From assembly GCF_009695635.1 (NCBI RefSeq), contig NZ_VUNN01000011.1, positions 1 through 64,000 on the forward strand: a stretch of 64,000 nt of DNA, written 5' to 3'. Positions within the stretch are counted from its first letter, which is position 1. The number at the start of each line of letters is the position of its first letter. Of this stretch, positions 1 to 64,000 are shown piece after piece. The DNA comes from Bullifex porci (GTDB lineage Bacteria > Spirochaetota > Spirochaetia > Sphaerochaetales > Sphaerochaetaceae). A program made the position numbers and the translations under genes. The notes beneath the pieces were generated by a model. That model ran no database searches. It saw nothing but the letters and a program-made list of their open reading frames with translations, and was not told the origin of the DNA.

Positions 1-503
1 TTAGTCTAACTAACAATGCTATGGTTAGTGCTGAGGGCATGGAGATTACTGCCGATGAAATTGTATTAGCAGGTGATGATTACTCTCAAATTACATGTAC
101 AGGTGCAATTACTATAAAGGATGAGGAAAAGGGACTTTTAATTAAAACCTCAAATCTCTTCTACGATAGAGTAGCTGAGCGTTTAATTATTAGCTCCTGG
201 TGTGAAGTCTCTGATAGCATAAATGAGTTAGAAGCATCATCATTTTCTGTAGTATATGACCTTAAAAATGAAATACTCTCTCTTGAAATGTCAGCTCGAT
301 TATTGATGAATACAGATTCAGATATCTTAAATGCTCGAGCAGAGAAGATTACATTCAATAGAAGTGAAAATACTTTAGTCTTAGCTGGAAATGCTAGTGT
401 TGATTGGAATAATAATAGCTATAGTTCAGCACTACTCTCAATTGATCTAGATAGTGAAGAAATTAGACTTGAAGGTAAGATCAAAGGAGCGGTTAATGGC
501 TAA
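1..503 (+). CDS. LptA/OstA-like periplasmic protein, 3' part
   Basis: The reading frame is open from the window edge (in frame from base 3) to the TAA at 501-503, so the 5' end of the gene is missing. The visible part, about 167 residues, is rich in short alternating hydrophobic/polar segments and phrases such as 'ADEIVLAGDD', 'GAITIKD' and 'LNARAEKITFN', which resemble the repeating beta-jellyroll of the LptA/OstA family that bridges lipopolysaccharide across the periplasm. The stop overlaps the start of lptB, the ATPase of the same transport machine, which supports the call. A LptC-like protein is the main alternative. There is no catalytic motif to check. Confidence 0.7.
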   Translation, partial: SLTNNAMVSAEGMEITADEIVLAGDDYSQITCTGAITIKDEEKGLLIKTSNLFYDRVAERLIISSWCEVSDSINELEASSFSVVYDLKNEILSLEMSARLLMNTDSDILNARAEKITFNRSENTLVLAGNASVDWNNNSYSSALLSIDLDSEEIRLEGKIKGAVNG

Positions 504-1236
504 TACTCTTGCTGTAGAAGCTCTTACAAAAAAATATGGAAGAAAGCAGGTAGTAAAGGGAATTTCATTTTCTATGGAGAATGGTTCTATTACAGGCCTA
601 CTTGGTCCTAATGGTGCTGGTAAAACTACAACCTTCTATATGATAGTAGGCTTTATCAAAAGTAATGGTGGAAAGATATTACTTAATGGAGAGAATATCA
701 CCTTCCTCCCTATGCATAAAAGATCAAAGCTAGGACTAAGCTACCTTCCACAGGAGAGTAGTATCTTTAGAAAGCTTACTGTCGAGGATAATATTAAGCT
801 AGTTGTACAAACACGTAGTGATTTATCAAAGAGTGAGAAAAAAGAGTTAACTGAGAGCCTAATGGAGGAGTTTGGTATCTCTAGGCTTAGAAAGCAATAT
901 GGCTACACTCTTTCAGGTGGTGAAAGACGAAGAACAGAAATAGCAAGAGCCCTTGCTACAAACCCAAAGTTTCTGCTACTCGATGAACCCTTTGCTGGAA
1001 TCGATCCTAAGGCTGTATATGAAATTAAACAAATAATTCGTAAGCTTAAGGACCAAGGAATTGGTATTTTATTAACAGATCATAATGTCAGAGACACTCT
1101 TGAAATAACTACATGTGCCTACATAATTAATGAAGGTAATATTTTAGTTTATGGAACTAAAGAGGAGCTTATCAACAATGAGCTCGCAAGAGAGATTTAT
1201 TTTGGTAATGACTTTATGAAAGAGGAGATAAGATGA
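496..1236 (+). CDS. lptB: LPS export ABC transporter ATPase LptB
   Basis: This 246-residue ABC ATPase powers extraction of lipopolysaccharide from the inner membrane with LptF/LptG. Walker A is GPNGAGKT at residues 37-44, the signature LSGGERRR lies near residue 137 and Walker B (LLLDEPFAGIDP) follows near 157. The switch histidine is in 'LLTDHNVRDTL'. LSGGERRR and DHNVR are characteristic of the LptB branch. The start at 496 is preferred over an upstream in-frame ATG at 454 because AAAGGAG (484-490) sits just before it and the protein then matches the usual LptB length. It overlaps the LptA-like gene by 8 bases and rpoN by 4, so the three are probably one operon. Confidence 0.95.
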   Translation: MANTLAVEALTKKYGRKQVVKGISFSMENGSITGLLGPNGAGKTTTFYMIVGFIKSNGGKILLNGENITFLPMHKRSKLGLSYLPQESSIFRKLTVEDNIKLVVQTRSDLSKSEKKELTESLMEEFGISRLRKQYGYTLSGGERRRTEIARALATNPKFLLLDEPFAGIDPKAVYEIKQIIRKLKDQGIGILLTDHNVRDTLEITTCAYIINEGNILVYGTKEELINNELAREIYFGNDFMKEEIR

Positions 1237-2624
1237 TAGCCTCCTCTCTCTCCTTAACACAGAAGCAACAGCTAAAGCTTAATACACAGATGCTCCAATC
1301 ATTGGAGCTTATGACATTACCTCTAAATGAATTAATTCAAAAAATAGAGGATGAAGCAAGTAAAAACCCTACTATAGTTGTTGAAGAGCCAAAGAAAAGT
1401 AATGGAGTTAGCTACGAAGAATATTTAGATAAATATTCCCGTAGAGATCGCTATGAGGATTACTCAGATTCCTCAGCATATGGCTCTGATTTATCAGATA
1501 ACCATCAAAATTGGCTTGAAGGTACTGTGAAGGAGGAAGAAACTCTTGAGGAGCATTTACTCTCCCAGCTAGGTACAATTAAGCTAGATGAGAATGTAAG
1601 TAGAGTTGCAGAAATTCTTATTTCATCCCTTGATGAAAAGGGTTTCTTCACAAGGGAGCCTAGTAGCTTAGTATCTGAAAACGATATTCAATATTTAGAT
1701 GAAGCACTAAAGGTCTTACATCAGCTAGAGCCAGCAGGTATAGCATGTAAGGATTATAAAGAATCGTTAGTACTACAAGCTATTGATGCAGGCTTAAAGG
1801 GTGATGATTTAGTAGCATTTACAGAATTAGTAAATAACTATCTTGAGAAGATGAGAGCTGGGAAGAGTAAGGAGGTTGCAAAGGCACTTAAGATTGATGA
1901 AGAGGACCTAGTAGCCCTATTTGATTTTCTAAAGACTCTAACACCTTACCCTGGATTAAAATATTGTGTCTCTTGGGATAGATCAATAATTCCTGATTTA
2001 TCTATAAAAAATGAAGATGGTAATAAATTAGTATTAAGAATAAATGACTCATCCTTACCAGTTGTCTCTGTAGATAATCAATATCGTGAGATGTTAGATG
2101 AGTACTCAGATTCGAAAAACAAGGAAGAGAAGGAAGCAAGTAAATATCTAAAAGCAGAGGTATCATCTGCTGAAAGCTTAATTAACCAGCTAGATTTAAG
2201 AAGAAGTACCCTTGAAAAGGTAGGTAGAGTCCTTCTTGAAAAGCAAAAGTCATTCTTTGCTTTTGGGCCAAGAAGCTTAAAGCCACTTACTTTAAAAGAG
2301 GTTGCAGATGAGATTGGTGTTCACGAAACTACAGTAAGTAGAATTACAACAAGTAAGTATATCGATACCGATTGGGGACTCTTCCAGCTTAAGGAGCTAT
2401 TTCCGAGTGGTATTCAAAATGAGGATACAGGAGTTACCTTTAGTAAAACAGCTGTAAAGGATATGGTAAGAGAGATTATCGAAAATAACACAACTGGTAA
2501 AGCTCTATCAGACCAAAAGATTAGTGATATGCTTGCTCAAAAGGGAATTTCCTGTGCAAGAAGAACTGTTAATAAATATCGTAAGGAGCTCGATATAGAC
2601 TCATCATATATTAGAGGAGTATAG
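1233..2624 (+). CDS. rpoN: RNA polymerase sigma-54 factor
   Basis: The 463-residue protein is sigma-54, which directs RNA polymerase to -24/-12 promoters and needs an enhancer-binding AAA+ activator. The glutamine-rich region I is at residues 8-30 (QKQQLKLNTQMLQSLELM). The core-binding region fills the middle, a helix-turn-helix lies near 350-375 (LKEVADEIGVHETTVSR), and the RpoN box ARRTVNKYRK is at 442-451, close to the C-terminus as usual. The ATG overlaps the lptB stop (ATGA), so translation is probably coupled. The lptB-rpoN-hpf order is conserved in many Gram-negative bacteria. I saw no convincing GG-N10-GC promoter and no sigma-54 activator gene in this window, so its targets lie elsewhere. 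Confidence 0.97.
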   Translation: MIASSLSLTQKQQLKLNTQMLQSLELMTLPLNELIQKIEDEASKNPTIVVEEPKKSNGVSYEEYLDKYSRRDRYEDYSDSSAYGSDLSDNHQNWLEGTVKEEETLEEHLLSQLGTIKLDENVSRVAEILISSLDEKGFFTREPSSLVSENDIQYLDEALKVLHQLEPAGIACKDYKESLVLQAIDAGLKGDDLVAFTELVNNYLEKMRAGKSKEVAKALKIDEEDLVALFDFLKTLTPYPGLKYCVSWDRSIIPDLSIKNEDGNKLVLRINDSSLPVVSVDNQYREMLDEYSDSKNKEEKEASKYLKAEVSSAESLINQLDLRRSTLEKVGRVLLEKQKSFFAFGPRSLKPLTLKEVADEIGVHETTVSRITTSKYIDTDWGLFQLKELFPSGIQNEDTGVTFSKTAVKDMVREIIENNTTGKALSDQKISDMLAQKGISCARRTVNKYRKELDIDSSYIRGV

Positions 2625-2702
2625 ATTATTTTGATTTTGTTTTGCTTTTAGCCCATTTGATAGTATACTTTATATATAGACTATTTTATCGGGAGGTAAG
2701 AC

Positions 2703-2999
2703 ATGAATCTAACAGTCAGAGGCATTAACTACGTACCAAGTCAAGAGACTAAGGACTTTATTGACAAGAAGCTACAAAAGCTATCATTTGCAGATGACTA
2801 TCTCCATGACCTTGATATCGCTATCAAGAGAGAGAGTAAAGGAATAGGATTTCATATCGATGCGATTCTTCACTTCAAGTGGAAAACTGAGAAGATAGTA
2901 AGTTATGATTGCTACGAGCTATATGAAGGAATCGAGCTTATTGCAGATAAAATTCAAGCAGTAGCAAAGAAAGAAAAAGAAAAGGTAATGGAAAAATAG
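2703..2999 (+). CDS. hpf: Ribosome hibernation promoting factor, short form
   Basis: This 98-residue protein matches the short HPF/YfiA family that binds the 30S decoding region and inactivates ribosomes in stationary phase. The beta-alpha-beta-beta-beta-alpha pattern is visible, starting 'MNLTVRGINYVPSQETKDFI' and continuing through 'LDIAIKRES' and 'IDAILHFKW'. Long-form HPF has an extra C-terminal dimerisation domain of about 60 residues, which is absent. A strong SD (GGGAGG, 2691-2696) precedes the ATG. A sigma-70 -10 candidate TATACT is at 2664-2669, 78 bases after rpoN, so hpf may have its own promoter as well as read-through from rpoN. A terminator follows. Confidence 0.93.
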   Translation: MNLTVRGINYVPSQETKDFIDKKLQKLSFADDYLHDLDIAIKRESKGIGFHIDAILHFKWKTEKIVSYDCYELYEGIELIADKIQAVAKKEKEKVMEK

Positions 3000-3016
3000 T
3001 GATAATTAATATTTTT

Positions 3017-3048
3017 GGAGTGCAATGTAATGCTGCACTCCTTTCTTT
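3017..3048 (+). terminator. Rho-independent terminator after hpf
   Basis: A perfect 8-bp stem, GGAGTGCA at 3017-3024 and TGCACTCC at 3034-3041, with a 9-base loop is followed by TTTCTTT. The T tract is on the plus strand only, so it ends hpf transcription and not the convergent trkH. Confidence 0.85.
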
Positions 3049-4501
3049 AACCCCTCTTCCAGAAGGACTTTGAGAATAAAGCGTAAACAGTAAATAGCTC
3101 AAGTCTTCCAACTAGCATTAAAAAGGAAGCTACCCACTGTAGAATTGGTGAAAATATAGAAAAGTTTCCTGCAGGTCCTACATCACCTAAACCAATACCA
3201 ATATTTCCGACAAATAAGAATGCAGCAGATAGACATGTTTCAAGTGAGCGTCCTGAGGTAGATATAATTAATGCGCCAACAAAGCCAGTTAAAAGATATA
3301 CACCAATAAAGCCCGCAATAGATAGTGTTGTATCTTGCGCAATGATATCCCCTCCAAGCCTTGTTTGTACTACTGCTCTTGGGTGTAATCGCTTCTTAAT
3401 TGTGTTTTTAGCAAGTGTCATTAATGTAGAAATTCTTACTACCTTCATACCACCACCTGCAGAGCCTGCACACCCTCCAACAAAGAATAGTAGGAATAAA
3501 AGCATCTGGTTAAATACCGGCCAAGAGGTATAGTCACAAATAGCAAAGCCAGTTGTAGTTAATACACTTATTACATGGAATGCAGAGTATCTAATAGCTG
3601 TAAAAAAGTTTGGATAAACTCTATTAATTAATAAAGATACACTTCCAACTAATGAAAAAACAAATATCAAAGAGATATATACTCTAAACTCAGCATCCTT
3701 TATTACCTTATCGATTCTACCCTGTATAGCCTTAAAAAAGAGAGCGAAGTTCATACCTGCAATTGTCATAAAAACTATTACTACCCAATCTACATATGCA
3801 GAGTTATACCCTCCTATTGAGCTATTCTTTGCTGAGAACCCGGCTGCACCCATTGTACCAAAGGTAACTGTAACAGCATCAAAGATAGAAAGCTTTCCAA
3901 GTAATAGGAAAAGCACCTCTAAAACAGAGAAGCCAACATAAATTCCCCATAGAATCATAGCTGTATGCTGGATATGAGGAGTAAGCTTATCCTTAGTTGG
4001 TCCAACAGATTCTGCTGAAACTAGGTTTGCACCTCTAACTCCCATAAATGGTAGAATTGCTACAAATAGTACAACGATACCCATACCACCAAGCCAGTTA
4101 GTCATTCCACGCCAAAAGAGGATTGACTTTAATTGATCCTCAATCGTTTGTAGCGCTGTCGCTCCAGTTGTAGTAAAACCAGACATTATCTCAAAGTATG
4201 AGGCACTGTAGGTTGGTAGAGTTTTTGTTAAATATAGAGGTAATGCTCCAAATGCTGTAGCTATTACCCAAGTTAAGGTAACAAATAGATAGCTATCCTT
4301 AGCCTTAATCTTTATCGGCTCCTTTCTAAGAAATAGTAGTAAAATAACATGAAATACTACCATTATTGAGATAGTAAATAAAAAGGCTTCAGTTGCTACC
4401 TGCTCTTTATATACAATCGATAAAGCAAAAGGTATACACATTAAAAGCGCAATAAATAGCTGGATAAAGCAAAGTAGCTTAATAACAGATTTAAAATTCA
4501 C
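3047..4501 (-). CDS. trkH: Trk potassium uptake system membrane subunit TrkH
   Basis: The 484-residue integral membrane protein is the K+-translocating subunit of Trk. The four pore-loop selectivity segments of the SKT superfamily are visible in order: GFTTTGATAL, GAAGFSAKN, LTTTGFAICD and FVGNIGIGLG, each with the filter glycine. Hydrophobic segments fit the expected 4 x (TM-pore-TM) plan with two extra N-terminal helices. The start codon is GTG at 4501-4499, overlapping the trkA stop (GTGA), so translation is coupled to trkA. Since trkA is interrupted, channel regulation in this strain may be altered, although TrkH itself looks intact. Confidence 0.95.
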   Translation of the reverse strand: MNFKSVIKLLCFIQLFIALLMCIPFALSIVYKEQVATEAFLFTISIMVVFHVILLLFLRKEPIKIKAKDSYLFVTLTWVIATAFGALPLYLTKTLPTYSASYFEIMSGFTTTGATALQTIEDQLKSILFWRGMTNWLGGMGIVVLFVAILPFMGVRGANLVSAESVGPTKDKLTPHIQHTAMILWGIYVGFSVLEVLFLLLGKLSIFDAVTVTFGTMGAAGFSAKNSSIGGYNSAYVDWVVIVFMTIAGMNFALFFKAIQGRIDKVIKDAEFRVYISLIFVFSLVGSVSLLINRVYPNFFTAIRYSAFHVISVLTTTGFAICDYTSWPVFNQMLLFLLFFVGGCAGSAGGGMKVVRISTLMTLAKNTIKKRLHPRAVVQTRLGGDIIAQDTTLSIAGFIGVYLLTGFVGALIISTSGRSLETCLSAAFLFVGNIGIGLGDVGPAGNFSIFSPILQWVASFLMLVGRLELFTVYALFSKSFWKRG

Positions 4502-5862
4502 GCAAATAACCCCTGAATAAATTCACTGTAATCATGGTTAGAGCAAAGTAGAACTGTATCATTTTTTTCAAAAACGTAGTTTCCGCTAGGAACAAACGCC
4601 TCTCCATTACTCTTCTTTACACTAGCAATAATTGCTTTACCTCTTAGATTAACATCCTTTAATGCCTTTCCAAGATATTCGAAGTTTTCATTTATTACAT
4701 ACTCATATACCTCTAGCTTTCCATCAAATAGAGTATGTAGACTCTTAATAGTACCACTTCTTAGATGCTTAACAATTGTATCTACTGTTGCTTCAGTAGT
4801 TGAAATAGGAACATCTATATCAAATTGTCTTGCAAGAGATAAATAGTTTGGATTGGTCTTAATTAGAGCAATAGATCTTGAAACTCCAAGCTTCTTTGCA
4901 TATGAGGCTGTAATAATATTAAGCTCATCATTCTCTGTAAGACTTATTAATAGATCACTATCTACAAGGTTTTCATCATCCCAAATAGCTTCATCTGTAA
5001 TTGAGCCATGGATAACTAAAATATCTGAAAAGCGCTTTGAAAACTCCTCTGCTGTTGCACCATCCTTTTCAATTAGAGTCATAACAGCTCTTTCCTCAGG
5101 AGTTATCCTTGCAAGGAGAGCCTTTGTTACACCTGTACCTCCAACTAAGACAACTCTAGAAAGCTTCTTCGTATTTCCATTAGAACCCTCAATATTAAAG
5201 ATAGAGAGAGTTTCTTCGCTATCACAAATAATCGCAACCTCATCTCCATGCTTTAAAACTGTATCACCTCAAGGTAATATTGCTTTACCCTTTCTCTCTA
5301 TTCCTGTAACAACAATATTTCCCTTAAAGCTCGCTCTAAACTGTGCAAGAGACATTCCTACATAAGGATTTCTCTTCGAAATATGCATTGTAAAAAGTAA
5401 AAAATTTGTATCAGGGAAGATAATTGTATCATGGTAAAAGCCACTTCTAATTACGTCGATAATTCTTCTAGCTGCTTCACTATCTGGGTTTACTATATCG
5501 GAAATACCTAATAAGGAAGTTCCATGCTCATCATCATTATTTGATAGATATGAGATAGATCTTATAGCTGCAACTGTCTTCTTAACATTAGGGAAATTTG
5601 CAACAATTAAACCACAGCTTACTAAATTAACCTCATCTGAGTCAGTTACTGCTACAGCTATTTCTGAATCCTCAACACCTGCCTCTATAAGCTTATCAAT
5701 ATTAGTTGCAGAGCCACATATAGCTAAGCAATCAAGCTTACTTACAGCACTTTGGCATCTATCACTAGAGCTATCTAAAAAAGTTACTGACTTTTTTTCC
5801 TCAATCAAATGGCGTGCTAGCCTTAAACCACGTCTACCAGCACCAATAATTAAAACCTTCAT
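4498..5862 (-). pseudogene. trkA: TrkA, interrupted by one in-frame TGA
   Basis: TrkA is the cytoplasmic NAD(H)/nucleotide-binding ring that gates TrkH. Read through, this frame gives 454 residues, the normal TrkA length, with two RCK modules: the first begins with GAGRRG (residues 7-12) and the second with VVLVGGTG. A TGA at 5271-5269 stops translation after residue 197, at the motif usually read P-R-G-D-T (here ILP-stop-GDTVLKHGDEV). The frame is unchanged on both sides, so this is a single nonsense substitution (CGA to TGA fits) and not a frameshift. The second half could be re-initiated at the ATG at 5082, which has AGGA about 10 bases upstream. Options are a true mutation, a sequencing error, or two separately made RCK polypeptides. 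Confidence 0.85.
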
Positions 5863-5952
5863 ATCTCTAACAGTATATATGATATTATCAAAGTGAGCAA
5901 ATGAACTCTCTTGTTTGTAAATGATATATCTTTCGTGTTATCATTATTTTTC

Positions 5953-6540
5953 ATGGAAGGAAGAAGAAAGCTAACAAAAAGACAGGAAGAATTACTCTCC
6001 TATATAAAAGCATATAAGAGTGAGTATTCACGCTCTCCATCTCTTGAGGAGATAGGAGATAATTTCTCTATTGCTGCTTCCTCTGTCCATGATCATCTAA
6101 AGGCATTAGAAAAGAAGGGTTATATCCAAAGAGATAATACTGCACGTTCTATTTTGCTGCTTGAAGAGGATGAACCAAAGCTAAGGTGTATTAATATTAA
6201 CTACTATAAAAAGGATGGAAGCTGTACTAAGCTAACACTTAGCAACCTCATCCTAGATGAAGGCTATGAGTATTTTGCTATTCAAGCACCAAATGAATCT
6301 ATGATAAATGCCGGAATACTACCCGATGATACTTTAATTTTTAGAAAAGAGAAAAAAGCTAAAGAAAATGATATTATTCTTTGTAAGGTTGAAAGTACAG
6401 ACGAAGTATTAATAAGAAGATATCAAATACAGGCTGGCAGGATATTGTTAACGAACATAAATATTGATTCAAATCTTAAGGTTTGTATGGATATCGAAAT
6501 ATATGGAATTTTAACAAGGGTAATTAGATTTTATGAGTGA
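5953..6540 (+). CDS. LexA-like repressor without apparent self-cleavage
   Basis: The 195-residue protein has a LexA winged-helix DNA-binding domain at residues 7-70 (LTKRQEELLSYI, SPSLEEIGDNF, SVHDHLKALEKKGYIQR) and a C-terminal S24 peptidase fold. The nucleophile serine is present (NESM, Ser116). The position of the general-base lysine (EVTVKR in E. coli LexA) reads EVLIRR, so Lys is replaced by Arg155. No Ala-Gly cleavage dipeptide is seen in the linker at 70-105. It may therefore be a stable repressor not relieved by RecA. The ATG at 5953 is chosen because homology begins there; neither it nor the upstream TTG at 5911 has a clear SD. The stop overlaps holA. Confidence 0.85.
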   Translation: MEGRRKLTKRQEELLSYIKAYKSEYSRSPSLEEIGDNFSIAASSVHDHLKALEKKGYIQRDNTARSILLLEEDEPKLRCININYYKKDGSCTKLTLSNLILDEGYEYFAIQAPNESMINAGILPDDTLIFRKEKKAKENDIILCKVESTDEVLIRRYQIQAGRILLTNINIDSNLKVCMDIEIYGILTRVIRFYE

Positions 6541-7597
6541 AGCATATTTACTATTTGGTCCAGAGGAAGGAAAGAAGCAGGATTGGATAAATGAAAAGAA
6601 AAGAGAGATTCTTAAAAGCTATCCCGATGCTGAGCAAATATTATTATTTACCTTTGAAACAACTCCTGAGGTGCTTACAGATGCACTCAACTCCTCTTCA
6701 CTCTTTTCATCCTCTAAAATAGTACAGCTTAAAAGCTTCGATGATATAAAGAAGGGAGCCTTGGTCAATGCACTTATAAAATATTTAAAAACCCCAAGCG
6801 ATGACTCCTTTTTATTTATAATTTCAAGTGAAAATTCTGTAAGGAAGTTTCCAGCTGAATTAACAGCACTAATAAAAAAAGAAAATACTGTTGCTTTTTA
6901 TGAGATGAAAGAGGATGAAAAGAAATACTATGTAACTACTCTTTTTAAAAAAGAAGGCTTCAGAATTACTCCTGAGGCTGTTACTCTTATTCTATCCTTA
7001 GTAGAAAATAATACTCTAGAAATTAGAACCTTTTGCTACCCTGTAATCGATTTCTTTGCAAAGAAAACAGATAAAGTAATTACAGAGGAGGATGTTTCTA
7101 AATTTTTAGCTCATACTAGAGAGGAAACTCCAGCAACACTCTTTTCTCATATTGCAAATGGTGATTTACCTAGCTCAATTGCATCCTTAGCAAGGATAAT
7201 GACTACTCGCTCTGATGGAGCTATTTCAACTGTTTCAGCTCTAGGTAAGAGCTTTAGAATGCTAGAGGATTTACACATAAAGGCTAAAGAGAATAAGCTG
7301 TATGAAGCCTTTAAATTAGTTGGCTCCTTAAAAACCTCACCATTTGACTATAAGGGTATCTTTAACCCAAATGACCAAGCTACCTACTCAAAGGCATTAA
7401 AAAAATATTCAGCTACCGATTGTGACAATATTATTTCATATATAGAGATGATAGATGCTGAAATAAGAAAGGCACCTCAAGAGCTTGTAAGAACAATGCT
7501 AGAATGCATGCTTTACACTATTATTGTTAATAAGGGAAAAGAGAGCTCAGAGAAGCTAGAGTGTGAGCTTATGGATAATTCTTTCAGCAACATCTAA
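6533..7597 (+). CDS. holA: DNA polymerase III delta subunit
   Basis: The 354-residue protein resembles HolA, the clamp-loader subunit that opens the beta sliding clamp. It has the N-terminal AAA+-like fold without a Walker A, starting 'AYLLFGPEEGKKQDWINEKK', then strands such as 'SKIVQLKSFDDIKKG' and 'FLFIISSENSVRKF', followed by the helical collar domain with 'ANGDLPSSIASLARIM' and 'ALGKSFRMLEDL'. The family is divergent and the call rests on these segments plus length. The ATG overlaps the LexA-like stop by 8 bases, so the two are co-translated. The 3' end overlaps the convergent uvrC by 42 bases. Confidence 0.85.
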   Translation: MSEAYLLFGPEEGKKQDWINEKKREILKSYPDAEQILLFTFETTPEVLTDALNSSSLFSSSKIVQLKSFDDIKKGALVNALIKYLKTPSDDSFLFIISSENSVRKFPAELTALIKKENTVAFYEMKEDEKKYYVTTLFKKEGFRITPEAVTLILSLVENNTLEIRTFCYPVIDFFAKKTDKVITEEDVSKFLAHTREETPATLFSHIANGDLPSSIASLARIMTTRSDGAISTVSALGKSFRMLEDLHIKAKENKLYEAFKLVGSLKTSPFDYKGIFNPNDQATYSKALKKYSATDCDNIISYIEMIDAEIRKAPQELVRTMLECMLYTIIVNKGKESSEKLECELMDNSFSNI

Positions 7598-9328
7598 TGG
7601 TATTGAACACTTTTTAGCAAGACTTTGGCTATCAAGCTCAAGGATTTTTTCAACGCTACCACACACTTCCATAATTCTTTTACTTCTTACCTTTCCAACT
7701 CCTTCGATAGATTCAAGGAGTGCAAAGGTAGCTTCCTTACTTCTCATTCTTTGGTTTGCACTAGTTGCAAAGCGGTGACACTCATCTCTCACAGCAATTA
7801 AAACTCTTAATGCACTATCGGCCTTATCAAGGACGAGGTTTGGCCTTTCATCAGGAAATACTAGCTCCTCATTTCTCTCTGCAAGACCAACAACTGGAAT
7901 ATCATCTAAGCCAATAACCTCAAGCATTTCAACAGCTGCATGGACCTGTCCCTTACCACCATCGATTAAGATTAAATCAGGGAGCTCAAGATTATCATTT
8001 ACTAATCTTGTATATCTTCTAGTTACAGCCTCACGCATCGACTCAAAGTCATCGATTTTTCCATCAAGAGATTTAATATTAAACCTTCTATAGTCCTTAA
8101 CACTTGGATTTCCATTTTTAAAAACTATTAATGATGCAACTGTATATTTACCTGCAAGGTGGGCAATATCAAAGCCCTCAATGTGGATTGGAACTCTATC
8201 TAAACCTAGAAGCTCCTTCATTCTCTCAAGAGCTGGTGAGTTATTTATTGCACACATTCTCTTCTCAACATCCTCTTGAGCATTGACCTCTGCCATTCTC
8301 AATATTCTATAGTGCTTACCCTCCTTAGGAAAGCCAATATAAATTGGCATATGAAGCTCTTCTTTAAAGTATCTACTAATTAGCTCTGTATCAATTTCAT
8401 GTGAGACATAAAGCTCTGAAGGAAGTGATTCTCCATCACAATAGTATTGAATTAAAAAGCTTAAGAGGATTTCAGTTTCATCACCCATACTTTCAGCACG
8501 GTATAGAGCTTTACCAATTAGATTACCATTTCTAATTTGCATAATAGCAACACTACATAGAGTTCCTCTCATCTCAATTGCAGCATAGTCTCGGCTTTCT
8601 CCACTATTATCCTGTACAGCCTGCTCACTCATAACAGATTCTAAGGACTTTAATAGCTCTCTTTTCTTAACAGCCTCTTCAAACCTAAGCTCCTTAGCAT
8701 CCTTCATCATAAGGTTTCTTAATCTAATTAAGCCCTTTTGATCATTACCAGATAAAAACTCCTTTATCTCAGCAATCTCATCTAAATAATCATTTTTGCA
8801 ATCTGGAAAGACACATGGGCCTAAGCACTTATGAATATGATAGTATAAGCAAGGCTTTTCACGTTTTTTTAATGGCCCTGAACAAAGCCTTAGATGATAT
8901 GTACTCCTAATTAGCTCAATATAATCCTCTAATTGCTTACCCTTTGGAAATGGACCATAGTAGCTAGAATTATCTGGAAGTATTCTTCTAGTTTTATAAA
9001 CTCTAGGGAACTCTTCATTAGTAATCTTAATTAAAGGATAGCTCTTTCCATCCTTAAGTAGGATGTTGTAGTGAGGATTATATTTCTTAATTAAGTTATT
9101 TTCTAATACCAACGCCTCATATTCATTACCTGTAATGATGTAATCGATATGATCAATTTTAGCAACTAAAGCACTAGTCTTTGCATCACGATTTGGAAGG
9201 AAGTAGGAGTTAACTCTTCTTTTTAAATTCTTCGCTTTACCAACATAGATTACTGTGTCATCTATGTTTTTCATCATATATACGCCAGGATTTTCAGGTA
9301 AGCTACGGGCTTGGTCTTTTGCGCTCAT
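7556..9328 (-). CDS. uvrC: Excinuclease ABC subunit C
   Basis: UvrC makes both incisions in nucleotide excision repair. The 590-residue protein has the GIY-YIG endonuclease at residues 13-95 (PGVYMM, VIYVGKAKNLKRRV), a UvrB-interacting UVR segment near 195-235, the RNase H-like domain (ILIDGGKGQVHAA) and tandem helix-hairpin-helix motifs at the C-terminus (LLESIEGVGKVRSKRI). A cysteine cluster (CSGPLKKREKPCLYYHIHKC) lies near 150-170, as in many UvrC. The length is normal. It is convergent with holA with a 42-base coding overlap and divergent from the radical SAM gene, with only 45 bases between the two starts. Confidence 0.97.
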   Translation of the reverse strand: MSAKDQARSLPENPGVYMMKNIDDTVIYVGKAKNLKRRVNSYFLPNRDAKTSALVAKIDHIDYIITGNEYEALVLENNLIKKYNPHYNILLKDGKSYPLIKITNEEFPRVYKTRRILPDNSSYYGPFPKGKQLEDYIELIRSTYHLRLCSGPLKKREKPCLYYHIHKCLGPCVFPDCKNDYLDEIAEIKEFLSGNDQKGLIRLRNLMMKDAKELRFEEAVKKRELLKSLESVMSEQAVQDNSGESRDYAAIEMRGTLCSVAIMQIRNGNLIGKALYRAESMGDETEILLSFLIQYYCDGESLPSELYVSHEIDTELISRYFKEELHMPIYIGFPKEGKHYRILRMAEVNAQEDVEKRMCAINNSPALERMKELLGLDRVPIHIEGFDIAHLAGKYTVASLIVFKNGNPSVKDYRRFNIKSLDGKIDDFESMREAVTRRYTRLVNDNLELPDLILIDGGKGQVHAAVEMLEVIGLDDIPVVGLAERNEELVFPDERPNLVLDKADSALRVLIAVRDECHRFATSANQRMRSKEATFALLESIEGVGKVRSKRIMEVCGSVEKILELDSQSLAKKCSIPLDVAERIIHKLTL

Positions 9329-9373
9329 AGGATATATAATACAGCTTAAAGACGAAATTAAAAAGGTATATAG

Positions 9374-10615
9374 ATGGACGCATTTGAAGAGCTATTTAAC
9401 TCATTTTCAGTTGAAAAAAGAGAAAGACTTCAAGATCTTTTCTCTTCTTACCAGCTTACAAAAGCACAGAGATTAATCTTAGTTAAGGAAAGTGCCGATT
9501 TAGAGCTCTTCCAGGAAGGTGATATTTTTTCATTTTTAGATTTTAATAAAATTGATAAGCAAATAGGAAAGAGAAGAGGACAGGAGCTTATTAATCAGAT
9601 AGAGAAAAGAATGCATGAATTAAGGTATACTCCTACAGATTATTCAACCTTCTTTCCTCCAACAATTGTAAGGAAAAAGGAATCTATAGAAAAAATATAT
9701 TCAGATGGCTTAAAGCTCTTTGGAAAGTGTCCCTGCCCTGTTGATGGAGAAAAAACTAGGTGCTGTAAGCTAACTACTCTAGATGCAGCTATGCAATGCT
9801 CCTTTGGCTGCTCCTATTGCTCTGTTCAAGCCTTTTACAGTGAAAATAAAATAAAGGTAGTAAGCGATTTAGATAAAAACCTAAAAAACATCGATACCTC
9901 CTCCATTTGGCACATTGGAACAGGACAAGCCTCAGACTCTCTTTTATTTGGAGATAGCTTTAATACGCTTTCCTCTCTAGCTGATTTTGCAAAAAGCCAT
10001 AGTGATATTGTTATTGAGCTAAAAAGTAAAAGTCCTAGAAATGATTTCTTTAATAGAGAGTATCCTAAAAACATGATCTTTACCTGGTCGTTAAATGCTC
10101 CAACTATAATTGAAAAGGAGGAGCATCTAACAGCAAGCTTAGCTGAAAGGCTTAAGAGTGCAGTCTTAGCTGTTAAAAATGGTAATTTAGTTGGCTTTCA
10201 TATACACCCAATGATTTACTTTAAGGGATGGGAAAAGGAGTATAAGGAGGTTGTAAAGAGAATAGAGGATACCTTTGATTACAAAGATATTGTAATGATT
10301 AGCATGGGAACTCTTACCTTTACTAAAGCTGTATTACAACATTTAAGATGTAATAGGACACCATCTAGAGTATTAGAAATTCCTCTAGCTGAGGCCGCTG
10401 GAAAGTATTCTTATACTCTCGATATTAAAAGAGAGATGTTTTCAACGCTTTACTCATATTTTTCACAAGACTTTAAGGATAATATATTCTTCTATCTATG
10501 TATGGAGGATCCATCACTTTGGAAGCCTTGCTTAAATAGAGAGTACTCCTGCGATAAAGATTTTGAGCTTGATATGAAAAAAGCTTATTTTTCAAAGATA
10601 AGCTCTAAGCTTTAA
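9374..10615 (+). CDS. Radical SAM protein, spore photoproduct lyase-like
   Basis: The 413-residue protein carries the radical SAM cluster C-x3-C-x2-C (CSFGCSYC) near residue 140, embedded in the context seen in spore photoproduct lyase (SplB) and relatives: an N-terminal domain of about 110 residues, 'FGKCPCPVDGEKTRCCKL' just before the cluster, then 'IELKSKSPRND', 'FTWSLNAPTI', 'GFHIHPMIYFKGWEKEY' and 'MISMGTLTF'. SplB repairs the thymine dimer unique to spore DNA, but many non-sporulating bacteria hold relatives of unknown substrate. Its position head-to-head with uvrC fits a DNA-repair role by inference. Extra cysteines (CPCP, CC) could bind a second metal centre. The exact substrate is unknown. 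Confidence 0.8.
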   Translation: MDAFEELFNSFSVEKRERLQDLFSSYQLTKAQRLILVKESADLELFQEGDIFSFLDFNKIDKQIGKRRGQELINQIEKRMHELRYTPTDYSTFFPPTIVRKKESIEKIYSDGLKLFGKCPCPVDGEKTRCCKLTTLDAAMQCSFGCSYCSVQAFYSENKIKVVSDLDKNLKNIDTSSIWHIGTGQASDSLLFGDSFNTLSSLADFAKSHSDIVIELKSKSPRNDFFNREYPKNMIFTWSLNAPTIIEKEEHLTASLAERLKSAVLAVKNGNLVGFHIHPMIYFKGWEKEYKEVVKRIEDTFDYKDIVMISMGTLTFTKAVLQHLRCNRTPSRVLEIPLAEAAGKYSYTLDIKREMFSTLYSYFSQDFKDNIFFYLCMEDPSLWKPCLNREYSCDKDFELDMKKAYFSKISSKL

Positions 10616-10654
10616 ACAGTTTTATTTTTTCTCTTCCTGTATTATATTTTCATC

Positions 10655-11584
10655 ATGATTAATGAAGAAAAGCTTAATGATAGATTAACACTATACTATG
10701 AGGCATTAGCACAAGAGGATACTCTAACAGAGAAGGAAAAGGTAAAGCTTTATAAAGATATAGATAGAGAAATAAAGCGTTTAAATAAGCTTGCTGATAG
10801 CTACAAAGAGGCTCATAAGCATCTAGTTGAGGCCTCTGATGAGCTCTCAACAAGGCTTAGGGATACAGAAAGAAGTAATAAAAAGCACTTTGGAATAAAG
10901 AATGCACCAGCTAATGGCACTATAGATTTCAAAGAAGAGCAGCAGATGCACTTTGCAAGAGGAATAAATTTCTACAAGCTATTTTTAATCTTCTTTACAG
11001 GCTCCTTTGTAGGAGTATTAATTGAACTCATTTGGTGCTATTTAAGAAATGGATACCTTGAATCACGCTCAGGACTTGTATATGGTCCATTTAATCTAGT
11101 ATATGGTATTGGTGCATTAGTACTAACTCTAGCCCTATATAAATATCGAAATAGATCATGGACCTTCTCGTTTTTAGGTGGGTTTATCACAGGTAGTGTT
11201 GTTGAGTACTTTTGTTCATACTTTCAGGAGCTACTCTTTGGCTCTACAAGCTGGGATTACTCTAATATCCCATTTAATCTAAATGGAAGAATTTGTTTAC
11301 TATACTCTGTATTTTGGGGCTTACTAGGAATTCTCTGGATTAAAAAAATTTATCCAAGAATTGCTTCTTGGATTTTAGCTATTCCCGATAAAGCTGGAAA
11401 AATAGCAGTTTGGGTGCTATGTGTCTTTATAGTTTTTAACAGTGCTGTCTCAGGCCTAGCAGTATATAGATGGGCTGAGAGAATAAATAACAAAGAACCC
11501 TCAAACCAGCTAGAGGTTATACTCGATAACCGCTTTCCAAATGAACGCTTAGAGAAAATTTATGCAAATCTAAGCTTTAAATAA
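10655..11584 (+). CDS. CmpB-type putative ABC transporter membrane protein
   Basis: The 309-residue protein has a charged, probably coiled N-terminal region of about 100 residues followed by five or six hydrophobic segments. The section 'SGLVYGPFNLVYGIGALVLT' and the following 'GFITGSVVEYFCSY' and 'GRICLLYSVFWGLLGILWI' match the family annotated as putative ABC-transporter type IV / CmpB (Pfam PF06541). No ATPase neighbour is present and the transport role is only a family label. The start has no clear SD. The C-terminus overlaps the convergent pectinesterase gene by 8 bases. Confidence 0.7.
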   Translation: MINEEKLNDRLTLYYEALAQEDTLTEKEKVKLYKDIDREIKRLNKLADSYKEAHKHLVEASDELSTRLRDTERSNKKHFGIKNAPANGTIDFKEEQQMHFARGINFYKLFLIFFTGSFVGVLIELIWCYLRNGYLESRSGLVYGPFNLVYGIGALVLTLALYKYRNRSWTFSFLGGFITGSVVEYFCSYFQELLFGSTSWDYSNIPFNLNGRICLLYSVFWGLLGILWIKKIYPRIASWILAIPDKAGKIAVWVLCVFIVFNSAVSGLAVYRWAERINNKEPSNQLEVILDNRFPNERLEKIYANLSFK

Positions 11585-12416
11585 AAACACAATTATTCAT
11601 TTCAAAGGTTGCTAGCTCTGCCTTATCCTCTCTACCTGGCCATGGGATAAAGCCCCTTCTATTAATGTGGGGGCCAAAGGTACAGCTATTAAAGATTGCT
11701 TTTCCTTCATCTCTCCATGGACGCATTAGATAAACATTCTCCTTTTTATTTAAAGGAGATGTGAATGTACAGCCTTCAAATAAAAGCCCATCCCAGGAGC
11801 TCTTTCCTGAAGGCGCTGTAACAAAGCCATCATCGTTACTGACAATATTACAATTTCTAAACTCAGCATCTCCTCCACCAAAGATGAAGTCAACACTACC
11901 TTCAATTGTACACTCTTCAAACACAGAGTGCTTTCTAACTCTTGGAGAAAAGCATCTTGGGCCATAGAACCCTCTTTTTTCTCTTTCTTCTTCAGGTAGA
12001 GGGGATAAAAATAATGTATCTTGATGACCTAATAATTTAACATTCTTTAAATATGCATTATCTACATCGAGATATAGACTAATAGCTTGGCCAACATCCT
12101 TACCGCTTCCAGCTCCATTATGGATTGTTATATTTTCAAGTAATAGTCTTTCACCTGAAAAGAATGCTGTATAGCTTCTGAACGTTCCTCTTTTAAGTCC
12201 ATTATCTAAGATTTCACGACCACTATCTGAAAAGGTAATAAAGACATTGCCTTCCCCGATTAGCTCGATATTACTCTTATCAGAGAAGAGCTTTTCTCTA
12301 TAAATACCTTCCTTTACAATAATTCTTGCTTTTTCACGATAGCTAACAGCATTTATTGCTTCACTAATTGATGTGTAATTGCCAGAGTTATCCTTTGAAA
12401 CTATTAATGTAAGCAT
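11577..12416 (-). CDS. Pectinesterase family protein, cytosolic
   Basis: The 279-residue right-handed beta-helix protein matches carbohydrate esterase family 8 pectin methylesterases, which remove methyl groups from homogalacturonan. The catalytic set is present in order: the Gln of GQAISLYL, Gln-Asp of GHQDTLFL, the Asp of SVDFIFGGG and the Arg of LMRPWRDEG. No signal peptide is visible (start MLTLIVSKDNSGNYTS), so the enzyme probably acts on imported methylated oligogalacturonides inside the cell. It is the last gene of a closely spaced minus-strand run after thyX (gap 10 bases). No other pectin gene is in the window. Confidence 0.88.
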   Translation of the reverse strand: MLTLIVSKDNSGNYTSISEAINAVSYREKARIIVKEGIYREKLFSDKSNIELIGEGNVFITFSDSGREILDNGLKRGTFRSYTAFFSGERLLLENITIHNGAGSGKDVGQAISLYLDVDNAYLKNVKLLGHQDTLFLSPLPEEEREKRGFYGPRCFSPRVRKHSVFEECTIEGSVDFIFGGGDAEFRNCNIVSNDDGFVTAPSGKSSWDGLLFEGCTFTSPLNKKENVYLMRPWRDEGKAIFNSCTFGPHINRRGFIPWPGREDKAELATFEMNNCVFI

Positions 12417-12426
12417 ACTCTATACC

Positions 12427-13248
12427 TTATTTTAGCTTTGACTCAAATATTTCCTTTTCTCTCTTTTCAAGCTCTACCTCTTCACCCTTGAGCATTGCTT
12501 TAATAGCCTCCATCTCTCTCTGGCTGAAGGTGACTGAGCCAAGCTTTAGGTTTTTAAAGGCATCAGTAGCAATAGGACAAACCTTTGAAACCATCTCAAG
12601 CATAACCTCTGCATATGCTCTAATTTCATATTGAGCATGAGCATCAAGACGAAGCTTTAAGAAATGGAATAAATTGTGTAAATCTATTTGCCAATAGAAC
12701 TCTGTATACATTGATAGAGGAAGATTTATTCTACTAATCTCACGAGCGATTCCCATATCTAAAAGCTCATTATAGGACTTAAAGGTATCCTCACTATTTT
12801 TAATTAAAATATCTCTAACCTCATTACTAACCTCTTCTGGGACACACTCATTCTTTCTACCCTGCTTATTATCTTCACTTTGTAAAGCAATTTTATCAGG
12901 AGAAGGAACATAGCAATCATCCTTCATTACTGAGTATCTTCCACTAATTTCGTTTATTCTTGCAGTTCTATGTCTAACCCACTGACGAGCAACAAAGATA
13001 GGTGCCTTAACGTGGAATGTAAAAACGACCTGCTCAAATGGTGATGTATGATCATTTCTTAAAAGGTAATTGATTAATCCCTTATCCTGTCTATAGCTCT
13101 TAGTACCATTTCCATAGCTGACTCTAGCTGCTTGAACAATTCTCTCATCATTTCCTAGATAATCAACTAAACGAATAAAGCCCTTATCCAATACCTTATA
13201 CTCTTTATCTAGAATTTTCTCAGCTTCTTCATTAATACAATGTGCCAT
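12427..13248 (-). CDS. thyX: Flavin-dependent thymidylate synthase
   Basis: ThyX makes dTMP from dUMP using methylene-tetrahydrofolate, FAD and NADPH, and replaces ThyA. The 273-residue protein has the family motif RHRT-x5-S-x-RY as RHRTARINEISGRY near residue 88-101, plus 'NLFHFLKLRLDAHAQYEIR' toward the C-terminus, which carries substrate-binding residues. An N-terminal extension (VLDKGFIRLVDYLGNDERIVQAARVS) is the usual one. It lies 11 bases after rsmE and 10 bases before the pectinesterase gene. No thyA was seen in this window. Confidence 0.97.
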   Translation of the reverse strand: MAHCINEEAEKILDKEYKVLDKGFIRLVDYLGNDERIVQAARVSYGNGTKSYRQDKGLINYLLRNDHTSPFEQVVFTFHVKAPIFVARQWVRHRTARINEISGRYSVMKDDCYVPSPDKIALQSEDNKQGRKNECVPEEVSNEVRDILIKNSEDTFKSYNELLDMGIAREISRINLPLSMYTEFYWQIDLHNLFHFLKLRLDAHAQYEIRAYAEVMLEMVSKVCPIATDAFKNLKLGSVTFSQREMEAIKAMLKGEEVELEKREKEIFESKLK

Positions 13249-13259
13249 ATAAAAACTCC

Positions 13260-13970
13260 TTAAATTATATCCATTGCTTCAAGTGAAAGCGCTACAGCAG
13301 CTACACTTGCTGTCTCAGTTCTTAAGATGTGGTCTCCCATTATTGTTGGGATAAACCCTGCATCGAGCAAAAGCTCTCTTTCTCTATCGCTCCACCCTCT
13401 TTCAGGGCCGATAGCAATACAAACTCTTTTATTCTTTAGCTCAAGCTCTTTAAATCTCTTTGCACCAACTACATTATCTAAAAGTAGCATTGTATAATTA
13501 TTATCAACGCTTTTTATGGCTTCTTCAACCTTGGATGCAAAAATAACTTGGCTAACACCAGTGTGTCCACCCTGCATAGCGCCATTTATCATTATGTTCT
13601 TATATTCATCTGTGGTGTATAAAGAGGATTCAGAGTAACTCTTCTCCCCTAAATCGGAGCGAGTAAGAATTATTCTTTCAACTCCAAGTGAAACAAGCTC
13701 ACGTAAAATACGCTTCATGCAAATTGGTCTAACTAGTGCTAGTAATACAGTTAGAGGATAAAGGTCTATATCCTCTTTATCTCCTTCAAAGGTAAAGGTA
13801 ATTTTCTCACTATCAAGTGCTGTGATAGTACAAACACCTACATCTCCATTCAGCTCTCCACCTCGGAATTCTGAACCAAGAGTAGCATGGAGCACCTTTT
13901 TTAGGTGCTCATACCTTTCATCCCCCTTTTTAAACTCTCTTACATCTTTATCAAAAAGAATGATGTTCAC
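13260..13970 (-). CDS. rsmE: 16S rRNA m3U1498 methyltransferase RsmE
   Basis: RsmE methylates U1498 of 16S rRNA using SAM. The 236-residue SPOUT protein shows the C-terminal knot motifs 'ERIILTRSDLGEKSY', 'CIAIGPERGWSDRERELL' and 'ILRTETASVAA', and a short PUA-like N-terminal domain. Its start overlaps the malQ stop by 4 bases, so it is probably translated with malQ. Length and motifs are ordinary. Confidence 0.93.
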   Translation of the reverse strand: MNIILFDKDVREFKKGDERYEHLKKVLHATLGSEFRGGELNGDVGVCTITALDSEKITFTFEGDKEDIDLYPLTVLLALVRPICMKRILRELVSLGVERIILTRSDLGEKSYSESSLYTTDEYKNIMINGAMQGGHTGVSQVIFASKVEEAIKSVDNNYTMLLLDNVVGAKRFKELELKNKRVCIAIGPERGWSDRERELLLDAGFIPTIMGDHILRTETASVAAVALSLEAMDII

Positions 13971-15481
13971 GCATCATACCTACCATATAAATCGATGTAG
14001 TAGCAGAAACGATCAAGATTATGCTCATCGTCTAAAGCCTTTTGATCCATAAGCCAAGACCAGTTAGAGGTTCCACAGGTTGATGGAACATTCATTCTTC
14101 CATCACTATCGAGGTATAGTAGGTCCTGCATTGGGATAATCGCATATTTACATCTTGAAGCTATAGCCTCTTTAATAAGCTTATAAACTACATCATCATC
14201 CCCACTCTCAAGGTAACGTCTTACATAGTCCTTATCTCTATCATTAAGACTAAAATACCAGCCACGAGTAGTATTGTTATCGTGTGTACCTGTATAAATT
14301 ACACTGTTGTAATCACAGTTATGAGGAAGGTATGCATTTGTAGTATCATAGGTGCCATCATCATTATAAGCAAAAGCAAACTGTAAGATCTTCATACCAG
14401 GAAGATTATTATTATCTCTTAATGCCTCTACATCCTCTGTAATTACACCTAAATCTTCTGCGATGATAGGTAAATCCTCACCAAGCTCAGATTTTATAGC
14501 ATCAATAAGCTTCTGACCCGGAGCCTCAACCCATTTACCATTTAAAGCAGTATCCTCATCAGCAGGGACTTCCCAGCAAGCTGCAAAACCTCTAAAGTGG
14601 TCAATTCTAACAATATCACACATCTTAAGAGTTTCTCTAACTCTACTTACCCACCAGCTAAAGTCACTCTTTTCGTGCTCACTCCATCTATATAGAGGAT
14701 TTCCCCAAAGCTGGCCTGTAGCAGAGAATGCATCAGGTGGTACACCTGAGGATACTTCCTGGTCACAATTCTCATCTAGCTTTAAGAGCTTTGTATTAGT
14801 CCATGCATCAACACTATCTGGAGCAACAAAGATAGGGATATCACCGATAATCTCAATACCCTTTTCATTTGCATATGCCTTTAGCGCATTCCACTGCTTA
14901 AAGAAGAAGTACTGATATACCTTATATAGCTCTATTTCATAGCTCTTTTCCTTAATAACCTTATTTAAAGCACTCTTCTTTCTAAGCTTTAGATCCTTTG
15001 GCCAAGCACAGAACCATCTTGAATCATTGAATGTATCTACTAACACCTGGTAAAGAGCATAGTCATCAAGCCACCAAGCTTTCTCAGCTTTAAACTCCTC
15101 ATAGTCAGGGCTTGGGCTTTTTAAGAATCTCTCTGCAGCCTTCTTCAAAAGAGGCATTTTAAATTCTCTAGCCTTACCATAATCAACTCTATCACAGCTA
15201 AAGGCCTTTCCAACGAGATCAGTAACATCTAATAGCTCATTTTCATAGAGAGAATCTAAATCAATTAATATTTCATTTCCAGCAAAGGTTGATCTAGCTG
15301 CATATGGGCTATCACCAAAGCCAGTTGGTCCAAGTGGAAGAATCTGCCACAAGGTTACATGTGCCTTATAGAGCTTATCAACAAAGTCATAAGCACTTTT
15401 ACCTATTGTTCCAACACCATATTTTGTTGGTAAACTAGTTGGATGGAGCAATACTCCTGCTTTTCTAATATTCTTTTTCAT
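13967..15481 (-). CDS. malQ: 4-alpha-glucanotransferase (amylomaltase)
   Basis: The 504-residue GH77 enzyme transfers alpha-1,4-glucan segments between maltooligosaccharides and releases glucose. Visible motifs include 'ILPLGPTGFGDSPYAA', 'VRIDHFRGFAACWEVP' (nucleophile Asp), 'IIAEDLGVITEDVEALRD' (acid/base Glu) and 'YTGTHDNNTTRGW' (transition-state Asp). It is the first gene of the malQ-rsmE-thyX-pectinesterase run. The 190-base region between it and the divergent carD should hold both promoters. No glycogen phosphorylase or debranching enzyme is nearby. Confidence 0.96.
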   Translation of the reverse strand: MKKNIRKAGVLLHPTSLPTKYGVGTIGKSAYDFVDKLYKAHVTLWQILPLGPTGFGDSPYAARSTFAGNEILIDLDSLYENELLDVTDLVGKAFSCDRVDYGKAREFKMPLLKKAAERFLKSPSPDYEEFKAEKAWWLDDYALYQVLVDTFNDSRWFCAWPKDLKLRKKSALNKVIKEKSYEIELYKVYQYFFFKQWNALKAYANEKGIEIIGDIPIFVAPDSVDAWTNTKLLKLDENCDQEVSSGVPPDAFSATGQLWGNPLYRWSEHEKSDFSWWVSRVRETLKMCDIVRIDHFRGFAACWEVPADEDTALNGKWVEAPGQKLIDAIKSELGEDLPIIAEDLGVITEDVEALRDNNNLPGMKILQFAFAYNDDGTYDTTNAYLPHNCDYNSVIYTGTHDNNTTRGWYFSLNDRDKDYVRRYLESGDDDVVYKLIKEAIASRCKYAIIPMQDLLYLDSDGRMNVPSTCGTSNWSWLMDQKALDDEHNLDRFCYYIDLYGRYDA

Positions 15482-15656
15482 AGCTTTGAGTATATGTCAT
15501 GGCAATTTGTTTTACAATTATATTAAAAATGAAACACTTTCAAATTTTAATGTAAAATTGATTATCATTAACCCTGCTTTTGGTAGTAAAACAAGAGAGT
15601 AATATACATATAACTTTTTATATAGAATATATATACTTGATTAAAGGGAGTAAAAC

Positions 15657-15698
15657 ATGATACAGTTAGTACATGAAAGCGATCACAGAAAAATTTAA
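15657..15698 (+). CDS. Candidate 13-codon upstream ORF overlapping carD start
   Basis: The best SD upstream of carD, AAGGGAG at 15644-15650, is spaced 6 bases from an ATG at 15657, not from carD itself (22 bases). That ATG opens a 13-residue frame (MIQLVHESDHRKI) ending TAA at 15696-15698, inside carD in another frame. A ribosome terminating there could backtrack to the carD ATG at 15673. It may instead be fortuitous, with carD using a weak site. Not recognised as any known leader peptide. Confidence 0.35.
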   Translation: MIQLVHESDHRKI

Positions 15699-16170
15699 CA
15701 TTGGAGAACATGTTGTATATCCAGAACAGGGTATGGGTGTCGTAAAAGACATAGTACAAAAGAAACGAAATGGTGTTATGGAAAGCTACTATTCCATATA
15801 CCTAAAAAATACAGACATGAATTTACTAATTCCTGTTGATCGTGCTAGGGATATTGGAATTCGCTCAATTGTATCAAAAAGTGAAGCGACCGATGCCATA
15901 ATGAATATTTCAAATAAAGATAATAGTTCTACTCTTGATTGGAAGGAGAGATTACATAAAAGTCAGGAGCTAATACACAATGGCTCAATTGGTTCCATTG
16001 CAAAAGTAGTTCAGACGCTGTATCATCGTTCAAAGATCAAAGAGCTTCCTATTCAAGAAAAAAAGATATATGAAAGCGCATTAAATCTTCTAATTGAAGA
16101 GGCTTCTCTTGCTATGAGTCTTGATAGTGAGCAAATCTCAACTTTGATCCTTGAAAGATTAGAAAGCTAA
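15673..16170 (+). CDS. carD: CarD family transcriptional regulator
   Basis: The 165-residue protein starts with the RNA-polymerase-binding Tudor-like CarD/TRCF domain (FNIGEHVVYPEQGMGVV, YYSIYLKNTDMNLLIPVDRA) and ends with the helical DNA-contacting domain (WKERLHKSQELIHNGSIGSIAKVVQTLYHRSK). CarD stabilises the open promoter complex, notably at rRNA promoters. The pairing with ispD directly downstream is common in spirochaetes. The stop codon overlaps the ispD ATG. Its own start lacks a well-spaced SD; see the upstream ORF entry. Confidence 0.92.
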   Translation: MKAITEKFNIGEHVVYPEQGMGVVKDIVQKKRNGVMESYYSIYLKNTDMNLLIPVDRARDIGIRSIVSKSEATDAIMNISNKDNSSTLDWKERLHKSQELIHNGSIGSIAKVVQTLYHRSKIKELPIQEKKIYESALNLLIEEASLAMSLDSEQISTLILERLES

Positions 16171-16973
16171 TGAGTATTCCGAGTTTTGCCCTAATAGTAA
16201 CTGCAGCTGGTTCATCACTAAGATTTTCCTCCACATATGAGAATTCTGAGAGTGTAAAAAAGGAATTTTTACAGCTCGATGGACATAGTGTTTTATATCG
16301 TGCTACAGAACCATTTTTTGAAATTCCTTCCCTTCAGGCAGTAGTAGTCACATATAAGGATGATTCACTTGATGAAACTATTGTTGCTCTAGAGGATTTA
16401 GCAGATATAAATACAATTCCTATGTTCTTTGTTAAGGGTGGAAAGAGTAGACAGGAATCTGTTAAGAATGCTCTAGATAAATTAAAAGAGATAAATATTC
16501 CATTTGAATATGTTGCAATTCAAGATGGTGCAAGACCATATGTAACACCAAGATTAATAATTAATGTTTTAGCAACTGCGTTTAATTCATCAGGTGCTGT
16601 ACCAGCACTTCCTGTAACAGACTCTATTAGACGTATTGATAAAACTGGCTCTATCATTGAATGTCCTTCTAGAAGTGGATTAGTTAGAGTGCAAACACCT
16701 CAATTCTTTGAGTTTGATAAGCTTATAGCTGCATATGAAAATCAAGATATAAACAAAGCTACCGATGACTCAGAAATATATGTAAAAGCAGGCTTTAATT
16801 GCTGTGTCTGTGAGGGTGATGAAGCAAATATCAAGATAACATATGAGCGCGATATTCCTGATGCAAGAAAGCAAATAGAGAGCTACATTGAGGATAGAAG
16901 GAAAGGTAGAGCCTCTAGAGAGGCTAATGAAACCTTTAGAAGACTCTTAAATCAGGTAGAGGATGAGCTATGA
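16170..16973 (+). CDS. ispD: 2-C-methyl-D-erythritol 4-phosphate cytidylyltransferase
   Basis: IspD makes CDP-methylerythritol, the third step of the non-mevalonate isoprenoid pathway. The 267-residue protein has the nucleotidyltransferase N-terminus (IVTAAGSSLRF) with a longer loop before the lysine (SVKKEFLQLDG) than in E. coli, then 'GKSRQESVKNAL', 'IQDGARPYV' and 'VRVQTPQFFEFDKLIAAY', and 'ATDDSEIYVKAG'. A charged C-terminal tail of about 40 residues (DIPDARKQIESYIEDRRKGR) extends beyond the usual end. It overlaps carD by 1 base and ispF by 4. Confidence 0.93.
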   Translation: MSIPSFALIVTAAGSSLRFSSTYENSESVKKEFLQLDGHSVLYRATEPFFEIPSLQAVVVTYKDDSLDETIVALEDLADINTIPMFFVKGGKSRQESVKNALDKLKEINIPFEYVAIQDGARPYVTPRLIINVLATAFNSSGAVPALPVTDSIRRIDKTGSIIECPSRSGLVRVQTPQFFEFDKLIAAYENQDINKATDDSEIYVKAGFNCCVCEGDEANIKITYERDIPDARKQIESYIEDRRKGRASREANETFRRLLNQVEDEL

Positions 16974-17431
16974 GAATTGGACAAGGCTTTGACCTTCATA
17001 AGCTGGTAGAGAACCGCCCTCTCATCTTAGGTGGTGTTATTATTCCATCGAATAAGGGGGAAGAGGCTCACTCAGATGGAGATGTACTCCTTCATGCTCT
17101 AATTGATGCGCTTTTAGGTGCTAAGGCTTTAGGCGATATTGGAACGCACTTTCCACCATCTGATGATGAATATAAAAATATATCAAGTGTTGAGCTATTA
17201 AGAAGAACTCTTCAGCTAGCTAGCTTTGATATAGTTAATATTGATATAAATATAATCCTTCAAACACCAAAGCTTGGTCCACATATATATGATATAAGAA
17301 AGAATTTATCAAAGCTTTTGAATATTTCAATTGATGATATTTCTGTAAAGGCTAAAACTGCAGAGCATATATTAGGAGAATTAGGAAGAGGGGATGCAAT
17401 AATTGCTGAGGTTACTCTTCTAATAAATTAA
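16970..17431 (+). CDS. ispF: 2-C-methyl-D-erythritol 2,4-cyclodiphosphate synthase
   Basis: IspF cyclises CDP-ME 2-phosphate with loss of CMP, two steps after IspD. The 153-residue protein begins 'MRIGQGFDLHKL', whose Asp and His bind zinc, and has 'EEAHSDGDVLLHALIDALLGA' split by the usual GDIGTHFPPSD segment, plus 'SVKAKTAEHILGELGRGD' near the end. The ispF ATG overlaps the ispD TGA (ATGA). A terminator follows at once. ispE is not here. Confidence 0.95.
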   Translation: MRIGQGFDLHKLVENRPLILGGVIIPSNKGEEAHSDGDVLLHALIDALLGAKALGDIGTHFPPSDDEYKNISSVELLRRTLQLASFDIVNIDINIILQTPKLGPHIYDIRKNLSKLLNISIDDISVKAKTAEHILGELGRGDAIIAEVTLLIN

Positions 17432-17432
17432 A

Positions 17433-17456
17433 AAAGGGAGCAATTTAGCTCCCTTT
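17433..17456. terminator. Bidirectional terminator between ispF and ATPase gene
   Basis: The stem AAAGGGAGC / GCTCCCTTT (17433-17441 and 17448-17456) with a 6-base loop is flanked by A-rich and T-rich runs on both sides, and lies between two convergent genes. Confidence 0.85.
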
Positions 17457-17477
17457 AATATCAAATATACCCAGAAA

Positions 17478-18185
17478 TTAGTGTGAGATTAACATTGTCT
17501 TTGGATCGAGGCGAACTGAAAGTGGCTTTGCAACGTCCTCGCCATGAGCTCTAACAACTGTCATAACTACCTTATCAACATCTTCTCTATATCTGAGACC
17601 AACAAGTACATCGATAGCTGGGATATATTTTGCAAGTGTGTTTGGAACACCATATTCATCATAAACAACATCAGGTCTAACTGGTGATACACTGAACCAT
17701 ACCTCAAGATTCATTTCCTTAGCAAATTCTCTAATCTTGATGATATCATCATCTTCAGCGATAGTTAGCTTATATCCATCAAAAAGAATAGCATCAGCCT
17801 TGAAAGCACCCTGCTCAATTAATGATTTAAGTGACTTTAAAACCTTTTCAATAGATACTTGGTTCTGAGAGAAGTTCATAACTACGCGATTAGAAAGGAT
17901 ACTTGAATAAACATTGTGCGCATCATCTAAGCTTTGTACCTCTGAGATTTCTCTGAAAACCTCTTTATACCAATTCATTACATGTTCAACGTTTCCTGAG
18001 AATGAAACATGAATAACGTTTTCACCTCTAAGAAGTTTATCTGTAGCAAGGTGTACTAAGCATGCTGTCTTACCAACACCATGACGTGAAACAATTACAC
18101 CCATGTTACCTTTACCTAAACCACCATTGATTGCCTCGTCAAAGACACGAAGTGGACTAATCTTGTTCAATTCCTGGATATCCAT
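17478..18185 (-). CDS. RecA/KaiC-superfamily P-loop ATPase of unknown role
   Basis: The 235-residue protein has a Walker A SRHGVGKT at residues 33-40, followed by 'LVHLATDKLLRGENVIHVSF', a pattern typical of the RecA/DnaB/KaiC fold, and a Walker B-like strand (AILFDGY) near residue 130. The end 'VMTVVRAHGEDVAKPLSVRLD' resembles the closing strands of KaiC-like single-domain ATPases. It lacks the N-terminal and DNA-binding loops of true RecA or RadA. An SD (GGAGG) precedes the ATG. It stands alone between a terminator and the Rpn array, so context gives no role. I do not recognise a specific function. Confidence 0.6.
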   Translation of the reverse strand: MDIQELNKISPLRVFDEAINGGLGKGNMGVIVSRHGVGKTACLVHLATDKLLRGENVIHVSFSGNVEHVMNWYKEVFREISEVQSLDDAHNVYSSILSNRVVMNFSQNQVSIEKVLKSLKSLIEQGAFKADAILFDGYKLTIAEDDDIIKIREFAKEMNLEVWFSVSPVRPDVVYDEYGVPNTLAKYIPAIDVLVGLRYREDVDKVVMTVVRAHGEDVAKPLSVRLDPKTMLISH

Positions 18186-18316
18186 AATTATACCTCCAAG
18201 TTGAGTTTTTGTTATTTAACATTATAACATTGCAAAAATGTAATTCAATATAATTTACTCTGTTTATGCACATTTTATTCACTTAAAATAACAGCTACGT
18301 TATTTTAGCTTACTAG

Positions 18317-18596
18317 TTATAAACTAGCTCCTAACCTCTTAGCTTCCTTTTTTAATGCTTTTACACTCATATCTGCATACCTTGCAGCTTCTTCAACACT
18401 AAATACACCTTTTCCAATAAGATTGATGTAAACTAATATTTTTCCTTCAAGTTTACCTTGCTCAAATCCTTTTTTTCACTTTCCTTTACATAGTCTTCTA
18501 ATTCTTTACACATATTTTTATCCCTATTCCTTCACTCTTAGAAATCTCAATTTTCATCTCTTCAAGACAAGCTGTAAGTAAGCAGTTTCTATCACG
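18317..18596 (-). pseudogene. Rpn nuclease 3' fragment, frameshifted (copy A)
   Basis: Minus-strand translation gives 'MCKELEDYVKESEKK', then, after a one-base shift in an A-rich run, the sequence GFEQGKLEGKILVYINLI and 'SVEEAARYADMSVKALKKE' ending GASL. This matches the last ~80 residues of the intact gene at 19168-20013. The part corresponding to 'KFKTTRRGVKN' is deleted. It has no N-terminal nuclease domain and cannot be functional as a nuclease. Confidence 0.8.
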
Positions 18597-18740
18597 AGAT
18601 AATAATGAATTTAATTTATAATTACACACGTGACAGAATGGACTCAAAAGACTACATCAACCTTCTTAAATACAATGATGAGGGCAGATAGTTTATAAAC
18701 TTTTATTTAAAATAACAGCTACAATATTTTGCCTTACTAG

Positions 18741-19017
18741 TCATAAACTAGCTCCTAACCTCTTAGCTTCCTTTTTTAATTCTTTTACACTCATATCTGC
18801 ATACCTTGCAGCTTCATCAACATTTAGTGCACCTTTTTCAATTAAATTGATGTATGTTAATATTTTAACTTTTTTTTCACTTTCCTTTACATATTCTTCT
18901 AGTTCTTTACACATATTCTTTACTCCTCTTCTTGTTGTTTTAAATTTACTTACTTCCCTCTTAAATACCTCAATTTTCACCTCTTCAAGACCAGCTGTAA
19001 GTAAGCAGTTTCTATCA
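18741..19017 (-). pseudogene. Rpn nuclease 3' fragment (copy B)
   Basis: An open 79-codon frame (18980 to 18741) reads MKIEVFKREVSKFKTTRRG and ends 'VKELKKEAKRLGASL', nearly identical to the C-terminus of the intact Rpn protein; homology extends upstream as LLTAGLEEV to about 19017. It lacks the whole nuclease domain, and the GK/EGK repeat present in the intact copy is collapsed to KKVK. A short peptide could be made from it but it is best read as a truncated duplicate. Confidence 0.75.
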
Positions 19018-19167
19018 CGAGATAATCATGAATCTAATTCATAATTACACACGTGACAGAATGAACTCAAAAAACTACATCAACATTCTTAAGTGCAATA
19101 ATAAGATTAGACAGTTTATTTATCTTTTATTATCTAAAATGACAGCTATGTTATTTTATCTTACTAG

Positions 19168-20013
19168 TCATAAACTAGCTCCTAACCTTTTTGCTTCCTT
19201 TTTTAATGCTTTTACACTCATATCTGCATACCTTGCAGCTTCATCAACATTTATGGCACCTTTTTCAATTAAATTGATGTAAGTTAATATTTTACCTTCA
19301 ATTTTTCCTTCTTTCTTGCCTTCATTTTTTCCTTCAATTTTTCCTTGTTTAAATCCGTGTTTTTCCCTTTCCTTTACATAATCTTCTAGTTCTTTACACA
19401 TATTCTTTACTCCTCTTCTTGTTGTTTTAAATTTACTAACTTCCCTCTTAAATACCTCTGTTTTCATCTCTTCAGGATCAGCAGTAAGTAAGTCATGCAT
19501 TAAATCATCAAGCTCTTTATTACCTTTATTCTTACTATTTATAAAAATAATACTGACTTTATCACTCTCATACAATCGATTATTCTTCTCTGCTAGCGTA
19601 AACTCATATAATTGCTTTTTTCCATCAAAGATATCATTTGGCATTAAGAAGATAGTTATACAACGTCTAAGATTTGAGAATTCTTCATTTTCTTTCAATG
19701 CCTTATTTGATATCAAAAGTGCTTCATGGTAGATAGCTCTATCTAGAATAGTTTTACTTCCACCATTTTGAAACTCAATATTATAAAATACTCCTTTACT
19801 ATCTTGAGCCAAAACATCGAATATAAGTGAATGAGAGCCATATAGTGCTTTCATATCCGACTGTGTTTCCCACATCACTATATCTAGGTCCTTTATTCCT
19901 GTGATAGTCTGTAAGAGATAGTTACAAATTGGACTTTTTTCTTTAAAGAGAACTCTCATAAAGCAATCATCCATTGGTGTAAGCTTTTTAATAATTTCTA
20001 TTTTATTCTTCAT
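19168..20013 (-). CDS. Rpn family PD-(D/E)XK nuclease / putative transposase
   Basis: The 281-residue protein matches the Rpn (recombination-promoting nuclease) family, PDDEXK_2 type. It starts 'LTPMDDCFMRVLFKE', has the catalytic-type run 'SLIFDVLAQDSKGVFYNIEFQNG' (Asp, then Glu-x-Gln) near residues 75-97, then 'RAIYHEALLISNKAL' and 'CITIFLMPNDIF'. The C-terminus has a lysine/glycine/glutamate repeat (GKIEGKNEGKKEGKIEGK), a length-variable feature of this family, and a final DEAARYADMSV helix pair. The start is placed at the ATG at 20013, where homology begins. Rpn proteins promote RecA-independent recombination and some act in phage defence. Two broken copies lie immediately downstream. Confidence 0.88.
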   Translation of the reverse strand: MKNKIEIIKKLTPMDDCFMRVLFKEKSPICNYLLQTITGIKDLDIVMWETQSDMKALYGSHSLIFDVLAQDSKGVFYNIEFQNGGSKTILDRAIYHEALLISNKALKENEEFSNLRRCITIFLMPNDIFDGKKQLYEFTLAEKNNRLYESDKVSIIFINSKNKGNKELDDLMHDLLTADPEEMKTEVFKREVSKFKTTRRGVKNMCKELEDYVKEREKHGFKQGKIEGKNEGKKEGKIEGKILTYINLIEKGAINVDEAARYADMSVKALKKEAKRLGASL

Positions 20014-20101
20014 ATTAATAATACAAAAAAAAGTTGAAAAAAATATAAACAATTCACTTTTAATATGTATCTTTTCTACAACAGACAGGCTTTTCAATCC
20101 C

Positions 20102-20130
20102 TTGACGAGTAAAATAACTGTGCATATTAT
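20102..20130 (+). promoter_or_regulatory. Sigma-70 promoter for the CNNM leader transcript
   Basis: TTGACG (20102-20107), a 17-base spacer and TATTAT (20125-20130) match a vegetative promoter, with TG at 20121-20122. Initiation near 20137 would leave about 180 bases of leader before the CNNM gene. Confidence 0.6.
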
Positions 20131-20174
20131 ATACCTATATATTGATTCGCACATATAAGTGCAAAGGAATTATA

Positions 20175-20264
20175 GTGGACGAAAGCCCTTTACCTAATGA
20201 ATTAAATGATTCATCAGACGATCCTCACAGTAGAAGGATAAAAAATTTATATTTGCTTCTTTGA
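20175..20264 (+). CDS. Candidate 29-residue leader peptide upstream of CNNM gene
   Basis: A GTG at 20175 with AGGA at 20165-20168 (6-base spacing) opens a 29-residue frame ending TGA at 20262-20264. The first part is acidic and proline-bearing (DESPLPNEL, SSDDP), followed by a basic patch and leucines (RRIKNLYLLL). Acidic/proline-rich leader peptides such as MgtL destabilise translating ribosomes when Mg2+ is low. The last codons (CTT CTT TGA) form the strand that pairs with the SD of the CNNM gene, which is the arrangement expected for translational attenuation. It is not in frame with the CNNM gene. Existence of the peptide is inference. Confidence 0.45.
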   Translation: MDESPLPNELNDSSDDPHSRRIKNLYLLL

Positions 20265-20304
20265 TAAAGAGAAGAATTATCAAGAAAAATATTTATCAAA
20301 GGAG
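20256..20304 (+). promoter_or_regulatory. SD-sequestering hairpin with alternative stem
   Basis: Bases 20256-20268 (CTTCTTTGATAAA) can pair with 20292-20304 (TTTATCAAAGGAG) in a 13-bp stem with one G-U pair, burying the AAAGGAG SD of the CNNM gene. A competing stem, TTGATAA (20261-20267) with TTATCAA (20277-20283), uses the same left arm and would free the SD. The left arm overlaps the leader ORF stop codon. AT-rich sequence makes chance pairing possible, but the stem length and exact overlap with SD and stop are unusual. Confidence 0.5.
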
Positions 20305-20319
20305 TAAAAACAAAAACAA

Positions 20320-21666
20320 ATGGTCTCTGTGCCCAAACAATTATTATTTCAAGCATTATTAATAGCATGTAACGCATTCTTCGCATCGATGGAAATTGCT
20401 GTTATCTCATTAAATACTACTAAGCTTAGAAAGCTTGCTGATGAAGGAGATGAAAAAGCAAATAAGCTTTTAAAGTTTGCAGAAAACCCAGCTGGCTTTT
20501 TATCAACGATTCAAGTTGGTATTTCTCTATCAGGCTTTTTAGGTGCTGCATTTGCTGCAGACTCACTATCTGAGCCTTTAGTCGATTGGTTCCTATCTCT
20601 CGGTATCAACCTAAGCTATAGCTTTTTAAATAGCCTATCTGTCATCTTTATTACACTCATTCTTACATTTGTAACAATAGTTTTTGGAGAACTTATTCCA
20701 AAAAGAATTGCTCAGCAAAAATCCTATGAGGTTGCTAAAGCTTGCTGTGGTGTAATAAGTGTAATGGCAATTCTATTTAAACCTATTATTGTATTAATTA
20801 GTGGCACAACTAACCTATTCTTAAAAATGCTTCGCTTAAAAACAGAAGCTGAGGACGAAAGTGTCTCTGAGGATGATATTAGAATGATGGTTGATGTAGG
20901 TGGTCAATCGGGTTCAATTGAAGAGGATGAAAAGGAGATGATCCAAAATATCTTTGAATTCAATGACATTGCCATTTCTGAAATCATGACTAGAGTTAGT
21001 GATGTTAATGCTATAAATATTGAAGATAGTAAGGAAGATATTTTAAAGCTTATTAAAGAAACAGGTAACTCTCGTTTCCCTGTTTATAGCGAGGATATTA
21101 ACAACATAATTGGTGTATTAAACTCTAGAGAATTCTTAATAAATCTAAATGATAATAGTGACAAGAGTATTAAGGATATGCTTCGCAAGCCTTATTTTGT
21201 CCCAGAAACAATTAAAGCTGACCAGCTCTTTTCAGATATGCAAAAGAATAAAATTCATATCTCAATTGTTATCGATGAATATGGTGAAACAAGAGGTATT
21301 GTTACTCTTGAGGATCTATTAGAGGAAATCGTTGGTAATATATATGATGAATATGATAAAGCTGAATTACCTGAGATTGAGAAGCTTGATGATAATAAAT
21401 GGCGTGTTCAAGGAACTCTTTCAATCGATGATTTAAATGATGAGCTTGGAATTTCAATCACAGATGATAGAGATTATGACACAGTTGGTGGTATGATTTT
21501 CTCCTGCCTCCACACTATTCCAGAGGATGGAAAGCAATTTAACGTCTCAGTTAATGGTCTTGATATCACAGTTACTCGTGTTGAGGATAAGAGAATTATC
21601 GAAGCGATAGTAAAAAAGCAAGAAGTCCCTCACGATAATGAAAATGATGAGTCACTCACCAACTAA
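20320..21666 (+). CDS. CNNM/CorC-family membrane protein (hemolysin C-like)
   Basis: The 448-residue protein has an N-terminal CNNM (DUF21) membrane domain with three or four hydrophobic segments (LLFQALLIACNAFFASMEIA, SLSVIFITLILTFVTIVFGE with PKRIA), a CBS pair at roughly residues 205-330 (ISEIMTRVSDVNAI, ISIVIDEYGETRGIVTLEDL) and a C-terminal CorC_HlyC domain (DDRDYDTVGGMIFSCL). Family members transport or export Mg2+ and bind ATP in the CBS module; older databases call them hemolysins. The ATG at 20320 lies 15 bases after the GGAG, a long spacing, and in-frame TAA at 20305 rules out a longer start. The gene sits behind a structured leader and overlaps the convergent tetR-type gene by 15 bases. 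Confidence 0.9.
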   Translation: MVSVPKQLLFQALLIACNAFFASMEIAVISLNTTKLRKLADEGDEKANKLLKFAENPAGFLSTIQVGISLSGFLGAAFAADSLSEPLVDWFLSLGINLSYSFLNSLSVIFITLILTFVTIVFGELIPKRIAQQKSYEVAKACCGVISVMAILFKPIIVLISGTTNLFLKMLRLKTEAEDESVSEDDIRMMVDVGGQSGSIEEDEKEMIQNIFEFNDIAISEIMTRVSDVNAINIEDSKEDILKLIKETGNSRFPVYSEDINNIIGVLNSREFLINLNDNSDKSIKDMLRKPYFVPETIKADQLFSDMQKNKIHISIVIDEYGETRGIVTLEDLLEEIVGNIYDEYDKAELPEIEKLDDNKWRVQGTLSIDDLNDELGISITDDRDYDTVGGMIFSCLHTIPEDGKQFNVSVNGLDITVTRVEDKRIIEAIVKKQEVPHDNENDESLTN

Positions 21667-22239
21667 TTGAAGTATAAGACCTCGGATGATAAGCTTAGAG
21701 CTTGCTTCGAGGTCTTCTATTTTATCCCCATGCAAAAATGAATATAGCAAAAGCATGTATGCAGAATAAAAGCCCTCTAAGTCCTCCTTATCATCTATAG
21801 CAAAGTAACCAAATAACTCCTTAAAATAACTAAAGAGCTCTTCTCTTACACTCAATAGCTTTTCCTTTCCAACCTTTTTTCTAATTATTGCTTGCTGCTT
21901 CTCATCTAAAATTCTATATATACCCTTTGAATATACTTCCTTAGTAAGGTATGTAAAGACCTTAGTGAGGCTTGTTACGATATGGTTTTCATCAAGCTCC
22001 TCAAGTAAAGCTAGAATTTTACCTTCACTTTCCTTTTTAAAGTTAGAAACAACATCTAAGAAAAGCTCCTCCTTCGATTGATAAAAAAGATAGAAGGTTC
22101 CCTTTGGAATAGCTGCAGCTTCAACTAGCTGGTCAACTGTAATACTCTCAATCCCACTATGAGCTAAAGCTATTTGAGCTTCCTCAAGTAATAATTCTCT
22201 TATATTTTCCTTTTCTTTTTCACTATATATTTTTGGCAT
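21652..22239 (-). CDS. TetR/AcrR family transcriptional regulator
   Basis: The 195-residue protein begins with a TetR helix-turn-helix at residues 9-55 (ITVDQLVEAAAIPKGTFYLFYQSKEELFLDVV) and has a helical ligand domain ending in 'KLIIRGLILQLVGE'. It is divergent from the sugar ATPase gene, and an inverted repeat lies between them (22273-22296), so it probably represses itself and perhaps that neighbour. The ligand cannot be told from sequence. Its 3' end overlaps the CNNM gene. Confidence 0.9.
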   Translation of the reverse strand: MPKIYSEKEKENIRELLLEEAQIALAHSGIESITVDQLVEAAAIPKGTFYLFYQSKEELFLDVVSNFKKESEGKILALLEELDENHIVTSLTKVFTYLTKEVYSKGIYRILDEKQQAIIRKKVGKEKLLSVREELFSYFKELFGYFAIDDKEDLEGFYSAYMLLLYSFLHGDKIEDLEASSKLIIRGLILQLVGE

Positions 22240-22272
22240 CTTATATAGAATATTATCATAAAATTCTTATTT

Positions 22273-22296
22273 TGACTATATTTGTTTCTTTAGTCA
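22273..22296. promoter_or_regulatory. Inverted repeat, possible TetR-type operator
   Basis: TGACTA (22273-22278) and TAGTCA (22291-22296) form a perfect 6-base inverted repeat with a 12-base spacer, 34 bases upstream of the TetR-type start and before the sugar ATPase gene. TGACTA/TAGTCA half-sites are common for this regulator class. The assignment is by position only. Confidence 0.35.
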
Positions 22297-22412
22297 GCAA
22301 AATACCGATTTTAACCCATTTTTTCATTAAAAAAAGCTATAAAAATATATTTTTTTCTTTTGTGCGCTATAAATCTAGCTTATCATTTAACTATCAAAAC
22401 AAAGGAGCAGAT

Positions 22413-23507
22413 ATGGCTACAGTAAAACTTGAAAATATCTGCAAGATCTACGATGGTGGCGTTAAGGCAGTAGATAACGTTAACATTGACATCGAGGACA
22501 GAGAATTCGTTGTTCTCGTTGGCCCTTCTGGTTGTGGTAAGTCAACAACACTCAGAATGGTTGCAGGTCTTGAAGACATCTCATCTGGTACACTCACAAT
22601 CGACGGTAAGGTTGTAAACGATGTACCACCAAAAGATAGAGATATTGCAATGGTATTCCAGAACTATGCACTCTATCCTCATATGACCGTATATGATAAC
22701 ATGGCATTCGGTCTCAAGATTAGAAAATTCGACAAGCAAGAGATTGACAGACGTGTTAGAGAAGCAGCTAAGATTCTCGACATCGAACAGCTTCTTGAAA
22801 GAAAGCCAAAGGCTCTCTCTGGTGGACAGAGACAGCGTGTTGCAGTAGGACGTGCAATCGTTAGACAGCCTAAGGTATTCCTCTTCGATGAACCACTCTC
22901 TAACCTCGATGCTAAGCTCAGAGTTCAGATGAGAGCTGAAATTTCAGGTCTCCATCACCGCCTCAAGGCTACAATGATCTATGTAACACACGACCAGGTT
23001 GAAGCTCTTACAATGGCTGATAAGATCGTAGTTATGAAGCTTGGTGTTATCCAGCAGATCGGTGGCCCACTCGAACTCTATAACAACCCAGACAACAAGT
23101 TCGTTGCAGGCTTCATTGGATCACCTCCAATGAACTTCATCAACACTAAGGTAGAAGCTCAGGGTGATACTATCTTCGTTAACGAAGGTACATTCAAGAT
23201 TGAAGTTACTCCTGCTCAGGCTAAGGTTCTCAAGCCATATGTTGGTAAGCAAGTAACATTCGGTATTCGCCCAGAAGATGTTGAGTTCACAAAGACTCCA
23301 GTAGCTGGTAAGACAATTGACGGTCACGTTTCTGTTGTTGAACCTCTCGGTGCTGAGACTCATGTATATGTTGCAACATCTACAGCTAAGGTTATCGGTA
23401 AGATTGACGGTACAGTTATTCCTGCTGTTGACACAAAGATTAGCCTCATCCCTAACATGGATAAAGCTAAGTTCTTTGATGCTGAGACAGAGCTCGCAAT
23501 CCGCTAA
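22413..23507 (+). CDS. Sugar ABC importer ATPase, MsmX/UgpC type
   Basis: The 364-residue ABC ATPase has Walker A GPSGCGKST (about residue 37), signature LSGGQRQRVAVGRAIV, Walker B FLFDEPLSNLDAKLR and a C-terminal TOBE/MalK-like regulatory domain (FGIRPEDVEF, HVSVVEPLGAETHVYV). This type energises one or many CUT1 sugar importers. It is encoded alone, without permease or binding-protein genes, so it is likely the shared ATPase for several importers. The ATG at 22413 is chosen for its SD (AAAGGAG, 22401-22407) and family N-terminus. Codon use is strikingly different from neighbours, rich in CTC, AAC, GAC and ATC, which suggests very high expression. A strong terminator follows. Confidence 0.93.
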   Translation: MATVKLENICKIYDGGVKAVDNVNIDIEDREFVVLVGPSGCGKSTTLRMVAGLEDISSGTLTIDGKVVNDVPPKDRDIAMVFQNYALYPHMTVYDNMAFGLKIRKFDKQEIDRRVREAAKILDIEQLLERKPKALSGGQRQRVAVGRAIVRQPKVFLFDEPLSNLDAKLRVQMRAEISGLHHRLKATMIYVTHDQVEALTMADKIVVMKLGVIQQIGGPLELYNNPDNKFVAGFIGSPPMNFINTKVEAQGDTIFVNEGTFKIEVTPAQAKVLKPYVGKQVTFGIRPEDVEFTKTPVAGKTIDGHVSVVEPLGAETHVYVATSTAKVIGKIDGTVIPAVDTKISLIPNMDKAKFFDAETELAIR

Positions 23508-23526
23508 TAAAGGATACCTTGAATAC

Positions 23527-23553
23527 AAAGCACAGCTAATCGCTGTGCTTTTT
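23527..23553 (+). terminator. Rho-independent terminator after sugar ATPase gene
   Basis: The 10-bp stem AAAGCACAGC / GCTGTGCTTT (23527-23536, 23542-23551) with a 5-base loop runs into a T tract on the plus strand. Confidence 0.92.
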
Positions 23554-23570
23554 CTTTATCTTTAGGTTGT

Positions 23571-23602
23571 AAAAAAAGCCCATCCGAAAGAGAGATGGGC
23601 TT
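23571..23602 (-). terminator. Rho-independent terminator after aspartokinase gene
   Basis: AAGCCCATC / GATGGGCTT (23576-23584, 23594-23602) with a 9-base loop. On the minus strand the stem is followed by seven T residues (plus-strand A run 23571-23577), so it serves the gene at 23621-24916. Confidence 0.92.
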
Positions 23603-23620
23603 AATATACTTTTAGTAATA

Positions 23621-24916
23621 TTAAAATACTTTGTTATAAATTGTTTGAACTGCCTTAGTGCAATCCTCTTCATTAACACCAATTAATGCTGTTGTTCTTG
23701 ATGCACCAAAGTTCATGAAATTAACTTTGATATTTGCATCCTTGAGAGCACATGCAGCTTCAATGAATGCTGTTGACTCATCCATGTGTCCACCGACAAG
23801 ACCAATAATTGCATGATTTCTTTCAAAGATTACATCATCAAGCTCGAAGTCCTTCTTTAAGCGCTCACACATTGACTTTAATACATTATCATTTGCCATC
23901 TTACTATCAAAAAGCCAAACAATTGAATCGATACCAAAGATTGAATATGAAGGTCTAACACCATATAGATGTAGAATAGTTAATAGTGCATGGCGCATTC
24001 CTGGCTTTTTAAACATCATAAGCTTTCTAAGCTTGAGCTTTGAAAAGCCAGTCTTACCAGAAACACCGCAAAGCCCTCTTGGATCAACTGAAGATGAGAT
24101 AATAGTACCTGGATCCTCTGGTGCATTAGTATTTTTAATATTAATAGGAATCTGAACAGGAATTACAGGAGCAATTGCTTCCTCATGGAAAACAGAAGCA
24201 CCTACATCACTTAATTCACGAACCTGTACATATGTAAGCTCAGGAATTACTCTTGCATTTTCTACTATTCTTGGGTCTGCTGCATAAACACCAGATACAT
24301 CTGTCCAGTTCTCATATAAATCAGCATTAACTGCTCTAGCAGCTATTGCACCAGAGATATCTGAGCCACCTCTTGAGAAGGTCTTAATTCTACCCTCTGG
24401 GGTAGCACCATAGAAGCCTGGGATTACATAGTGGCTTCCAGTTGAAAGTCTAGTACCAAGACGCTCATAGCTAATAGGATTAACTGTTCCATCAGAATTA
24501 ATAACAATGTAATTTTCAGGATCTACAAATTCCCAACCAAGATATTCAGCAATTAAAAGACCAGATAAATACTCACCACGAGAAGCTGCATAGTCTGTAC
24601 CCTCTCCTGCATCAATCTTTCTTCTTACCTCATCAAGAGCTAGAGTGAGTTTCTTTGTATCAAGCTTTAAAGCTACAGCTATATCAAGATAACGCTTTCC
24701 GATCTCAGCAAAAACTCTCTTACAGCTTAAGTTTTTCTGAACAAGAGAATTACACTCATAGAGCATATCAGTTATCTTTCTATCTTCCTTATTTCTTTTT
24801 CCTGGAGCAGATACAATTGCAATTCTTCTATCAATATTGTTTTCCAAGATTGCCTTAACTTTCATTATCTGTTTTTCGTCAGCAACAGATGAGCCACCAA
24901 ACTTACATACTACCAT
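23621..24916 (-). CDS. lysC: Aspartate kinase
   Basis: Aspartokinase phosphorylates aspartate at the head of lysine, threonine and methionine synthesis. The 431-residue protein starts with the kinase motif KFGGSSV (residues 5-11), has 'GRGGSDISGAIAARAVNADLYENWTDVSG'-type segments around residues 180-210 (FSRGGSDISG, ENWTDVSGVYAADPR), and ends with two ACT domains (LHLYGVRPSYSIFG; KVNFMNFGASRTTALIGV) that usually give feedback inhibition. It is monocistronic, with a clear terminator and no biosynthetic neighbours. The symbol follows the family; which isoform it is cannot be told. Confidence 0.92.
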   Translation of the reverse strand: MVVCKFGGSSVADEKQIMKVKAILENNIDRRIAIVSAPGKRNKEDRKITDMLYECNSLVQKNLSCKRVFAEIGKRYLDIAVALKLDTKKLTLALDEVRRKIDAGEGTDYAASRGEYLSGLLIAEYLGWEFVDPENYIVINSDGTVNPISYERLGTRLSTGSHYVIPGFYGATPEGRIKTFSRGGSDISGAIAARAVNADLYENWTDVSGVYAADPRIVENARVIPELTYVQVRELSDVGASVFHEEAIAPVIPVQIPINIKNTNAPEDPGTIISSSVDPRGLCGVSGKTGFSKLKLRKLMMFKKPGMRHALLTILHLYGVRPSYSIFGIDSIVWLFDSKMANDNVLKSMCERLKKDFELDDVIFERNHAIIGLVGGHMDESTAFIEAACALKDANIKVNFMNFGASRTTALIGVNEEDCTKAVQTIYNKVF

Positions 24917-25041
24917 TTTATCAACCTCGAATAGGATATTTATTTTTTACTAAAAAATGCTCCATTTATACAATATGGTGAGGTGATTTTTCTTTATATT
25001 GGCTTGAAAAGAATTAATATAATAGCTTTAATACAGTGGGT

Positions 25042-26373
25042 ATGCAAAAAACTAATATCATGCAAAGCGAGACAATCCCTCGCCTTTTATTCAAAATGTC
25101 ATTTCCAATGATGCTTAGTATGCTAATCCAGGCATTATATAATGTAGTAGATAGTATCTTTGTTGCAATGGTATCAGAAACTGCTCTTACAGCAGTATCA
25201 CTAGCCTTTCCACTTCAAAACCTACTTATCTCAGCAGCCGTAGGAACAGGTGTAGGTATTAACAGTCTATTATCAAGAAGACTTGGAGAGGGAAAGCACG
25301 AGGAAGCAAATCATGTTGCTTCAACCTCACTCTTCTTAGCTTTTGCCATGTGGGTTCTATTCGTTCTTATTGGTGTCTTTTTTACTAAGCCATTTCTAGC
25401 TCTATTCACAAAGGATACAGAGTTATTAAAGCTATCAACATCATATTCAAGAATATGTTTAATAGTTTCATTTGGTTGTATTTTCTCAATTACTATAGAA
25501 AAGCTAATTCAAGCAACTGGTAATTCTGTACAGCCAATGACAATGCAGCTAACTGGAGCAATAACAAACATTATCCTTGACCCTGTATTTATTTTTGTCT
25601 TTGGGCTAGGAGTAAATGGTGCTGCAATAGCAACTGTAATTGGACAAATAGCTTCAATGCTACTTGCAATAATTTTCTTTAAGAAAAACGAGTACATCTC
25701 AATAAAATTTAAAGACATAAAGCCAAATGCAAGAATTATTAAGGATATATTCCAGGTTGGACTTCCTTCAATAATTATGAATAGTATTGGTACAGTAATG
25801 GTATCATTAATTAATAAGATATTAATACTATTCTCAGCTACCGCAGTCTCTGTATTTGGTGTTTACTTCAAGCTTCAATCCTTTGTATTTATGCCAGTAT
25901 TTGGTCTAAACAATGGTGTTATACCTATCTTAGGCTTTAACTATGGAGCAAGAAATAAAAAGAGAATGCTTGATACAATGAAGCTCGGTTTAGTAGTTGC
26001 ACTATTAATAATGATAACAGGTACAATATGCTTTCAATTATTTGCGAAGGAGCTACTCTCACTATTTAGTGCCACAGAGGAGATGTATAGAATTGGTATT
26101 CCAGCACTACGAACTATCAGTCTATGCTTTATACCTGCATCTATTTCAATTATTTTGATTGCATCATTCCAAGCAACAGGCTTTGGCCTTGCATCTATGA
26201 TGGTATCAATTATTAGACAGCTTGTTGTACTTTGTCCTTGTGCGCTATTGCTATCAAGGCTTATAGGAATAAATGGAGTATGGTATAGCTTTGCTATTGC
26301 CGAAATTTTTGGCTTACTATTCTCTGTTATATTTTTTATTCACGTCTATAATAAAAAAATAAAAAATCTTTAA
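25042..26373 (+). CDS. MATE family efflux transporter (copy 1)
   Basis: The 443-residue protein has twelve hydrophobic segments in the MATE two-bundle arrangement, beginning 'PRLLFKMSFPMMLSMLIQALYNVVDSIF' (here shortened to its key part LLFKMSFPMM). Repeats of the family pattern are visible at LITATG-like 'LIQATGNSVQPM' and 'ASFQATGFGLASM'. MATE proteins export cationic drugs or metabolites using Na+ or H+. The ATG at 25042 is preferred over a GTG at 25036. There is no SD; TATAAT at 25018-25023 puts the transcription start within about 15 bases, so the mRNA may be nearly leaderless. A solute-binding protein gene follows 12 bases later. Confidence 0.9.
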   Translation: MQKTNIMQSETIPRLLFKMSFPMMLSMLIQALYNVVDSIFVAMVSETALTAVSLAFPLQNLLISAAVGTGVGINSLLSRRLGEGKHEEANHVASTSLFLAFAMWVLFVLIGVFFTKPFLALFTKDTELLKLSTSYSRICLIVSFGCIFSITIEKLIQATGNSVQPMTMQLTGAITNIILDPVFIFVFGLGVNGAAIATVIGQIASMLLAIIFFKKNEYISIKFKDIKPNARIIKDIFQVGLPSIIMNSIGTVMVSLINKILILFSATAVSVFGVYFKLQSFVFMPVFGLNNGVIPILGFNYGARNKKRMLDTMKLGLVVALLIMITGTICFQLFAKELLSLFSATEEMYRIGIPALRTISLCFIPASISIILIASFQATGFGLASMMVSIIRQLVVLCPCALLLSRLIGINGVWYSFAIAEIFGLLFSVIFFIHVYNKKIKNL

Positions 26374-26385
26374 GGAAGGTTAGAT

Positions 26386-27132
26386 ATGAAAAAATTAAGT
26401 ATTGTACTTATCATTGTTCTTTCAGCTCTTATGCTTTTCTCATGTGCAAAGAAGGAAGAACAAAATAAAGTGTATGTTTTTGCAACAGATGCTACTTGGC
26501 CACCACTTGAATACATCGATGAAAGTGGTAACCTCACAGGCTTTGAGGTCGAGCTTGTACCAATGATTGGTGAAAAGGTTGGCGTAAAGATGGAAGCTAA
26601 GAATATTCCATGGGATACAATCTTTGCTGGCTTAGCTAATGGTCAATATGATGGTGTTGCTTCTGGTGTTTCAGTAACAGAGGATAGAAAGAAGACTATG
26701 GACTTTTCTACTCCTATTTTAGAGGCTGGACAGGTAATCATCGTAAAGAAGGCTTCAACTGTTAGTGGTATTGATGATATCAAGGGACTTAAGGTTGGTG
26801 TTCAGATTGGTACAACTGGTGACTTGGTTCTTGATGACTACGATGTAGTAAGAAAGCAGTACGATGATATCGGACTTGCACTTCAGGATATGCTAAATGG
26901 TAATATCGATGCATGTGTTTGTGACTCTCTAATTGCTTCAGATTTCGTTCTTGCTAATCCAAACTATAAGGATAAGCTAAAGGTTGCTGGCTCTGCTTTC
27001 ACTCAAGAGGATATTGCGATCGCAGTTAAGAAAGGAAATAAAGAGCTCTTAGATTTAATCAACAAGGGACTTGCAGAGCTTAAGGCTGATGGCTCATACG
27101 ACAAGCTAAAGGCTAAGTGGAATTTACTCTAA
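26386..27132 (+). CDS. Polar amino-acid ABC binding lipoprotein (paralogue 1)
   Basis: The 248-residue solute-binding protein belongs to the family 3 (HisJ/GlnH) type. A lipoprotein signal ends in LFSC, with Cys20 as the likely lipidated residue. The ligand site segments 'ATWPPLEYIDESGNLTGFEV', 'GLANGQYDGVASGVSVTEDR' and 'LKVGVQIGTTGD' are typical. It shares long stretches with the next gene (DACVCDSLIASDFVLANP in both), so the two arose by tandem duplication. The SD AAGGA... precedes the ATG (AAGGAAGG at about 26372). A strong terminator separates it from the second copy, so it is transcribed apart from the permease genes. Confidence 0.93.
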   Translation: MKKLSIVLIIVLSALMLFSCAKKEEQNKVYVFATDATWPPLEYIDESGNLTGFEVELVPMIGEKVGVKMEAKNIPWDTIFAGLANGQYDGVASGVSVTEDRKKTMDFSTPILEAGQVIIVKKASTVSGIDDIKGLKVGVQIGTTGDLVLDDYDVVRKQYDDIGLALQDMLNGNIDACVCDSLIASDFVLANPNYKDKLKVAGSAFTQEDIAIAVKKGNKELLDLINKGLAELKADGSYDKLKAKWNLL

Positions 27133-27150
27133 GAGAGCTTAAAGTCGCAA

Positions 27151-27177
27151 AAAGAGGCATTCTTGCCTCTTTTTTTT
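27151..27177 (+). terminator. Rho-independent terminator between paralogous SBP genes
   Basis: AAAGAGGCA / TGCCTCTTT with a 4-base loop (27151-27172) followed by a run of T to 27177. Confidence 0.93.
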
Positions 27178-27260
27178 GTTTAAAGAGTTTAATATTTATA
27201 CTTTCGTAATGCAAAATTTCTAGAATTAATTAAATTTTTTGTATTTTTATGCATTTTTTA

Positions 27261-27289
27261 TTGACACAATTTGTAAATATATGCATTAT
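27261..27289 (+). promoter_or_regulatory. Sigma-70 promoter for the second SBP-permease-ATPase operon
   Basis: A consensus -35 TTGACA (27261-27266), 17-base spacer and CATTAT (27284-27289) lie 33 bases before the second binding-protein gene. Confidence 0.65.
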
Positions 27290-27321
27290 TCAAGCATCTT
27301 AAACACAAGAAGGATATAACG

Positions 27322-28080
27322 ATGAAAAAATTTACTGCTCTTTTACTTATTTGTCTTATTGCTGTAACTAGCATATTTGCTCAGGGTGCAAAGGAAAGTG
27401 ATACAAAGTCATATACATTTGCAATGAACTGTGAGTGGCCACCACTTGAATATGTAGATGAAAATGGTAACATCACAGGCTTTGAGGTTGATCTTATCAT
27501 CGAGATGAGCAAGGTTTCAGGTGTTGAAATGAAATATATTAATACTGCTTGGGATACAATCTTTGCTGGCTTAGCAAATGGTCAATACGATGCAGTTGCT
27601 TCTGGTGTTACAGTAACAGAGGAAAGAAAGAAGACTATCGACTTCTCTGATACACTCTTTACAATTAAGCAATCAATCATCACACTTAAGGGTAATGAGA
27701 ATTTAAATAGTCTTAATTCTCTCTCTGGTAAGAAGGTTGGTGTTCAGATGGGTACAACAGGTCACTTCGCTGTAGAAGAGAATAAGGATGCTGTTATCAA
27801 GGCTTATGATTCAATCGGACTCGCAATTGAAGATATGATTAATGGTAACGTTGATGCATGTGTATGTGACTCCTTAATTGCTTCTGACTTCGTACTTGCA
27901 AACCCTAACTACAAGGATAAGCTTATTATCACAGGTGAAGCTAGCAGCGATATCGAGGAAATTGCTATCGCAGTTAAGAAGGGTGATAAAGAACTTCTTG
28001 ATTTAATCAACTCATCACTTGCAAAACTAAAAGAAAATGGTACTATGGATGAGTTAATGAAGAAATACAACATTATCTAG
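27322..28080 (+). CDS. Polar amino-acid ABC binding protein (paralogue 2)
   Basis: This 252-residue family-3 binding protein has a signal peptide of about 20 residues (KKFTALLLICLIAVTSIFAQ) but no lipobox cysteine, unlike its neighbour, so it may be a soluble periplasmic protein. The remaining sequence is closely related to the upstream gene, with 'CEWPPLEYVDENGNITGFEV' and 'GLANGQYDAVASGVTVTEER'. It begins an operon with a permease (8 bases on) and an ATPase. Ligand is probably a polar amino acid; the exact one is not readable. Confidence 0.92.
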   Translation: MKKFTALLLICLIAVTSIFAQGAKESDTKSYTFAMNCEWPPLEYVDENGNITGFEVDLIIEMSKVSGVEMKYINTAWDTIFAGLANGQYDAVASGVTVTEERKKTIDFSDTLFTIKQSIITLKGNENLNSLNSLSGKKVGVQMGTTGHFAVEENKDAVIKAYDSIGLAIEDMINGNVDACVCDSLIASDFVLANPNYKDKLIITGEASSDIEEIAIAVKKGDKELLDLINSSLAKLKENGTMDELMKKYNII

Positions 28081-28088
28081 GAGAAATA

Positions 28089-28946
28089 ATGGATAATAAC
28101 AAGAGTATAGAAACTCTCGTCAAGACAGAGACTATCAGAAAAAGGGTAGTCTCTGTTGATGCATCAAAGGACGAGAAAGTAAAAACTATTACAATGACAG
28201 ATGGCCCTCTCATTCCTAAAAAGGGTGAGAAACATTTAATGACTAGCTGGAGAATCACATTTTTCATAGCTTTAGCGTTATTACTAGGTCTTGTCATCTT
28301 TAAGCCAGATCCTTATCGTGAGATCTTCATCGTTTGTATAAAAGGTGCTCCAGTAACATTTGAAGTCACAATTTGTGCTATCATTGGTGCAGTTTTTATC
28401 GGTGTATTCACAGGTCTTGGTTCAGTTTCTAAGCACCATATAATTAATATGATAAGTGGTGTTTATGTAGAATTCATCAGAGGTATTCCACTACTCGTAC
28501 AGCTCATCTTTATCTACTACGCACTTGGACGCTTCTTCCATATCGAAGGTATGATAGCAGCAATCATAGCTCTTTCTATTTGTTTTGGTGCATATATGGG
28601 TGAAATTGTAAGAGCTGGTATTCAAGCTATCCCAAAGGGACAGATGGAAGCTGCTACAGCCTTAGGACTTACAAGAACTCAAGCCTTCATCTATGTAATT
28701 CTACCTCAAACAGCAAAGGTTATTTTACCTGCAATTGGTAATGAGTTTATCTCAATGCTCAAGGATTCTTCTCTAGTATCACAGCTTGCACTTGCAGATA
28801 TACTCAGAAAGGGTAGAGAATACATTTCAAGAACCTTTTTATCTCTTGAAACAATGCTAGTAGTTGCACTTATCTACCTTATTTTAACACTCGTACTTTC
28901 CCGCTTAGTCGGTTTACTTGAAGAGAGGCTCCACAAGAATGGCTAA
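28089..28946 (+). CDS. Amino-acid ABC transporter permease (HisM/GlnP type)
   Basis: The 285-residue permease has an unusually long charged N-terminal tail of about 50 residues, then one extra transmembrane segment ([16 protein letters not shown]), followed by the five-helix BPD_transp_1 domain. The family motif '[20 protein letters not shown]' and the EAA loop '[20 protein letters not shown]' are clear, and '[15 protein letters not shown]' closes the domain. It works with the binding proteins upstream and the ATPase downstream, whose start overlaps by 8 bases. Confidence 0.93.
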
Positions 28947-29682
28947 AATTGAAATTAAAAATCTATCAAAAGACTTTGTTGCTAATGGAATTAAAACAGT
29001 ACATGCAGTAAAGAATGCATCTCTAACAGTAAACGATGGTGAAGTAGTAGTTATCATCGGACCATCAGGAAGTGGTAAATCTACACTTTTAAGAAGTGTT
29101 AATATGCTTGAGACTCCTACTAGTGGTCAAATCTTTATCGATGATATTGAGGTTACTGATCCTAAAACAGATTTAAGAAAGGTAAGAGAAGAGGTTGGTA
29201 TGGTATTCCAATCCTTCAACCTATTCCCACATCTTACAGTATTAGATAACATCACTCTTGCTCCAAGGAAGGTACTCAAGATGGATAAAGCTTCAGCTGA
29301 GAAGCTTGCTCTTGAGCTTCTTGAAAAGGTTGGCTTAAAGGATAAGGCTAAGAGCCATCCAAACCAGCTTTCAGGTGGTCAGCAGCAGAGAGTTGCTATC
29401 GCAAGATCTCTTGCGATGAATCCTAAAGCAATGCTATTTGATGAGCCAACCTCAGCACTCGACCCAGAGATGATCAAAGAGGTACTAGATGTAATGCTTG
29501 CCCTCGCAAAGGATGGAACAACAATGCTTCTAGTTACTCATGAAATGGGCTTTGCTAGAGCAGCTGCTGATAAGGTAGTATTTATGGACTCAGGAGAGAT
29601 CATTGAAGAGGGCTCTCCAGAAGAGATGTTTACTCATCCAAAGAGTGAAAGAACTAAGAGCTTCTTAGATCATATTCTATAA
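28939..29682 (+). CDS. Amino-acid ABC transporter ATPase (GlnQ type)
   Basis: The 247-residue ATPase has Walker [10 protein letters not shown] (about residue 39), Q-loop [15 protein letters not shown], signature [16 protein letters not shown] and Walker [15 protein letters not shown], with the switch His in VTHEMGFAR. All fit the polar amino-acid importer class. The ATG at 28939, overlapping the permease stop, is preferred to an upstream in-frame TTG because family homology begins [16 protein letters not shown] lies 10 bases before it. A terminator follows. Confidence 0.94.
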
Positions 29683-29688
29683 AAAGAG

Positions 29689-29713
29689 ACGGATGCCAAA
29701 AGCATCCGTTTTT
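29689..29713. terminator. Terminator at the end of the amino-acid ABC operon
   Basis: ACGGATGC / GCATCCGT (29689-29696, 29702-29709) with a 5-base loop and TTTT on the plus strand; A-rich sequence on the left could let it also stop the convergent aminotransferase transcript. Confidence 0.9.
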
Positions 29714-29714
29714 C

Positions 29715-30995
29715 TTATGACCAAGCCTTATATAGCTCTGCAATAATTTTTATTCCCTCTATAACGATATCATCAGGAGCAGAATAATTAATTCTTAAGC
29801 ACTTATCATAGTGTGAATGAGGATAAGGCTTTCCAGCCTTTTGCTCCTCACTTCCAAAGAAGAAATACTCACCAGGAACGGTTATAACTCCCCTTTCTTT
29901 AAGCTTTTTATAGAACTCAATAGATGAAATCTTTAAATCAGGAAGATATAGGAAGCAGAAAATTGAGCCCTCAATTCTATGGTAATGATACTTAGTGCCT
30001 TCAAAGTATTCATTTATATAGTTAATAATATTCTTTCTCTTATTATCATAAAAAGGCTTTACATAGCTATTTGCCATATCAACTAGCTTACCACTATTAA
30101 TTAAATCCTCTGCTAAAGCCTGTCCCATTGAGCCTGAAGCTAATGCTGCAATTGCATTAATATTAGAAAGTGCCTCAACAACCTCAGGTCTTGCTAGAAT
30201 AATACCAGTTCTTAATGATGGTAACCCTATCTTTGAAAGACTCATAGAAAGAATAATATTTTCATTCCAAATTGGAGTTGCATCATCTGTAAATACAATA
30301 TTAGGGAAAGGAAGTCCATATGCATTATCAATTATTAAAGGGACATTAAATTCCTTTGCAATATCTGATAAAAATTTAATCTCTTTATCTGTTAGTACAT
30401 TACCACTTGGGTTAGTTGGTCTTGTAACACATATTGCACCAACCTCCTCATGGTTTGTTAAATATTCTCTAACAGCGTCTTGGTCGAGAGTATATTTAAA
30501 TGAATGATCATCAAAGTACTCACATTTAGATGGAACACTTACAAATGTATTTGTCTCTATACCTTGATCTGCATAGCCTACATATTCAGGCATAAGAGGA
30601 AATAGTATAGTTTTTTTCTTATCTCCAAAGCTTCCTGAAAAGAGATTAAATAAATAGAACATAGCACTTTGAGAACCATTTGATATCGCAACGTTCTCAA
30701 TCTTTACAGGCCAATTAAAGTTCTTTGAAAAGTAGCTTGCTATAGCTCGGGCAAAGCTCATTCTTCCCTGAGGAGCATCATAGTGACTTAAGATATTTTC
30801 AAAAGCTTCTCCAGAGGAGAGTATCTTCTCCATCTCCTCTCGGTAGACCTTTTCAACCTTATCTATTCTTGCAGGGTTACCACCACCAAGTGGATATGGC
30901 TTTACTCCTGGAGGAAGTGGCTTACCTAAATCATCCATCAATAATAGTATTCCTGAACGTGAAGTTAACTTTTTACCAAAATCTGAAAATTCCAT
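29715..30995 (-). CDS. Valine-pyruvate transaminase-like PLP enzyme
   Basis: The 426-residue fold-type I aminotransferase resembles AvtA, which exchanges the amino group between valine and pyruvate/alanine. Features include 'PLGGGNPARIDKVEKVYREE' near the N-terminus, 'YDAPQGRMSFARAIASYF', 'VTRPTNPSGNVLTDKEI', 'PLIIDNAYGLPFP' (Asp and Tyr contacting PLP) and the Schiff-base lysine in 'SMSLSKIGLPSLRTGI'. The N-terminal 'FGKKLTSRSGILLLMDDLGK' is typical of AvtA. It is followed 8 bases upstream on its strand by a MATE gene, suggesting co-transcription. Substrate specificity is inferred from family likeness. Confidence 0.87.
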   Translation of the reverse strand: MEFSDFGKKLTSRSGILLLMDDLGKPLPPGVKPYPLGGGNPARIDKVEKVYREEMEKILSSGEAFENILSHYDAPQGRMSFARAIASYFSKNFNWPVKIENVAISNGSQSAMFYLFNLFSGSFGDKKKTILFPLMPEYVGYADQGIETNTFVSVPSKCEYFDDHSFKYTLDQDAVREYLTNHEEVGAICVTRPTNPSGNVLTDKEIKFLSDIAKEFNVPLIIDNAYGLPFPNIVFTDDATPIWNENIILSMSLSKIGLPSLRTGIILARPEVVEALSNINAIAALASGSMGQALAEDLINSGKLVDMANSYVKPFYDNKRKNIINYINEYFEGTKYHYHRIEGSIFCFLYLPDLKISSIEFYKKLKERGVITVPGEYFFFGSEEQKAGKPYPHSHYDKCLRINYSAPDDIVIEGIKIIAELYKAWS

Positions 30996-31003
30996 ATAGG
31001 TGA

Positions 31004-32368
31004 CTATAGGACATCTTCATCTTTTTTTCCACCAAGCTCCTTAATAAGTCTAATAAAAAATATCAATGATGAAATAAATGTGAGGATATCAGAGAGTGGT
31101 TGAGCTATCTCAACACCTAAAACACCAATTTTTGATGGTAAAATTAAGATAAATGGTAGGAAATAAATTCCTTGTCTGCATAAAGCAAGATATGTTGCTT
31201 GAGCAATATGACCTGTAGCCTGAAGAGACATATTAGTAGCTACGTTAATTCCACATAAAATTAATGTAAGGCACTGAAACCTTAAGGCTTTAGTGCCGAT
31301 TATAATTACATCTAAATCTTCCTTTCTAAAGGATGAAACTAGTGGACGAGCAAAGATAAAGCAAATTATTGCTAGTGTTGATATCACGACAGTTCCAAAG
31401 AATGCAGTAAATAGAGTTGCTCTCTTAACTCTAGAGTACTTCTTTGCACCGTAGTTAAAGCCCGCAACTGGCTGGAAGCCCTGCCCTAACCCCAATAAAG
31501 CAGAAAACAAAAAGAATGTAATTCTACCTGAAATACTCATTGCCGCAACTGCTGCATCGCCAAAAGCCGCAGCTTGAATATTAAGTGTCATAGTAGCAAT
31601 AGATGCTAAGCCCTGTCTTGATAAGCTAGGTAGACCAGTTTTAAGAATATTTAAATAGGTTTTAGCACTTTTTGAGATATATTTAACACTAAGAGTTAAA
31701 TTACTCTTTTTCTTTATAAACATCGTTAGGAGTATTATAAAGCTTATTAGCTGGCTTAAGGCTGTAGCCATCGCAGCTCCTCTAGTTCCAAGCTTAAAAT
31801 AGAATATAAATATCGGGTCTAAAAAGATATTTAAAATACCACCAGTTGTAATACCAAGCATAGCATAGAAGGCTTTACCCTCATTTCTTAATAAATTGTT
31901 TAAAACGAAGGAGGTACAAATAACTGGACAGGCAATAAGGATAAATGAGCCGTAATCTAAAGCATAAGGTAGAATAGTTGGTGTTGAACCGAGGAATACC
32001 ATTAGCTCTTTACAAAAGATTAATCCCAATATTGCAATTAATGATGAGATAATAATAACTAAAAAAACAGCTGAGGATGCTATTTGGTTTGCTTCATCCC
32101 TTTTTCCTGCGCCTAATCTTCTTGAGCTTAAGATTCCACTTCCCATTCCTATAGTAAAGCCTATAGCCTGCATGATAGCCATAAGAGAGAAAACAATACC
32201 AACTGCAGCTGATGCACTAGTACCTAGCTGAGAAACGAAGAAGGTATCAGCCATATTATAAATTGAAGAAACCAGCATAGAAATTACTGTAGGTACAGCT
32301 AAGCGCATGATTAATGGCTCGACAGGTGCTTGAGTCATCCTTATATAGTGTTTATCGTTATTAACCAT
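31004..32368 (-). CDS. MATE family efflux transporter (copy 2)
   Basis: The 454-residue protein has twelve hydrophobic segments. Its opening 'MTQAPVEPLIMRLAVPTVIS' followed by 'SIYNMADTFFVSQLGT' and the middle 'GLGQGFQPVAGFNYGAKKYSRV' are typical of the MATE subfamily with a conserved PVAGFNYGA segment (DinF/NorM-like relatives). It is upstream of, and probably co-transcribed with, the aminotransferase gene (8-base gap), which could point to an amino-acid-related export substrate, but that is speculation. Confidence 0.92.
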   Translation of the reverse strand: MVNNDKHYIRMTQAPVEPLIMRLAVPTVISMLVSSIYNMADTFFVSQLGTSASAAVGIVFSLMAIMQAIGFTIGMGSGILSSRRLGAGKRDEANQIASSAVFLVIIISSLIAILGLIFCKELMVFLGSTPTILPYALDYGSFILIACPVICTSFVLNNLLRNEGKAFYAMLGITTGGILNIFLDPIFIFYFKLGTRGAAMATALSQLISFIILLTMFIKKKSNLTLSVKYISKSAKTYLNILKTGLPSLSRQGLASIATMTLNIQAAAFGDAAVAAMSISGRITFFLFSALLGLGQGFQPVAGFNYGAKKYSRVKRATLFTAFFGTVVISTLAIICFIFARPLVSSFRKEDLDVIIIGTKALRFQCLTLILCGINVATNMSLQATGHIAQATYLALCRQGIYFLPFILILPSKIGVLGVEIAQPLSDILTFISSLIFFIRLIKELGGKKDEDVL

Positions 32369-32566
32369 TTATTTTTATCAGTAATATTTTTTAAATAAAT
32401 ATTACTACTCTCCGTTTATCTAACAATTACTTTATTCGTAAGTATTATCTACAAAACTATTATCCAAATTCAAGTATAGGTATCAAAACTAATGGGGTTA
32501 ATTAATTCTTACAATTGGCAGAATTACTTTGCTTATATTATAATTAAAATAAAAGGGGTTAATAAT

Positions 32567-33568
32567 ATGTATCAAGCAAGTGAAAATCGTTATTCAGAGA
32601 TGAAATATTCAAGATGCGGAAATAGTGGTCTAAAGCTTCCTCGTGTTAGCTTAGGGCTATGGCATAACTTTGGTAGCTATGCATGTGAAGCAAATATTAA
32701 GGAAATACTTTTTACAGCCTTTGATAATGGAATAACTCACTTTGATCTTGCAAATAACTATGGACCTGTCCCAGGAGCTGCAGAGGAAAACTTTGGTAAG
32801 GTTATTTCTACAGAGCTAAAAAGCTATCGCGATGAATTAATAATTAGCACAAAGGCAGGCTATGAGATGTATCCAGGTCCTTATGGTGATGGAGGCTCTA
32901 GAAAGTATCTATTTGCAAGTCTAGACCAAAGCTTGAGACGTCTTAAATTAGATTATGTAGATATCTTCTACCACCATAGAATGGATAAGGATACTCCACT
33001 TGAAGAGACTATGCTTGCACTAAGCGATATAGTAAGAAGTGGTAGAGCTCTATATGTGGGCTTAAGTAACTACGATGGTCCAACTCTAGAACAAGCTGCA
33101 AAGCTATTAGATGAGTATAGGGTTCCATTTATTATCAACCAAAACTGCTACAATATTTTTAATAGAACAATTGAAAAGAATGGACTGAAGGATACCTCAT
33201 ATAGATTAAAGAAAGGTATTATTGCATTTTCTCCTCTTGCTCAAGGACTATTAACAGATAGATATATCGATGGTATTCCTGAGGATAGTAGAGCTCACTC
33301 CCGAAGTATTTTCTTAAAGGAAAGTGATATTACACTAGAGCGTATTGCTGCAATCAAGAAGCTAAATAATCTTGCAAGAGAACGTGGTGAAACTCTCTCT
33401 GAAATGGCTTTAAAATGGGTACTAAAGGATGATAAAGTAACTAGTGTACTTGTTGGAGTTTCCAAAAAGAGTCAGCTATTAAATAATATAAAAGCTGCAT
33501 CAGGTACTCTTTTTACTCTTCCTGAGCTACAAGTTATAGATGAGGTAGTAAAGCCAGTTCTGAAATGA
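32567..33568 (+). CDS. Aldo/keto reductase, YghZ/Gpr-like
   Basis: The 333-residue protein is a (beta/alpha)8 NAD(P)H-dependent aldo/keto reductase. The catalytic tetrad context is present: 'FDLANNYGPVPGAAEENFG' (Asp, Tyr), 'IISTKAGY' (Lys) and 'YHHRMDKDTPLEETM' (His). The insert 'GYEMYPGPYGDGGSRKYLFASLDQSL' (shown by its parts) is characteristic of YghZ, which reduces L-glyceraldehyde 3-phosphate and methylglyoxal. The start at 32567 has an SD AAAGGGG. The stop overlaps the ATG of the polymerase gene, starting a four-gene overlapping chain. Confidence 0.9.
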   Translation: MYQASENRYSEMKYSRCGNSGLKLPRVSLGLWHNFGSYACEANIKEILFTAFDNGITHFDLANNYGPVPGAAEENFGKVISTELKSYRDELIISTKAGYEMYPGPYGDGGSRKYLFASLDQSLRRLKLDYVDIFYHHRMDKDTPLEETMLALSDIVRSGRALYVGLSNYDGPTLEQAAKLLDEYRVPFIINQNCYNIFNRTIEKNGLKDTSYRLKKGIIAFSPLAQGLLTDRYIDGIPEDSRAHSRSIFLKESDITLERIAAIKKLNNLARERGETLSEMALKWVLKDDKVTSVLVGVSKKSQLLNNIKAASGTLFTLPELQVIDEVVKPVLK

Positions 33569-35034
33569 CCGAGAAGGTATATATTGCAATAGATTTAAAA
33601 TCCTTTTATGCCTCAGCAGAGTGCGTATCAAGATCTCTCGACCCACTAGATGCAAATCTAGTGGTCGCTGATTCATCACGTAGTGAAAAGACAATTTGTT
33701 TAGCGGTCTCCCCTTCCCTAAAGGCCTATGGGATTAAAGGCCGTCCTCGCCTATTTGAGGTAGTTGAAATCTTAAAGGATTTAAATAGAAAAAGAGCAAG
33801 TAGTGCAAAGCAATATGGCTCCTCTAAATCTAAAAGAGAATTAGATAGTAATCCGCATCTTGCAATAGACTTTCATATCGCAAATCCTAGGATGAGTTAC
33901 TATATAGATATTAGTAAGAGTATTTATTCTATTTATTTAAACTATGTGTCCCCTGATGATATACATGTTTATTCGATTGATGAAGTATTTATCGATGCAA
34001 CTAGCTATTTAAAGCTATATAAGCTGGATGCCTTTGCATTCACATCTCTATTGATAAATGAAGTACTAAAGCAAACTGGTATCACAGCTACAGCTGGTAT
34101 TGGAAGTAATCTATACCTTGCTAAAATCGCAATGGATGTTGAAGCAAAGCATATTAAAGCAGATAAAAATGGTGTGAGAATTGCAACACTAGATGAAATA
34201 TCATATAGAAAAAAGCTTTGGACACACACTCCATTAACTGACTTTTGGCGCTTTGGACCTGGGTTAGTAAGCCATTTGGAGCGCTTAGGTATTTACACTA
34301 TGGGTGATTTAGCTAAAGCTTCTTTAGGTGGTAAGAATGACTTTTTAAATGAAGATAGACTATATAAGGAATTTGGAGTTAATGCAGAGCTTTTAATCGA
34401 CCATGCATGGGGCTGTGAAAGCTGCTTAATGAAGGATATAAAATCTTATAGGCCTGAAAATACATCACTAACACAGGGCCAGGTTTTATCTAGTGCATAT
34501 AGATTTGAAAAGGCTGAAATAGTATTAAAGGAGATGGCAGACTTAATCTCATTAGATTTAGTCTCAAAGGATTTAGTTGCGTCTGGAATATCTCTTTATG
34601 TCGGATATGATATCGATAATATTAAATTTGGAGCATTCTCAGGAGATATAAAATTTGACCACTATGGAAGAAGTGTTCCTAAAAGTGTTAATAAGGCTAA
34701 GAGACTAGCTACTCCTACCTCATCAGCATCTATTTTGATTAAGGAATTTGATTTTCTATTTAAGGAAATAGTAAATCCTAAGCTAACTATTAGAAGAATT
34801 AATATCGCAGTCACTGATTTAATAAGTGTTGTTGAAGCACAAAGGGATAAGCAATTAGATTTATTTGAAACAGATCAGGAGCAGGAGGCTCTTGATAAGG
34901 AAAGAGCTCTACAAAAGGTTACCATAGAGATAAAGGAAAAATTTGGAAAGAATGCTATTTTGCGTGCCCTCGATTATACAGAGGGGGCAACAACAAGAGC
35001 TAGGAATAAGCAAATAGGAGGTCATAACGCATGA
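33565..35034 (+). CDS. Y-family DNA polymerase (UmuC/ImpB/UvrX-like)
   Basis: The 489-residue translesion polymerase shows the palm acidic motifs 'AIDLKSFYASAECV' at the N-terminus and 'YSIDEVFIDAT' near residue 140, the fingers/thumb in between and a little-finger domain from about 310. A beta-clamp-binding pentapeptide QLDLF is at residues 430-434. The length and the insertion around residue 70-110 (RKRASSAKQYGSSK) fit the ImpB/MucB/SamB-UvrX branch found on chromosomes and mobile elements of Firmicutes. It is followed by a YolD-like gene with a 4-base overlap, the common partner of this branch. No LexA box was recognised upstream. Confidence 0.92.
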   Translation: MTEKVYIAIDLKSFYASAECVSRSLDPLDANLVVADSSRSEKTICLAVSPSLKAYGIKGRPRLFEVVEILKDLNRKRASSAKQYGSSKSKRELDSNPHLAIDFHIANPRMSYYIDISKSIYSIYLNYVSPDDIHVYSIDEVFIDATSYLKLYKLDAFAFTSLLINEVLKQTGITATAGIGSNLYLAKIAMDVEAKHIKADKNGVRIATLDEISYRKKLWTHTPLTDFWRFGPGLVSHLERLGIYTMGDLAKASLGGKNDFLNEDRLYKEFGVNAELLIDHAWGCESCLMKDIKSYRPENTSLTQGQVLSSAYRFEKAEIVLKEMADLISLDLVSKDLVASGISLYVGYDIDNIKFGAFSGDIKFDHYGRSVPKSVNKAKRLATPTSSASILIKEFDFLFKEIVNPKLTIRRINIAVTDLISVVEAQRDKQLDLFETDQEQEALDKERALQKVTIEIKEKFGKNAILRALDYTEGATTRARNKQIGGHNA

Positions 35035-35441
35035 GCTATGATGATTTAATTTATATAGATTATAAAGCTAAATTGAAGCACCCTCCTATGGATAGAGCAA
35101 AAAGAGCTGCCCAGTTTTCTCCATTTGCAGCTTTAACTGGTTATGATAAAGCAATTGAAGAGGAAAGCAGAGTAACAGAGGAAAAAAGAATACTCACTAG
35201 TGATGAATTTTCTGAAATAGAGCGAAAGCTTCAAAATGGAATTAATAGAGATGTAGCTATAACATATTTTAAGAAGGATGAAAGTAAATCAGGGGGGACA
35301 TACCTTACAATTAATAGTAAAATTGTTAAGCTTTTAATTGAGAAAAAAAGAGTATTACTTGAGGATGGTACACTATTAAATATTAAAGATATTTTCTCGC
35401 TTGAAATAAAAGGCAATAAAAGCTATGTTGATTATCAATGA
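35031..35441 (+). CDS. YolD-like protein, partner of Y-family polymerase
   Basis: The 136-residue protein has the YolD-like pattern: 'HPPMDRAKRAAQFSPFAALTGY' near residues 17-38 followed by an acidic helix (EEESRVTEEKRILTSDE) and a C-terminal beta segment. YolD proteins resemble UmuD-associated small proteins by context and are thought to regulate the adjacent polymerase. It overlaps the polymerase by 4 bases and the MATE gene by 4, so all are translated from one mRNA. The biochemical role is unknown. Confidence 0.75.
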   Translation: MSYDDLIYIDYKAKLKHPPMDRAKRAAQFSPFAALTGYDKAIEEESRVTEEKRILTSDEFSEIERKLQNGINRDVAITYFKKDESKSGGTYLTINSKIVKLLIEKKRVLLEDGTLLNIKDIFSLEIKGNKSYVDYQ

Positions 35442-36799
35442 AAGGAAGTGGTAGTAAAGCAAAAAGGATGACGGAGGGCTCTATATTTAAATGCCTTCTT
35501 TATTTTGCGCTTCCATTAATGGTTGGAAATTTCTTCCAGCAGCTCTATAACACCGTTGATAGCATCATAGTTGGAAACTTTGTTGGAAAGGAAGCTCTTG
35601 CCGCAATAGGGTCTGTAGACTCAATTATTAATACATATATTGGATTTTTCGTAGGACTCTCTGCGGGTGCTGGTGTTGTAATATCACAATACTATGGCGC
35701 CTCAGATGATGAAAATGTTCATAAAGCAGTTCATACGACTATTGCAATAACTCTAATAATGGCGATAGGCACAACTATAATATCACTCTTTACAACAGAT
35801 ATATTTTTAAGAATATCTAGAGTTCCAAGTGATGTTTGGCTAGAGGCAGAGACATATTTAGGAATATACTTTTTAGGGCTAGTAGGTCTTTTAATTTATA
35901 ATATGGGCTCAGGTATATTAAGAGCAGTAGGAGACTCAAAGCACCCACTATATTTTCTAATATTCTCAGCGCTATCAAATACTGTTTTAGATATTATCTT
36001 TGTTGCAAACCTCCGCTTAGGAGTTGCTGGAGCTGCGTATGCAACTATTATTTCTCAAGCACTATCTGCCCTACTCGTTCTATACACTCTTATAAAAACA
36101 AATGATTGCTACAAAATTAGCTTAAAAAAAATAAGAATATATCCAAAGCTTTTAAAGCAGATTTTTAGAATTGGCTTACCTACAGCACTTCAAATGATGG
36201 TAACAGCATTCTCAAATGTATTTGTTCAAAGCTATATTAATTCCTTTGGCTCTGCTGCTATGGCAGGATACTCCTCATATAATAAGATTGATAAGGTATG
36301 CTTACTACCTCTCCAATCTATTGGCCTTGCAATTACTACCTTTATGGGACAAAACATTGGAGCTGGAAATAGTGAAAGAGCAATAAAGGGAGTAAAGACA
36401 GCTACTAGGATGAATGTAGTAACTGCTATTGTTCTTCTTACCTTCCTATGGGTTGTTGCTCCATACCTAATTTATATCTTTAACCAAGATGAGGAAGTAA
36501 TACACTACGGTACTATCTTCCTTAGGACTATGAGTCCATTCTTTTTATGTGTTGCATATAACCAAATCCATAATGGTGCTCTAAAGGGTGCTGGTAACAC
36601 TAAAATTCCAATGATAATTATGATGAGCTGCTTTATAGTCTTTAGACAGATTTATCTCTTTGTTATTTCAAGAGTTATCAATACACCAATTGCTATAGCA
36701 CTAGGCTACCCTCTAGGTTGGCTACTATGTACTATTATTCTTTCAATTTACTATAAAAAGGTTGATATTACTGCTCATAGTGTTTTATCCCAGAAATAA
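35438..36799 (+). CDS. MATE family efflux transporter (copy 3)
   Basis: The 453-residue protein has twelve hydrophobic segments and MATE hallmarks: 'FALPLMVGNFFQQLYNTVDS', 'GNFVGKEALAAIGSVDSI', 'QNIGAGNSERAIKG' and 'ALKGAGNTKIPM'. The ATG overlaps the YolD-like stop by 4 bases. Its 3' end overlaps the convergent butyrate kinase by 25 bases. Confidence 0.93.
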   Translation: MKGSGSKAKRMTEGSIFKCLLYFALPLMVGNFFQQLYNTVDSIIVGNFVGKEALAAIGSVDSIINTYIGFFVGLSAGAGVVISQYYGASDDENVHKAVHTTIAITLIMAIGTTIISLFTTDIFLRISRVPSDVWLEAETYLGIYFLGLVGLLIYNMGSGILRAVGDSKHPLYFLIFSALSNTVLDIIFVANLRLGVAGAAYATIISQALSALLVLYTLIKTNDCYKISLKKIRIYPKLLKQIFRIGLPTALQMMVTAFSNVFVQSYINSFGSAAMAGYSSYNKIDKVCLLPLQSIGLAITTFMGQNIGAGNSERAIKGVKTATRMNVVTAIVLLTFLWVVAPYLIYIFNQDEEVIHYGTIFLRTMSPFFLCVAYNQIHNGALKGAGNTKIPMIIMMSCFIVFRQIYLFVISRVINTPIAIALGYPLGWLLCTIILSIYYKKVDITAHSVLSQK

Positions 36800-37878
36800 G
36801 GTGTAAAAACACTCTTTCCGCTATAAGTATTTGCTTTCTTTTCTCCATTTAATACCTTGAGAACCTCACTATTTAGCACCTCCTGTTCAACCTCTCCAGG
36901 ATAAACATAAATCGGAGCTATAAAGGCACAGCGCTCTTTAATTCCATCAACAATATCATTAAAGCGAACTAATCCACCTGTAAGAATTATTGCATCAACC
37001 TGGCCCTTTAATACTGTACTCATTGCACCTATTTCTTTTGCAATTTGATAAATCATAGTTTTCCAAACTAAGCATGCATGCTCATCTTTTTCTTCTACAA
37101 GCTTATGTATTGTATCGGAATTAGAGGTTCCAAAGTGATTAACAAAGCCTCCTGAGCGTGAGCACATAGCCTCAACCTCCTCAACACTATGAGTCTTTGC
37201 ATACCTAACAGCTTCAAGCACAGGTATAGAGCCAAGTCTTGTTGGAGTAAAAGGTCCATCACCACCTGCGCCCTCAGTGCCATCGATCATCCTTCCATTT
37301 TCATGGGCTGCTATAGTAATGCCACCATCGATGTGAGCAACTATAATATTTGATTTCTCATATTCCTTTTCATGCTCCTTACACCAAAGACGTGCAACAC
37401 CCTTCTGATTTAGCACATGTGATTGAGCTCTTCTATAAACACCCTTTATCCCTGTAAGTCGTGCTTCATCTATCAATTCATCTACATTAGTTGGATCAAC
37501 AGTATAAGCAATTTTACCAGTCTCCTTTGCAAAGATATATGCAAGCATTACACCTAGCTTTGCACTATGGTCACTTCCGCCCCTATCATCTCTCGTATCG
37601 TTGTAGAGTTTTTCATCTATTACCATAACACCAGAGGGCTGTGAATAAGCGCACCCACCTCTACCGATAAATACATCTATATCACTAAGCTTATACCCAT
37701 ATACCCTTAATAGCTCTTCAATTACCCCTCTTCTCATTGGAAGCTGGTCATTTGTACTTTTAAAGCTCAATAATAGTGGAGCATCATGAAAAATACTTCT
37801 TGTAAAAAGCTCTCTTTCACCCTCGTAAAGAGATATTTTTGTTGATGTTGAACCTGGATTTATAATTAGCTGCTTCAT
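36775..37878 (-). CDS. buk: Butyrate kinase family acyl kinase
   Basis: The 367-residue ASKHA-fold kinase converts butyryl-phosphate (or branched acyl-phosphate) and ADP to the acid and ATP. Motifs: 'IINPGSTSTKISLYEGE' (residues 4-20), 'FIGRGGCAYSQPSGVMVID', 'VAHIDGGITIAAHENGRMID', 'GEGPF'-like GAGGDGPFTPTRLGS and 'IILTGGLVRF'. The start at 37878 is chosen because homology begins there. Phosphotransbutyrylase, its usual partner, is absent from the window. It follows the methyltransferase gene with a 2-base gap. Confidence 0.92.
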   Translation of the reverse strand: MKQLIINPGSTSTKISLYEGERELFTRSIFHDAPLLLSFKSTNDQLPMRRGVIEELLRVYGYKLSDIDVFIGRGGCAYSQPSGVMVIDEKLYNDTRDDRGGSDHSAKLGVMLAYIFAKETGKIAYTVDPTNVDELIDEARLTGIKGVYRRAQSHVLNQKGVARLWCKEHEKEYEKSNIIVAHIDGGITIAAHENGRMIDGTEGAGGDGPFTPTRLGSIPVLEAVRYAKTHSVEEVEAMCSRSGGFVNHFGTSNSDTIHKLVEEKDEHACLVWKTMIYQIAKEIGAMSTVLKGQVDAIILTGGLVRFNDIVDGIKERCAFIAPIYVYPGEVEQEVLNSEVLKVLNGEKKANTYSGKSVFTPYFWDKTL

Positions 37879-37880
37879 AT

Positions 37881-38465
37881 CTAAACCTTCTTTAATATAG
37901 TATTTAGCCAAAGCTCCTCACACCGAATTTTGCGTTTATCATTAGTTATCCAAACATCATGTATAGCTAGGTTCTTGATCTCGTTTAAAAAGCATGAAAA
38001 GCTTTCCTTTGTAAAGTTAGAAAAATACCTATCTCCTATAAAGCCTTCTTCATCTCCAACCTTAAAGGAAGCATAAATATATCCATCATCCTTTAATGCC
38101 CTTGATAAGTTAAGTAATACTTCTTTTAATGTATTTTTTTCTAGATGTAAAATCGAAGAACACGCCCAAATTCCATCATATTTATTAATTTCTTTAAAAT
38201 CCTCAAACCTTAAATGCTTAACCTCTTGGCCTATATAGCTTGACGCTATTTTACACATCTCTACAGAGCCATCGATAGCTGTAACCTTAAAGCCCTTTTC
38301 TATAAAGTATTTACTATCACGTCCTGAGCCACACCCGGCATCAAGGATATGCCCATTTTTCTTTATTAAGGGTAGAAATCTATCGTATAGCTCACTTAGG
38401 TCAACATTCACTGTTGAATGTGCATAGGAAATAGCATTTGAATCATAATAGGAAATAGTACTCAT
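37881..38465 (-). CDS. Class I SAM-dependent methyltransferase
   Basis: The 194-residue protein has motif I 'ILDAGCGSGRDSKYFIEKG' near residue 40, motif II-like 'VTAIDGSVEMCKIA' and 'YDGIWACSSILHL', a standard class I fold. The family includes small-molecule and tellurite-resistance-like methyltransferases and the substrate cannot be read. It lies immediately upstream of the butyrate kinase gene on the same strand and divergent from a MATE gene. Confidence 0.88.
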   Translation of the reverse strand: MSTISYYDSNAISYAHSTVNVDLSELYDRFLPLIKKNGHILDAGCGSGRDSKYFIEKGFKVTAIDGSVEMCKIASSYIGQEVKHLRFEDFKEINKYDGIWACSSILHLEKNTLKEVLLNLSRALKDDGYIYASFKVGDEEGFIGDRYFSNFTKESFSCFLNEIKNLAIHDVWITNDKRKIRCEELWLNTILKKV

Positions 38466-38502
38466 ACTCTTTTATTATTGCTCAATTATATCATTTTTGA
38501 AT

Positions 38503-39894
38503 ATGATAGCCACCATGGGAAGTTTTAGAAAAAAATTTTTTGGGAGTAAAGAGTTCTATTTATCTGTATTAGCAATAGCTCTTCCAATAGCAATACAAAA
38601 CTGTTTTACTAATTTTGTTAACCTACTAGATAACGTCATGGTAGGTCAGATGGGTACTCTTGAAATGAGTGGTGTATCGATATCTAACCAGCTTATTTTT
38701 GTGTGTAACCTTTGTATATTTGGAACTGTCTCTGGAGGCGGAATTTTCTGTTCACAGTTCTTTGGAGCAAATGACTGGAATGGTGTTAGAAATGCAATAA
38801 GATTTAAGCTCCTAGTGGGATTTACAATTATTTCTATCTCAATTATTTGCTTCGTATTCTTTGGAGATAAGCTAATTTATCTATTTTTATCTGGTGAAAA
38901 GGATTTACAAAGTGTAGAAAGAACACTTAGCTATGGCTTTGACTATCTAAAGATAATGGCGATAGGAATTCCAGGCTTTTTGCTTTCTCAAATATATGCA
39001 AGTACGCTAAGAGAGGGTGGAGAGACTATGCTCCCAATGAAGGCAGGGATAATAGCTATCTTAACTAATTTAATATTAAACTACCTCCTTATTTTTGGAC
39101 ACTTTGGCTTTCCAAGGCTCGGAGTAAATGGTGCAGCTATAGCAACAGTAATTAGTAGATATGTTGAAGCTATGATTATTATATTTATAGCTCATAAAAG
39201 ATATGAATACTTTAAAGGTCTTTATAAGACTTTAATTATTCCAAGAGCTCTTTTTATAAGGATCTTTAAAGCTGCTATTCCTTTAATGCTCAATGAGACC
39301 TTTTGGTCACTTGCTATGAGTACCTTAGTTCAGTGCTACTCAACAAGAGGTATCAATGCAGTTGCAGGTTATAATATAGCAAATACATTAATACAGGTTG
39401 CCAATAGCTCATTTTTAGCAGTAGGCTCTGCAATTGGAATTATTATTGGTCGATTATTAGGTGCAAATAAGAGTGAAGAAGCTGTAGAGACAGATGTTAA
39501 GCTCATAGTCTTTTCTATAATGGTAGGATTAGGCGCCGGTATTCTTTTAATAATACTATCACCAATATTCCCAATGCTATATAACACAACAGCAGAAGCA
39601 AGACTAATTGCTACTCAATTTTTAATCGTACAGGGATGCTTCTTACCACTCTTTGCACTTAGAAATGCATCATATTTTACACTTCGTTCAGGTGGAAAAA
39701 TATTAATTACTATCTTAACAGACTCACTATTTATGTGGCTTTGTCCTGTACCTATAGCATTTATCCTTAGCCGATATACAGCTATGTCTGTACCACTATT
39801 ATTTATGACTGTACAGATGAGCTACATCTTCAACTGTATTGTTGGTATCGTATTAATTAAGAAAAGAGTTTGGGTTAGAAATATGGTTAGCTAA
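38503..39894 (+). CDS. MATE family efflux transporter (copy 4)
   Basis: The 463-residue protein has twelve hydrophobic segments with MATE hallmarks 'LAIALPIAIQNCFTNFVNLL', 'VMVGQMGTLEMSGVSISNQ', 'GRLLGANKSEEAVETD' and 'YFTLRSGGKILITI'. The start could be 38503 or 38515; neither has an SD. It is more like copy 5 (51147-52502) than like copies 1-3, since both begin with a short basic stretch and 'ALPIA-QN'. It is divergent from the methyltransferase gene with about 40 bases between. Confidence 0.92.
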   Translation: MIATMGSFRKKFFGSKEFYLSVLAIALPIAIQNCFTNFVNLLDNVMVGQMGTLEMSGVSISNQLIFVCNLCIFGTVSGGGIFCSQFFGANDWNGVRNAIRFKLLVGFTIISISIICFVFFGDKLIYLFLSGEKDLQSVERTLSYGFDYLKIMAIGIPGFLLSQIYASTLREGGETMLPMKAGIIAILTNLILNYLLIFGHFGFPRLGVNGAAIATVISRYVEAMIIIFIAHKRYEYFKGLYKTLIIPRALFIRIFKAAIPLMLNETFWSLAMSTLVQCYSTRGINAVAGYNIANTLIQVANSSFLAVGSAIGIIIGRLLGANKSEEAVETDVKLIVFSIMVGLGAGILLIILSPIFPMLYNTTAEARLIATQFLIVQGCFLPLFALRNASYFTLRSGGKILITILTDSLFMWLCPVPIAFILSRYTAMSVPLLFMTVQMSYIFNCIVGIVLIKKRVWVRNMVS

Positions 39895-39923
39895 AAAAAG
39901 AGTGCCACGCAAGTAGCACTCTT
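39893..39923 (-). terminator. Terminator for the minus-strand amino-acid ABC operon
   Basis: AAGAGTGC / GCACTCTT (39898-39905, 39916-39923). The run of seven A at 39893-39899 is a T tract on the minus strand; the plus side lacks one. Confidence 0.88.
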
Positions 39924-39929
39924 AATTCC

Positions 39930-41423
39930 TTACTCCCACTCCTTAATACCCTTAAGGATTTTTTCTTGACTTCTTCGTCTTGGATCAATTCTATTTTCGA
40001 CCCAGCCAACGAACTTAGTCATTACTGCCGCAATAACGAAGTACATTATCGCAGTTAAGATCAATGGGAAGAAGGCTTCATAGGTTCTTGATCTTACTAA
40101 GTCACTTATCTTTGTTAAATCGAGTACAGCGATGTAACCTACAACAGAGGTCTCCTTAATAAGTGTTACAACCTCATTCTTGTATATTGGTAGGAAGTGA
40201 TGAGCTGCTTGAGGAAGTAGAATCTTAAAGAAGCTCTGGTGATCTGAATAGCCTAAAGCAATAGAGGCTTCAAGCTGTCCCTTACCAATTGCATTGTACC
40301 CTACTCTTAGCATATCGATCATAGAGCATGCAAACATCAATGAGAAGCCCACAACAGATACCCATGTACCAGAGAGTCTTGAGGAGCCAAATACTATGTA
40401 ATATAGTATCATCAATAGTAGTACTGTTGGCATTCCATGGATTAACCAAAGCATAAAGTTAGTAATACCATTAGCAACCTTATTTCCATGTCTACAAGCC
40501 ATGTAAACTGCAAAGCCAATAGCTGAACCAGCTAAGATAGATACTACAGTAATTAAAATAGTCTCACCTGCACCCTGTACAAAGAGCTTCCATCTATCTT
40601 CCTTAATAAATGTCTTATAGAAGCTATTTTGGAGCTTTTCAAAGAAGCCTAGCTCTGAGCTATCCTCACCTAAAACAACTAGCTCAATAGGTGTTTTGTA
40701 ATAAACATCTGTTAAAGTGCCTGTTTCATTTCTTTCAGCGCTTACAACGATATTCATACCAACATCATATTTTCCTGTCTCAACGCCTGGAGCGATTGCT
40801 TCAAATGGAACCTCAAAGAATACTGGTGTATATCCATATTCACGGCAGAATCGACAGATGAAGTCAACGTCAAAGCCTGAAATCTTACCATTGCTGATAA
40901 ATGAGAATGGCTCATAACCACCCTCTACAGCTACTGAGATAGTTCCATTTTCACCTGTAAAGCCTGTAATATCACAGGTATCTGTATCAGGGTCGAAGTC
41001 TGCAATCCAATAATCATAGATTTCATCGAGCATTCCATTGGCACGGCTTTTTGCAATAAAGGCATTAATCTCTCTTAATAAGCGATCCTTTTTGCTATTG
41101 TTTCCGATAATACAAGTTGCATTGATATATCCTGCAGGCTCACTTAAGGTTGTAAGCTCTGGGTGGTTCTTCTTTTGAACACCAAAGCTAACCTGCTCAA
41201 TTAAATATGCATCAACCTTACCTGATGTAAGTGCAAGGATCATATCGTTAGGCATTGTATAATATTGGAATGTAGCATTTGGAAGACGATCCATGATCAG
41301 CTCTTCATATAATACTGCAGTTTGAACACCAATATTCTTGCCATCGAGCTCATCAATTGATGAGATTGCAAATAGAGATGTTAATGATAGAAGCATCAAA
41401 AGAAGGATTAATATCTTTTTCAT
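39930..41423 (-). CDS. Amino-acid ABC fused binding protein-permease
   Basis: The 497-residue protein joins a periplasmic binding part to a HisM-type permease. After a signal peptide (about 18 residues, ending LTSLFA), residues 20-150 resemble lobe 2 and the C-terminal helix of a family-3 binding protein (LDGKNIGVQTAVLYEELI, AFIAKSRANGMLDEIYDYW), while residues 160-255 resemble lobe 1 (ISVAVEGGYEPFSFISNG, GKYDVGMNIVVSAERNE). The permease fills residues 285-485, with 'GETILITVVSILAG', the EAA loop 'GQLEASIALGYSDHQSFF' and 'LIKETSVVGYIAVLDL'. The binding lobes are thus in permuted order. The ATPase gene is directly upstream with a 1-base overlap. Confidence 0.92.
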   Translation of the reverse strand: MKKILILLLMLLSLTSLFAISSIDELDGKNIGVQTAVLYEELIMDRLPNATFQYYTMPNDMILALTSGKVDAYLIEQVSFGVQKKNHPELTTLSEPAGYINATCIIGNNSKKDRLLREINAFIAKSRANGMLDEIYDYWIADFDPDTDTCDITGFTGENGTISVAVEGGYEPFSFISNGKISGFDVDFICRFCREYGYTPVFFEVPFEAIAPGVETGKYDVGMNIVVSAERNETGTLTDVYYKTPIELVVLGEDSSELGFFEKLQNSFYKTFIKEDRWKLFVQGAGETILITVVSILAGSAIGFAVYMACRHGNKVANGITNFMLWLIHGMPTVLLLMILYYIVFGSSRLSGTWVSVVGFSLMFACSMIDMLRVGYNAIGKGQLEASIALGYSDHQSFFKILLPQAAHHFLPIYKNEVVTLIKETSVVGYIAVLDLTKISDLVRSRTYEAFFPLILTAIMYFVIAAVMTKFVGWVENRIDPRRRSQEKILKGIKEWE

Positions 41424-42538
41424 TATTTACTCTCCTCCTGCCACTTAAAGGACATAATAATTTGATGCTGGTATCCAAGCTCATCATCCTTTAGCTCTGT
41501 TTGAGCAAAGCTAGTTGTAGGCTCCTGTAATAAGAGCTTAAAGAGCTTACTTTCACATGAATTAACATCAAAGTACTCACCATTATATTTAATGGTCATA
41601 GATAGAATATCGCTCTTTTCAGAGTATTCAATTTTAACCAAAATATCTGGAGTATCAGAGTATGAAGCAATATTGTTGATACAAATTTCTTCAAGCGCAA
41701 GTAATAGCTTACTTAATCTTTCAGCCTCAATTAAGAGCTTTTCACCATAAGAATGAAGCTCTTCGTTCATAGCTTCGATATCAAACTCTGTAGAATCGAT
41801 ACGATATGTAAGAGAGGATAGACGCTGAATAAACTTTCTTGTCATCTCCTTCTTAGGATTCTCAAAGATCTCTTTAGGAGTACCCTCCTCATATATTTCA
41901 CCATCATACATGAATAAAATACGATTAGAAATCTTTCTTGCAAAATCCATCTCATGAGTAACGATCATCATTGTTCTACCTGTATTAGCTAAGAGCTTAA
42001 TTACAGACTGAACCTCTCCGATCATACTTGGGTCCAAGGCAGAGGTTGGCTCATCGAAAAGAATGATATCAGGATCCATTGCTAATGTTCTTGCAATAGC
42101 AATACGCTGCTGCTGACCACCAGAGAGCTCATCTGGGTAGTTAAATACCTTAGATGCAAGACCTACAGATTGTAATAAGTACATTGCCTTATCATAAGCC
42201 TCTTGTCTTGATCTCTTTAAGAGAGTTATCTGAGGATTCATAATATTTTCGATAACTGTTAAATGGCCAAAAAGATTAAAGGACTGGAATACCATTCCCA
42301 TGTGCTTTCTAACCTCATTGAGGTTACAGCCTCTTTCTGTGATGTCCTGGCCATCGACGATAATGCTACCGGAAGTAGGTTCTGTCAACATGTTGATACA
42401 TCTGAGCAGTGTAGACTTACCAGTACCGGATGGTCCGATGATTGATATGATATCTCCCTTGTTGATTGTTACGTTAATATCCTTTAGAGGAATCGTATCA
42501 TCATCAAACTCTTTCCTTAAGTGTTTAATCTCTATCAT
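41423..42538 (-). CDS. Amino-acid ABC ATPase with extra C-terminal domain
   Basis: The 371-residue protein begins with a GlnQ-type ATPase: Walker A GPSGTGKST (about residue 35), '[16 protein letters not shown]', signature [16 protein letters not shown], '[14 protein letters not shown]'. The family normally ends near residue 245. Here about 125 residues follow, with 'AERLSKLLLALEEICINNIA', 'ILVKIEYSEKSDILSMTIKYNGEYFDV' and 'YQHQIIMSFKW', a helix-strand order like the HATPase/anti-sigma-factor fold (an N-box-like E-E-x4-N) but without clear G1/G2 glycines. The ATG at 42538 has GGAG 6 bases upstream. It partners the fused permease downstream. Confidence 0.9.
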   Translation of the reverse strand: MIEIKHLRKEFDDDTIPLKDINVTINKGDIISIIGPSGTGKSTLLRCINMLTEPTSGSIIVDGQDITERGCNLNEVRKHMGMVFQSFNLFGHLTVIENIMNPQITLLKRSRQEAYDKAMYLLQSVGLASKVFNYPDELSGGQQQRIAIARTLAMDPDIILFDEPTSALDPSMIGEVQSVIKLLANTGRTMMIVTHEMDFARKISNRILFMYDGEIYEEGTPKEIFENPKKEMTRKFIQRLSSLTYRIDSTEFDIEAMNEELHSYGEKLLIEAERLSKLLLALEEICINNIASYSDTPDILVKIEYSEKSDILSMTIKYNGEYFDVNSCESKLFKLLLQEPTTSFAQTELKDDELGYQHQIIMSFKWQEESK

Positions 42539-42792
42539 TTCACTCCACATGACACTGTAAAAAAAAGAAGTAAAAAAGGAGATGTAAAGACACCTGGTAA
42601 GCTTTAAGCTCACTAGTTGTATCCTAACTTTCCTCTGTCGACCTTCTTAATTCCCACTTTGTCTCACCTAAAAAAATTATTTAATCAACACCCTTATAAA
42701 GTATGAGGGGTCAATGGTCAAGCCTTTTTTGGAAAGAAATTGATAATAACTTTAAAATCCAAATTTTTGAGGTAAAAATAGTCAATTAAATA

Positions 42793-43875
42793 TCAAAAGA
42801 ATAATCGTATCATAAGAGAAATATTATCCTTTGGATTATATCCAACATATTGGCTAGTCTCACTAATATTGTATGACAAGAAGCACTCAAAGAAGAATAG
42901 CTTAAGCTTTAAGCCAAATGAAGGATATCCACCCTTTAGCCCGCCATATAGTCCAATATTTTTCCAAAGCTCTACTCCACCACCAAAGTTTAAGTGGTAT
43001 AAAAGGGTACTACCATTTTTGATGTTAAACACATCTACTAAATCTATAGCACCCATAATTGTTAATGGTCCAAGCTTATTCTTATAGCCTAGAGACATAC
43101 AAACAGATGATGGAATAGAGATGTTCCATAATTCATTACTAAAGCTATCTTTAAACTTAATATCAAGTGCTAAATCCTCAACTGTTAATGCAGTTGAAAA
43201 ACCATATGGCATATAAAAGGTAGCTCCGAGATCAAAGGAAATATTACTTCCACTTATTAATCCATCAATAAGCCTTTCTCTATTAATATAGGAATCTACA
43301 AAGCTAGAGACATCTACAGGGATTGTATATGCTCTATAATTAAAATGTGATACTCCTCCTATTGCTAATGAATAATCATTTTCAAATTCAAAGTTGTGTG
43401 AATAGCCCAAGGATATTGCTACTTCAATTGGAATAGAGATAGAAGCTGAGATACTTTCACCATCTGTATATAGACCGGCTCTTGCATCACCATCTAAGAA
43501 AAAGCCATTAATAAAAATCATCCCAGAAGCTTGTAATGCTGCAAAATATGAGCTTCCAGAGAAGATAGATAGAGAATCAAGGAGCTGATTTGCATCTCTA
43601 TTAATTGCTCCCTTAGCTGTAGAGACTAAATAATTTAAATTTGAAATAGAAATCTCAAGCTGAGGGATTATCAAGCTAAAGCCCTCTCCATGTGCTGATG
43701 GATTTACAAAGGAAGAATCCTCTCTAAGTGCAATAGCTCTACCACTTGAGCCCATTGCTATAAAGGTTGAGGAGGTAGGTCTAAAGGTTTTACTCTCTAA
43801 TTCACTAATATATGGGGCTGAAAAAATAGATGTCACAAGAGAGAGTATTAAAATAATTAAAATTAATTTCTTCAT
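42793..43875 (-). CDS. Predicted outer-membrane beta-barrel protein
   Basis: The 360-residue protein starts with a signal peptide (MKKLILIILILSLVTSIFSA) and is otherwise built of alternating hydrophobic/polar strands such as 'ISISIPIEVAISLGYSHNF'-type segments (ASISIPIEVAISLGYSHNF), ending in a C-terminal phenylalanine (MIRLFF), all features of outer-membrane barrels. The opening 'AMGSSGRAIALREDSSFVNP' resembles the PorV/FadL-like group with a GxAxxA...NPA pattern. No specific family was recognised. The start overlaps the lipoprotein gene by 4 bases, so the two are co-translated and may form an envelope pair. Confidence 0.75.
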   Translation of the reverse strand: MKKLILIILILSLVTSIFSAPYISELESKTFRPTSSTFIAMGSSGRAIALREDSSFVNPSAHGEGFSLIIPQLEISISNLNYLVSTAKGAINRDANQLLDSLSIFSGSSYFAALQASGMIFINGFFLDGDARAGLYTDGESISASISIPIEVAISLGYSHNFEFENDYSLAIGGVSHFNYRAYTIPVDVSSFVDSYINRERLIDGLISGSNISFDLGATFYMPYGFSTALTVEDLALDIKFKDSFSNELWNISIPSSVCMSLGYKNKLGPLTIMGAIDLVDVFNIKNGSTLLYHLNFGGGVELWKNIGLYGGLKGGYPSFGLKLKLFFFECFLSYNISETSQYVGYNPKDNISLMIRLFF

Positions 43876-44789
43876 ACATTTACCTCCGATAGCAATGTGT
43901 AAATAGTATCAAAGCTAGGAAGGCCAACCTCATCCTCATTATTAAATGTAATTCTATCAAGGCAAGCTATTGGTGATAACAAGTGTCTCAAAAGAACTGA
44001 AATTGAAACCTTAGCAGTTTCCTCTAATTCCCTTTCTATTTCAGCTACCATTTGATCAAGCTGAGCAGTTGTTATATTAGATATATCAATATTTTCAAAG
44101 CTTATAGAAGAAGTTTGCTTAACAACATATACACATATATCATTAATGCTTGAAATTAAGCCATCGATTAGGTTAACAGTCAATTGACACCTAATTAAAT
44201 CTCCATTTGTAAGGCTTTCACTATTTAGCATATTTATAATAGGATTAAAAAGCTTTTCTGCAGCTTCATCTAATAAAGTATTTATGCTTTCAACTAGCTT
44301 ATTATATTGCTCTCTTAATTTTTTTTCTGAATCGCTTAATTCACTATCTAGAGAAGCTATTGGAAGAAGCGCTTTGATAGAACTTACTATTTTATCTTTA
44401 CTATCTCTCAAAATCGCTGCCATACCCTTAAGAGCTAAAATACTCTCTTTATCACTTAGCTTTTCAGAGAGAAATGCGTCTATCTCTTCTTCTGTATAGC
44501 ATTTTGCATTAATCATTATAGTTAATGCTTCAAGCTCCTCTTTAGTTTGTGAGCGAAGTATATATCCGCTAAAGTCTTGCGGCACAGAGACATTACACTG
44601 GATAAATAAATCATTACCAAGCATTCCTCTAACTATATCGGTTTTTCCTTCCTCTATTTCTGCTTTAGTTACAGCTGGAGTAATCTTTAAGCTCTCCTTT
44701 TGAGCAATTCCAAGCTTTTGATATACATTTGAAAGCTCACAGGAGCTAAGTAAAAATATAATTAATAAAAAATAAATTAGCTTTTTCAA
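43872..44789 (-). CDS. Hypothetical lipoprotein, mostly helical
   Basis: The 305-residue protein has a lipoprotein signal ending LLSSC (Cys17). The rest looks helical, with long amphipathic stretches (SEKKLREQYNKLVESINTLLDE, here 20-residue part SEKKLREQYNKLVESINTLL) and no recognised domain. It lies 3 bases after the hydrolase gene and overlaps the barrel gene by 4, so it is the middle gene of a three-gene operon. I do not recognise a function; a periplasmic scaffold or barrel partner is possible. Confidence 0.65.
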   Translation of the reverse strand: MKKLIYFLLIIFLLSSCELSNVYQKLGIAQKESLKITPAVTKAEIEEGKTDIVRGMLGNDLFIQCNVSVPQDFSGYILRSQTKEELEALTIMINAKCYTEEEIDAFLSEKLSDKESILALKGMAAILRDSKDKIVSSIKALLPIASLDSELSDSEKKLREQYNKLVESINTLLDEAAEKLFNPIINMLNSESLTNGDLIRCQLTVNLIDGLISSINDICVYVVKQTSSISFENIDISNITTAQLDQMVAEIERELEETAKVSISVLLRHLLSPIACLDRITFNNEDEVGLPSFDTIYTLLSEVNV

Positions 44790-44792
44790 TTG

Positions 44793-45806
44793 TTAACCCA
44801 AAAATGAGAAAAACTCACTCCAAAACATTAGATTTACACTATCACTACTAAACATAATTTCATGCTTAGAGCCCTTTATTTCTACGATATCACAGGAAGG
44901 AACCTTAGCTGCAAATTTAACTTGCGAGTCCTTTCGAACTGAGTGATCAACCTCTGCTTGTAGAAGTAAGGTAGGAATTATAATTTTTCTTGCTTCCTTA
45001 ACAATCTGGGAGGTTGCTTTTAAAGCTGAATTAACCCATGACCATGTTGCACCATTACTTTTATATCTATCATTTTCTCTTTTTATCTTTTCAAAGTAGT
45101 TATAGCGCTCTCTACTTTTATCTGGAGAGTGTTCGAAATCACCATCATCTGAAAATTTATGGTGTCCTAATACATAATCATATTTTCTTCCAAGCTTTAC
45201 CATAATAGCTGCTAGAGCTCTACCAATTGGATATGGAAGTGCTCCCATATTAACACCTATCATTGGAGAAGAGAGGACACATTTATCAAATAGCTTGCTC
45301 TCCTTTTCTATTACTCTAGCTGCTATTCCACCGCCCATAGAGTGACCGAATAAATATAGCTTTTCTGCTTTTTTACTTTTCTTAACAACTGTATTAGTAA
45401 ACCTAATTACATCATCAACATATATTTCAAAGTCATCTACACTAACCTTTGATAAGTCATCGAGTACTTCTTTATTTCTTGTAGAAGCACCATGTCCAAA
45501 GTGCTCTATCATAAAAACCTCATAGCCCTGCTTAATGAAGGTGTAGATAATTTCACTATATTTTAATATACCTTCAGTAAAGCCATGTAAGATAACTACA
45601 CACCCCTTAGCAGAAGGATTATTAAAGTGCTCATAGTAAATTTCATGGCCATAGCTTGATACCATAGTGCCTTTATCACAAATAGTATCAAGATAAGGTC
45701 TAATTTCTTTTTCTACAGTATTTGAATATCCATTTTCCTTAATTAGTACTAAATTATCTAAGCTTTTATTTGCAACTCTGACCATAGCAAACTCCATATT
45801 CTTCAA
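44793..45806 (-). CDS. Alpha/beta hydrolase, lysophospholipase/monoglyceride lipase-like
   Basis: The 337-residue protein has an alpha/beta-hydrolase core: oxyanion strand 'KGCVVILHGFTEGILKYSE', nucleophile elbow GHSMGG near residue 155, acid 'LLLQAEVDHSVRKDSQ' and the catalytic His in 'EIKGSKHEIMFSSD'. This pattern matches serine aminopeptidase S33 / lysophospholipase L2 (PldB-like). No signal peptide is seen. The start at 45806 could instead be the ATG at 45797. It opens the hydrolase-lipoprotein-barrel operon, which suggests a link with envelope lipids. Confidence 0.85.
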   Translation of the reverse strand: MKNMEFAMVRVANKSLDNLVLIKENGYSNTVEKEIRPYLDTICDKGTMVSSYGHEIYYEHFNNPSAKGCVVILHGFTEGILKYSEIIYTFIKQGYEVFMIEHFGHGASTRNKEVLDDLSKVSVDDFEIYVDDVIRFTNTVVKKSKKAEKLYLFGHSMGGGIAARVIEKESKLFDKCVLSSPMIGVNMGALPYPIGRALAAIMVKLGRKYDYVLGHHKFSDDGDFEHSPDKSRERYNYFEKIKRENDRYKSNGATWSWVNSALKATSQIVKEARKIIIPTLLLQAEVDHSVRKDSQVKFAAKVPSCDIVEIKGSKHEIMFSSDSVNLMFWSEFFSFLG

Positions 45807-45887
45807 AGAATAAATATAAATTATATCACTATCAATATATTAGTAAAAATAAGTGCTACCATATTTTAATTTATTGCGATATCATAA

Positions 45888-45908
45888 ATGTGTTTAGTCC
45901 AAACACAT
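45888..45908. promoter_or_regulatory. Perfect inverted repeat upstream of mgtE leader
   Basis: ATGTGTTT (45888-45895) and AAACACAT (45901-45908) are perfectly complementary with a 5-base spacer. It lies about 24 bases before the leader ORF, close to where a transcript starting after TATCAT (45880-45885) would begin. It may be an operator or the first hairpin of the leader. Confidence 0.35.
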
Positions 45909-45931
45909 ACTTTTAAAATAAGGAGACAAAG

Positions 45932-46015
45932 ATGGAAGAAGGCAGTAGTCGTAGAAGTGTACAGCCACAAAATGAAGATACTGTTCCTTTATCTAGAACA
46001 GTCTCTTTATTGTGA
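45932..46015 (+). CDS. Candidate 27-residue leader peptide upstream of mgtE
   Basis: An ATG at 45932 preceded by AAGGAG (45920-45925, 6-base spacing) opens a 27-residue frame (MEEGSSRRSVQPQNEDTVPL then SRTVSLL) ending TGA at 46013-46015. Its SD is far better than that of mgtE, and the frame is not continuous with mgtE. Inside the frame ACTGTTC / GAACAGT (45980-45986, 45996-46002) can form a hairpin. This is the second leader ORF in the window ahead of a magnesium-transport family gene. Expression is unproven. Confidence 0.45.
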   Translation: MEEGSSRRSVQPQNEDTVPLSRTVSLL

Positions 46016-46040
46016 TATCACTCTTACATTTTTTCTGCGT

Positions 46041-46065
46041 CATTTTATCTTGAAAAAAGAAAATG
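46041..46065 (+). promoter_or_regulatory. Hairpin covering the mgtE start codon
   Basis: CATTTT (46041-46046) pairs with AAAATG (46060-46065) and CTT (46049-46051) with AAG (46057-46059), giving a 9-bp stem with a 2-base bulge and a 5-base loop. The right arm contains the mgtE ATG and the only SD-like purines. It could hold translation down unless opened. Confidence 0.4.
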
Positions 46066-47463
46066 AACGACAAGGATAAGACATTACAGGTACGCCCTGA
46101 TTATGCAGTTGAGGTTTCTCAATTAATTAAAGGTACTCTTAGTCCAAAGCTAATGAAGGAAAAGCTATTAACATATCATGAAAGTGATATTGCTGATGCT
46201 TTAAAGTATCTAAAGAGCGATGAGCGCTTTAGATTATATTCATTACTTGGACTACAATTACTATCACAGGTTCTCGCTCATACAGATGATAGAAATATCT
46301 ATATTGATGAGCTTCCTTTAAAAAAGCAGGAGGAAATTCTTCACTATTTAGATTCAACACTAGCAATTGAATATCTAAAGGGGCTATCTAAAACGGAAAG
46401 AAATACTCTAATTGATCTCATGGATGAGGAAAGGAAAACTGAATTAAGCTTAATTAACTCATTTGATGAAGATGAAATTGGAAGTAGGATGACTACAAAC
46501 TACATTCAAATTGAAGAGGGTATTTCAATTGAGAAGGCTATGAGCTCACTTATAGCTCAGGCAGCTGAGAACGATAACATCTCAACAATTTATGTTGTTG
46601 ATAGCGATGGATTATTTGAGGGTGCAATTGATTTAACGGATTTAATAATAGCTAGAAAAGGTACTAATCTTGATGAAATCACAGTTACCTCATATCCATA
46701 TGTTTATGCAACAGAGCTAATCGATGATTGTATTGAAAGATTAAAGGACTATAGAGAGGACTCAATTCCTGTATTAAATAGCGATAATAAGCTATGTGGA
46801 GCTCTTACTGGACAGGAGCTTAGTCAATTAATTGATGATGAAATGGGTGATGACTATGCAAAGCTTGCAGGTCTCTCTGCAGAGGAGGAGCTTAATGAGC
46901 CACTTAAGATGAGTATGAAGAAGCGTCTTCCATGGCTTATTATACTGCTTGCATTAGGCCTTGGTGTTTCATCTGTTGTAGGTGCTTTTGAAAGTGTAGT
47001 TGCACAGTTAACAATAATTATTAGCTTCCAGTCTTTAATCTTAGATATGGCAGGTAACGTTGGAACACAATCACTTGCCGTAACAATTAGAGTTCTAATG
47101 GATGAAAAGCTCTCCTTTAAGCAAAAGCTACTTTTGGTACTTAAGGAAATTAAGATAGGCTTTGCAAATGGCTTTTTGTTATCAATTATTTCGCTATTAA
47201 TTATTTTTGCTTACCTATTTCTTTTAAAGGGACAGCCTATTAATTACGCAATTCTTTATGCTTCATGTGCATCTATTTCATTAATTATTGCAATAGTGCT
47301 ATCAAGCTTCACAGGAACTGTAGTTCCACTACTCTTTAAAAAGATAAAGATCGACCCAGCAGTTGCTTCAGGACCACTTATCACAACTATTAATGATTTA
47401 GTAGCGATAGTAACCTACTATGGCCTTGCTTGGGTCCTATTGATTGGAGTTTTCAACCTATAA
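46063..47463 (+). CDS. mgtE: Magnesium transporter MgtE
   Basis: The 466-residue protein has the MgtE layout: an N-terminal alpha-helical domain (residues 20-130, 'LLTYHESDIADALKYL', 'LSKTERNTLIDLM'), a CBS pair (about 140-255, 'MTTNYIQIEEGISIEKAM', 'DDCIERLKDYREDSIPVL') and five membrane segments from about 290 ('RLPWLIILLALGLGVSSVVG', 'GNVGTQSLAVTIR', 'ATYYGLAW'-like 'VAIVTYYGLAWVLL'). MgtE is a Mg2+-gated channel closed by high Mg2+. The start has no good SD and lies in a hairpin behind a leader ORF. The end overlaps the convergent acetyltransferase gene by 6 bases. Confidence 0.95.
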   Translation: MNDKDKTLQVRPDYAVEVSQLIKGTLSPKLMKEKLLTYHESDIADALKYLKSDERFRLYSLLGLQLLSQVLAHTDDRNIYIDELPLKKQEEILHYLDSTLAIEYLKGLSKTERNTLIDLMDEERKTELSLINSFDEDEIGSRMTTNYIQIEEGISIEKAMSSLIAQAAENDNISTIYVVDSDGLFEGAIDLTDLIIARKGTNLDEITVTSYPYVYATELIDDCIERLKDYREDSIPVLNSDNKLCGALTGQELSQLIDDEMGDDYAKLAGLSAEEELNEPLKMSMKKRLPWLIILLALGLGVSSVVGAFESVVAQLTIIISFQSLILDMAGNVGTQSLAVTIRVLMDEKLSFKQKLLLVLKEIKIGFANGFLLSIISLLIIFAYLFLLKGQPINYAILYASCASISLIIAIVLSSFTGTVVPLLFKKIKIDPAVASGPLITTINDLVAIVTYYGLAWVLLIGVFNL

Positions 47464-47856
47464 AATTTCTTTTATAAAGTGATAATGCTTATAATTACTG
47501 AAGACAGGATCTATGATTAGGTTAGCCTTAAAGCCCATCCTTTCATAGAACCCTGGACTTTGAAATGAGTATGTATTTAGCATTATCCTTTTTACTTTTT
47601 TCTCTCTAGCAATATTCTCTAATTGAAGAATAAGCCTTCGTCCAATACCCTTTTTTCTGTAATCCTTATCTACGACTAGATAATCAACATAAATTGAGTC
47701 AAAATCACGAGTAGCAGTAAGACCACCAATTAATTTATCACCATCTTCCTCATAAATATTAATAGTTTCACTATCTGTAAAGAACTCTCTATTATATTTT
47801 CTTAGAGTATTTCTTATTCTCTCTGCACTCTCTTTGCTATCATCTTGTAAAATCAT
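47458..47856 (-). CDS. GNAT family N-acetyltransferase
   Basis: The 132-residue protein has the GNAT acetyl-CoA site 'VDKDYRKKGIGRRLILQLE' (R/Q-x-x-G-x-G/A) and the following 'RIMLNTYSFQSPGFYERMGF'. Substrate is unknown. It is monocistronic, convergent with mgtE and divergent from nfo. Confidence 0.88.
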   Translation of the reverse strand: MILQDDSKESAERIRNTLRKYNREFFTDSETINIYEEDGDKLIGGLTATRDFDSIYVDYLVVDKDYRKKGIGRRLILQLENIAREKKVKRIMLNTYSFQSPGFYERMGFKANLIIDPVFSNYKHYHFIKEIL

Positions 47857-47905
47857 TATTCAATTATAATATTGACACTTATTTTTTTGCAAATATTATA
47901 GAGCT

Positions 47906-48733
47906 ATGCTATATATTGGACCACACGTATCAATTTCAGGATCTATTTCATTTGCACTCGATAGAGCAAGAGAGCTAGGAGCTACAGGCTTTGCTATATT
48001 CACGAAGAATCAAAGACAGTGGAAAAGTCCCGCTCTTAAGGATGAGGACATTGCTTCCTTTAAAGCTAAAATGAAAAGCTATAGCTACTCAAAGGCTGCT
48101 ATCCTCCCACATGCAGGTTATTTAATAAATTTAGCAACTCCAGATGAGGAGCTAAGAGAGAAATCCTTAAATCTATTCTTAGAGGAAGCTAGAAGAATTG
48201 ATGAGCTTGAGCTTGAATTAATTAATATCCACCCAGGAGCATATAAGGAAGGCTCTGTAGAGGATGGTATTAAGCGTAGTGCTGCTATGTTAGATGAGGT
48301 TCTAGAGAGACACCCTAATATTAAGGTTGCACTTGAAAATACAGCAGGAGCTGGAACTATTTTAGGCTCAAGCTTTGAGGAGCTTGAGAAAATACTTTCT
48401 AATATTCACGCCTCAGATAGAGTTGGCTTTACTCTCGATACAGCACATCTATTTGGTGCTGGATATGATGTAAAAGCAGACCCAGATAAGGTCCTCGATT
48501 CCTTTTTCTCAATCTTTGGAGCAGATAAGCTATATGGAATGCATCTAAATGACTCTAAGGTCCCTCTTTCCTCTAATAAGGATAGACATGACAATATTGG
48601 GCTTGGATTAATAGGAAAGGATGCATTCATGCAAATAGTAAAGAGAAAGGAAGTTCAAAACATCCCTTTAATCTTGGAAACTCCAAATGAAGAGCTATGG
48701 AAGGCTGAAATAGCGACACTTTTAGGAAATTGA
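47906..48733 (+). CDS. nfo: Endonuclease IV (AP endonuclease)
   Basis: The 275-residue TIM-barrel enzyme cleaves DNA at abasic sites with three zinc ions. It starts 'LYIGPHVSISGSISFALDRA' and shows the family motifs 'LINIHPGAYKEGS', 'ALENTAGAG', 'GFTLDTAHLFGAGYD' and 'RHDNIGLGLIG'. Metal-binding His, Glu and Asp residues are in place and the length is standard. No SD is visible at the ATG at 47906. Confidence 0.95.
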   Translation: MLYIGPHVSISGSISFALDRARELGATGFAIFTKNQRQWKSPALKDEDIASFKAKMKSYSYSKAAILPHAGYLINLATPDEELREKSLNLFLEEARRIDELELELINIHPGAYKEGSVEDGIKRSAAMLDEVLERHPNIKVALENTAGAGTILGSSFEELEKILSNIHASDRVGFTLDTAHLFGAGYDVKADPDKVLDSFFSIFGADKLYGMHLNDSKVPLSSNKDRHDNIGLGLIGKDAFMQIVKRKEVQNIPLILETPNEELWKAEIATLLGN

Positions 48734-48774
48734 AGAAAAAAGTTAAGAAAATAATAAAAATATTGCATTAACAA

Positions 48775-48813
48775 TTCACATAATTATTACAAATATTTTA
48801 CTTTTATTTTACA
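48775..48813 (+). promoter_or_regulatory. Four 11-bp-spaced Pho-box-like repeats
   Basis: TTCACA (48775), ATTACA (48786), TTTACT (48797) and TTTACA (48808) recur exactly every 11 bases, on one face of the helix, upstream of a Na/phosphate cotransporter. PhoP of Bacillus binds TTAACA-like repeats with 11-base periodicity and PhoB boxes have the same period. The match is to spacing and a degenerate consensus; no phoB/phoR gene is in the window. Confidence 0.55.
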
Positions 48814-48847
48814 CTTGAAATTAAAGTACAAACTAAAGAGGAGATAA

Positions 48848-50620
48848 ATGGATTTTGTTGATGCACTAACCCTATTAGGTGGCGTTGCTCTTTTCTTATT
48901 TGGAATGACATTAATGGGAGATGCGCTAAAGCTAGTTGCTGGTAATAAGCTTGAATTAATACTTTACAGGCTATCAGGGACACCCATAAAAGGTATTTTA
49001 CTTGGCACTGGAGTTACAGCAGTCATTCAATCATCATCTGCAACCTCTGTAATGGTAGTTGGATTTGTTAACTCAGGGATGATGAAGATTAATCAAGCTA
49101 TTTCTATTATTATGGGAGCAATAATAGGAACTAGTGTAACAGGTTGGATCATTTCTCTCTCTGATATCTCAGGTGGAGGTGGAATATTAAGCTTATTCTC
49201 CACAGAGGTATTGTCTGCAATTACGGCTATCATTGGCATTTACTTAAGAATGTTTAATAAAGAGCGTAATAAGCAACACATCGGTGATATCCTACTAGGC
49301 TTTTCGATATTGATGTTTGGAATGAAGAGCATGAGCTCCTCCGTTTCTGATTTAAGAAACTCTGAGGTATTTATCAACCTACTCACTAAATTCACTAACC
49401 CATTTTTAGGCATTTTAATCGGTCTTATTTTTACAACAATAATTCAAAGCGCTTCAGCAGCTATTGGTATTTTACAAGCACTATCTGCTACAGGTGCAAT
49501 TACCTTTGAAATTGCACTACCTATTATTATGGGTATAGCTATTGGAGCTGCAGTTCCTGTATTACTTTCAGCCTTTGGCGCAACAGTTGAAGGTAAAAGA
49601 ACAGCTGTTTCCTATTTAGTAGTCGATTTTCTTGGCTCTCTTATTTTCTCAATTTTATTTTACTCACTAAATTTCTTTTTCCACTTTTCATTTATGTCTA
49701 CACCTCTTAGGAGTGTAAATATAGCACTAATTAATACAGTCTTTAGAGTTGCAATAGTTTTAATACTAATGCCATCAATAAATATTATTGAGAACATTAT
49801 TTCTATGTTAATTAAGGATGAAGCTGTAAGCAGTGAAGCAGAGCTTGATGAAATAAATAGCTTAGAGGAACGCTTTATTTCATATCCTCCATTAGCAGTA
49901 GAGAACTCAAAGCTCGCAATAAGGAAGATGGGTGAATTAGCTCTCAAAAATATATATGATGCTTTAGACCTTTTAGTTTTGTCCTATAGTGATGATGGAT
50001 ATAAAGAGGTTGAGAGAATAGAAAATATTATTGATAAATATGAAGATAAAATTGGTACCTACCTTACTAAGGTAGCAGTGAGAGAGCTTCCTTCAGATTT
50101 AAATCGCTCTGTTACAAAATTTTTACACACTCTTACAGATTATGAAAGAATTAGTGACCATGCACTAAATCTTGCTCAAAGTGCAAAGGAAATAAAGGAT
50201 AAGAACATTACTTTTACATCTGATGCTATTAGAGAAATTAGAAATATTACAGGTGCTTTAAAGCGTATACTAGCTATGGTAGTTGAAGCCTTCAATAATA
50301 ATGATATAGAGCTTGCATATAAAATAGAGCCTCTAGAGGAGATCATTGATGAGCTCTGCATAAAAATGAAAGCAAACCATATAGCCCGCTTAACAGCAGG
50401 TAGCTGTACTTTGTTAAATGGTTACATTTACAATGATATGGTTGGTGATTTTGAGAGAATTTCTGACCACTGCTCAAATATAGCTGCCACTATGATTGAA
50501 ATGGAGGGTGGTGTATTAGGAATACATACATATACAAATGATATTAAGAGCCGTCATACTCATAACTATGAAGAAAACTATAGAAAATTTAAAAATGAAT
50601 TTAATTTAATGACTACTTAA
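48848..50620 (+). CDS. Na/Pi cotransporter with C-terminal PhoU-like domain
   Basis: The 590-residue protein has two Na_Pi_cotrans repeats in the membrane part, each with the QSSS/QSAS motif ('AVIQSSSATSVMVVGFVNSG' and 'TIIQSASAAIGILQALSATG'), about nine hydrophobic segments to residue 320, then a helical PhoU-like domain to the end ('RISDHALNLAQSAKEIKDK', 'MVGDFERISDHCSNIAATMI'). NptA-type proteins import phosphate with sodium and the PhoU part likely regulates it. A strong SD (GAGGAG) precedes the ATG, and Pho-box-like repeats lie 35-75 bases upstream. Confidence 0.92.
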   Translation: MDFVDALTLLGGVALFLFGMTLMGDALKLVAGNKLELILYRLSGTPIKGILLGTGVTAVIQSSSATSVMVVGFVNSGMMKINQAISIIMGAIIGTSVTGWIISLSDISGGGGILSLFSTEVLSAITAIIGIYLRMFNKERNKQHIGDILLGFSILMFGMKSMSSSVSDLRNSEVFINLLTKFTNPFLGILIGLIFTTIIQSASAAIGILQALSATGAITFEIALPIIMGIAIGAAVPVLLSAFGATVEGKRTAVSYLVVDFLGSLIFSILFYSLNFFFHFSFMSTPLRSVNIALINTVFRVAIVLILMPSINIIENIISMLIKDEAVSSEAELDEINSLEERFISYPPLAVENSKLAIRKMGELALKNIYDALDLLVLSYSDDGYKEVERIENIIDKYEDKIGTYLTKVAVRELPSDLNRSVTKFLHTLTDYERISDHALNLAQSAKEIKDKNITFTSDAIREIRNITGALKRILAMVVEAFNNNDIELAYKIEPLEEIIDELCIKMKANHIARLTAGSCTLLNGYIYNDMVGDFERISDHCSNIAATMIEMEGGVLGIHTYTNDIKSRHTHNYEENYRKFKNEFNLMTT

Positions 50621-50627
50621 TAAATAC

Positions 50628-50649
50628 TAGGCAGGATTACTCCTGCCTA
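50628..50649. terminator. Hairpin terminator between convergent genes
   Basis: TAGGCAGGA / TCCTGCCTA (50628-50636, 50641-50649), 4-base loop, between the Na/Pi cotransporter and the convergent TerB-like gene. The T tract is short on both sides. Confidence 0.75.
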
Positions 50650-50653
50650 TAGT

Positions 50654-51106
50654 TTATTTAATTAGTTGCTTGATCCAAGCCTTTTCTTTAAATGAAATCT
50701 TTCCATCTATTGCACAAATTAACATGCAAACAACTATAATATCGGCTTTAATGTCCTCAGAGAAAAGACCAATAAGATCAACCATATCGTCTACAACTCT
50801 TTTTAGCTCCTTACCTTCCTTCCTTAAATCTTTAAACGCCTTAACACAGCTATCGTAATCAAGGTTATCACCTAAGAATGCGTGGAGAGCTGGATATAGG
50901 AGTGCATATTCCTCCTCAGAAATCTTTCCATCTGCGGCTACAGCTGCAAAGATAAAGGATGAAAAGATTGATACTCCTGTTAATCCATCAGCTGAGAAGT
51001 TAACTAATACAGGTAAAATCCTTTTTGATTTTTCTACCAAAATATCTGCGTATGTAATTGGATCAATTTCTTCAAATTCTTTAACTAGCTTATCAAAATC
51101 ATTCAT
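50654..51106 (-). CDS. TerB-like domain protein
   Basis: The 150-residue helical protein contains two DGKI motifs typical of TerB-like domains: 'AAVAADGKISEEEYALLYPA' near residue 55 and 'ICAIDGKISFKEKAWIKQ' near 130. TerB-like proteins bind metal through these acidic positions and sit at the membrane face, but the role outside tellurite resistance is poorly known. No ter operon is nearby. The start has an SD (GGAGGAA) on the minus strand. Confidence 0.7.
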   Translation of the reverse strand: MNDFDKLVKEFEEIDPITYADILVEKSKRILPVLVNFSADGLTGVSIFSSFIFAAVAADGKISEEEYALLYPALHAFLGDNLDYDSCVKAFKDLRKEGKELKRVVDDMVDLIGLFSEDIKADIIVVCMLICAIDGKISFKEKAWIKQLIK

Positions 51107-51146
51107 TTATTATTTCCTCCATTGAGGAAAAAATAAGAAAAGAAAG

Positions 51147-52502
51147 CTAAATCGTCAAATCCTTAACCCACTTATATTTTTTATAGTGGTACATAGTCCA
51201 TGGAATCTTTCCAACCTCATCAAGACAGGTACACCCATATACAATTAATACAGGCCAGGAGAAGACAAAGGTACCTAGTGCTGCTAATGGAATAGCTACC
51301 ATCCACATAGTTACACATAGAGAGTAAAAGTCAAACATAGTGTCTCCACCAGATGCAAACATTCCATTAATAACTACAGAATTAAGTGAGCAGCCAACCA
51401 TATATACAGAAAGCACTATAGCCATTTCTAAGAAGTCTCTAGTAGCCCCTTCTGATAGCTTAACTATTTTTAATGAAGGATAAACTGTTAATAAGGTTAA
51501 TATTGCTGAGATAATGCCACAAATAATAGATATTACAACAAGCTTATCGCCATACTCTCTAGCTCTATCTAGCTTTCCACTACCAAGCTCGTAGCCAATT
51601 AGTATTGCAGTTCCTCCAGCTAAGCCCCTCATAAAGCAGCTAACTAAGCTTCTTACTACAGAAGCTACAGAGTTTGCAGCAGCGGCATCAACGCCCATAT
51701 GTCCCATAAATGCTGAATAGGAGGTAAATCCTATAGTCCATACTAAATATGCGCCCATTAATGGTATTAGCTGTTTTACAAAATCTCTTGATAGTCTTTT
51801 TGAGAAATAGAATAGCTTTGTTAAATCAGGTCTAGTAAAGCTATCCTTTGAGCAAACTATTATAGCTAAAAATAGCTCCACTACCCTCGAAATAACAGTT
51901 GCTAAAGCAGCACCATTTACTCCCATTTTTGGCATTCCGAGTAGCCCAAAAATAAATATCGCATTTAAGATTATATTTAAAATAACAGCTACAGTACTAA
52001 TTTTTGCAACAGCAGCAGTATTCTTTCCAAGCTTAATTAAGGCAATGAGACATTGAGAAAACCCAGTTATTAAATATGAAATAGCTGCAATCTTTAAATA
52101 GCTTACACCGTAAGAAATTAATACATCTTCATTAGTAAATATCTTCATCATTCCTGCTGGTATAAAAAAGCATAAAAAAGAAAATACTAAGCTAACTAAT
52201 ACACAAATTCTAAGTGACATACAAAAAAGCTTATCAACTGTTTTTTTATCGCTCTTACCTGCATATTGTGCACCTAATATCTGAAATGCAGCAATTACAC
52301 CTGTTACTGTAACATTTTGTACAAACTGTATTTGTGACGCTAGAGAAACTGCAGCCATAGCATTTTGCTCTAGTGAACCAAGCATTATTGTATCTGAAGC
52401 AGCAACACAGGCTAGCATAAAGTTCTGAAAGGCAATAGGTAATGCTAAATGAAATAATTTGGAATTAAAGCGTCTATCAGAAAAAAGATTTTTTAAATTC
52501 AT
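51147..52502 (-). CDS. MATE family efflux transporter (copy 5)
   Basis: The protein (451 residues from 52502; an earlier ATG at 52520 is also in frame) has twelve hydrophobic segments with MATE hallmarks 'HLALPIAFQNFMLACVAAS', 'MLGSLEQNAMAAVSLASQIQ' and 'NGMFASGGDTMFDFYSL'. It resembles copy 4. 'MNLKNLFSDRRFNSKLF' at 52502 looks like the family start; neither start has an SD. No partner gene is obvious. Confidence 0.92.
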   Translation of the reverse strand: MNLKNLFSDRRFNSKLFHLALPIAFQNFMLACVAASDTIMLGSLEQNAMAAVSLASQIQFVQNVTVTGVIAAFQILGAQYAGKSDKKTVDKLFCMSLRICVLVSLVFSFLCFFIPAGMMKIFTNEDVLISYGVSYLKIAAISYLITGFSQCLIALIKLGKNTAAVAKISTVAVILNIILNAIFIFGLLGMPKMGVNGAALATVISRVVELFLAIIVCSKDSFTRPDLTKLFYFSKRLSRDFVKQLIPLMGAYLVWTIGFTSYSAFMGHMGVDAAAANSVASVVRSLVSCFMRGLAGGTAILIGYELGSGKLDRAREYGDKLVVISIICGIISAILTLLTVYPSLKIVKLSEGATRDFLEMAIVLSVYMVGCSLNSVVINGMFASGGDTMFDFYSLCVTMWMVAIPLAALGTFVFSWPVLIVYGCTCLDEVGKIPWTMYHYKKYKWVKDLTI

Positions 52503-52586
52503 ATAGCTATAAATAAACATTATCTAATACTTTTGCAACACTAAAAAATTAAGAGGATAAAACTATGCCATCCCCTTAACTATACC

Positions 52587-53951
52587 TTACATATGGATTA
52601 TTCCAAATGTATTTAAAATACTACTAATTAAAATAATAATTGAAAAAATCGGACATAAATACTTAATCATAAAAGCAAATATCTTCTTTTGTTTGAATGC
52701 TTTATTGTTTAAGCAAACTTCTTTTTCAATTTTTTTAATACCAATTACATAGGTTGTCAAAATACAAATTAAGATAGCAGAAATAGGCATCATAATTGAA
52801 TTTGTTATAAAATCAAAAAAATCCAAAAATTGCATACCAAGCATTTTGATATTGCTTAGAGGGCCATAGCAAAGAGCAGATAGAGTTCCCAATATTATCG
52901 TAATAATACCAGTAATTATTGTTGCTTTATGCCTCGAAGTTTTTAATTCATCAGTAATAGTTGCTACTACACTCTCTGTTAATGCAATTGAACTTGTTAA
53001 TGCAGCAAATAGGACTAAAACAAAGAATAAAATACCAATGATATTACCAAATCCCATGCTATCAAAAACCTTTGGAATAGTAATAAACATTAGAGATGGT
53101 CCTGCTTGAAGCTTTTCAGCATCTCCGCCTGAAAATGCAAATACAGCTGGAATAATCATTAAGCCCGCAATAATTGCAATTAAGGTATCAAATATTTCCA
53201 CCTGCTTTGTTGATTCTTCAATCGAGGTATCATCCTTTATATATGAACCATAAGTAATTAATATACCCATAGCAATAGAAAGAGAATAAAACATTTGTCC
53301 CATTGCAGCTACAATTGTCATTAATGAGAAATTCTTAAAGTTTGGAATTAACAAATACTTAACACCTTCTATTGCCCCAGGTCTAGTAACAGAGTAAATC
53401 ATTATTAAAATTGATAAAACAACCAATATTGGCATCATTATCCTTGATACCTTTTCAACACCATTCTTAACTCCGTTAAATACAATAAACAAAGTAATTA
53501 ATGCAAAGAAAATAAAGTATATTTCACATGATAATCCATTTGAAATAAATGAGCCAAAGTATCCATCATCAGCAAGAGTTGAACCATTTTGAAAGAGGTA
53601 TTCCATTAAATACTTTAGCACCCATCCTCCAATTACAGAGTAATATGGAACAATTAACAATGGAATAATAACATTGATCCAACCACCAACTTTAAGCCAC
53701 TTTGCATTTCCAAAGGTCTTAAATGCACCCACAGGGCTCTTTTTGGTCATTCTTCCAATTGATGTTTCTGCTATCACCATAGAAAAACCAAATGTTAATA
53801 CAAGTAAAATATAAATAATCAAAAACATTCCACCGCCGTATTTTGCAGCAAGATATGGAAAACGCCAAATATTACCAAGACCAACAGATGCACCAGCAGC
53901 TGCAAGTACAAATCCTATCTTTCCAGAGAAAGATCCTCTTTCAGAACTCAT
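52587..53951 (-). CDS. Neurotransmitter:sodium symporter family amino-acid transporter
   Basis: The 454-residue protein has eleven or twelve hydrophobic segments and the NSS opening 'GFVLAAAGASVGLGNIWRFP', which forms the Na+ and substrate sites in LeuT/MhsT/TnaT. Further family segments are 'YYSVIGGWVLKYLMEYL' and 'GQMFYSLSIAMGILITYGSY'. Bacterial members import amino acids such as tryptophan, leucine or alanine with Na+. It is monocistronic, with a start at 53951 and an AT-rich upstream region that holds an inverted repeat. Confidence 0.93.
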   Translation of the reverse strand: MSSERGSFSGKIGFVLAAAGASVGLGNIWRFPYLAAKYGGGMFLIIYILLVLTFGFSMVIAETSIGRMTKKSPVGAFKTFGNAKWLKVGGWINVIIPLLIVPYYSVIGGWVLKYLMEYLFQNGSTLADDGYFGSFISNGLSCEIYFIFFALITLFIVFNGVKNGVEKVSRIMMPILVVLSILIMIYSVTRPGAIEGVKYLLIPNFKNFSLMTIVAAMGQMFYSLSIAMGILITYGSYIKDDTSIEESTKQVEIFDTLIAIIAGLMIIPAVFAFSGGDAEKLQAGPSLMFITIPKVFDSMGFGNIIGILFFVLVLFAALTSSIALTESVVATITDELKTSRHKATIITGIITIILGTLSALCYGPLSNIKMLGMQFLDFFDFITNSIMMPISAILICILTTYVIGIKKIEKEVCLNNKAFKQKKIFAFMIKYLCPIFSIIILISSILNTFGIIHM

Positions 53952-54072
53952 AGTCTACCTCTTTTGTTATTTTTTAAACAAACAAGATAATAATAACTCG
54001 AAATTTTACATAATACGATAGTAAATGTTAATGTTTTGACTAAATCCTTATTTATACCTTTCAGTTCACATC

Positions 54073-54125
54073 AAGTGAAGTACGAAGTGAAGTGATGTGT
54101 AGATTTACTTCACTTTACTTCACTT
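54073..54125. repeat. Inverted repeat built of AAGTGAAGT units
   Basis: The left arm (54073-54093) contains AAGTGAAGT twice, and the right arm (54107-54125) contains the complement ACTTCACTT twice, with a 13-base loop, so a stem of 18 or more pairs with one mismatch bulge can form. It lies between the NSS gene (leftward) and a small ORF (rightward). T-rich sequence follows on the plus side, so it may act as a terminator, though no long gene ends there. It may instead be a small mobile-repeat remnant. Confidence 0.6.
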
Positions 54126-54140
54126 CATTTTATTTCTGTA

Positions 54141-54314
54141 ATGATACAGGAAAAAAATATAGTTTTTCCACTATTAGGGTCAGTGAAATTACATGCAGCA
54201 CCAATTTGCACTCTACTTGGAAAACTATTACTTCCTCAAATCGATATTCTTCCAATATTCTGGGGAATTTTAGGAAGCTTAAGTATTATTGTAGCTGGAT
54301 TAATAATTAGCTAA
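54141..54314 (+). CDS. Possible 57-residue membrane peptide or gene remnant
   Basis: An ATG at 54141 opens a 57-residue frame ending TAA at 54312-54314. The C-terminal half (ILPIFWGILGSLSIIVAGLI) is a plausible transmembrane helix and 'APICTLLGKLLLPQIDILP' precedes it. No SD is visible and the ORF ends right where the convergent lipoprotein gene ends. It may be the C-terminal stump of a lost membrane protein. No family recognised. Confidence 0.3.
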   Translation: MIQEKNIVFPLLGSVKLHAAPICTLLGKLLLPQIDILPIFWGILGSLSIIVAGLIIS

Positions 54315-55288
54315 AGCAACTTTCCTATTTCTTTAAAGATAATTGCAGCATCCTCTTGGCTTAAGAAATCATCTTTATTTGGATAATCTTCTAAGTGTTT
54401 TACATACGATGCTTCTGGGTGAAATTGAAAACCAAATGCAAAATCCTTATCACTTCTTTCAATTATTTCAACTGTAGTAATTCCATTTACATCGGTGTAA
54501 CCAGCAAGAATTAAATTTGTACAATCCAAATCTGTTAATACTTGATGATGCCATGATGGAACATTATTTAAAGTATCTCTATCAAAGATTTCCTTAACTT
54601 TAGTATCATCAATTAATTTAACATCATGAGGAGCATAATCACGATAAGAATCAACAGATGCTATATCATTTCTATGTTCAGCGTTATATTCAACATTTTG
54701 TTCATTAAAATAAACTTTTAGGTCTTGAATAATACCAGCACCCGATACTACTCCTAACATTTGAGAACCTCGACAAAAACCTATTACAGGGATATTATTA
54801 TCAAGACAATAAGACATTAATAAGTAGTCAGAGACATCACGAGTTGCATTATAGTCCTTTTCTTCTTCAATTCCATGCCAAGGTTCTGGGGTCTTTAACA
54901 GAGTAGGAGCAATATCTTCTCCTCCTGTAAAAATTATTGCTTTAAAGTTATTCTTGTTGATTACTTCTTCAATATTTGAGTTCCTGTATACTTCACTTTT
55001 TATTAGTTCTGCATACTTACTAAGTAAAATACCATTTTCGTCTATACAAGATTCACTAACATTACAATCATCATATAAAAGACTATAATCAACAACCTGA
55101 TCAACCATAACATATGGAATATTTAAATTATCTAAGGTTTTTGTAATATTTGTATAAAACTCAGAATCTGTATCACTTCTCCATGCAATACCTATTAAGC
55201 CAGCACTATCAACGCTTTTATTAGTTGCACATGAAATTAATAGTGCAAATATTATAAAGATTAAAAGTAGTTTTTTTAAAGCTTTCAT
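54311..55288 (-). CDS. Peptidase C26 (gamma-glutamyl hydrolase-like) lipoprotein
   Basis: The 325-residue protein has a lipoprotein signal ending LLISC (Cys20) followed by a class I glutamine-amidotransferase-like hydrolase of the PuuD/C26 family. The nucleophile elbow is 'PVIGFCRGSQMLGVVSGAG' and the catalytic His-Glu pair is in 'FGFQFHPEAS'. 'AIIFTGGEDIAPTLL' is the usual oxyanion segment. PuuD relatives hydrolyse gamma-glutamyl bonds, but they are normally cytosolic; an exported lipid-anchored version is less usual and could act on peptides or gamma-glutamyl compounds in the periplasm. SD: GGAGGAG upstream of the ATG. Confidence 0.85.
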   Translation of the reverse strand: MKALKKLLLIFIIFALLISCATNKSVDSAGLIGIAWRSDTDSEFYTNITKTLDNLNIPYVMVDQVVDYSLLYDDCNVSESCIDENGILLSKYAELIKSEVYRNSNIEEVINKNNFKAIIFTGGEDIAPTLLKTPEPWHGIEEEKDYNATRDVSDYLLMSYCLDNNIPVIGFCRGSQMLGVVSGAGIIQDLKVYFNEQNVEYNAEHRNDIASVDSYRDYAPHDVKLIDDTKVKEIFDRDTLNNVPSWHHQVLTDLDCTNLILAGYTDVNGITTVEIIERSDKDFAFGFQFHPEASYVKHLEDYPNKDDFLSQEDAAIIFKEIGKLL

Positions 55289-55365
55289 CCCTACTCCTCC
55301 AATTTTTTCTAATATACCTAATAATATGTTGCATAACTGTTGTAGTATAGATTTATTAAAAACTA

Positions 55366-55726
55366 TTAATTATTTTCCTTTGGTTCTTCTATAAGATTTG
55401 AAATATTTTCTTTTAGTAGTTCTAATGCCCTATTTGCATCTGACTTTTTATCAAATGTTAAGTTATTAGAATAATCTGTACCACATCGCACGTGCAAAAT
55501 GAAAACTGGAATTTGACCTGCACAACAACCTTTAATTGATAGTCTACTTTTTCTAACCCAAGCTCCATCAATTGCTGAAATAGAAATGTACTTAGCACCA
55601 GTTGGGAAAGAAAGGAAACAAAGTGCCTTCTTACTAAACCTGTAGCTACCTATTTTTAAAGTAGATTTATAATTTGCTTTTTAAATCCTCTTTAAATTCA
55701 TTTCCATATAAAACCTTAAATACCAT
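55366..55726 (-). pseudogene. Frameshifted remnant of an unrecognised ~120-residue protein
   Basis: From the ATG at 55726 (with AAGGTGG upstream) the frame reads MVFKVLYGNEFKEDLKSKL and stops. In another frame, after an A run near 55670, it continues 'YKSTLKIGSYRFSKKALCF', 'TGAKYISISAIDGAWVRKS' and on to a TAA at 55366. One indel would restore a single protein of about 120 residues. The family is not recognised. Part of the 784-base stretch between 55289 and 56072, which has no intact gene. Confidence 0.55.
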
Positions 55727-55740
55727 AGCTAATCCACCTT

Positions 55741-55936
55741 TTAATCTAGTATAATATTAATACCCATTTCTTTAGCCTTAGCCTTTAGCTCATCAAGATT
55801 TATTTTACCTTCACTGATTTGAAGACTAACATATTTTGTCTTTATTCTCTATTTTTTACCCTATACCCACACCAAATAGCGAATGGCCGATACATTTTTC
55901 TATTGTATTTTTTGATAAAGGTTTAGGATATGCCAT
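55741..55936 (-). pseudogene. Second frameshifted remnant, upstream of the first
   Basis: From the ATG at 55936 the frame reads MAYPKPLSKNTIEKCIGHSL then FGVGIG and stops; in another frame 'KYVSLQISEGKINLDELKAK' and 'AKEMGINIILD' run to a TAA at 55741-55743. The 14-base gap to the next remnant suggests a decayed two-gene operon. The products are not recognised. The rest of the stretch (55289-55365, 55937-56016) shows only AT-rich sequence. Confidence 0.5.
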
Positions 55937-56017
55937 ACATTACTCTCTTATTAAATCAAAATAATAATTAGAATCTATATAACTATACATCAGTTTATTC
56001 TTTTACACATTTTTTAT

Positions 56018-56063
56018 AAAAAAAAGTGACTTGCAGTTTCTTCTTTTAAGCACCTGCAAGTCA
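56018..56063 (-). terminator. Rho-independent terminator after guaA
   Basis: A perfect 10-bp stem TGACTTGCAG / CTGCAAGTCA (56027-56036, 56054-56063) is followed on the minus strand by eight T residues (plus-strand A run 56018-56025). Confidence 0.93.
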
Positions 56064-56072
56064 TTTTGAATT

Positions 56073-57056
56073 TTATTCAAACTCAATAGTTCCTGTTGGT
56101 TTTGGAGTAAAGTCATATAAGACTCTGTTAACACCCTTAACCTCAGTAGTAATTCTTTTTACAATATGTTGCATTAAAGCAAATGGTATATTCTCAACCT
56201 CTGCAGTCATTGCATCAGAAGTATTAACAGCACGAATAATAACAGACCATTCGAAAGATCTCTTACCATCTTTAACTCCAGTTGATTTAAAATCTGGAAC
56301 AACTGTGAAATATTGCCATACCTTTCCTTCTAAACCATTCTTTGCAAATTCCTCTCTTAGAATTGCATCTGATTCCCTAACTGCCTCTAGTCTGTCCCTA
56401 GTAATAGCACCAGGACATCTTACTCCAAGACCAGGGCCTGGGAATGGCTGTCTGAATACCATGTTATCAGGAAGACCTAAAGCCTTACCAACTACTCTAA
56501 CTTCGTCCTTAAAAAGAATCTTAACAGGTTCAACTAGCTCAAATTTCATATCCTCAGGAAGACCACCAGCGTTATGGTGTGCTTTAATTCCATGCTCACT
56601 CTCTAAAATATCTGGCCAAATAGTACCTTGAGCTAGGAATTCAATTCCATCAAGCTTTCTTGCTTCCTCAGCAAATACTTCGATAAACTCACCACCAATT
56701 ATCTTTCTCTTTGTTTCAGGATCTGTAACATCCTTAAGCTTATCTAAGAATCTATCTGTCGCATCAACATAAATTAGGTTAGCATTCATCTGGTTTCTAA
56801 AAACCTCAATAACCTGCTCAGGTTCTCCTTTACGAAGAAGTCCATGGTTAACATGAACACAAACAAGCTGCTGACCAATAGCTTTTATTAAAAGTGCAGC
56901 TACAACAGATGAATCAACACCACCAGAGAGAGCAAGAAGAACCTTCTTATCCTTTACCTGTTCTCTAAGAGCAGCAACCTGATCTGCGATAAATTGATTT
57001 GCAAGCTCAGTAGTTGTGATTCTAACCATATCATCTGGTCTTCTATCAAATACCAT
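56073..57056 (-). CDS. guaA: GMP synthase ATP-pyrophosphatase subunit, no GATase domain
   Basis: The 327-residue protein covers only the ATP-PPase and C-terminal dimerisation domains of GuaA. The PP-loop SGGVDSS lies near residue 44, and the XMP/dimer region includes 'RQPFPGPGLGVRCPGAITRD' and 'DFTPKPTGTIEFE' at the end. The usual N-terminal class I glutaminase of about 190 residues is absent, and a strong SD (GGAAGGAG) just before 57056 shows this is the true start and not a truncation artefact. It therefore needs a separate glutaminase subunit, as in archaea, or uses ammonia. Well terminated. Confidence 0.92.
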   Translation of the reverse strand: MVFDRRPDDMVRITTTELANQFIADQVAALREQVKDKKVLLALSGGVDSSVVAALLIKAIGQQLVCVHVNHGLLRKGEPEQVIEVFRNQMNANLIYVDATDRFLDKLKDVTDPETKRKIIGGEFIEVFAEEARKLDGIEFLAQGTIWPDILESEHGIKAHHNAGGLPEDMKFELVEPVKILFKDEVRVVGKALGLPDNMVFRQPFPGPGLGVRCPGAITRDRLEAVRESDAILREEFAKNGLEGKVWQYFTVVPDFKSTGVKDGKRSFEWSVIIRAVNTSDAMTAEVENIPFALMQHIVKRITTEVKGVNRVLYDFTPKPTGTIEFE

Positions 57057-57157
57057 CTTTATCTCCTTCCCATTTAGTTTATGGCATACTTCAAAAGTAT
57101 CAGAAAAATATAAATCTTATCCATAGCTTAATAATCTTTTTGTGTTATTATTCTCCT

Positions 57158-57556
57158 ATGCTAAAAGAAAAAGTACCATCATATTATTTTGATAAAGATC
57201 AAAACTGTGCAGAAACATTATTACATGTAATTAATGACGAATATAATTTGGGGCTTAAGGAAGAGGATTTTCTACTAGTTGGAGGCTTTGGCGGAGGCTG
57301 TGGCTGTGGAATTACCTGTGGAGCTCTATCAGCTTCTATAGCAGCCTTAGGAAAAATGTTTATTAAGGAAAGAGCACATGCTACTGAAGGCTTTATCCCA
57401 ATGTGTGGAGAATTCGTTGAAGAATTTAAAGCATCTCTCTCCTCTAGCGATTGCTCTATCCTAAAGGCTAAGAACTTTGAAGAGGGAAAGAGATGTATAA
57501 AAACAGTTAACCAAGCATGTGACTTGTTTGAAAACTTTATAAAAGAACGCTCTTAA
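57158..57556 (+). CDS. C_GCAxxG_C_C family protein
   Basis: The 132-residue protein matches the C_GCAxxG_C_C family, small cysteine-rich proteins thought to be redox- or metal-related. The cysteines are placed as in the family: 'GGFGGGCGCGITCGALSASI', 'SSDCSILK', 'GKRCIKTVNQACDLF'. No partner is known. The ATG at 57158 is used; there is no clear SD. The 3' end overlaps the convergent acetyltransferase gene by 20 bases. Confidence 0.85.
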   Translation: MLKEKVPSYYFDKDQNCAETLLHVINDEYNLGLKEEDFLLVGGFGGGCGCGITCGALSASIAALGKMFIKERAHATEGFIPMCGEFVEEFKASLSSSDCSILKAKNFEEGKRCIKTVNQACDLFENFIKERS

Positions 57557-58223
57557 GCTTTTCCTTTAATTGTAAGTAGCGCTGGTACTTTTCTTCCTTA
57601 GAAAAGTGCTCAGCTCTGCTTTCGAGAACACATGAGGAGTAATCAAGAGCTTTATCCTTAAATTGCTCAGAAGTAAGATCAAAGACTACATCACCTACCT
57701 TATTAAAGCAGTGATGTGAACCATCCTTTAATACTATACCGTTAACCTCTCCTCCAAATATATCTTGAGCTAAAAAGGCAGTAATTGAACACTGTCCTAA
57801 TGTGGGATTATCAACACTCCAATCATCTCTCATTCTAGGAGCACAGGTTTCCTTAGACCAGCATTTTGTTAATAGATCATAGAGATGTCTTTGATTCCTG
57901 ATATTCTCATCATTAGCTTTAACACTCTCACCTCTCCAACCATAAAATGAATATGCTCTAATATCACAATACTCTTTAGGATTTTTATCAAAAACCTTTC
58001 TTACATATGAGCATATTGGATTAACCTTAGCATTATTTCTCTTTGCTTCCTCAAGAGCGCAATCTAATAATCTTTTTGCAATACCTTGTCCACCGTAAGA
58101 AGGATCAACAAATGTATGATCAAAGGACCAAATATCATCATTTATTTTATAATCACACTCACCTATTAGCTTTTCACCATCTTTAGCAATACTTCTATTG
58201 TTTTCTATCAATATTTCAATCAT
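57537..58223 (-). CDS. GNAT-like (YjdJ type) and YunG-like fusion protein
   Basis: The 228-residue protein has two parts. Residues 1-85 match the small GCN5-related YjdJ/NATD1 type ('DHTFVDPSYGGQGIAKRLLD', 'KVNPICSYVRKVF'). Residues 115-205 match YunG-like proteins ('CWSKETCAPRMRDDWSVDNP', 'GQCSITAFLAQDIFGG', 'FNKVGDVVFDLTSEQF'), which have an NlpC/transglutaminase-like Cys-His layout. Fusion of the two is not something I recall as standard. Role unknown; both substrate and target are open. Confidence 0.7.
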   Translation of the reverse strand: MIEILIENNRSIAKDGEKLIGECDYKINDDIWSFDHTFVDPSYGGQGIAKRLLDCALEEAKRNNAKVNPICSYVRKVFDKNPKEYCDIRAYSFYGWRGESVKANDENIRNQRHLYDLLTKCWSKETCAPRMRDDWSVDNPTLGQCSITAFLAQDIFGGEVNGIVLKDGSHHCFNKVGDVVFDLTSEQFKDKALDYSSCVLESRAEHFSKEEKYQRYLQLKEKLKSVLL

Positions 58224-58273
58224 GAATTAAGAATACTGGTTAATTACCTTATTTTGCAATAATATAAATTGTT

Positions 58274-58978
58274 ATGAAAATCACTATACTAACAATGTTT
58301 CCTGAAGTATTTAATTCAATTAATTCTTATCCACTGATAGCAAGAGCAATAAATAGAGGAAATCTTGAATTAAAGATTGTTGATATAAAGGATTATGCAG
58401 GAGGCTCCTTTAGACATATAGATGATTCACCTTGTGGAGGTGGTATTGGAATGATATTAAGAATAGATACTCTAATGAGAGCTCTAAATGCTTCAACTAA
58501 TGAGAAATCATATAAGATACTACTTTCTCCAAAAGGAAGTGTATATAACCAAAAGAAGGCTCGTGAGCTATCTAAAATGGATGATATTGTTTTAGTATGT
58601 GGTCACTATGAGGGTGTTGATAAGCGTTTTGAAAGCCATGTTGATGAGCTACTTAGCATTGGGGACTATATTTTAAGCGGAGGAGAAATTCCTGCTCTTT
58701 GTATTCTTGATTCAATTTCTCGTCTACTTGGTACAATTAGGGATGGAGCAACAGAAGATGAAAGCCATGAAAATGGACTTCTTGAGTATCCTCAATATAC
58801 AAAGCCTGTAGATTATTTTGGTGATAAGGTTCCTCCAATACTACTTTCAGGAAACCATCAAGCAATTGATAGATGGAGGCATAAGGAAGCCTTAAAGGAA
58901 ACTAAAAAATATCGCCCTGATATGTTTGAAAGATATAAGCTATCTGATGAAGAAAAGAAAATGCTTGAAGAAGAGTAA
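58274..58978 (+). CDS. trmD: tRNA (guanine37-N1)-methyltransferase
   Basis: TrmD methylates G37 of tRNA to prevent +1 frameshifting. The 234-residue SPOUT protein has 'MKITILTMFPEVFNSINSYP', 'SPCGGGIGMILRIDTLMRAL', 'VCGHYEGVDKRFESHVDELL' and 'SIGDYILSGGEIPALCILDS', which form the deep trefoil knot. It is normally in an rpsP-rimM-trmD-rplS operon, but here it stands alone between an acetyltransferase gene and the Wadjet operon. jetA starts 32 bases on with no terminator, so read-through is likely. Confidence 0.96.
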   Translation: MKITILTMFPEVFNSINSYPLIARAINRGNLELKIVDIKDYAGGSFRHIDDSPCGGGIGMILRIDTLMRALNASTNEKSYKILLSPKGSVYNQKKARELSKMDDIVLVCGHYEGVDKRFESHVDELLSIGDYILSGGEIPALCILDSISRLLGTIRDGATEDESHENGLLEYPQYTKPVDYFGDKVPPILLSGNHQAIDRWRHKEALKETKKYRPDMFERYKLSDEEKKMLEEE

Positions 58979-59010
58979 TCTATTGCTAAAATAATTAAAG
59001 AGGATTAATT

Positions 59011-60513
59011 GTGGCCGTTTTATCACCTATCAAGCTAGGGCAAATATTAAATGATGAAGCAGGAATAAGACTATTGAGAGCACGCTCAGCTCCAATAGTT
59101 ATATCCTTTTTGTACAATACATTTAGAAAAAATAATACCCAAGAAATACCATATGAAGTATTTCGTTTAGCCTTAGAAGATTTTTTAACTGAACATGTAT
59201 CAGAGGAAGAAACAATAGAAAGCGATATTGATGAAGAAAACATACAATTAATGGATATTGCTTCAAGAGTAAAGACATATGCAGAAGATTGGTTTAGTGA
59301 AGAGAAAAGATATATTTTTCGTTACTATAACCAAAACAAGGAAGAGATGATTAGGCCATCACCTTCCTTAATTCGTGTTTTTTCTTACATTGATAATATT
59401 ATAGAATCAGACTTCATCAGTACAGATAGTTCTTTTAACTTCATACTCACACAACTTAGAACTCTAAGTGAAAACATGAATAAAGATCCTGAATCAAAAA
59501 TAAGAGAACTCAAGGAGAAAATAAAAGAACTTGAAACTGAAATTTTAGAAATTGAGACAACTGGTAAGGTAAAAACCTATGATAATAGAAGAATAATTGA
59601 GTATCTAACAGATTTAAAGCGAAAGAGTCGTGATATGCTTGGTGAATTTTCACAAGTTGAGGAAAACTTTAAAGAAATAATGACTCAAATTGCTAAAAAA
59701 CAAGCAAGTGAGGACATCTCAAAGCGTATGCTTCTCGGATACTCATTAGATCTCTATAGAGAATTAAATAATTCTCCTCAAGGACAATCTTTCAATGGTT
59801 TTTGGGGATACATATCTACAAACAGTGAAGACGAGATCACCGCTTTGTCAGAAGAAATAATATCAACGATAATAGAAAACAATATTGATTATGATGCCTC
59901 ATTCTTACTAAATCTGCGTTCCTCTCTATTTGCTGCAGGTAATAGAGTTGTTGAAAAGAACCATATTCTAACAGATAGGATGAACCGTGTCATGGCACAA
60001 ACGAATCGTACTGATAGAAAAGGTCTTGATGCTTTATATGCAAAAATAAAATCTAAGAATGCTGAAATTCTATCAAATGGAAGTGATTTCAATGATAATA
60101 ATTTTATATTCATTGATGATATTAAAGCTTCACTATCATTTCCTTTATCAAAACCTCTAAGAGCAGAGACCGAGGAAAGAACTACTTCTACTATTTTATT
60201 TGAAGAAAAAAAGGATATCCTTTCACAAATTCGTGCTCTTGCTTCAGAGTTTAAAGTAGATGAAAAAAAACTTCGCGATAATATTTTTTCCTTTTCACAA
60301 GAAAATAAAATAAAGACATTTACGTTAAAAGAGCTAACAGATAGATATCCTATTACAAAAGGATTAGAAGAAATTGTAAGCTATATATCAGTGTTTAGAG
60401 ATTACTGCACAAGTGTTGATATTTCTGATACTTCAACCGAAGAAATAAAATATTTATGGAATAGTGATAAATATTTTTGTGTAACCCTTCCAACTATTAC
60501 AATTCACATCTAG
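59011..60513 (+). CDS. jetA: Wadjet protein JetA (DUF3375)
   Basis: The 500-residue protein matches JetA, the DUF3375 kleisin-like subunit of the Wadjet SMC complex (MksF equivalent). It starts 'MAVLSPIKLGQILNDEAGIR' and continues 'LLRARSAPIVISFLYNTFRK', the family opening, then 'RYYNQNKEEMIRPSPSLIRV' and helical coiled segments (ELKEKIKELETEILEIE). Start codon GTG at 59011 with AGAGG 7-11 bases upstream. Length is normal. Order jetA-jetB-jetC fits Wadjet, which recognises and cleaves circular plasmid DNA. Confidence 0.9.
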   Translation: MAVLSPIKLGQILNDEAGIRLLRARSAPIVISFLYNTFRKNNTQEIPYEVFRLALEDFLTEHVSEEETIESDIDEENIQLMDIASRVKTYAEDWFSEEKRYIFRYYNQNKEEMIRPSPSLIRVFSYIDNIIESDFISTDSSFNFILTQLRTLSENMNKDPESKIRELKEKIKELETEILEIETTGKVKTYDNRRIIEYLTDLKRKSRDMLGEFSQVEENFKEIMTQIAKKQASEDISKRMLLGYSLDLYRELNNSPQGQSFNGFWGYISTNSEDEITALSEEIISTIIENNIDYDASFLLNLRSSLFAAGNRVVEKNHILTDRMNRVMAQTNRTDRKGLDALYAKIKSKNAEILSNGSDFNDNNFIFIDDIKASLSFPLSKPLRAETEERTTSTILFEEKKDILSQIRALASEFKVDEKKLRDNIFSFSQENKIKTFTLKELTDRYPITKGLEEIVSYISVFRDYCTSVDISDTSTEEIKYLWNSDKYFCVTLPTITIHI

Positions 60514-60524
60514 AGGAATAAAAT

Positions 60525-61151
60525 ATGGTAAATACAGTTCAAGAATGGTCTAAGGCAGCGATATTACTACTTAAAGGTCCTGTTTATGAAAATGATGATA
60601 GAAAAACCTGGGCTATACTTCTTCGATGCAGAGAAAATATAAATAACTATTTTAGGGTAATAGGTCTTCATGTATTAATCGAAGAAGAAGATGGATATGC
60701 CTATCTTGAGCAAATAAAAGATAGTGTTGAAAAAGGTATGGAAAGTGAAGAAGAAGTAAATGACACACTTCCTCGCTTAATTAGGAAGGTCCCGTTTTCC
60801 TATAAAATGTCTATGCTTTTGGTACTATTAAGGCAGGAAATGGATAAATTTATATCGTCTAGAAATGAGTCAATCTACCCAATATTACATAAAAGTGAAA
60901 TTATGGGCTTGGTAAAATCATATACTAAAGAAGCAACTGACCAAACAAAGTTTAATAATGATGTTGATAGTATGATAAATAAGCTTGTTGAACTCACATA
61001 TCTTAAACCTAAAGAAAAGCTTCTTTCTTCAAAGATTTCTGATGAAGCAGAATTTGAGTTAAGCCCTATAATCAAAAGCAAAATAAATGCGAATGTAATG
61101 AAAGAAATGTTAGAAAAGCTTGATAAAAATGAGGGGGAAGAAAATGAGTAA
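60525..61151 (+). CDS. jetB: Wadjet protein JetB (DUF4194)
   Basis: The 208-residue protein matches JetB, the DUF4194 winged-helix KITE-type subunit (MksE equivalent). Characteristic segments are 'AAILLLKGPVYENDDRKTWA', 'NYFRVIGLHVLIEEEDGYAYL' and 'LPRLIRKVPFSYKMSMLLVL', the last matching the family's 'PRLIRR-PLSY' pattern. A moderate SD (AGAGGA) precedes the ATG; it is 11 bases after jetA and overlaps jetC by 8. Confidence 0.9.
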   Translation: MVNTVQEWSKAAILLLKGPVYENDDRKTWAILLRCRENINNYFRVIGLHVLIEEEDGYAYLEQIKDSVEKGMESEEEVNDTLPRLIRKVPFSYKMSMLLVLLRQEMDKFISSRNESIYPILHKSEIMGLVKSYTKEATDQTKFNNDVDSMINKLVELTYLKPKEKLLSSKISDEAEFELSPIIKSKINANVMKEMLEKLDKNEGEENE

Positions 61152-64000
61152 TTTATTTTCAGATGATTCATCTGGATACAGGCTCAAAGCTCTACAAATA
61201 CTAAACTGGGGTGTATTTGACAAAACTGTAAAAACCTTGGTTTTTGATGATAAGTCAACAATACTAACAGGATATAATGGAACCGGTAAAACAACCGTTG
61301 TTGATGCTATTTTAACTCTTTTAATTCCTTCCAATCTGAGGTGGTATAATCTTTCATCTGATTCTGTAAAAAAGAGAGAAAGAGATGTTGAAAACTATGT
61401 TCGTGGAGCATATGGGAATAGTGGCGATGGAACTACTAATTACCTAAGAGATAAAAATACTCTTAGTATTATTAATGGAATATTTGAAGATCCTTCAGAA
61501 GATAAAGTATTATCTCTTTTACAGGTTAGGTATTTCATCTCTGATAGGCTTGATACTAAGTATGCAATTAGCGATAAAGAATTAACAATTGAAGAAATAA
61601 ATCGTGTATTCACTAAATCTAAAACAAATATATCATCAGATGGAAAATGGAGAAAGGAATTAGCTCAAAATGTAGGAACAAGATTTTTTGAATCATTCTC
61701 TTCTTATAAAACTTATTTTATGGATAAGTTTGGTTTTCGTTCTGATAATGCATTAAAACTCTTTGCACAAACAGTTGGTATGAAGGTACTAGGTGATATC
61801 ACATCATTTGTTAGAAGTAATATGCTTGAAGATAAATCTCCAAATAAAGAGTTTACAGAACTTGATGAAGAATTTAATAAGTTGATTATGATTGAGCAAG
61901 ATATAAAAAAGAGTATGCTCAAGCTTGAAAGACTTGAAAAAATTAATCACTCTGGTGAGGTTTGGAATAAATCACGTACTTTGAAAGAGCAATATGAAAG
62001 CAAAATAAAGGGAGAAGATATTTGGTTTATTGAAAGTGCAGTTGAGCTGGGAAGAAAAGAATTAAAGGAAAATGAAATAGAGAAATCAAAGGCTCTAAAT
62101 AGAGCAGAAGATAATAAATGTGAATTAGAGCTATGCATGGAAAAGATTTATTCTTTAAAATCTGATCAAGCAACTACTATTCTTTCAGAATATGAATCCC
62201 AAATAAAAGAATATGAAAATACTCTTAAGGAAATTTCTATTAAACATGACAGCTATAAAGCATTAGTTGAAAAACTACTTGCAAATGGTGTGGAAATTCA
62301 ATTTGCTGAAAGTCAGGATGAATTTTATGTTACCAAAGAAAATATTAAATTATTAAAAGAACAAGTTGAATCAAATAATGCAAAGACTGAAATATTAAAA
62401 ATTGATTACTATCACATTATTAAAGATATTAATGAATCATTAGATTTAATGGAAAAGGAGCTAAGTTATCTTTCTCTTCGTGATACAAATATTCCACAAC
62501 AATATGATGAGATAAGAAATAACATCAAAAAAAATACTGGGATAAAGAAATTATTCTACTTAGGTGAACTTATTTCTATTAAGGATAATAAAGATGAATT
62601 TAGTGATGCTATTATAAAAGCAGTAAATTCAAGAGCCCTACACCTTATTTGTGAAAAAAAGGAAGAAAAAACTATAATTGAATATTTGGATAAAACAAAT
62701 ATTGGAATAAAGCTCTCCTTAATTGTCATAGATGATTATATTTTTGAATCTAATCATCAATATAATATCTTTAATTATATAGAAATAAAGCAAAAGGATA
62801 ATCCATATAAGGATTATATTACGAATTACCTTGATAGTAATTTCAATTTTGTTTTATCTAATAATATTGATGAATTTTTAATATCCTCAAATTCCATTCT
62901 TCCTTCTTGCATTTTTTCAATTAATGGAGAAAAACAAAAAGATGATAGCAAACTTGATGTTTATCTTGGATGGGATAATAAAAAACGAAGGGAAGAGCTT
63001 CAATTTCTTATTCAAGGACAATATGAAGAAAAAACTGACCTTTCTTTAAAAATAAAGGATGCTGAAAAGAAAATAAAAAAAGCACTCTCAATATGTAGTT
63101 TACTAGATCAACTAGATGAATATGATGACTGGACTAAAATAGATAAAGCACCACTTATCTCTAAAATAGAAAAAGTTAAAAACCAAAGAGATGAATTCTT
63201 ATTAAAAAATAAAGATCTTGAAGAAAGAAAAAGGCAGTTGGAAAGAGAAATAGAGAGAAAAGAAATACTTCAAAATGAGCAGAGCGAGCTTCAAGGTAAT
63301 ATTAGAGAATTAAAAAATAAAATTGATAAGCTTACTATCGACATAGATAACTTTAATCAAAGATTAAACACTATTGATTCAGATCCTTTTTGTAAGGAAA
63401 TATTTTTAGAAACTGAAAAGCTTTCAAAAATTTCATCTCTAGATGATTTATTAAGCTTACACTCTAAGCTTTCTTCTTCATATAAAGAAGAATTAATAAA
63501 CCTTAGAGAGAGGGAGTTAAAAAATCGAAGTCAATTAGAACGTTTAATGGTAGATTTTATCTCTCCTGCAATAAAACAAGGTGAGGAACAATTAAATTGG
63601 AGTGGAGAGTATTCATATCTTATTCCTGAAGTTGATTATTTATCAGATTTTAACAAAGAGTATTATTCAATTAAAGATGATAAACTAGTTGAATTAAAAC
63701 TTAAATTTGATGAGTACCTTACAATTTCTCTAAAAAATACATTTGGTACTCTAAATGAAAGAATAACAAGCTGGGATAAAGAAATCAGAAATGCTATTCG
63801 AATATTAAACAGAAATTTATTAAAGATCCCATTTGATAAAGATAATGATACTCATTTGCAACTTGAAATTAAATCATCTTATGACAAAGATTTCAAAGAG
63901 TTTGAAAATAACCTTGTAAAAGCAATTCCTAACATAAGAGATTTAGTAGAAGGTAATGAGGAAAAGAGAAAAGAAATATATAGCGGAATTAAATCCTTCT
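61144..64000 (+). CDS. jetC: Wadjet SMC ATPase JetC, 5' part (runs off the edge)
   Basis: The frame starts at the ATG at 61144 and stays open to the window end, about 952 codons, so the 3' end is missing. Near the N-terminus 'ALQILNWGVFDKTVKTLVFD' precedes a Walker A GYNGTGKT at residues 43-50, typical of MukB/MksB/JetC, followed by 'LIPSNLRWYNLSSD'. The rest is long coiled coil (IEKSKALNRAEDNKCELELC, RKRQLEREIEREI-like) with a non-coiled central part that may be the hinge. The C-terminal ABC signature and Walker B lie beyond 64000. JetD, the nuclease, should follow. Confidence 0.93.
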   Translation, partial: MSNLFSDDSSGYRLKALQILNWGVFDKTVKTLVFDDKSTILTGYNGTGKTTVVDAILTLLIPSNLRWYNLSSDSVKKRERDVENYVRGAYGNSGDGTTNYLRDKNTLSIINGIFEDPSEDKVLSLLQVRYFISDRLDTKYAISDKELTIEEINRVFTKSKTNISSDGKWRKELAQNVGTRFFESFSSYKTYFMDKFGFRSDNALKLFAQTVGMKVLGDITSFVRSNMLEDKSPNKEFTELDEEFNKLIMIEQDIKKSMLKLERLEKINHSGEVWNKSRTLKEQYESKIKGEDIWFIESAVELGRKELKENEIEKSKALNRAEDNKCELELCMEKIYSLKSDQATTILSEYESQIKEYENTLKEISIKHDSYKALVEKLLANGVEIQFAESQDEFYVTKENIKLLKEQVESNNAKTEILKIDYYHIIKDINESLDLMEKELSYLSLRDTNIPQQYDEIRNNIKKNTGIKKLFYLGELISIKDNKDEFSDAIIKAVNSRALHLICEKKEEKTIIEYLDKTNIGIKLSLIVIDDYIFESNHQYNIFNYIEIKQKDNPYKDYITNYLDSNFNFVLSNNIDEFLISSNSILPSCIFSINGEKQKDDSKLDVYLGWDNKKRREELQFLIQGQYEEKTDLSLKIKDAEKKIKKALSICSLLDQLDEYDDWTKIDKAPLISKIEKVKNQRDEFLLKNKDLEERKRQLEREIERKEILQNEQSELQGNIRELKNKIDKLTIDIDNFNQRLNTIDSDPFCKEIFLETEKLSKISSLDDLLSLHSKLSSSYKEELINLRERELKNRSQLERLMVDFISPAIKQGEEQLNWSGEYSYLIPEVDYLSDFNKEYYSIKDDKLVELKLKFDEYLTISLKNTFGTLNERITSWDKEIRNAIRILNRNLLKIPFDKDNDTHLQLEIKSSYDKDFKEFENNLVKAIPNIRDLVEGNEEKRKEIYSGIKSF

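What the first reader, a model, noticed from the sequence alone, without database searches (positions are those of the whole stretch)
45888..46065. Second leader ORF and start-codon hairpin ahead of mgtE
Seen: an ORF of 27 codons with a strong AAGGAG, an internal hairpin (ACTGTTC/GAACAGT), and a stem covering the mgtE ATG, while mgtE itself lacks a good SD. An 8-bp inverted repeat lies just upstream. Known: mgtE is often under the M-box riboswitch in Firmicutes, but that structure is not recognisable here. Inference: mgtE is also controlled through its leader ORF, making two Mg-transporter genes in one window with the same layout.
Basis: partly seen in the sequence, partly recalled or inferred. 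Interest (0 to 1): 0.6.

Follow-up and report, generated by a model that had tools for sequence, protein, structure and literature searches.

The report
Leader-peptide switch ahead of mgtE
A 27-codon mini-gene in front of a spirochaete magnesium-transporter gene belongs to a conserved family of mini-genes found ahead of unrelated magnesium-transport genes in Clostridia and spirochaetes, and probably lets the ribosome itself report whether magnesium is scarce; this resembles the enterobacterial MgtL system, but I found no description of it for these bacteria.

Summary
The ORF 45932-46015 (MEEGSSRRSVQPQNEDTVPLSRTVSLL) has a consensus SD and is conserved in the two genus-mates carrying this mgtE. 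The mgtE is of Clostridia type (54-65% identity; about 25% to other spirochaete MgtEs), so it probably arrived by transfer. A related leader ORF (MDGSSxSRSTD, MDNCDSHGRS, VTNSDSCGRW) precedes mgtE in 64 of 80 Clostridia-type loci. There the first ~60 nt of the ORF pair with the 5' arm of an intrinsic terminator; the pairing covaries (native -37.2 versus -28.6 kcal/mol with swapped partners, p<=5e-5). The window shows a miniature version: a helix over the leader start, alternative to a terminator-like hairpin ending in T6. No Rfam family matches. Leader ORFs with the same acidic N-terminal recipe precede corA, mgtA-type ATPase and CNNM genes, which points to Mg2+ as the signal. Best explanation: an MgtL-like, translation-controlled attenuator, ON when ribosomes fail on the leader. 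Mg2+ response, direction and ribosome drop-off are inferred. The mgtE start-codon hairpin and the 8-bp repeat are not conserved, and weak SDs are common in this window. New variant of a known kind.

The parts
45932..46015 (+). Leader ORF, 27 codons: MEEGSSRRSVQPQNEDTVPLSRTVSLL*
   Evidence: conserved in L032 (MEEGSSRNSVHHK...) and L003 (MEDSSRSTSDK...), and related to the leaders ahead of mgtE in Clostridia
45919..45925 (+). Shine-Dalgarno of the leader ORF, TAAGGAG
   Evidence: 7-nt match
45917..45947 (+). Helix A, 5' side: leader SD, start codon and codons 2-6 (AATAAGGAGAC ... GGCAGTA); proposed antiterminator arm, which also hides the leader's own SD
   Evidence: (z -4.56; L032 z -3.06; L003 z -1.60)
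45979..46011 (+). Helix A, 3' side: TACTGTTCC ... GTCTCTTTATT, within the leader ORF
45980..46002 (+). Hairpin H1 ACTGTTC/GAACAGT, mutually exclusive with helix A (L032: ATACTGT/ACAGTAT; L003: GACTGCG/TGCGGTC)
45951..45959 (+). Terminator-like stem T, 5' arm GTAGAAGTG (leader codons 7-10)
   Evidence: the minimum-energy fold when the leader start is masked; same stem in L032 (GTAATAGTGTA/TACACTTTTAC)
46019..46034 (+). Stem T, 3' arm CACTCTTAC (46019-46027) and T-tract (T6 at 46029-46034)
46041..46065 (+). Weak stem CATTTT/AAAATG over the mgtE start codon; not conserved in L032
45888..45908 (+). 8-bp inverted repeat ATGTGTTT-agtcc-AAACACAT upstream of the leader; not conserved in L032
46063..47463 (+). 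mgtE, Clostridia-type Mg2+ transporter
   Evidence: TIGR00400, 236.5 bits against cut-off 232.75; PF01769, PF03448, CBS

Best explanation
The region is a translation-controlled attenuator built around a leader peptide, acquired together with a Clostridia-type mgtE. A ribosome that starts on the leader ORF prevents helix A (leader start paired with later leader codons) and lets hairpin H1 plus stem T with its T6 tract form, which stops transcription before mgtE. When ribosomes fail early on the leader, helix A forms and the polymerase reads into mgtE. The failure is proposed to follow from low Mg2+ weakening ribosomes on the acidic N-terminus (Glu2-Glu3 here, Asp2 in most relatives), as in enterobacterial MgtL. 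Shown by computation: the conserved ORF, its link to Mg2+-transport genes, the covarying antiterminator and terminator in Clostridia, and the corresponding mutually exclusive folds in the spirochaetes. Inferred: Mg2+ as the signal, ribosome drop-off as the sensor, and the ON/OFF direction.
For: Leader ORF present in all three spirochaete genomes with this mgtE and in 64 of 80 Clostridia-type loci. Each exact match to a strict leader pattern in 24 + 392 + 394 genomes lies ahead of mgtE (none for the reversed control pattern). In Clostridia the leader's 5' 60 nt pair with the terminator's 5' arm region: native -37.2, swapped -28.6 kcal/mol, 33 non-redundant loci, p<=5e-5; P1 helix native -17.8, swapped -10.9 and 16 two-sided changes against 5.2 shuffled, 0/500; terminator arms also covary. 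Window: helix A z -4.56; masking the leader start leaves stem T + T6 as the minimum-energy fold, in the window and in L032. Mg2+ link: acidic-start leader ORFs also precede corA (27 loci) and Mg2+ P-type ATPase genes (about 12 of 13 loci) in other Clostridia orders, and the CNNM gene in the 15 genomes of the window's genus where it was found. Acidic residue at position 2: MgtE 77%, CorA, MgtA and CNNM 100%, against 16% in other small SD-bearing ORFs and 21% in long ORFs. Precedents: MgtL (PMC11282234), MgtQ Asp2/Glu5 (PMC8092293), CorL (PMC11552253).
Against: No expression data. In the window the T-tract stem is AT-rich with one mismatch and the consensus scan did not call it a terminator on the + strand. 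Helix A and the alternative fold are nearly isoenergetic. Only three spirochaete sequences exist, so covariation there is anecdotal; L003 z is only -1.6. The window leader has two acidic residues at its start and no early proline, a weaker destabilising motif than MgtL's EPDP. A ribosome reaching the leader stop codon (46013-46015) would also cover stem T, so the direction could be reversed. The Clostridia P1/terminator platform is not copied base by base in the window.
Confidence: 0.65

Rival explanations
1. A direct Mg2+-sensing (or other ligand) riboswitch whose aptamer overlaps the small ORF; the ORF is incidental or secondary.
For: Strong RNA-level constraint: covarying long-range helices and nucleotide-level conservation such as AGT/CGA codons. 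The M-box does regulate mgtE in other bacteria (established knowledge; Rfam RF00380 rings in Bacillus subtilis).
Against: No Rfam match. The conserved part is a simple long helix plus a terminator, with no compact junction. The reading frame is kept: 67 of 67 open for 24 codons against 28 and 5 in the other frames, and the CGA-containing motif is in frame in 33 of 34. Partner sequences vary freely while the acidic start and the SD stay. Unrelated leaders ahead of corA, mgtA and CNNM share the peptide start.
Confidence: 0.15
2. A translational switch: the leader controls access to the mgtE start codon through the CATTTT/AAAATG stem, as in Salmonella mgtQ-mgtB.
For: The stem exists in the window; mgtE lies only 47 nt after the leader stop; MgtQ works this way (PMC8092293); the CNNM leader in the same window shows a conserved anti-SD in its last codons.
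Against: The stem is absent from L032, the closest relative. mgtE has no SD to hide, and weak SDs are common in this window (20 of 41 genes). Clostridia relatives have clear intrinsic terminators instead.
Confidence: 0.12
3. Codon-dependent attenuation: the leader senses the decoding of Ser AGU and Arg CGA codons (tRNA supply or modification) rather than the acidic nascent peptide.
For: In leader codons 2-12, Ser is AGY in 93% (AGT 80%) against 32% (8.5%) in the MgtE genes, and Arg is CGA in 61% against 5.7%. AGT is also enriched in MgtA, CorA and CNNM leaders.
Against: At least part of the bias follows from RNA pairing, for example GGCAGT with ACTGC. The link to four Mg2+-transport families gives no reason for serine or arginine sensing. 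The window leader has CGT and AGA, not CGA.
Confidence: 0.08

Closest known systems
MgtL leader peptide of mgtA (E. coli, Salmonella)
   Same: Short ORF ahead of a Mg2+ transporter; acidic residues immediately after the start codon; translation of the ORF coupled to alternative RNA structures that decide transcription into the gene (PMC11282234)
   Different: MgtL (EPDP motif) is Pro-rich and acts through Rho-dependent termination of a P-type ATPase gene; here the gene is mgtE, the peptide is Ser/Gly/Arg-rich, and relatives use intrinsic terminators whose 5' arm pairs with the leader ORF itself
MgtQ small ORF between mgtC and mgtB (Salmonella)
   Same: Asp2 and Glu5 of a tiny ORF lower its translation and raise Mg2+-transporter expression through alternative stems (PMC8092293)
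   Different: MgtQ acts on translation of mgtB by releasing its RBS; 8 residues; no terminator
CorL leader ORF of corA and YoaL of mgpA/yoaE (E. coli, Salmonella)
   Same: Small ORFs controlling Mg2+-transport genes; corL translation is inversely related to corA expression and corA responds to Mg2+ (PMC11552253); YoaL affects MgpA (PMC12421838)
   Different: Enterobacterial, Rho-dependent or overlapping ORFs; no sequence relation shown
M-box (ykoK leader, RF00380) Mg2+ riboswitch
   Same: Sits ahead of mgtE in other bacteria
   Different: Ligand-binding RNA that needs no ORF; absent here
mgtE motif of Thioalkalivibrio (riboswitch candidate SRC-65-1)
   Same: Conserved RNA ahead of mgtE with the gene's start codon in a stem (PMC11109978)
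   Different: Described only in Thioalkalivibrio, as a riboswitch candidate; no leader ORF reported in the passages read

Membership tests
M-box (RF00380) riboswitch | Match to the Rfam covariance model above the gathering score | tested here: not met
   no Rfam match in the window; none in the genome; the control rings in Bacillus subtilis
Conserved Clostridia/spirochaete mgtE leader ORF family (this work) | SD-preceded ORF of about 24-46 codons ahead of mgtE with an acidic/Ser/Gly/Arg-rich N-terminus | tested here: met
   The model R1 finds the window leader at 5.3e-4, the only hit in its genome, but the window leader was in the model's training set. Loci outside that set, L044 and L060, score about 1e-11
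Conserved Clostridia/spirochaete mgtE leader ORF family (this work) | Leader 5' part pairs with the 5' arm of a downstream intrinsic terminator | tested here: inconclusive
   Met in Clostridia. In the window an analogous but not homologous pair of folds exists, with a weak terminator
MgtL-type (intrinsic ribosome destabilisation) Mg2+ leader peptides | Small ORF ahead of a Mg2+-transport gene | tested here: met
MgtL-type (intrinsic ribosome destabilisation) Mg2+ leader peptides | Acidic (and proline) residues within the first codons | tested here: inconclusive
   Glu2 and Glu3 present, no early Pro; family-wide acid at residue 2 in 77% and in residues 2-5 in 98%; the sibling CNNM leader starts VDESPLP
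MgtL-type (intrinsic ribosome destabilisation) Mg2+ leader peptides | Expression of the gene rises when Mg2+ falls, dependent on leader translation | not testable with these tools
   Needs reporters
MgtL-type (intrinsic ribosome destabilisation) Mg2+ leader peptides | Rho-dependent termination in the leader | not tested
   Intrinsic terminators seen in Clostridia suggest a different termination route

The most novel reading that the evidence does not exclude
Clostridia and spirochaetes use a general class of Mg2+-reporting leader peptides, M/V-[D/E]-[G/D/E/A]-x-[P/S]-..., placed ahead of four unrelated Mg2+-transport families (MgtE, CorA, MgtA-type ATPase, CNNM). The sensor is the translating ribosome, and in the mgtE leaders the ORF's own 5' half serves as the antiterminator arm. 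An unexplained AGU-codon bias may be part of the sensing.
Probability: 0.45. Interest if true: 0.8.

Novelty: new variant of a known kind. Interest (0 to 1): 0.66.

Why it matters
If confirmed, Mg2+ sensing through a leader peptide would not be a peculiarity of enterobacteria but a widespread alternative to the M-box in gut Clostridia and spirochaetes, able to move between phyla with its transporter gene. It would tie Mg2+ homeostasis in much of the gut flora to ribosome stability, and gives a ready set of leader sequences to test which early residues or codons make a ribosome fail when Mg2+ is low.

Tried and rejected
M-box and all other Rfam families: no match. Start-codon stem as the conserved control element: absent in L032. 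8-bp inverted repeat: not in L032; left as a possible operator. Missing SD as evidence of control: 20 of 41 window genes have a 3-nt or no SD match. Whole-region RNAalifold on a MAFFT alignment of 24 Clostridia leaders found only the terminator, because the alignment is gappy; swapping partners between species was used instead. A broad R1 search over 299 Bacillota genomes gave mostly weak chance hits inside coding genes, but two weak hits led to corA and mgtA leaders. A strict DNA pattern finds few genomes: specific but insensitive. Literature: no paper on a Clostridia or spirochaete mgtE leader peptide was found in the open-access library; subscription journals are not held, so prior description cannot be excluded.

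Full report
OBSERVATION. The ORF 45932-46015 reads MEEGSSRRSVQPQNEDTVPLSRTVSLL and is preceded by TAAGGAG. The hairpin ACTGTTC/GAACAGT (45980-46002), the CATTTT/AAAATG stem over the mgtE ATG and the 8-bp inverted repeat at 45888-45908 are all present. mgtE itself (46063-47463) is confirmed (TIGR00400, PF01769, PF03448, CBS). No Rfam family matches the window and no M-box occurs in the 2.42-Mb genome. mgtE's poor SD is ordinary here: 15 of 41 window genes have only a 3-nt match and 5 have none.

ORIGIN OF THE GENE. Only 3 of 16 genomes of the genus carry this kind of MgtE: the window's genome, G010 (81% identical) and G003 (55%). Two others carry a distant MgtE at 22-24%. The closest relatives outside the genus are from Oscillospiraceae and Lachnospiraceae at 54-65% identity. 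Other spirochaete MgtEs are about 25% identical. The gene therefore looks transferred from Clostridia, although no tree was built.

THE LEADER IS CONSERVED. In L032 (the 81% relative) the leader reads MEEGSSRNSVHHKVENTVPLSTVSS and in L003 MEDSSRSTSDKVNLCKTAFSSAVL. Upstream of mgtE in 64 of 80 fetched Clostridia-type loci (a few of which are cut off by contig ends) there is an SD-preceded ORF with a related N-terminus: MDGSSGSRSTDRVF, MDNCDSHGRSS, VTNSDSCGRWRQ, MDGSDSHERS and others (assignment of some loci was by eye from the ORF list). A sequence-only model of 30 leaders finds unseen members L044 and L060 at about 1e-11, and in the window's genome it finds only this site (this leader was in the training set). 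A strict DNA pattern found 7 sites in 24 source genomes and, in 786 genomes of two orders, two further sites, L153 and L154; all of them precede mgtE, and the reversed control pattern never matched. The frame is kept: all 67 leaders are open for at least 24 codons, against 28 and 5 in the other frames, and the CGA motif lies in frame in 33 of 34 (the leaders were picked as ORFs, which favours frame 0).

THE CLOSTRIDIA ARCHITECTURE. Between leader and gene lies an intrinsic terminator, for example GCCATTGTC...GACAATGGTATTTTT. The leader's codons 12-18 pair with the segment just before and overlapping the terminator's 5' arm: native duplex mean -17.8 kcal/mol against -10.9 with partners swapped between species, permutation p<=5e-5; the terminator arms covary as well. 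A count on 12 sequences gives 16 two-sided changes against 5.2 in shuffles, 0/500 (one column was lost to a gap). Over 33 non-redundant loci of all types, the first 60 nt of the ORF against the terminator 5'-arm region give -37.2 native against -28.6 swapped, p<=5e-5. Relatedness of the sequences is not fully controlled by swapping. The inference is that the 5' half of the leader ORF is the antiterminator strand, so that ribosomes on the leader decide between antiterminator and terminator.

THE WINDOW. The leader start and SD (45917-45947) pair with later leader codons (45979-46011): z -4.56, 0 of 200 shuffles. The same helix exists in L032 (z -3.06) and L003 (z -1.60) with changed bases on both sides. 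This helix excludes hairpin H1. When the first 36 nt (45914-45949) are masked, as by an initiating ribosome, the minimum-energy fold is a stem GTAGAAGTG/CACTCTTAC enclosing H1 and directly followed by ATTTTTT; L032 gives the equivalent stem GTAATAGTGTA/TACACTTTTAC followed by a T run. The two states are nearly equal in energy. A pattern scan does not call a + strand terminator here, so termination in the window is a prediction.

WHY Mg2+. Two weak hits of the model led to leader ORFs ahead of a CorA gene (L125, MDGSPSPDGSYH) and a Mg2+ P-type ATPase (L133, MDGGGSSKN), identified by Pfam and NCBIfam. In their orders, 27 of 27 corA loci with complete upstream DNA and about 12 of 13 ATPase loci have such a leader (MEGDPGS, MDGDPS, MEADPS, MDGAPSSDYH; MDGGGSS, MDDGGNS, MDTGSST). 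The CNNM/CorC gene of the window (20320-21666) has one too, seen in the 15 genomes of the genus in which the gene was found (VDESPLPNEL, VDEGPGN..DPYSSR). Acid at residue 2 is found in 77% (MgtE) to 100% (CorA, MgtA, CNNM) of non-redundant leaders, against 16% of other small SD-bearing ORFs and 21% of long ORFs (the non-MgtE leaders were partly recognised by their acidic start, which inflates those figures). This matches the recipe of MgtL (EPDP motif; PMC11282234) and MgtQ (Asp2, Glu5; PMC8092293), where acidic residues near the start make ribosomes fail, and agrees with CorL and YoaL controlling Mg2+ genes in enterobacteria (PMC11552253, PMC12421838).

WHAT REMAINS OPEN. Ser codons in the leaders are AGY in 93% against 32% in the MgtE genes, and Arg codons CGA in 61% against 5.7%. 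AGT is also enriched in the other leader families. RNA pairing explains part of this but perhaps not all. The direction of control, the signal and drop-off as opposed to stalling are inferred. The literature search covered open-access papers only.

VERDICT. A genuine conserved leader ORF with a translation-linked attenuator, working like MgtL but not shown to be a member of that family; a new variant of a known kind.

Noticed in passing
window 20175-20264 (leader) and 20320-21666 (CNNM/CorC gene): GTG-start leader ORF VDESPLPNELNDSSDDPHSRRIKNLYLLL, conserved across the genus; its last codons and stop (CTTCTTTGATAAA; ATGCTCCTCTGA in relatives) are complementary to the gene's SD (TTTATCAAAGGAG; AAGGAGCAT) in 12 of 12 genomes checked, suggesting a translational switch that turns the gene on when the leader is fully translated.
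   Followed up: partly
L168-L196 (corA loci) and L155-L167 (Mg2+ P-type ATPase loci): Acidic-start leader ORFs ahead of corA (MEGDPGS, MDGAPSSDYH, MDGDPS) and mgtA-type genes (MDGGGSS) in other Clostridia orders, close in style to MgtL.
   Followed up: partly
leaders of 67 mgtE loci and of the corA, mgtA and CNNM loci: Strong bias for Ser codon AGT in all four leader families and for Arg codon CGA in the mgtE leaders, not seen in the downstream genes; only partly explained by RNA pairing.
   Followed up: partly
window 45870-45884 and 46006-46020: Near-perfect 15-nt direct repeat TTTATTGYGATATCA flanking the leader ORF; meaning unknown.
   Followed up: no
L041, L059, L062, L071: Oscillospiraceae mgtE loci with a short upstream region and no recognisable leader ORF, unlike their relatives.
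   Followed up: no
window 25036-26373, 31004-32368, 35438-36799, 38497-39894, 51147-52520: Five ORFs whose N-termini look like MATE-type efflux transporters within 27 kb (judged from the sequences; no family search was run).
   Followed up: no
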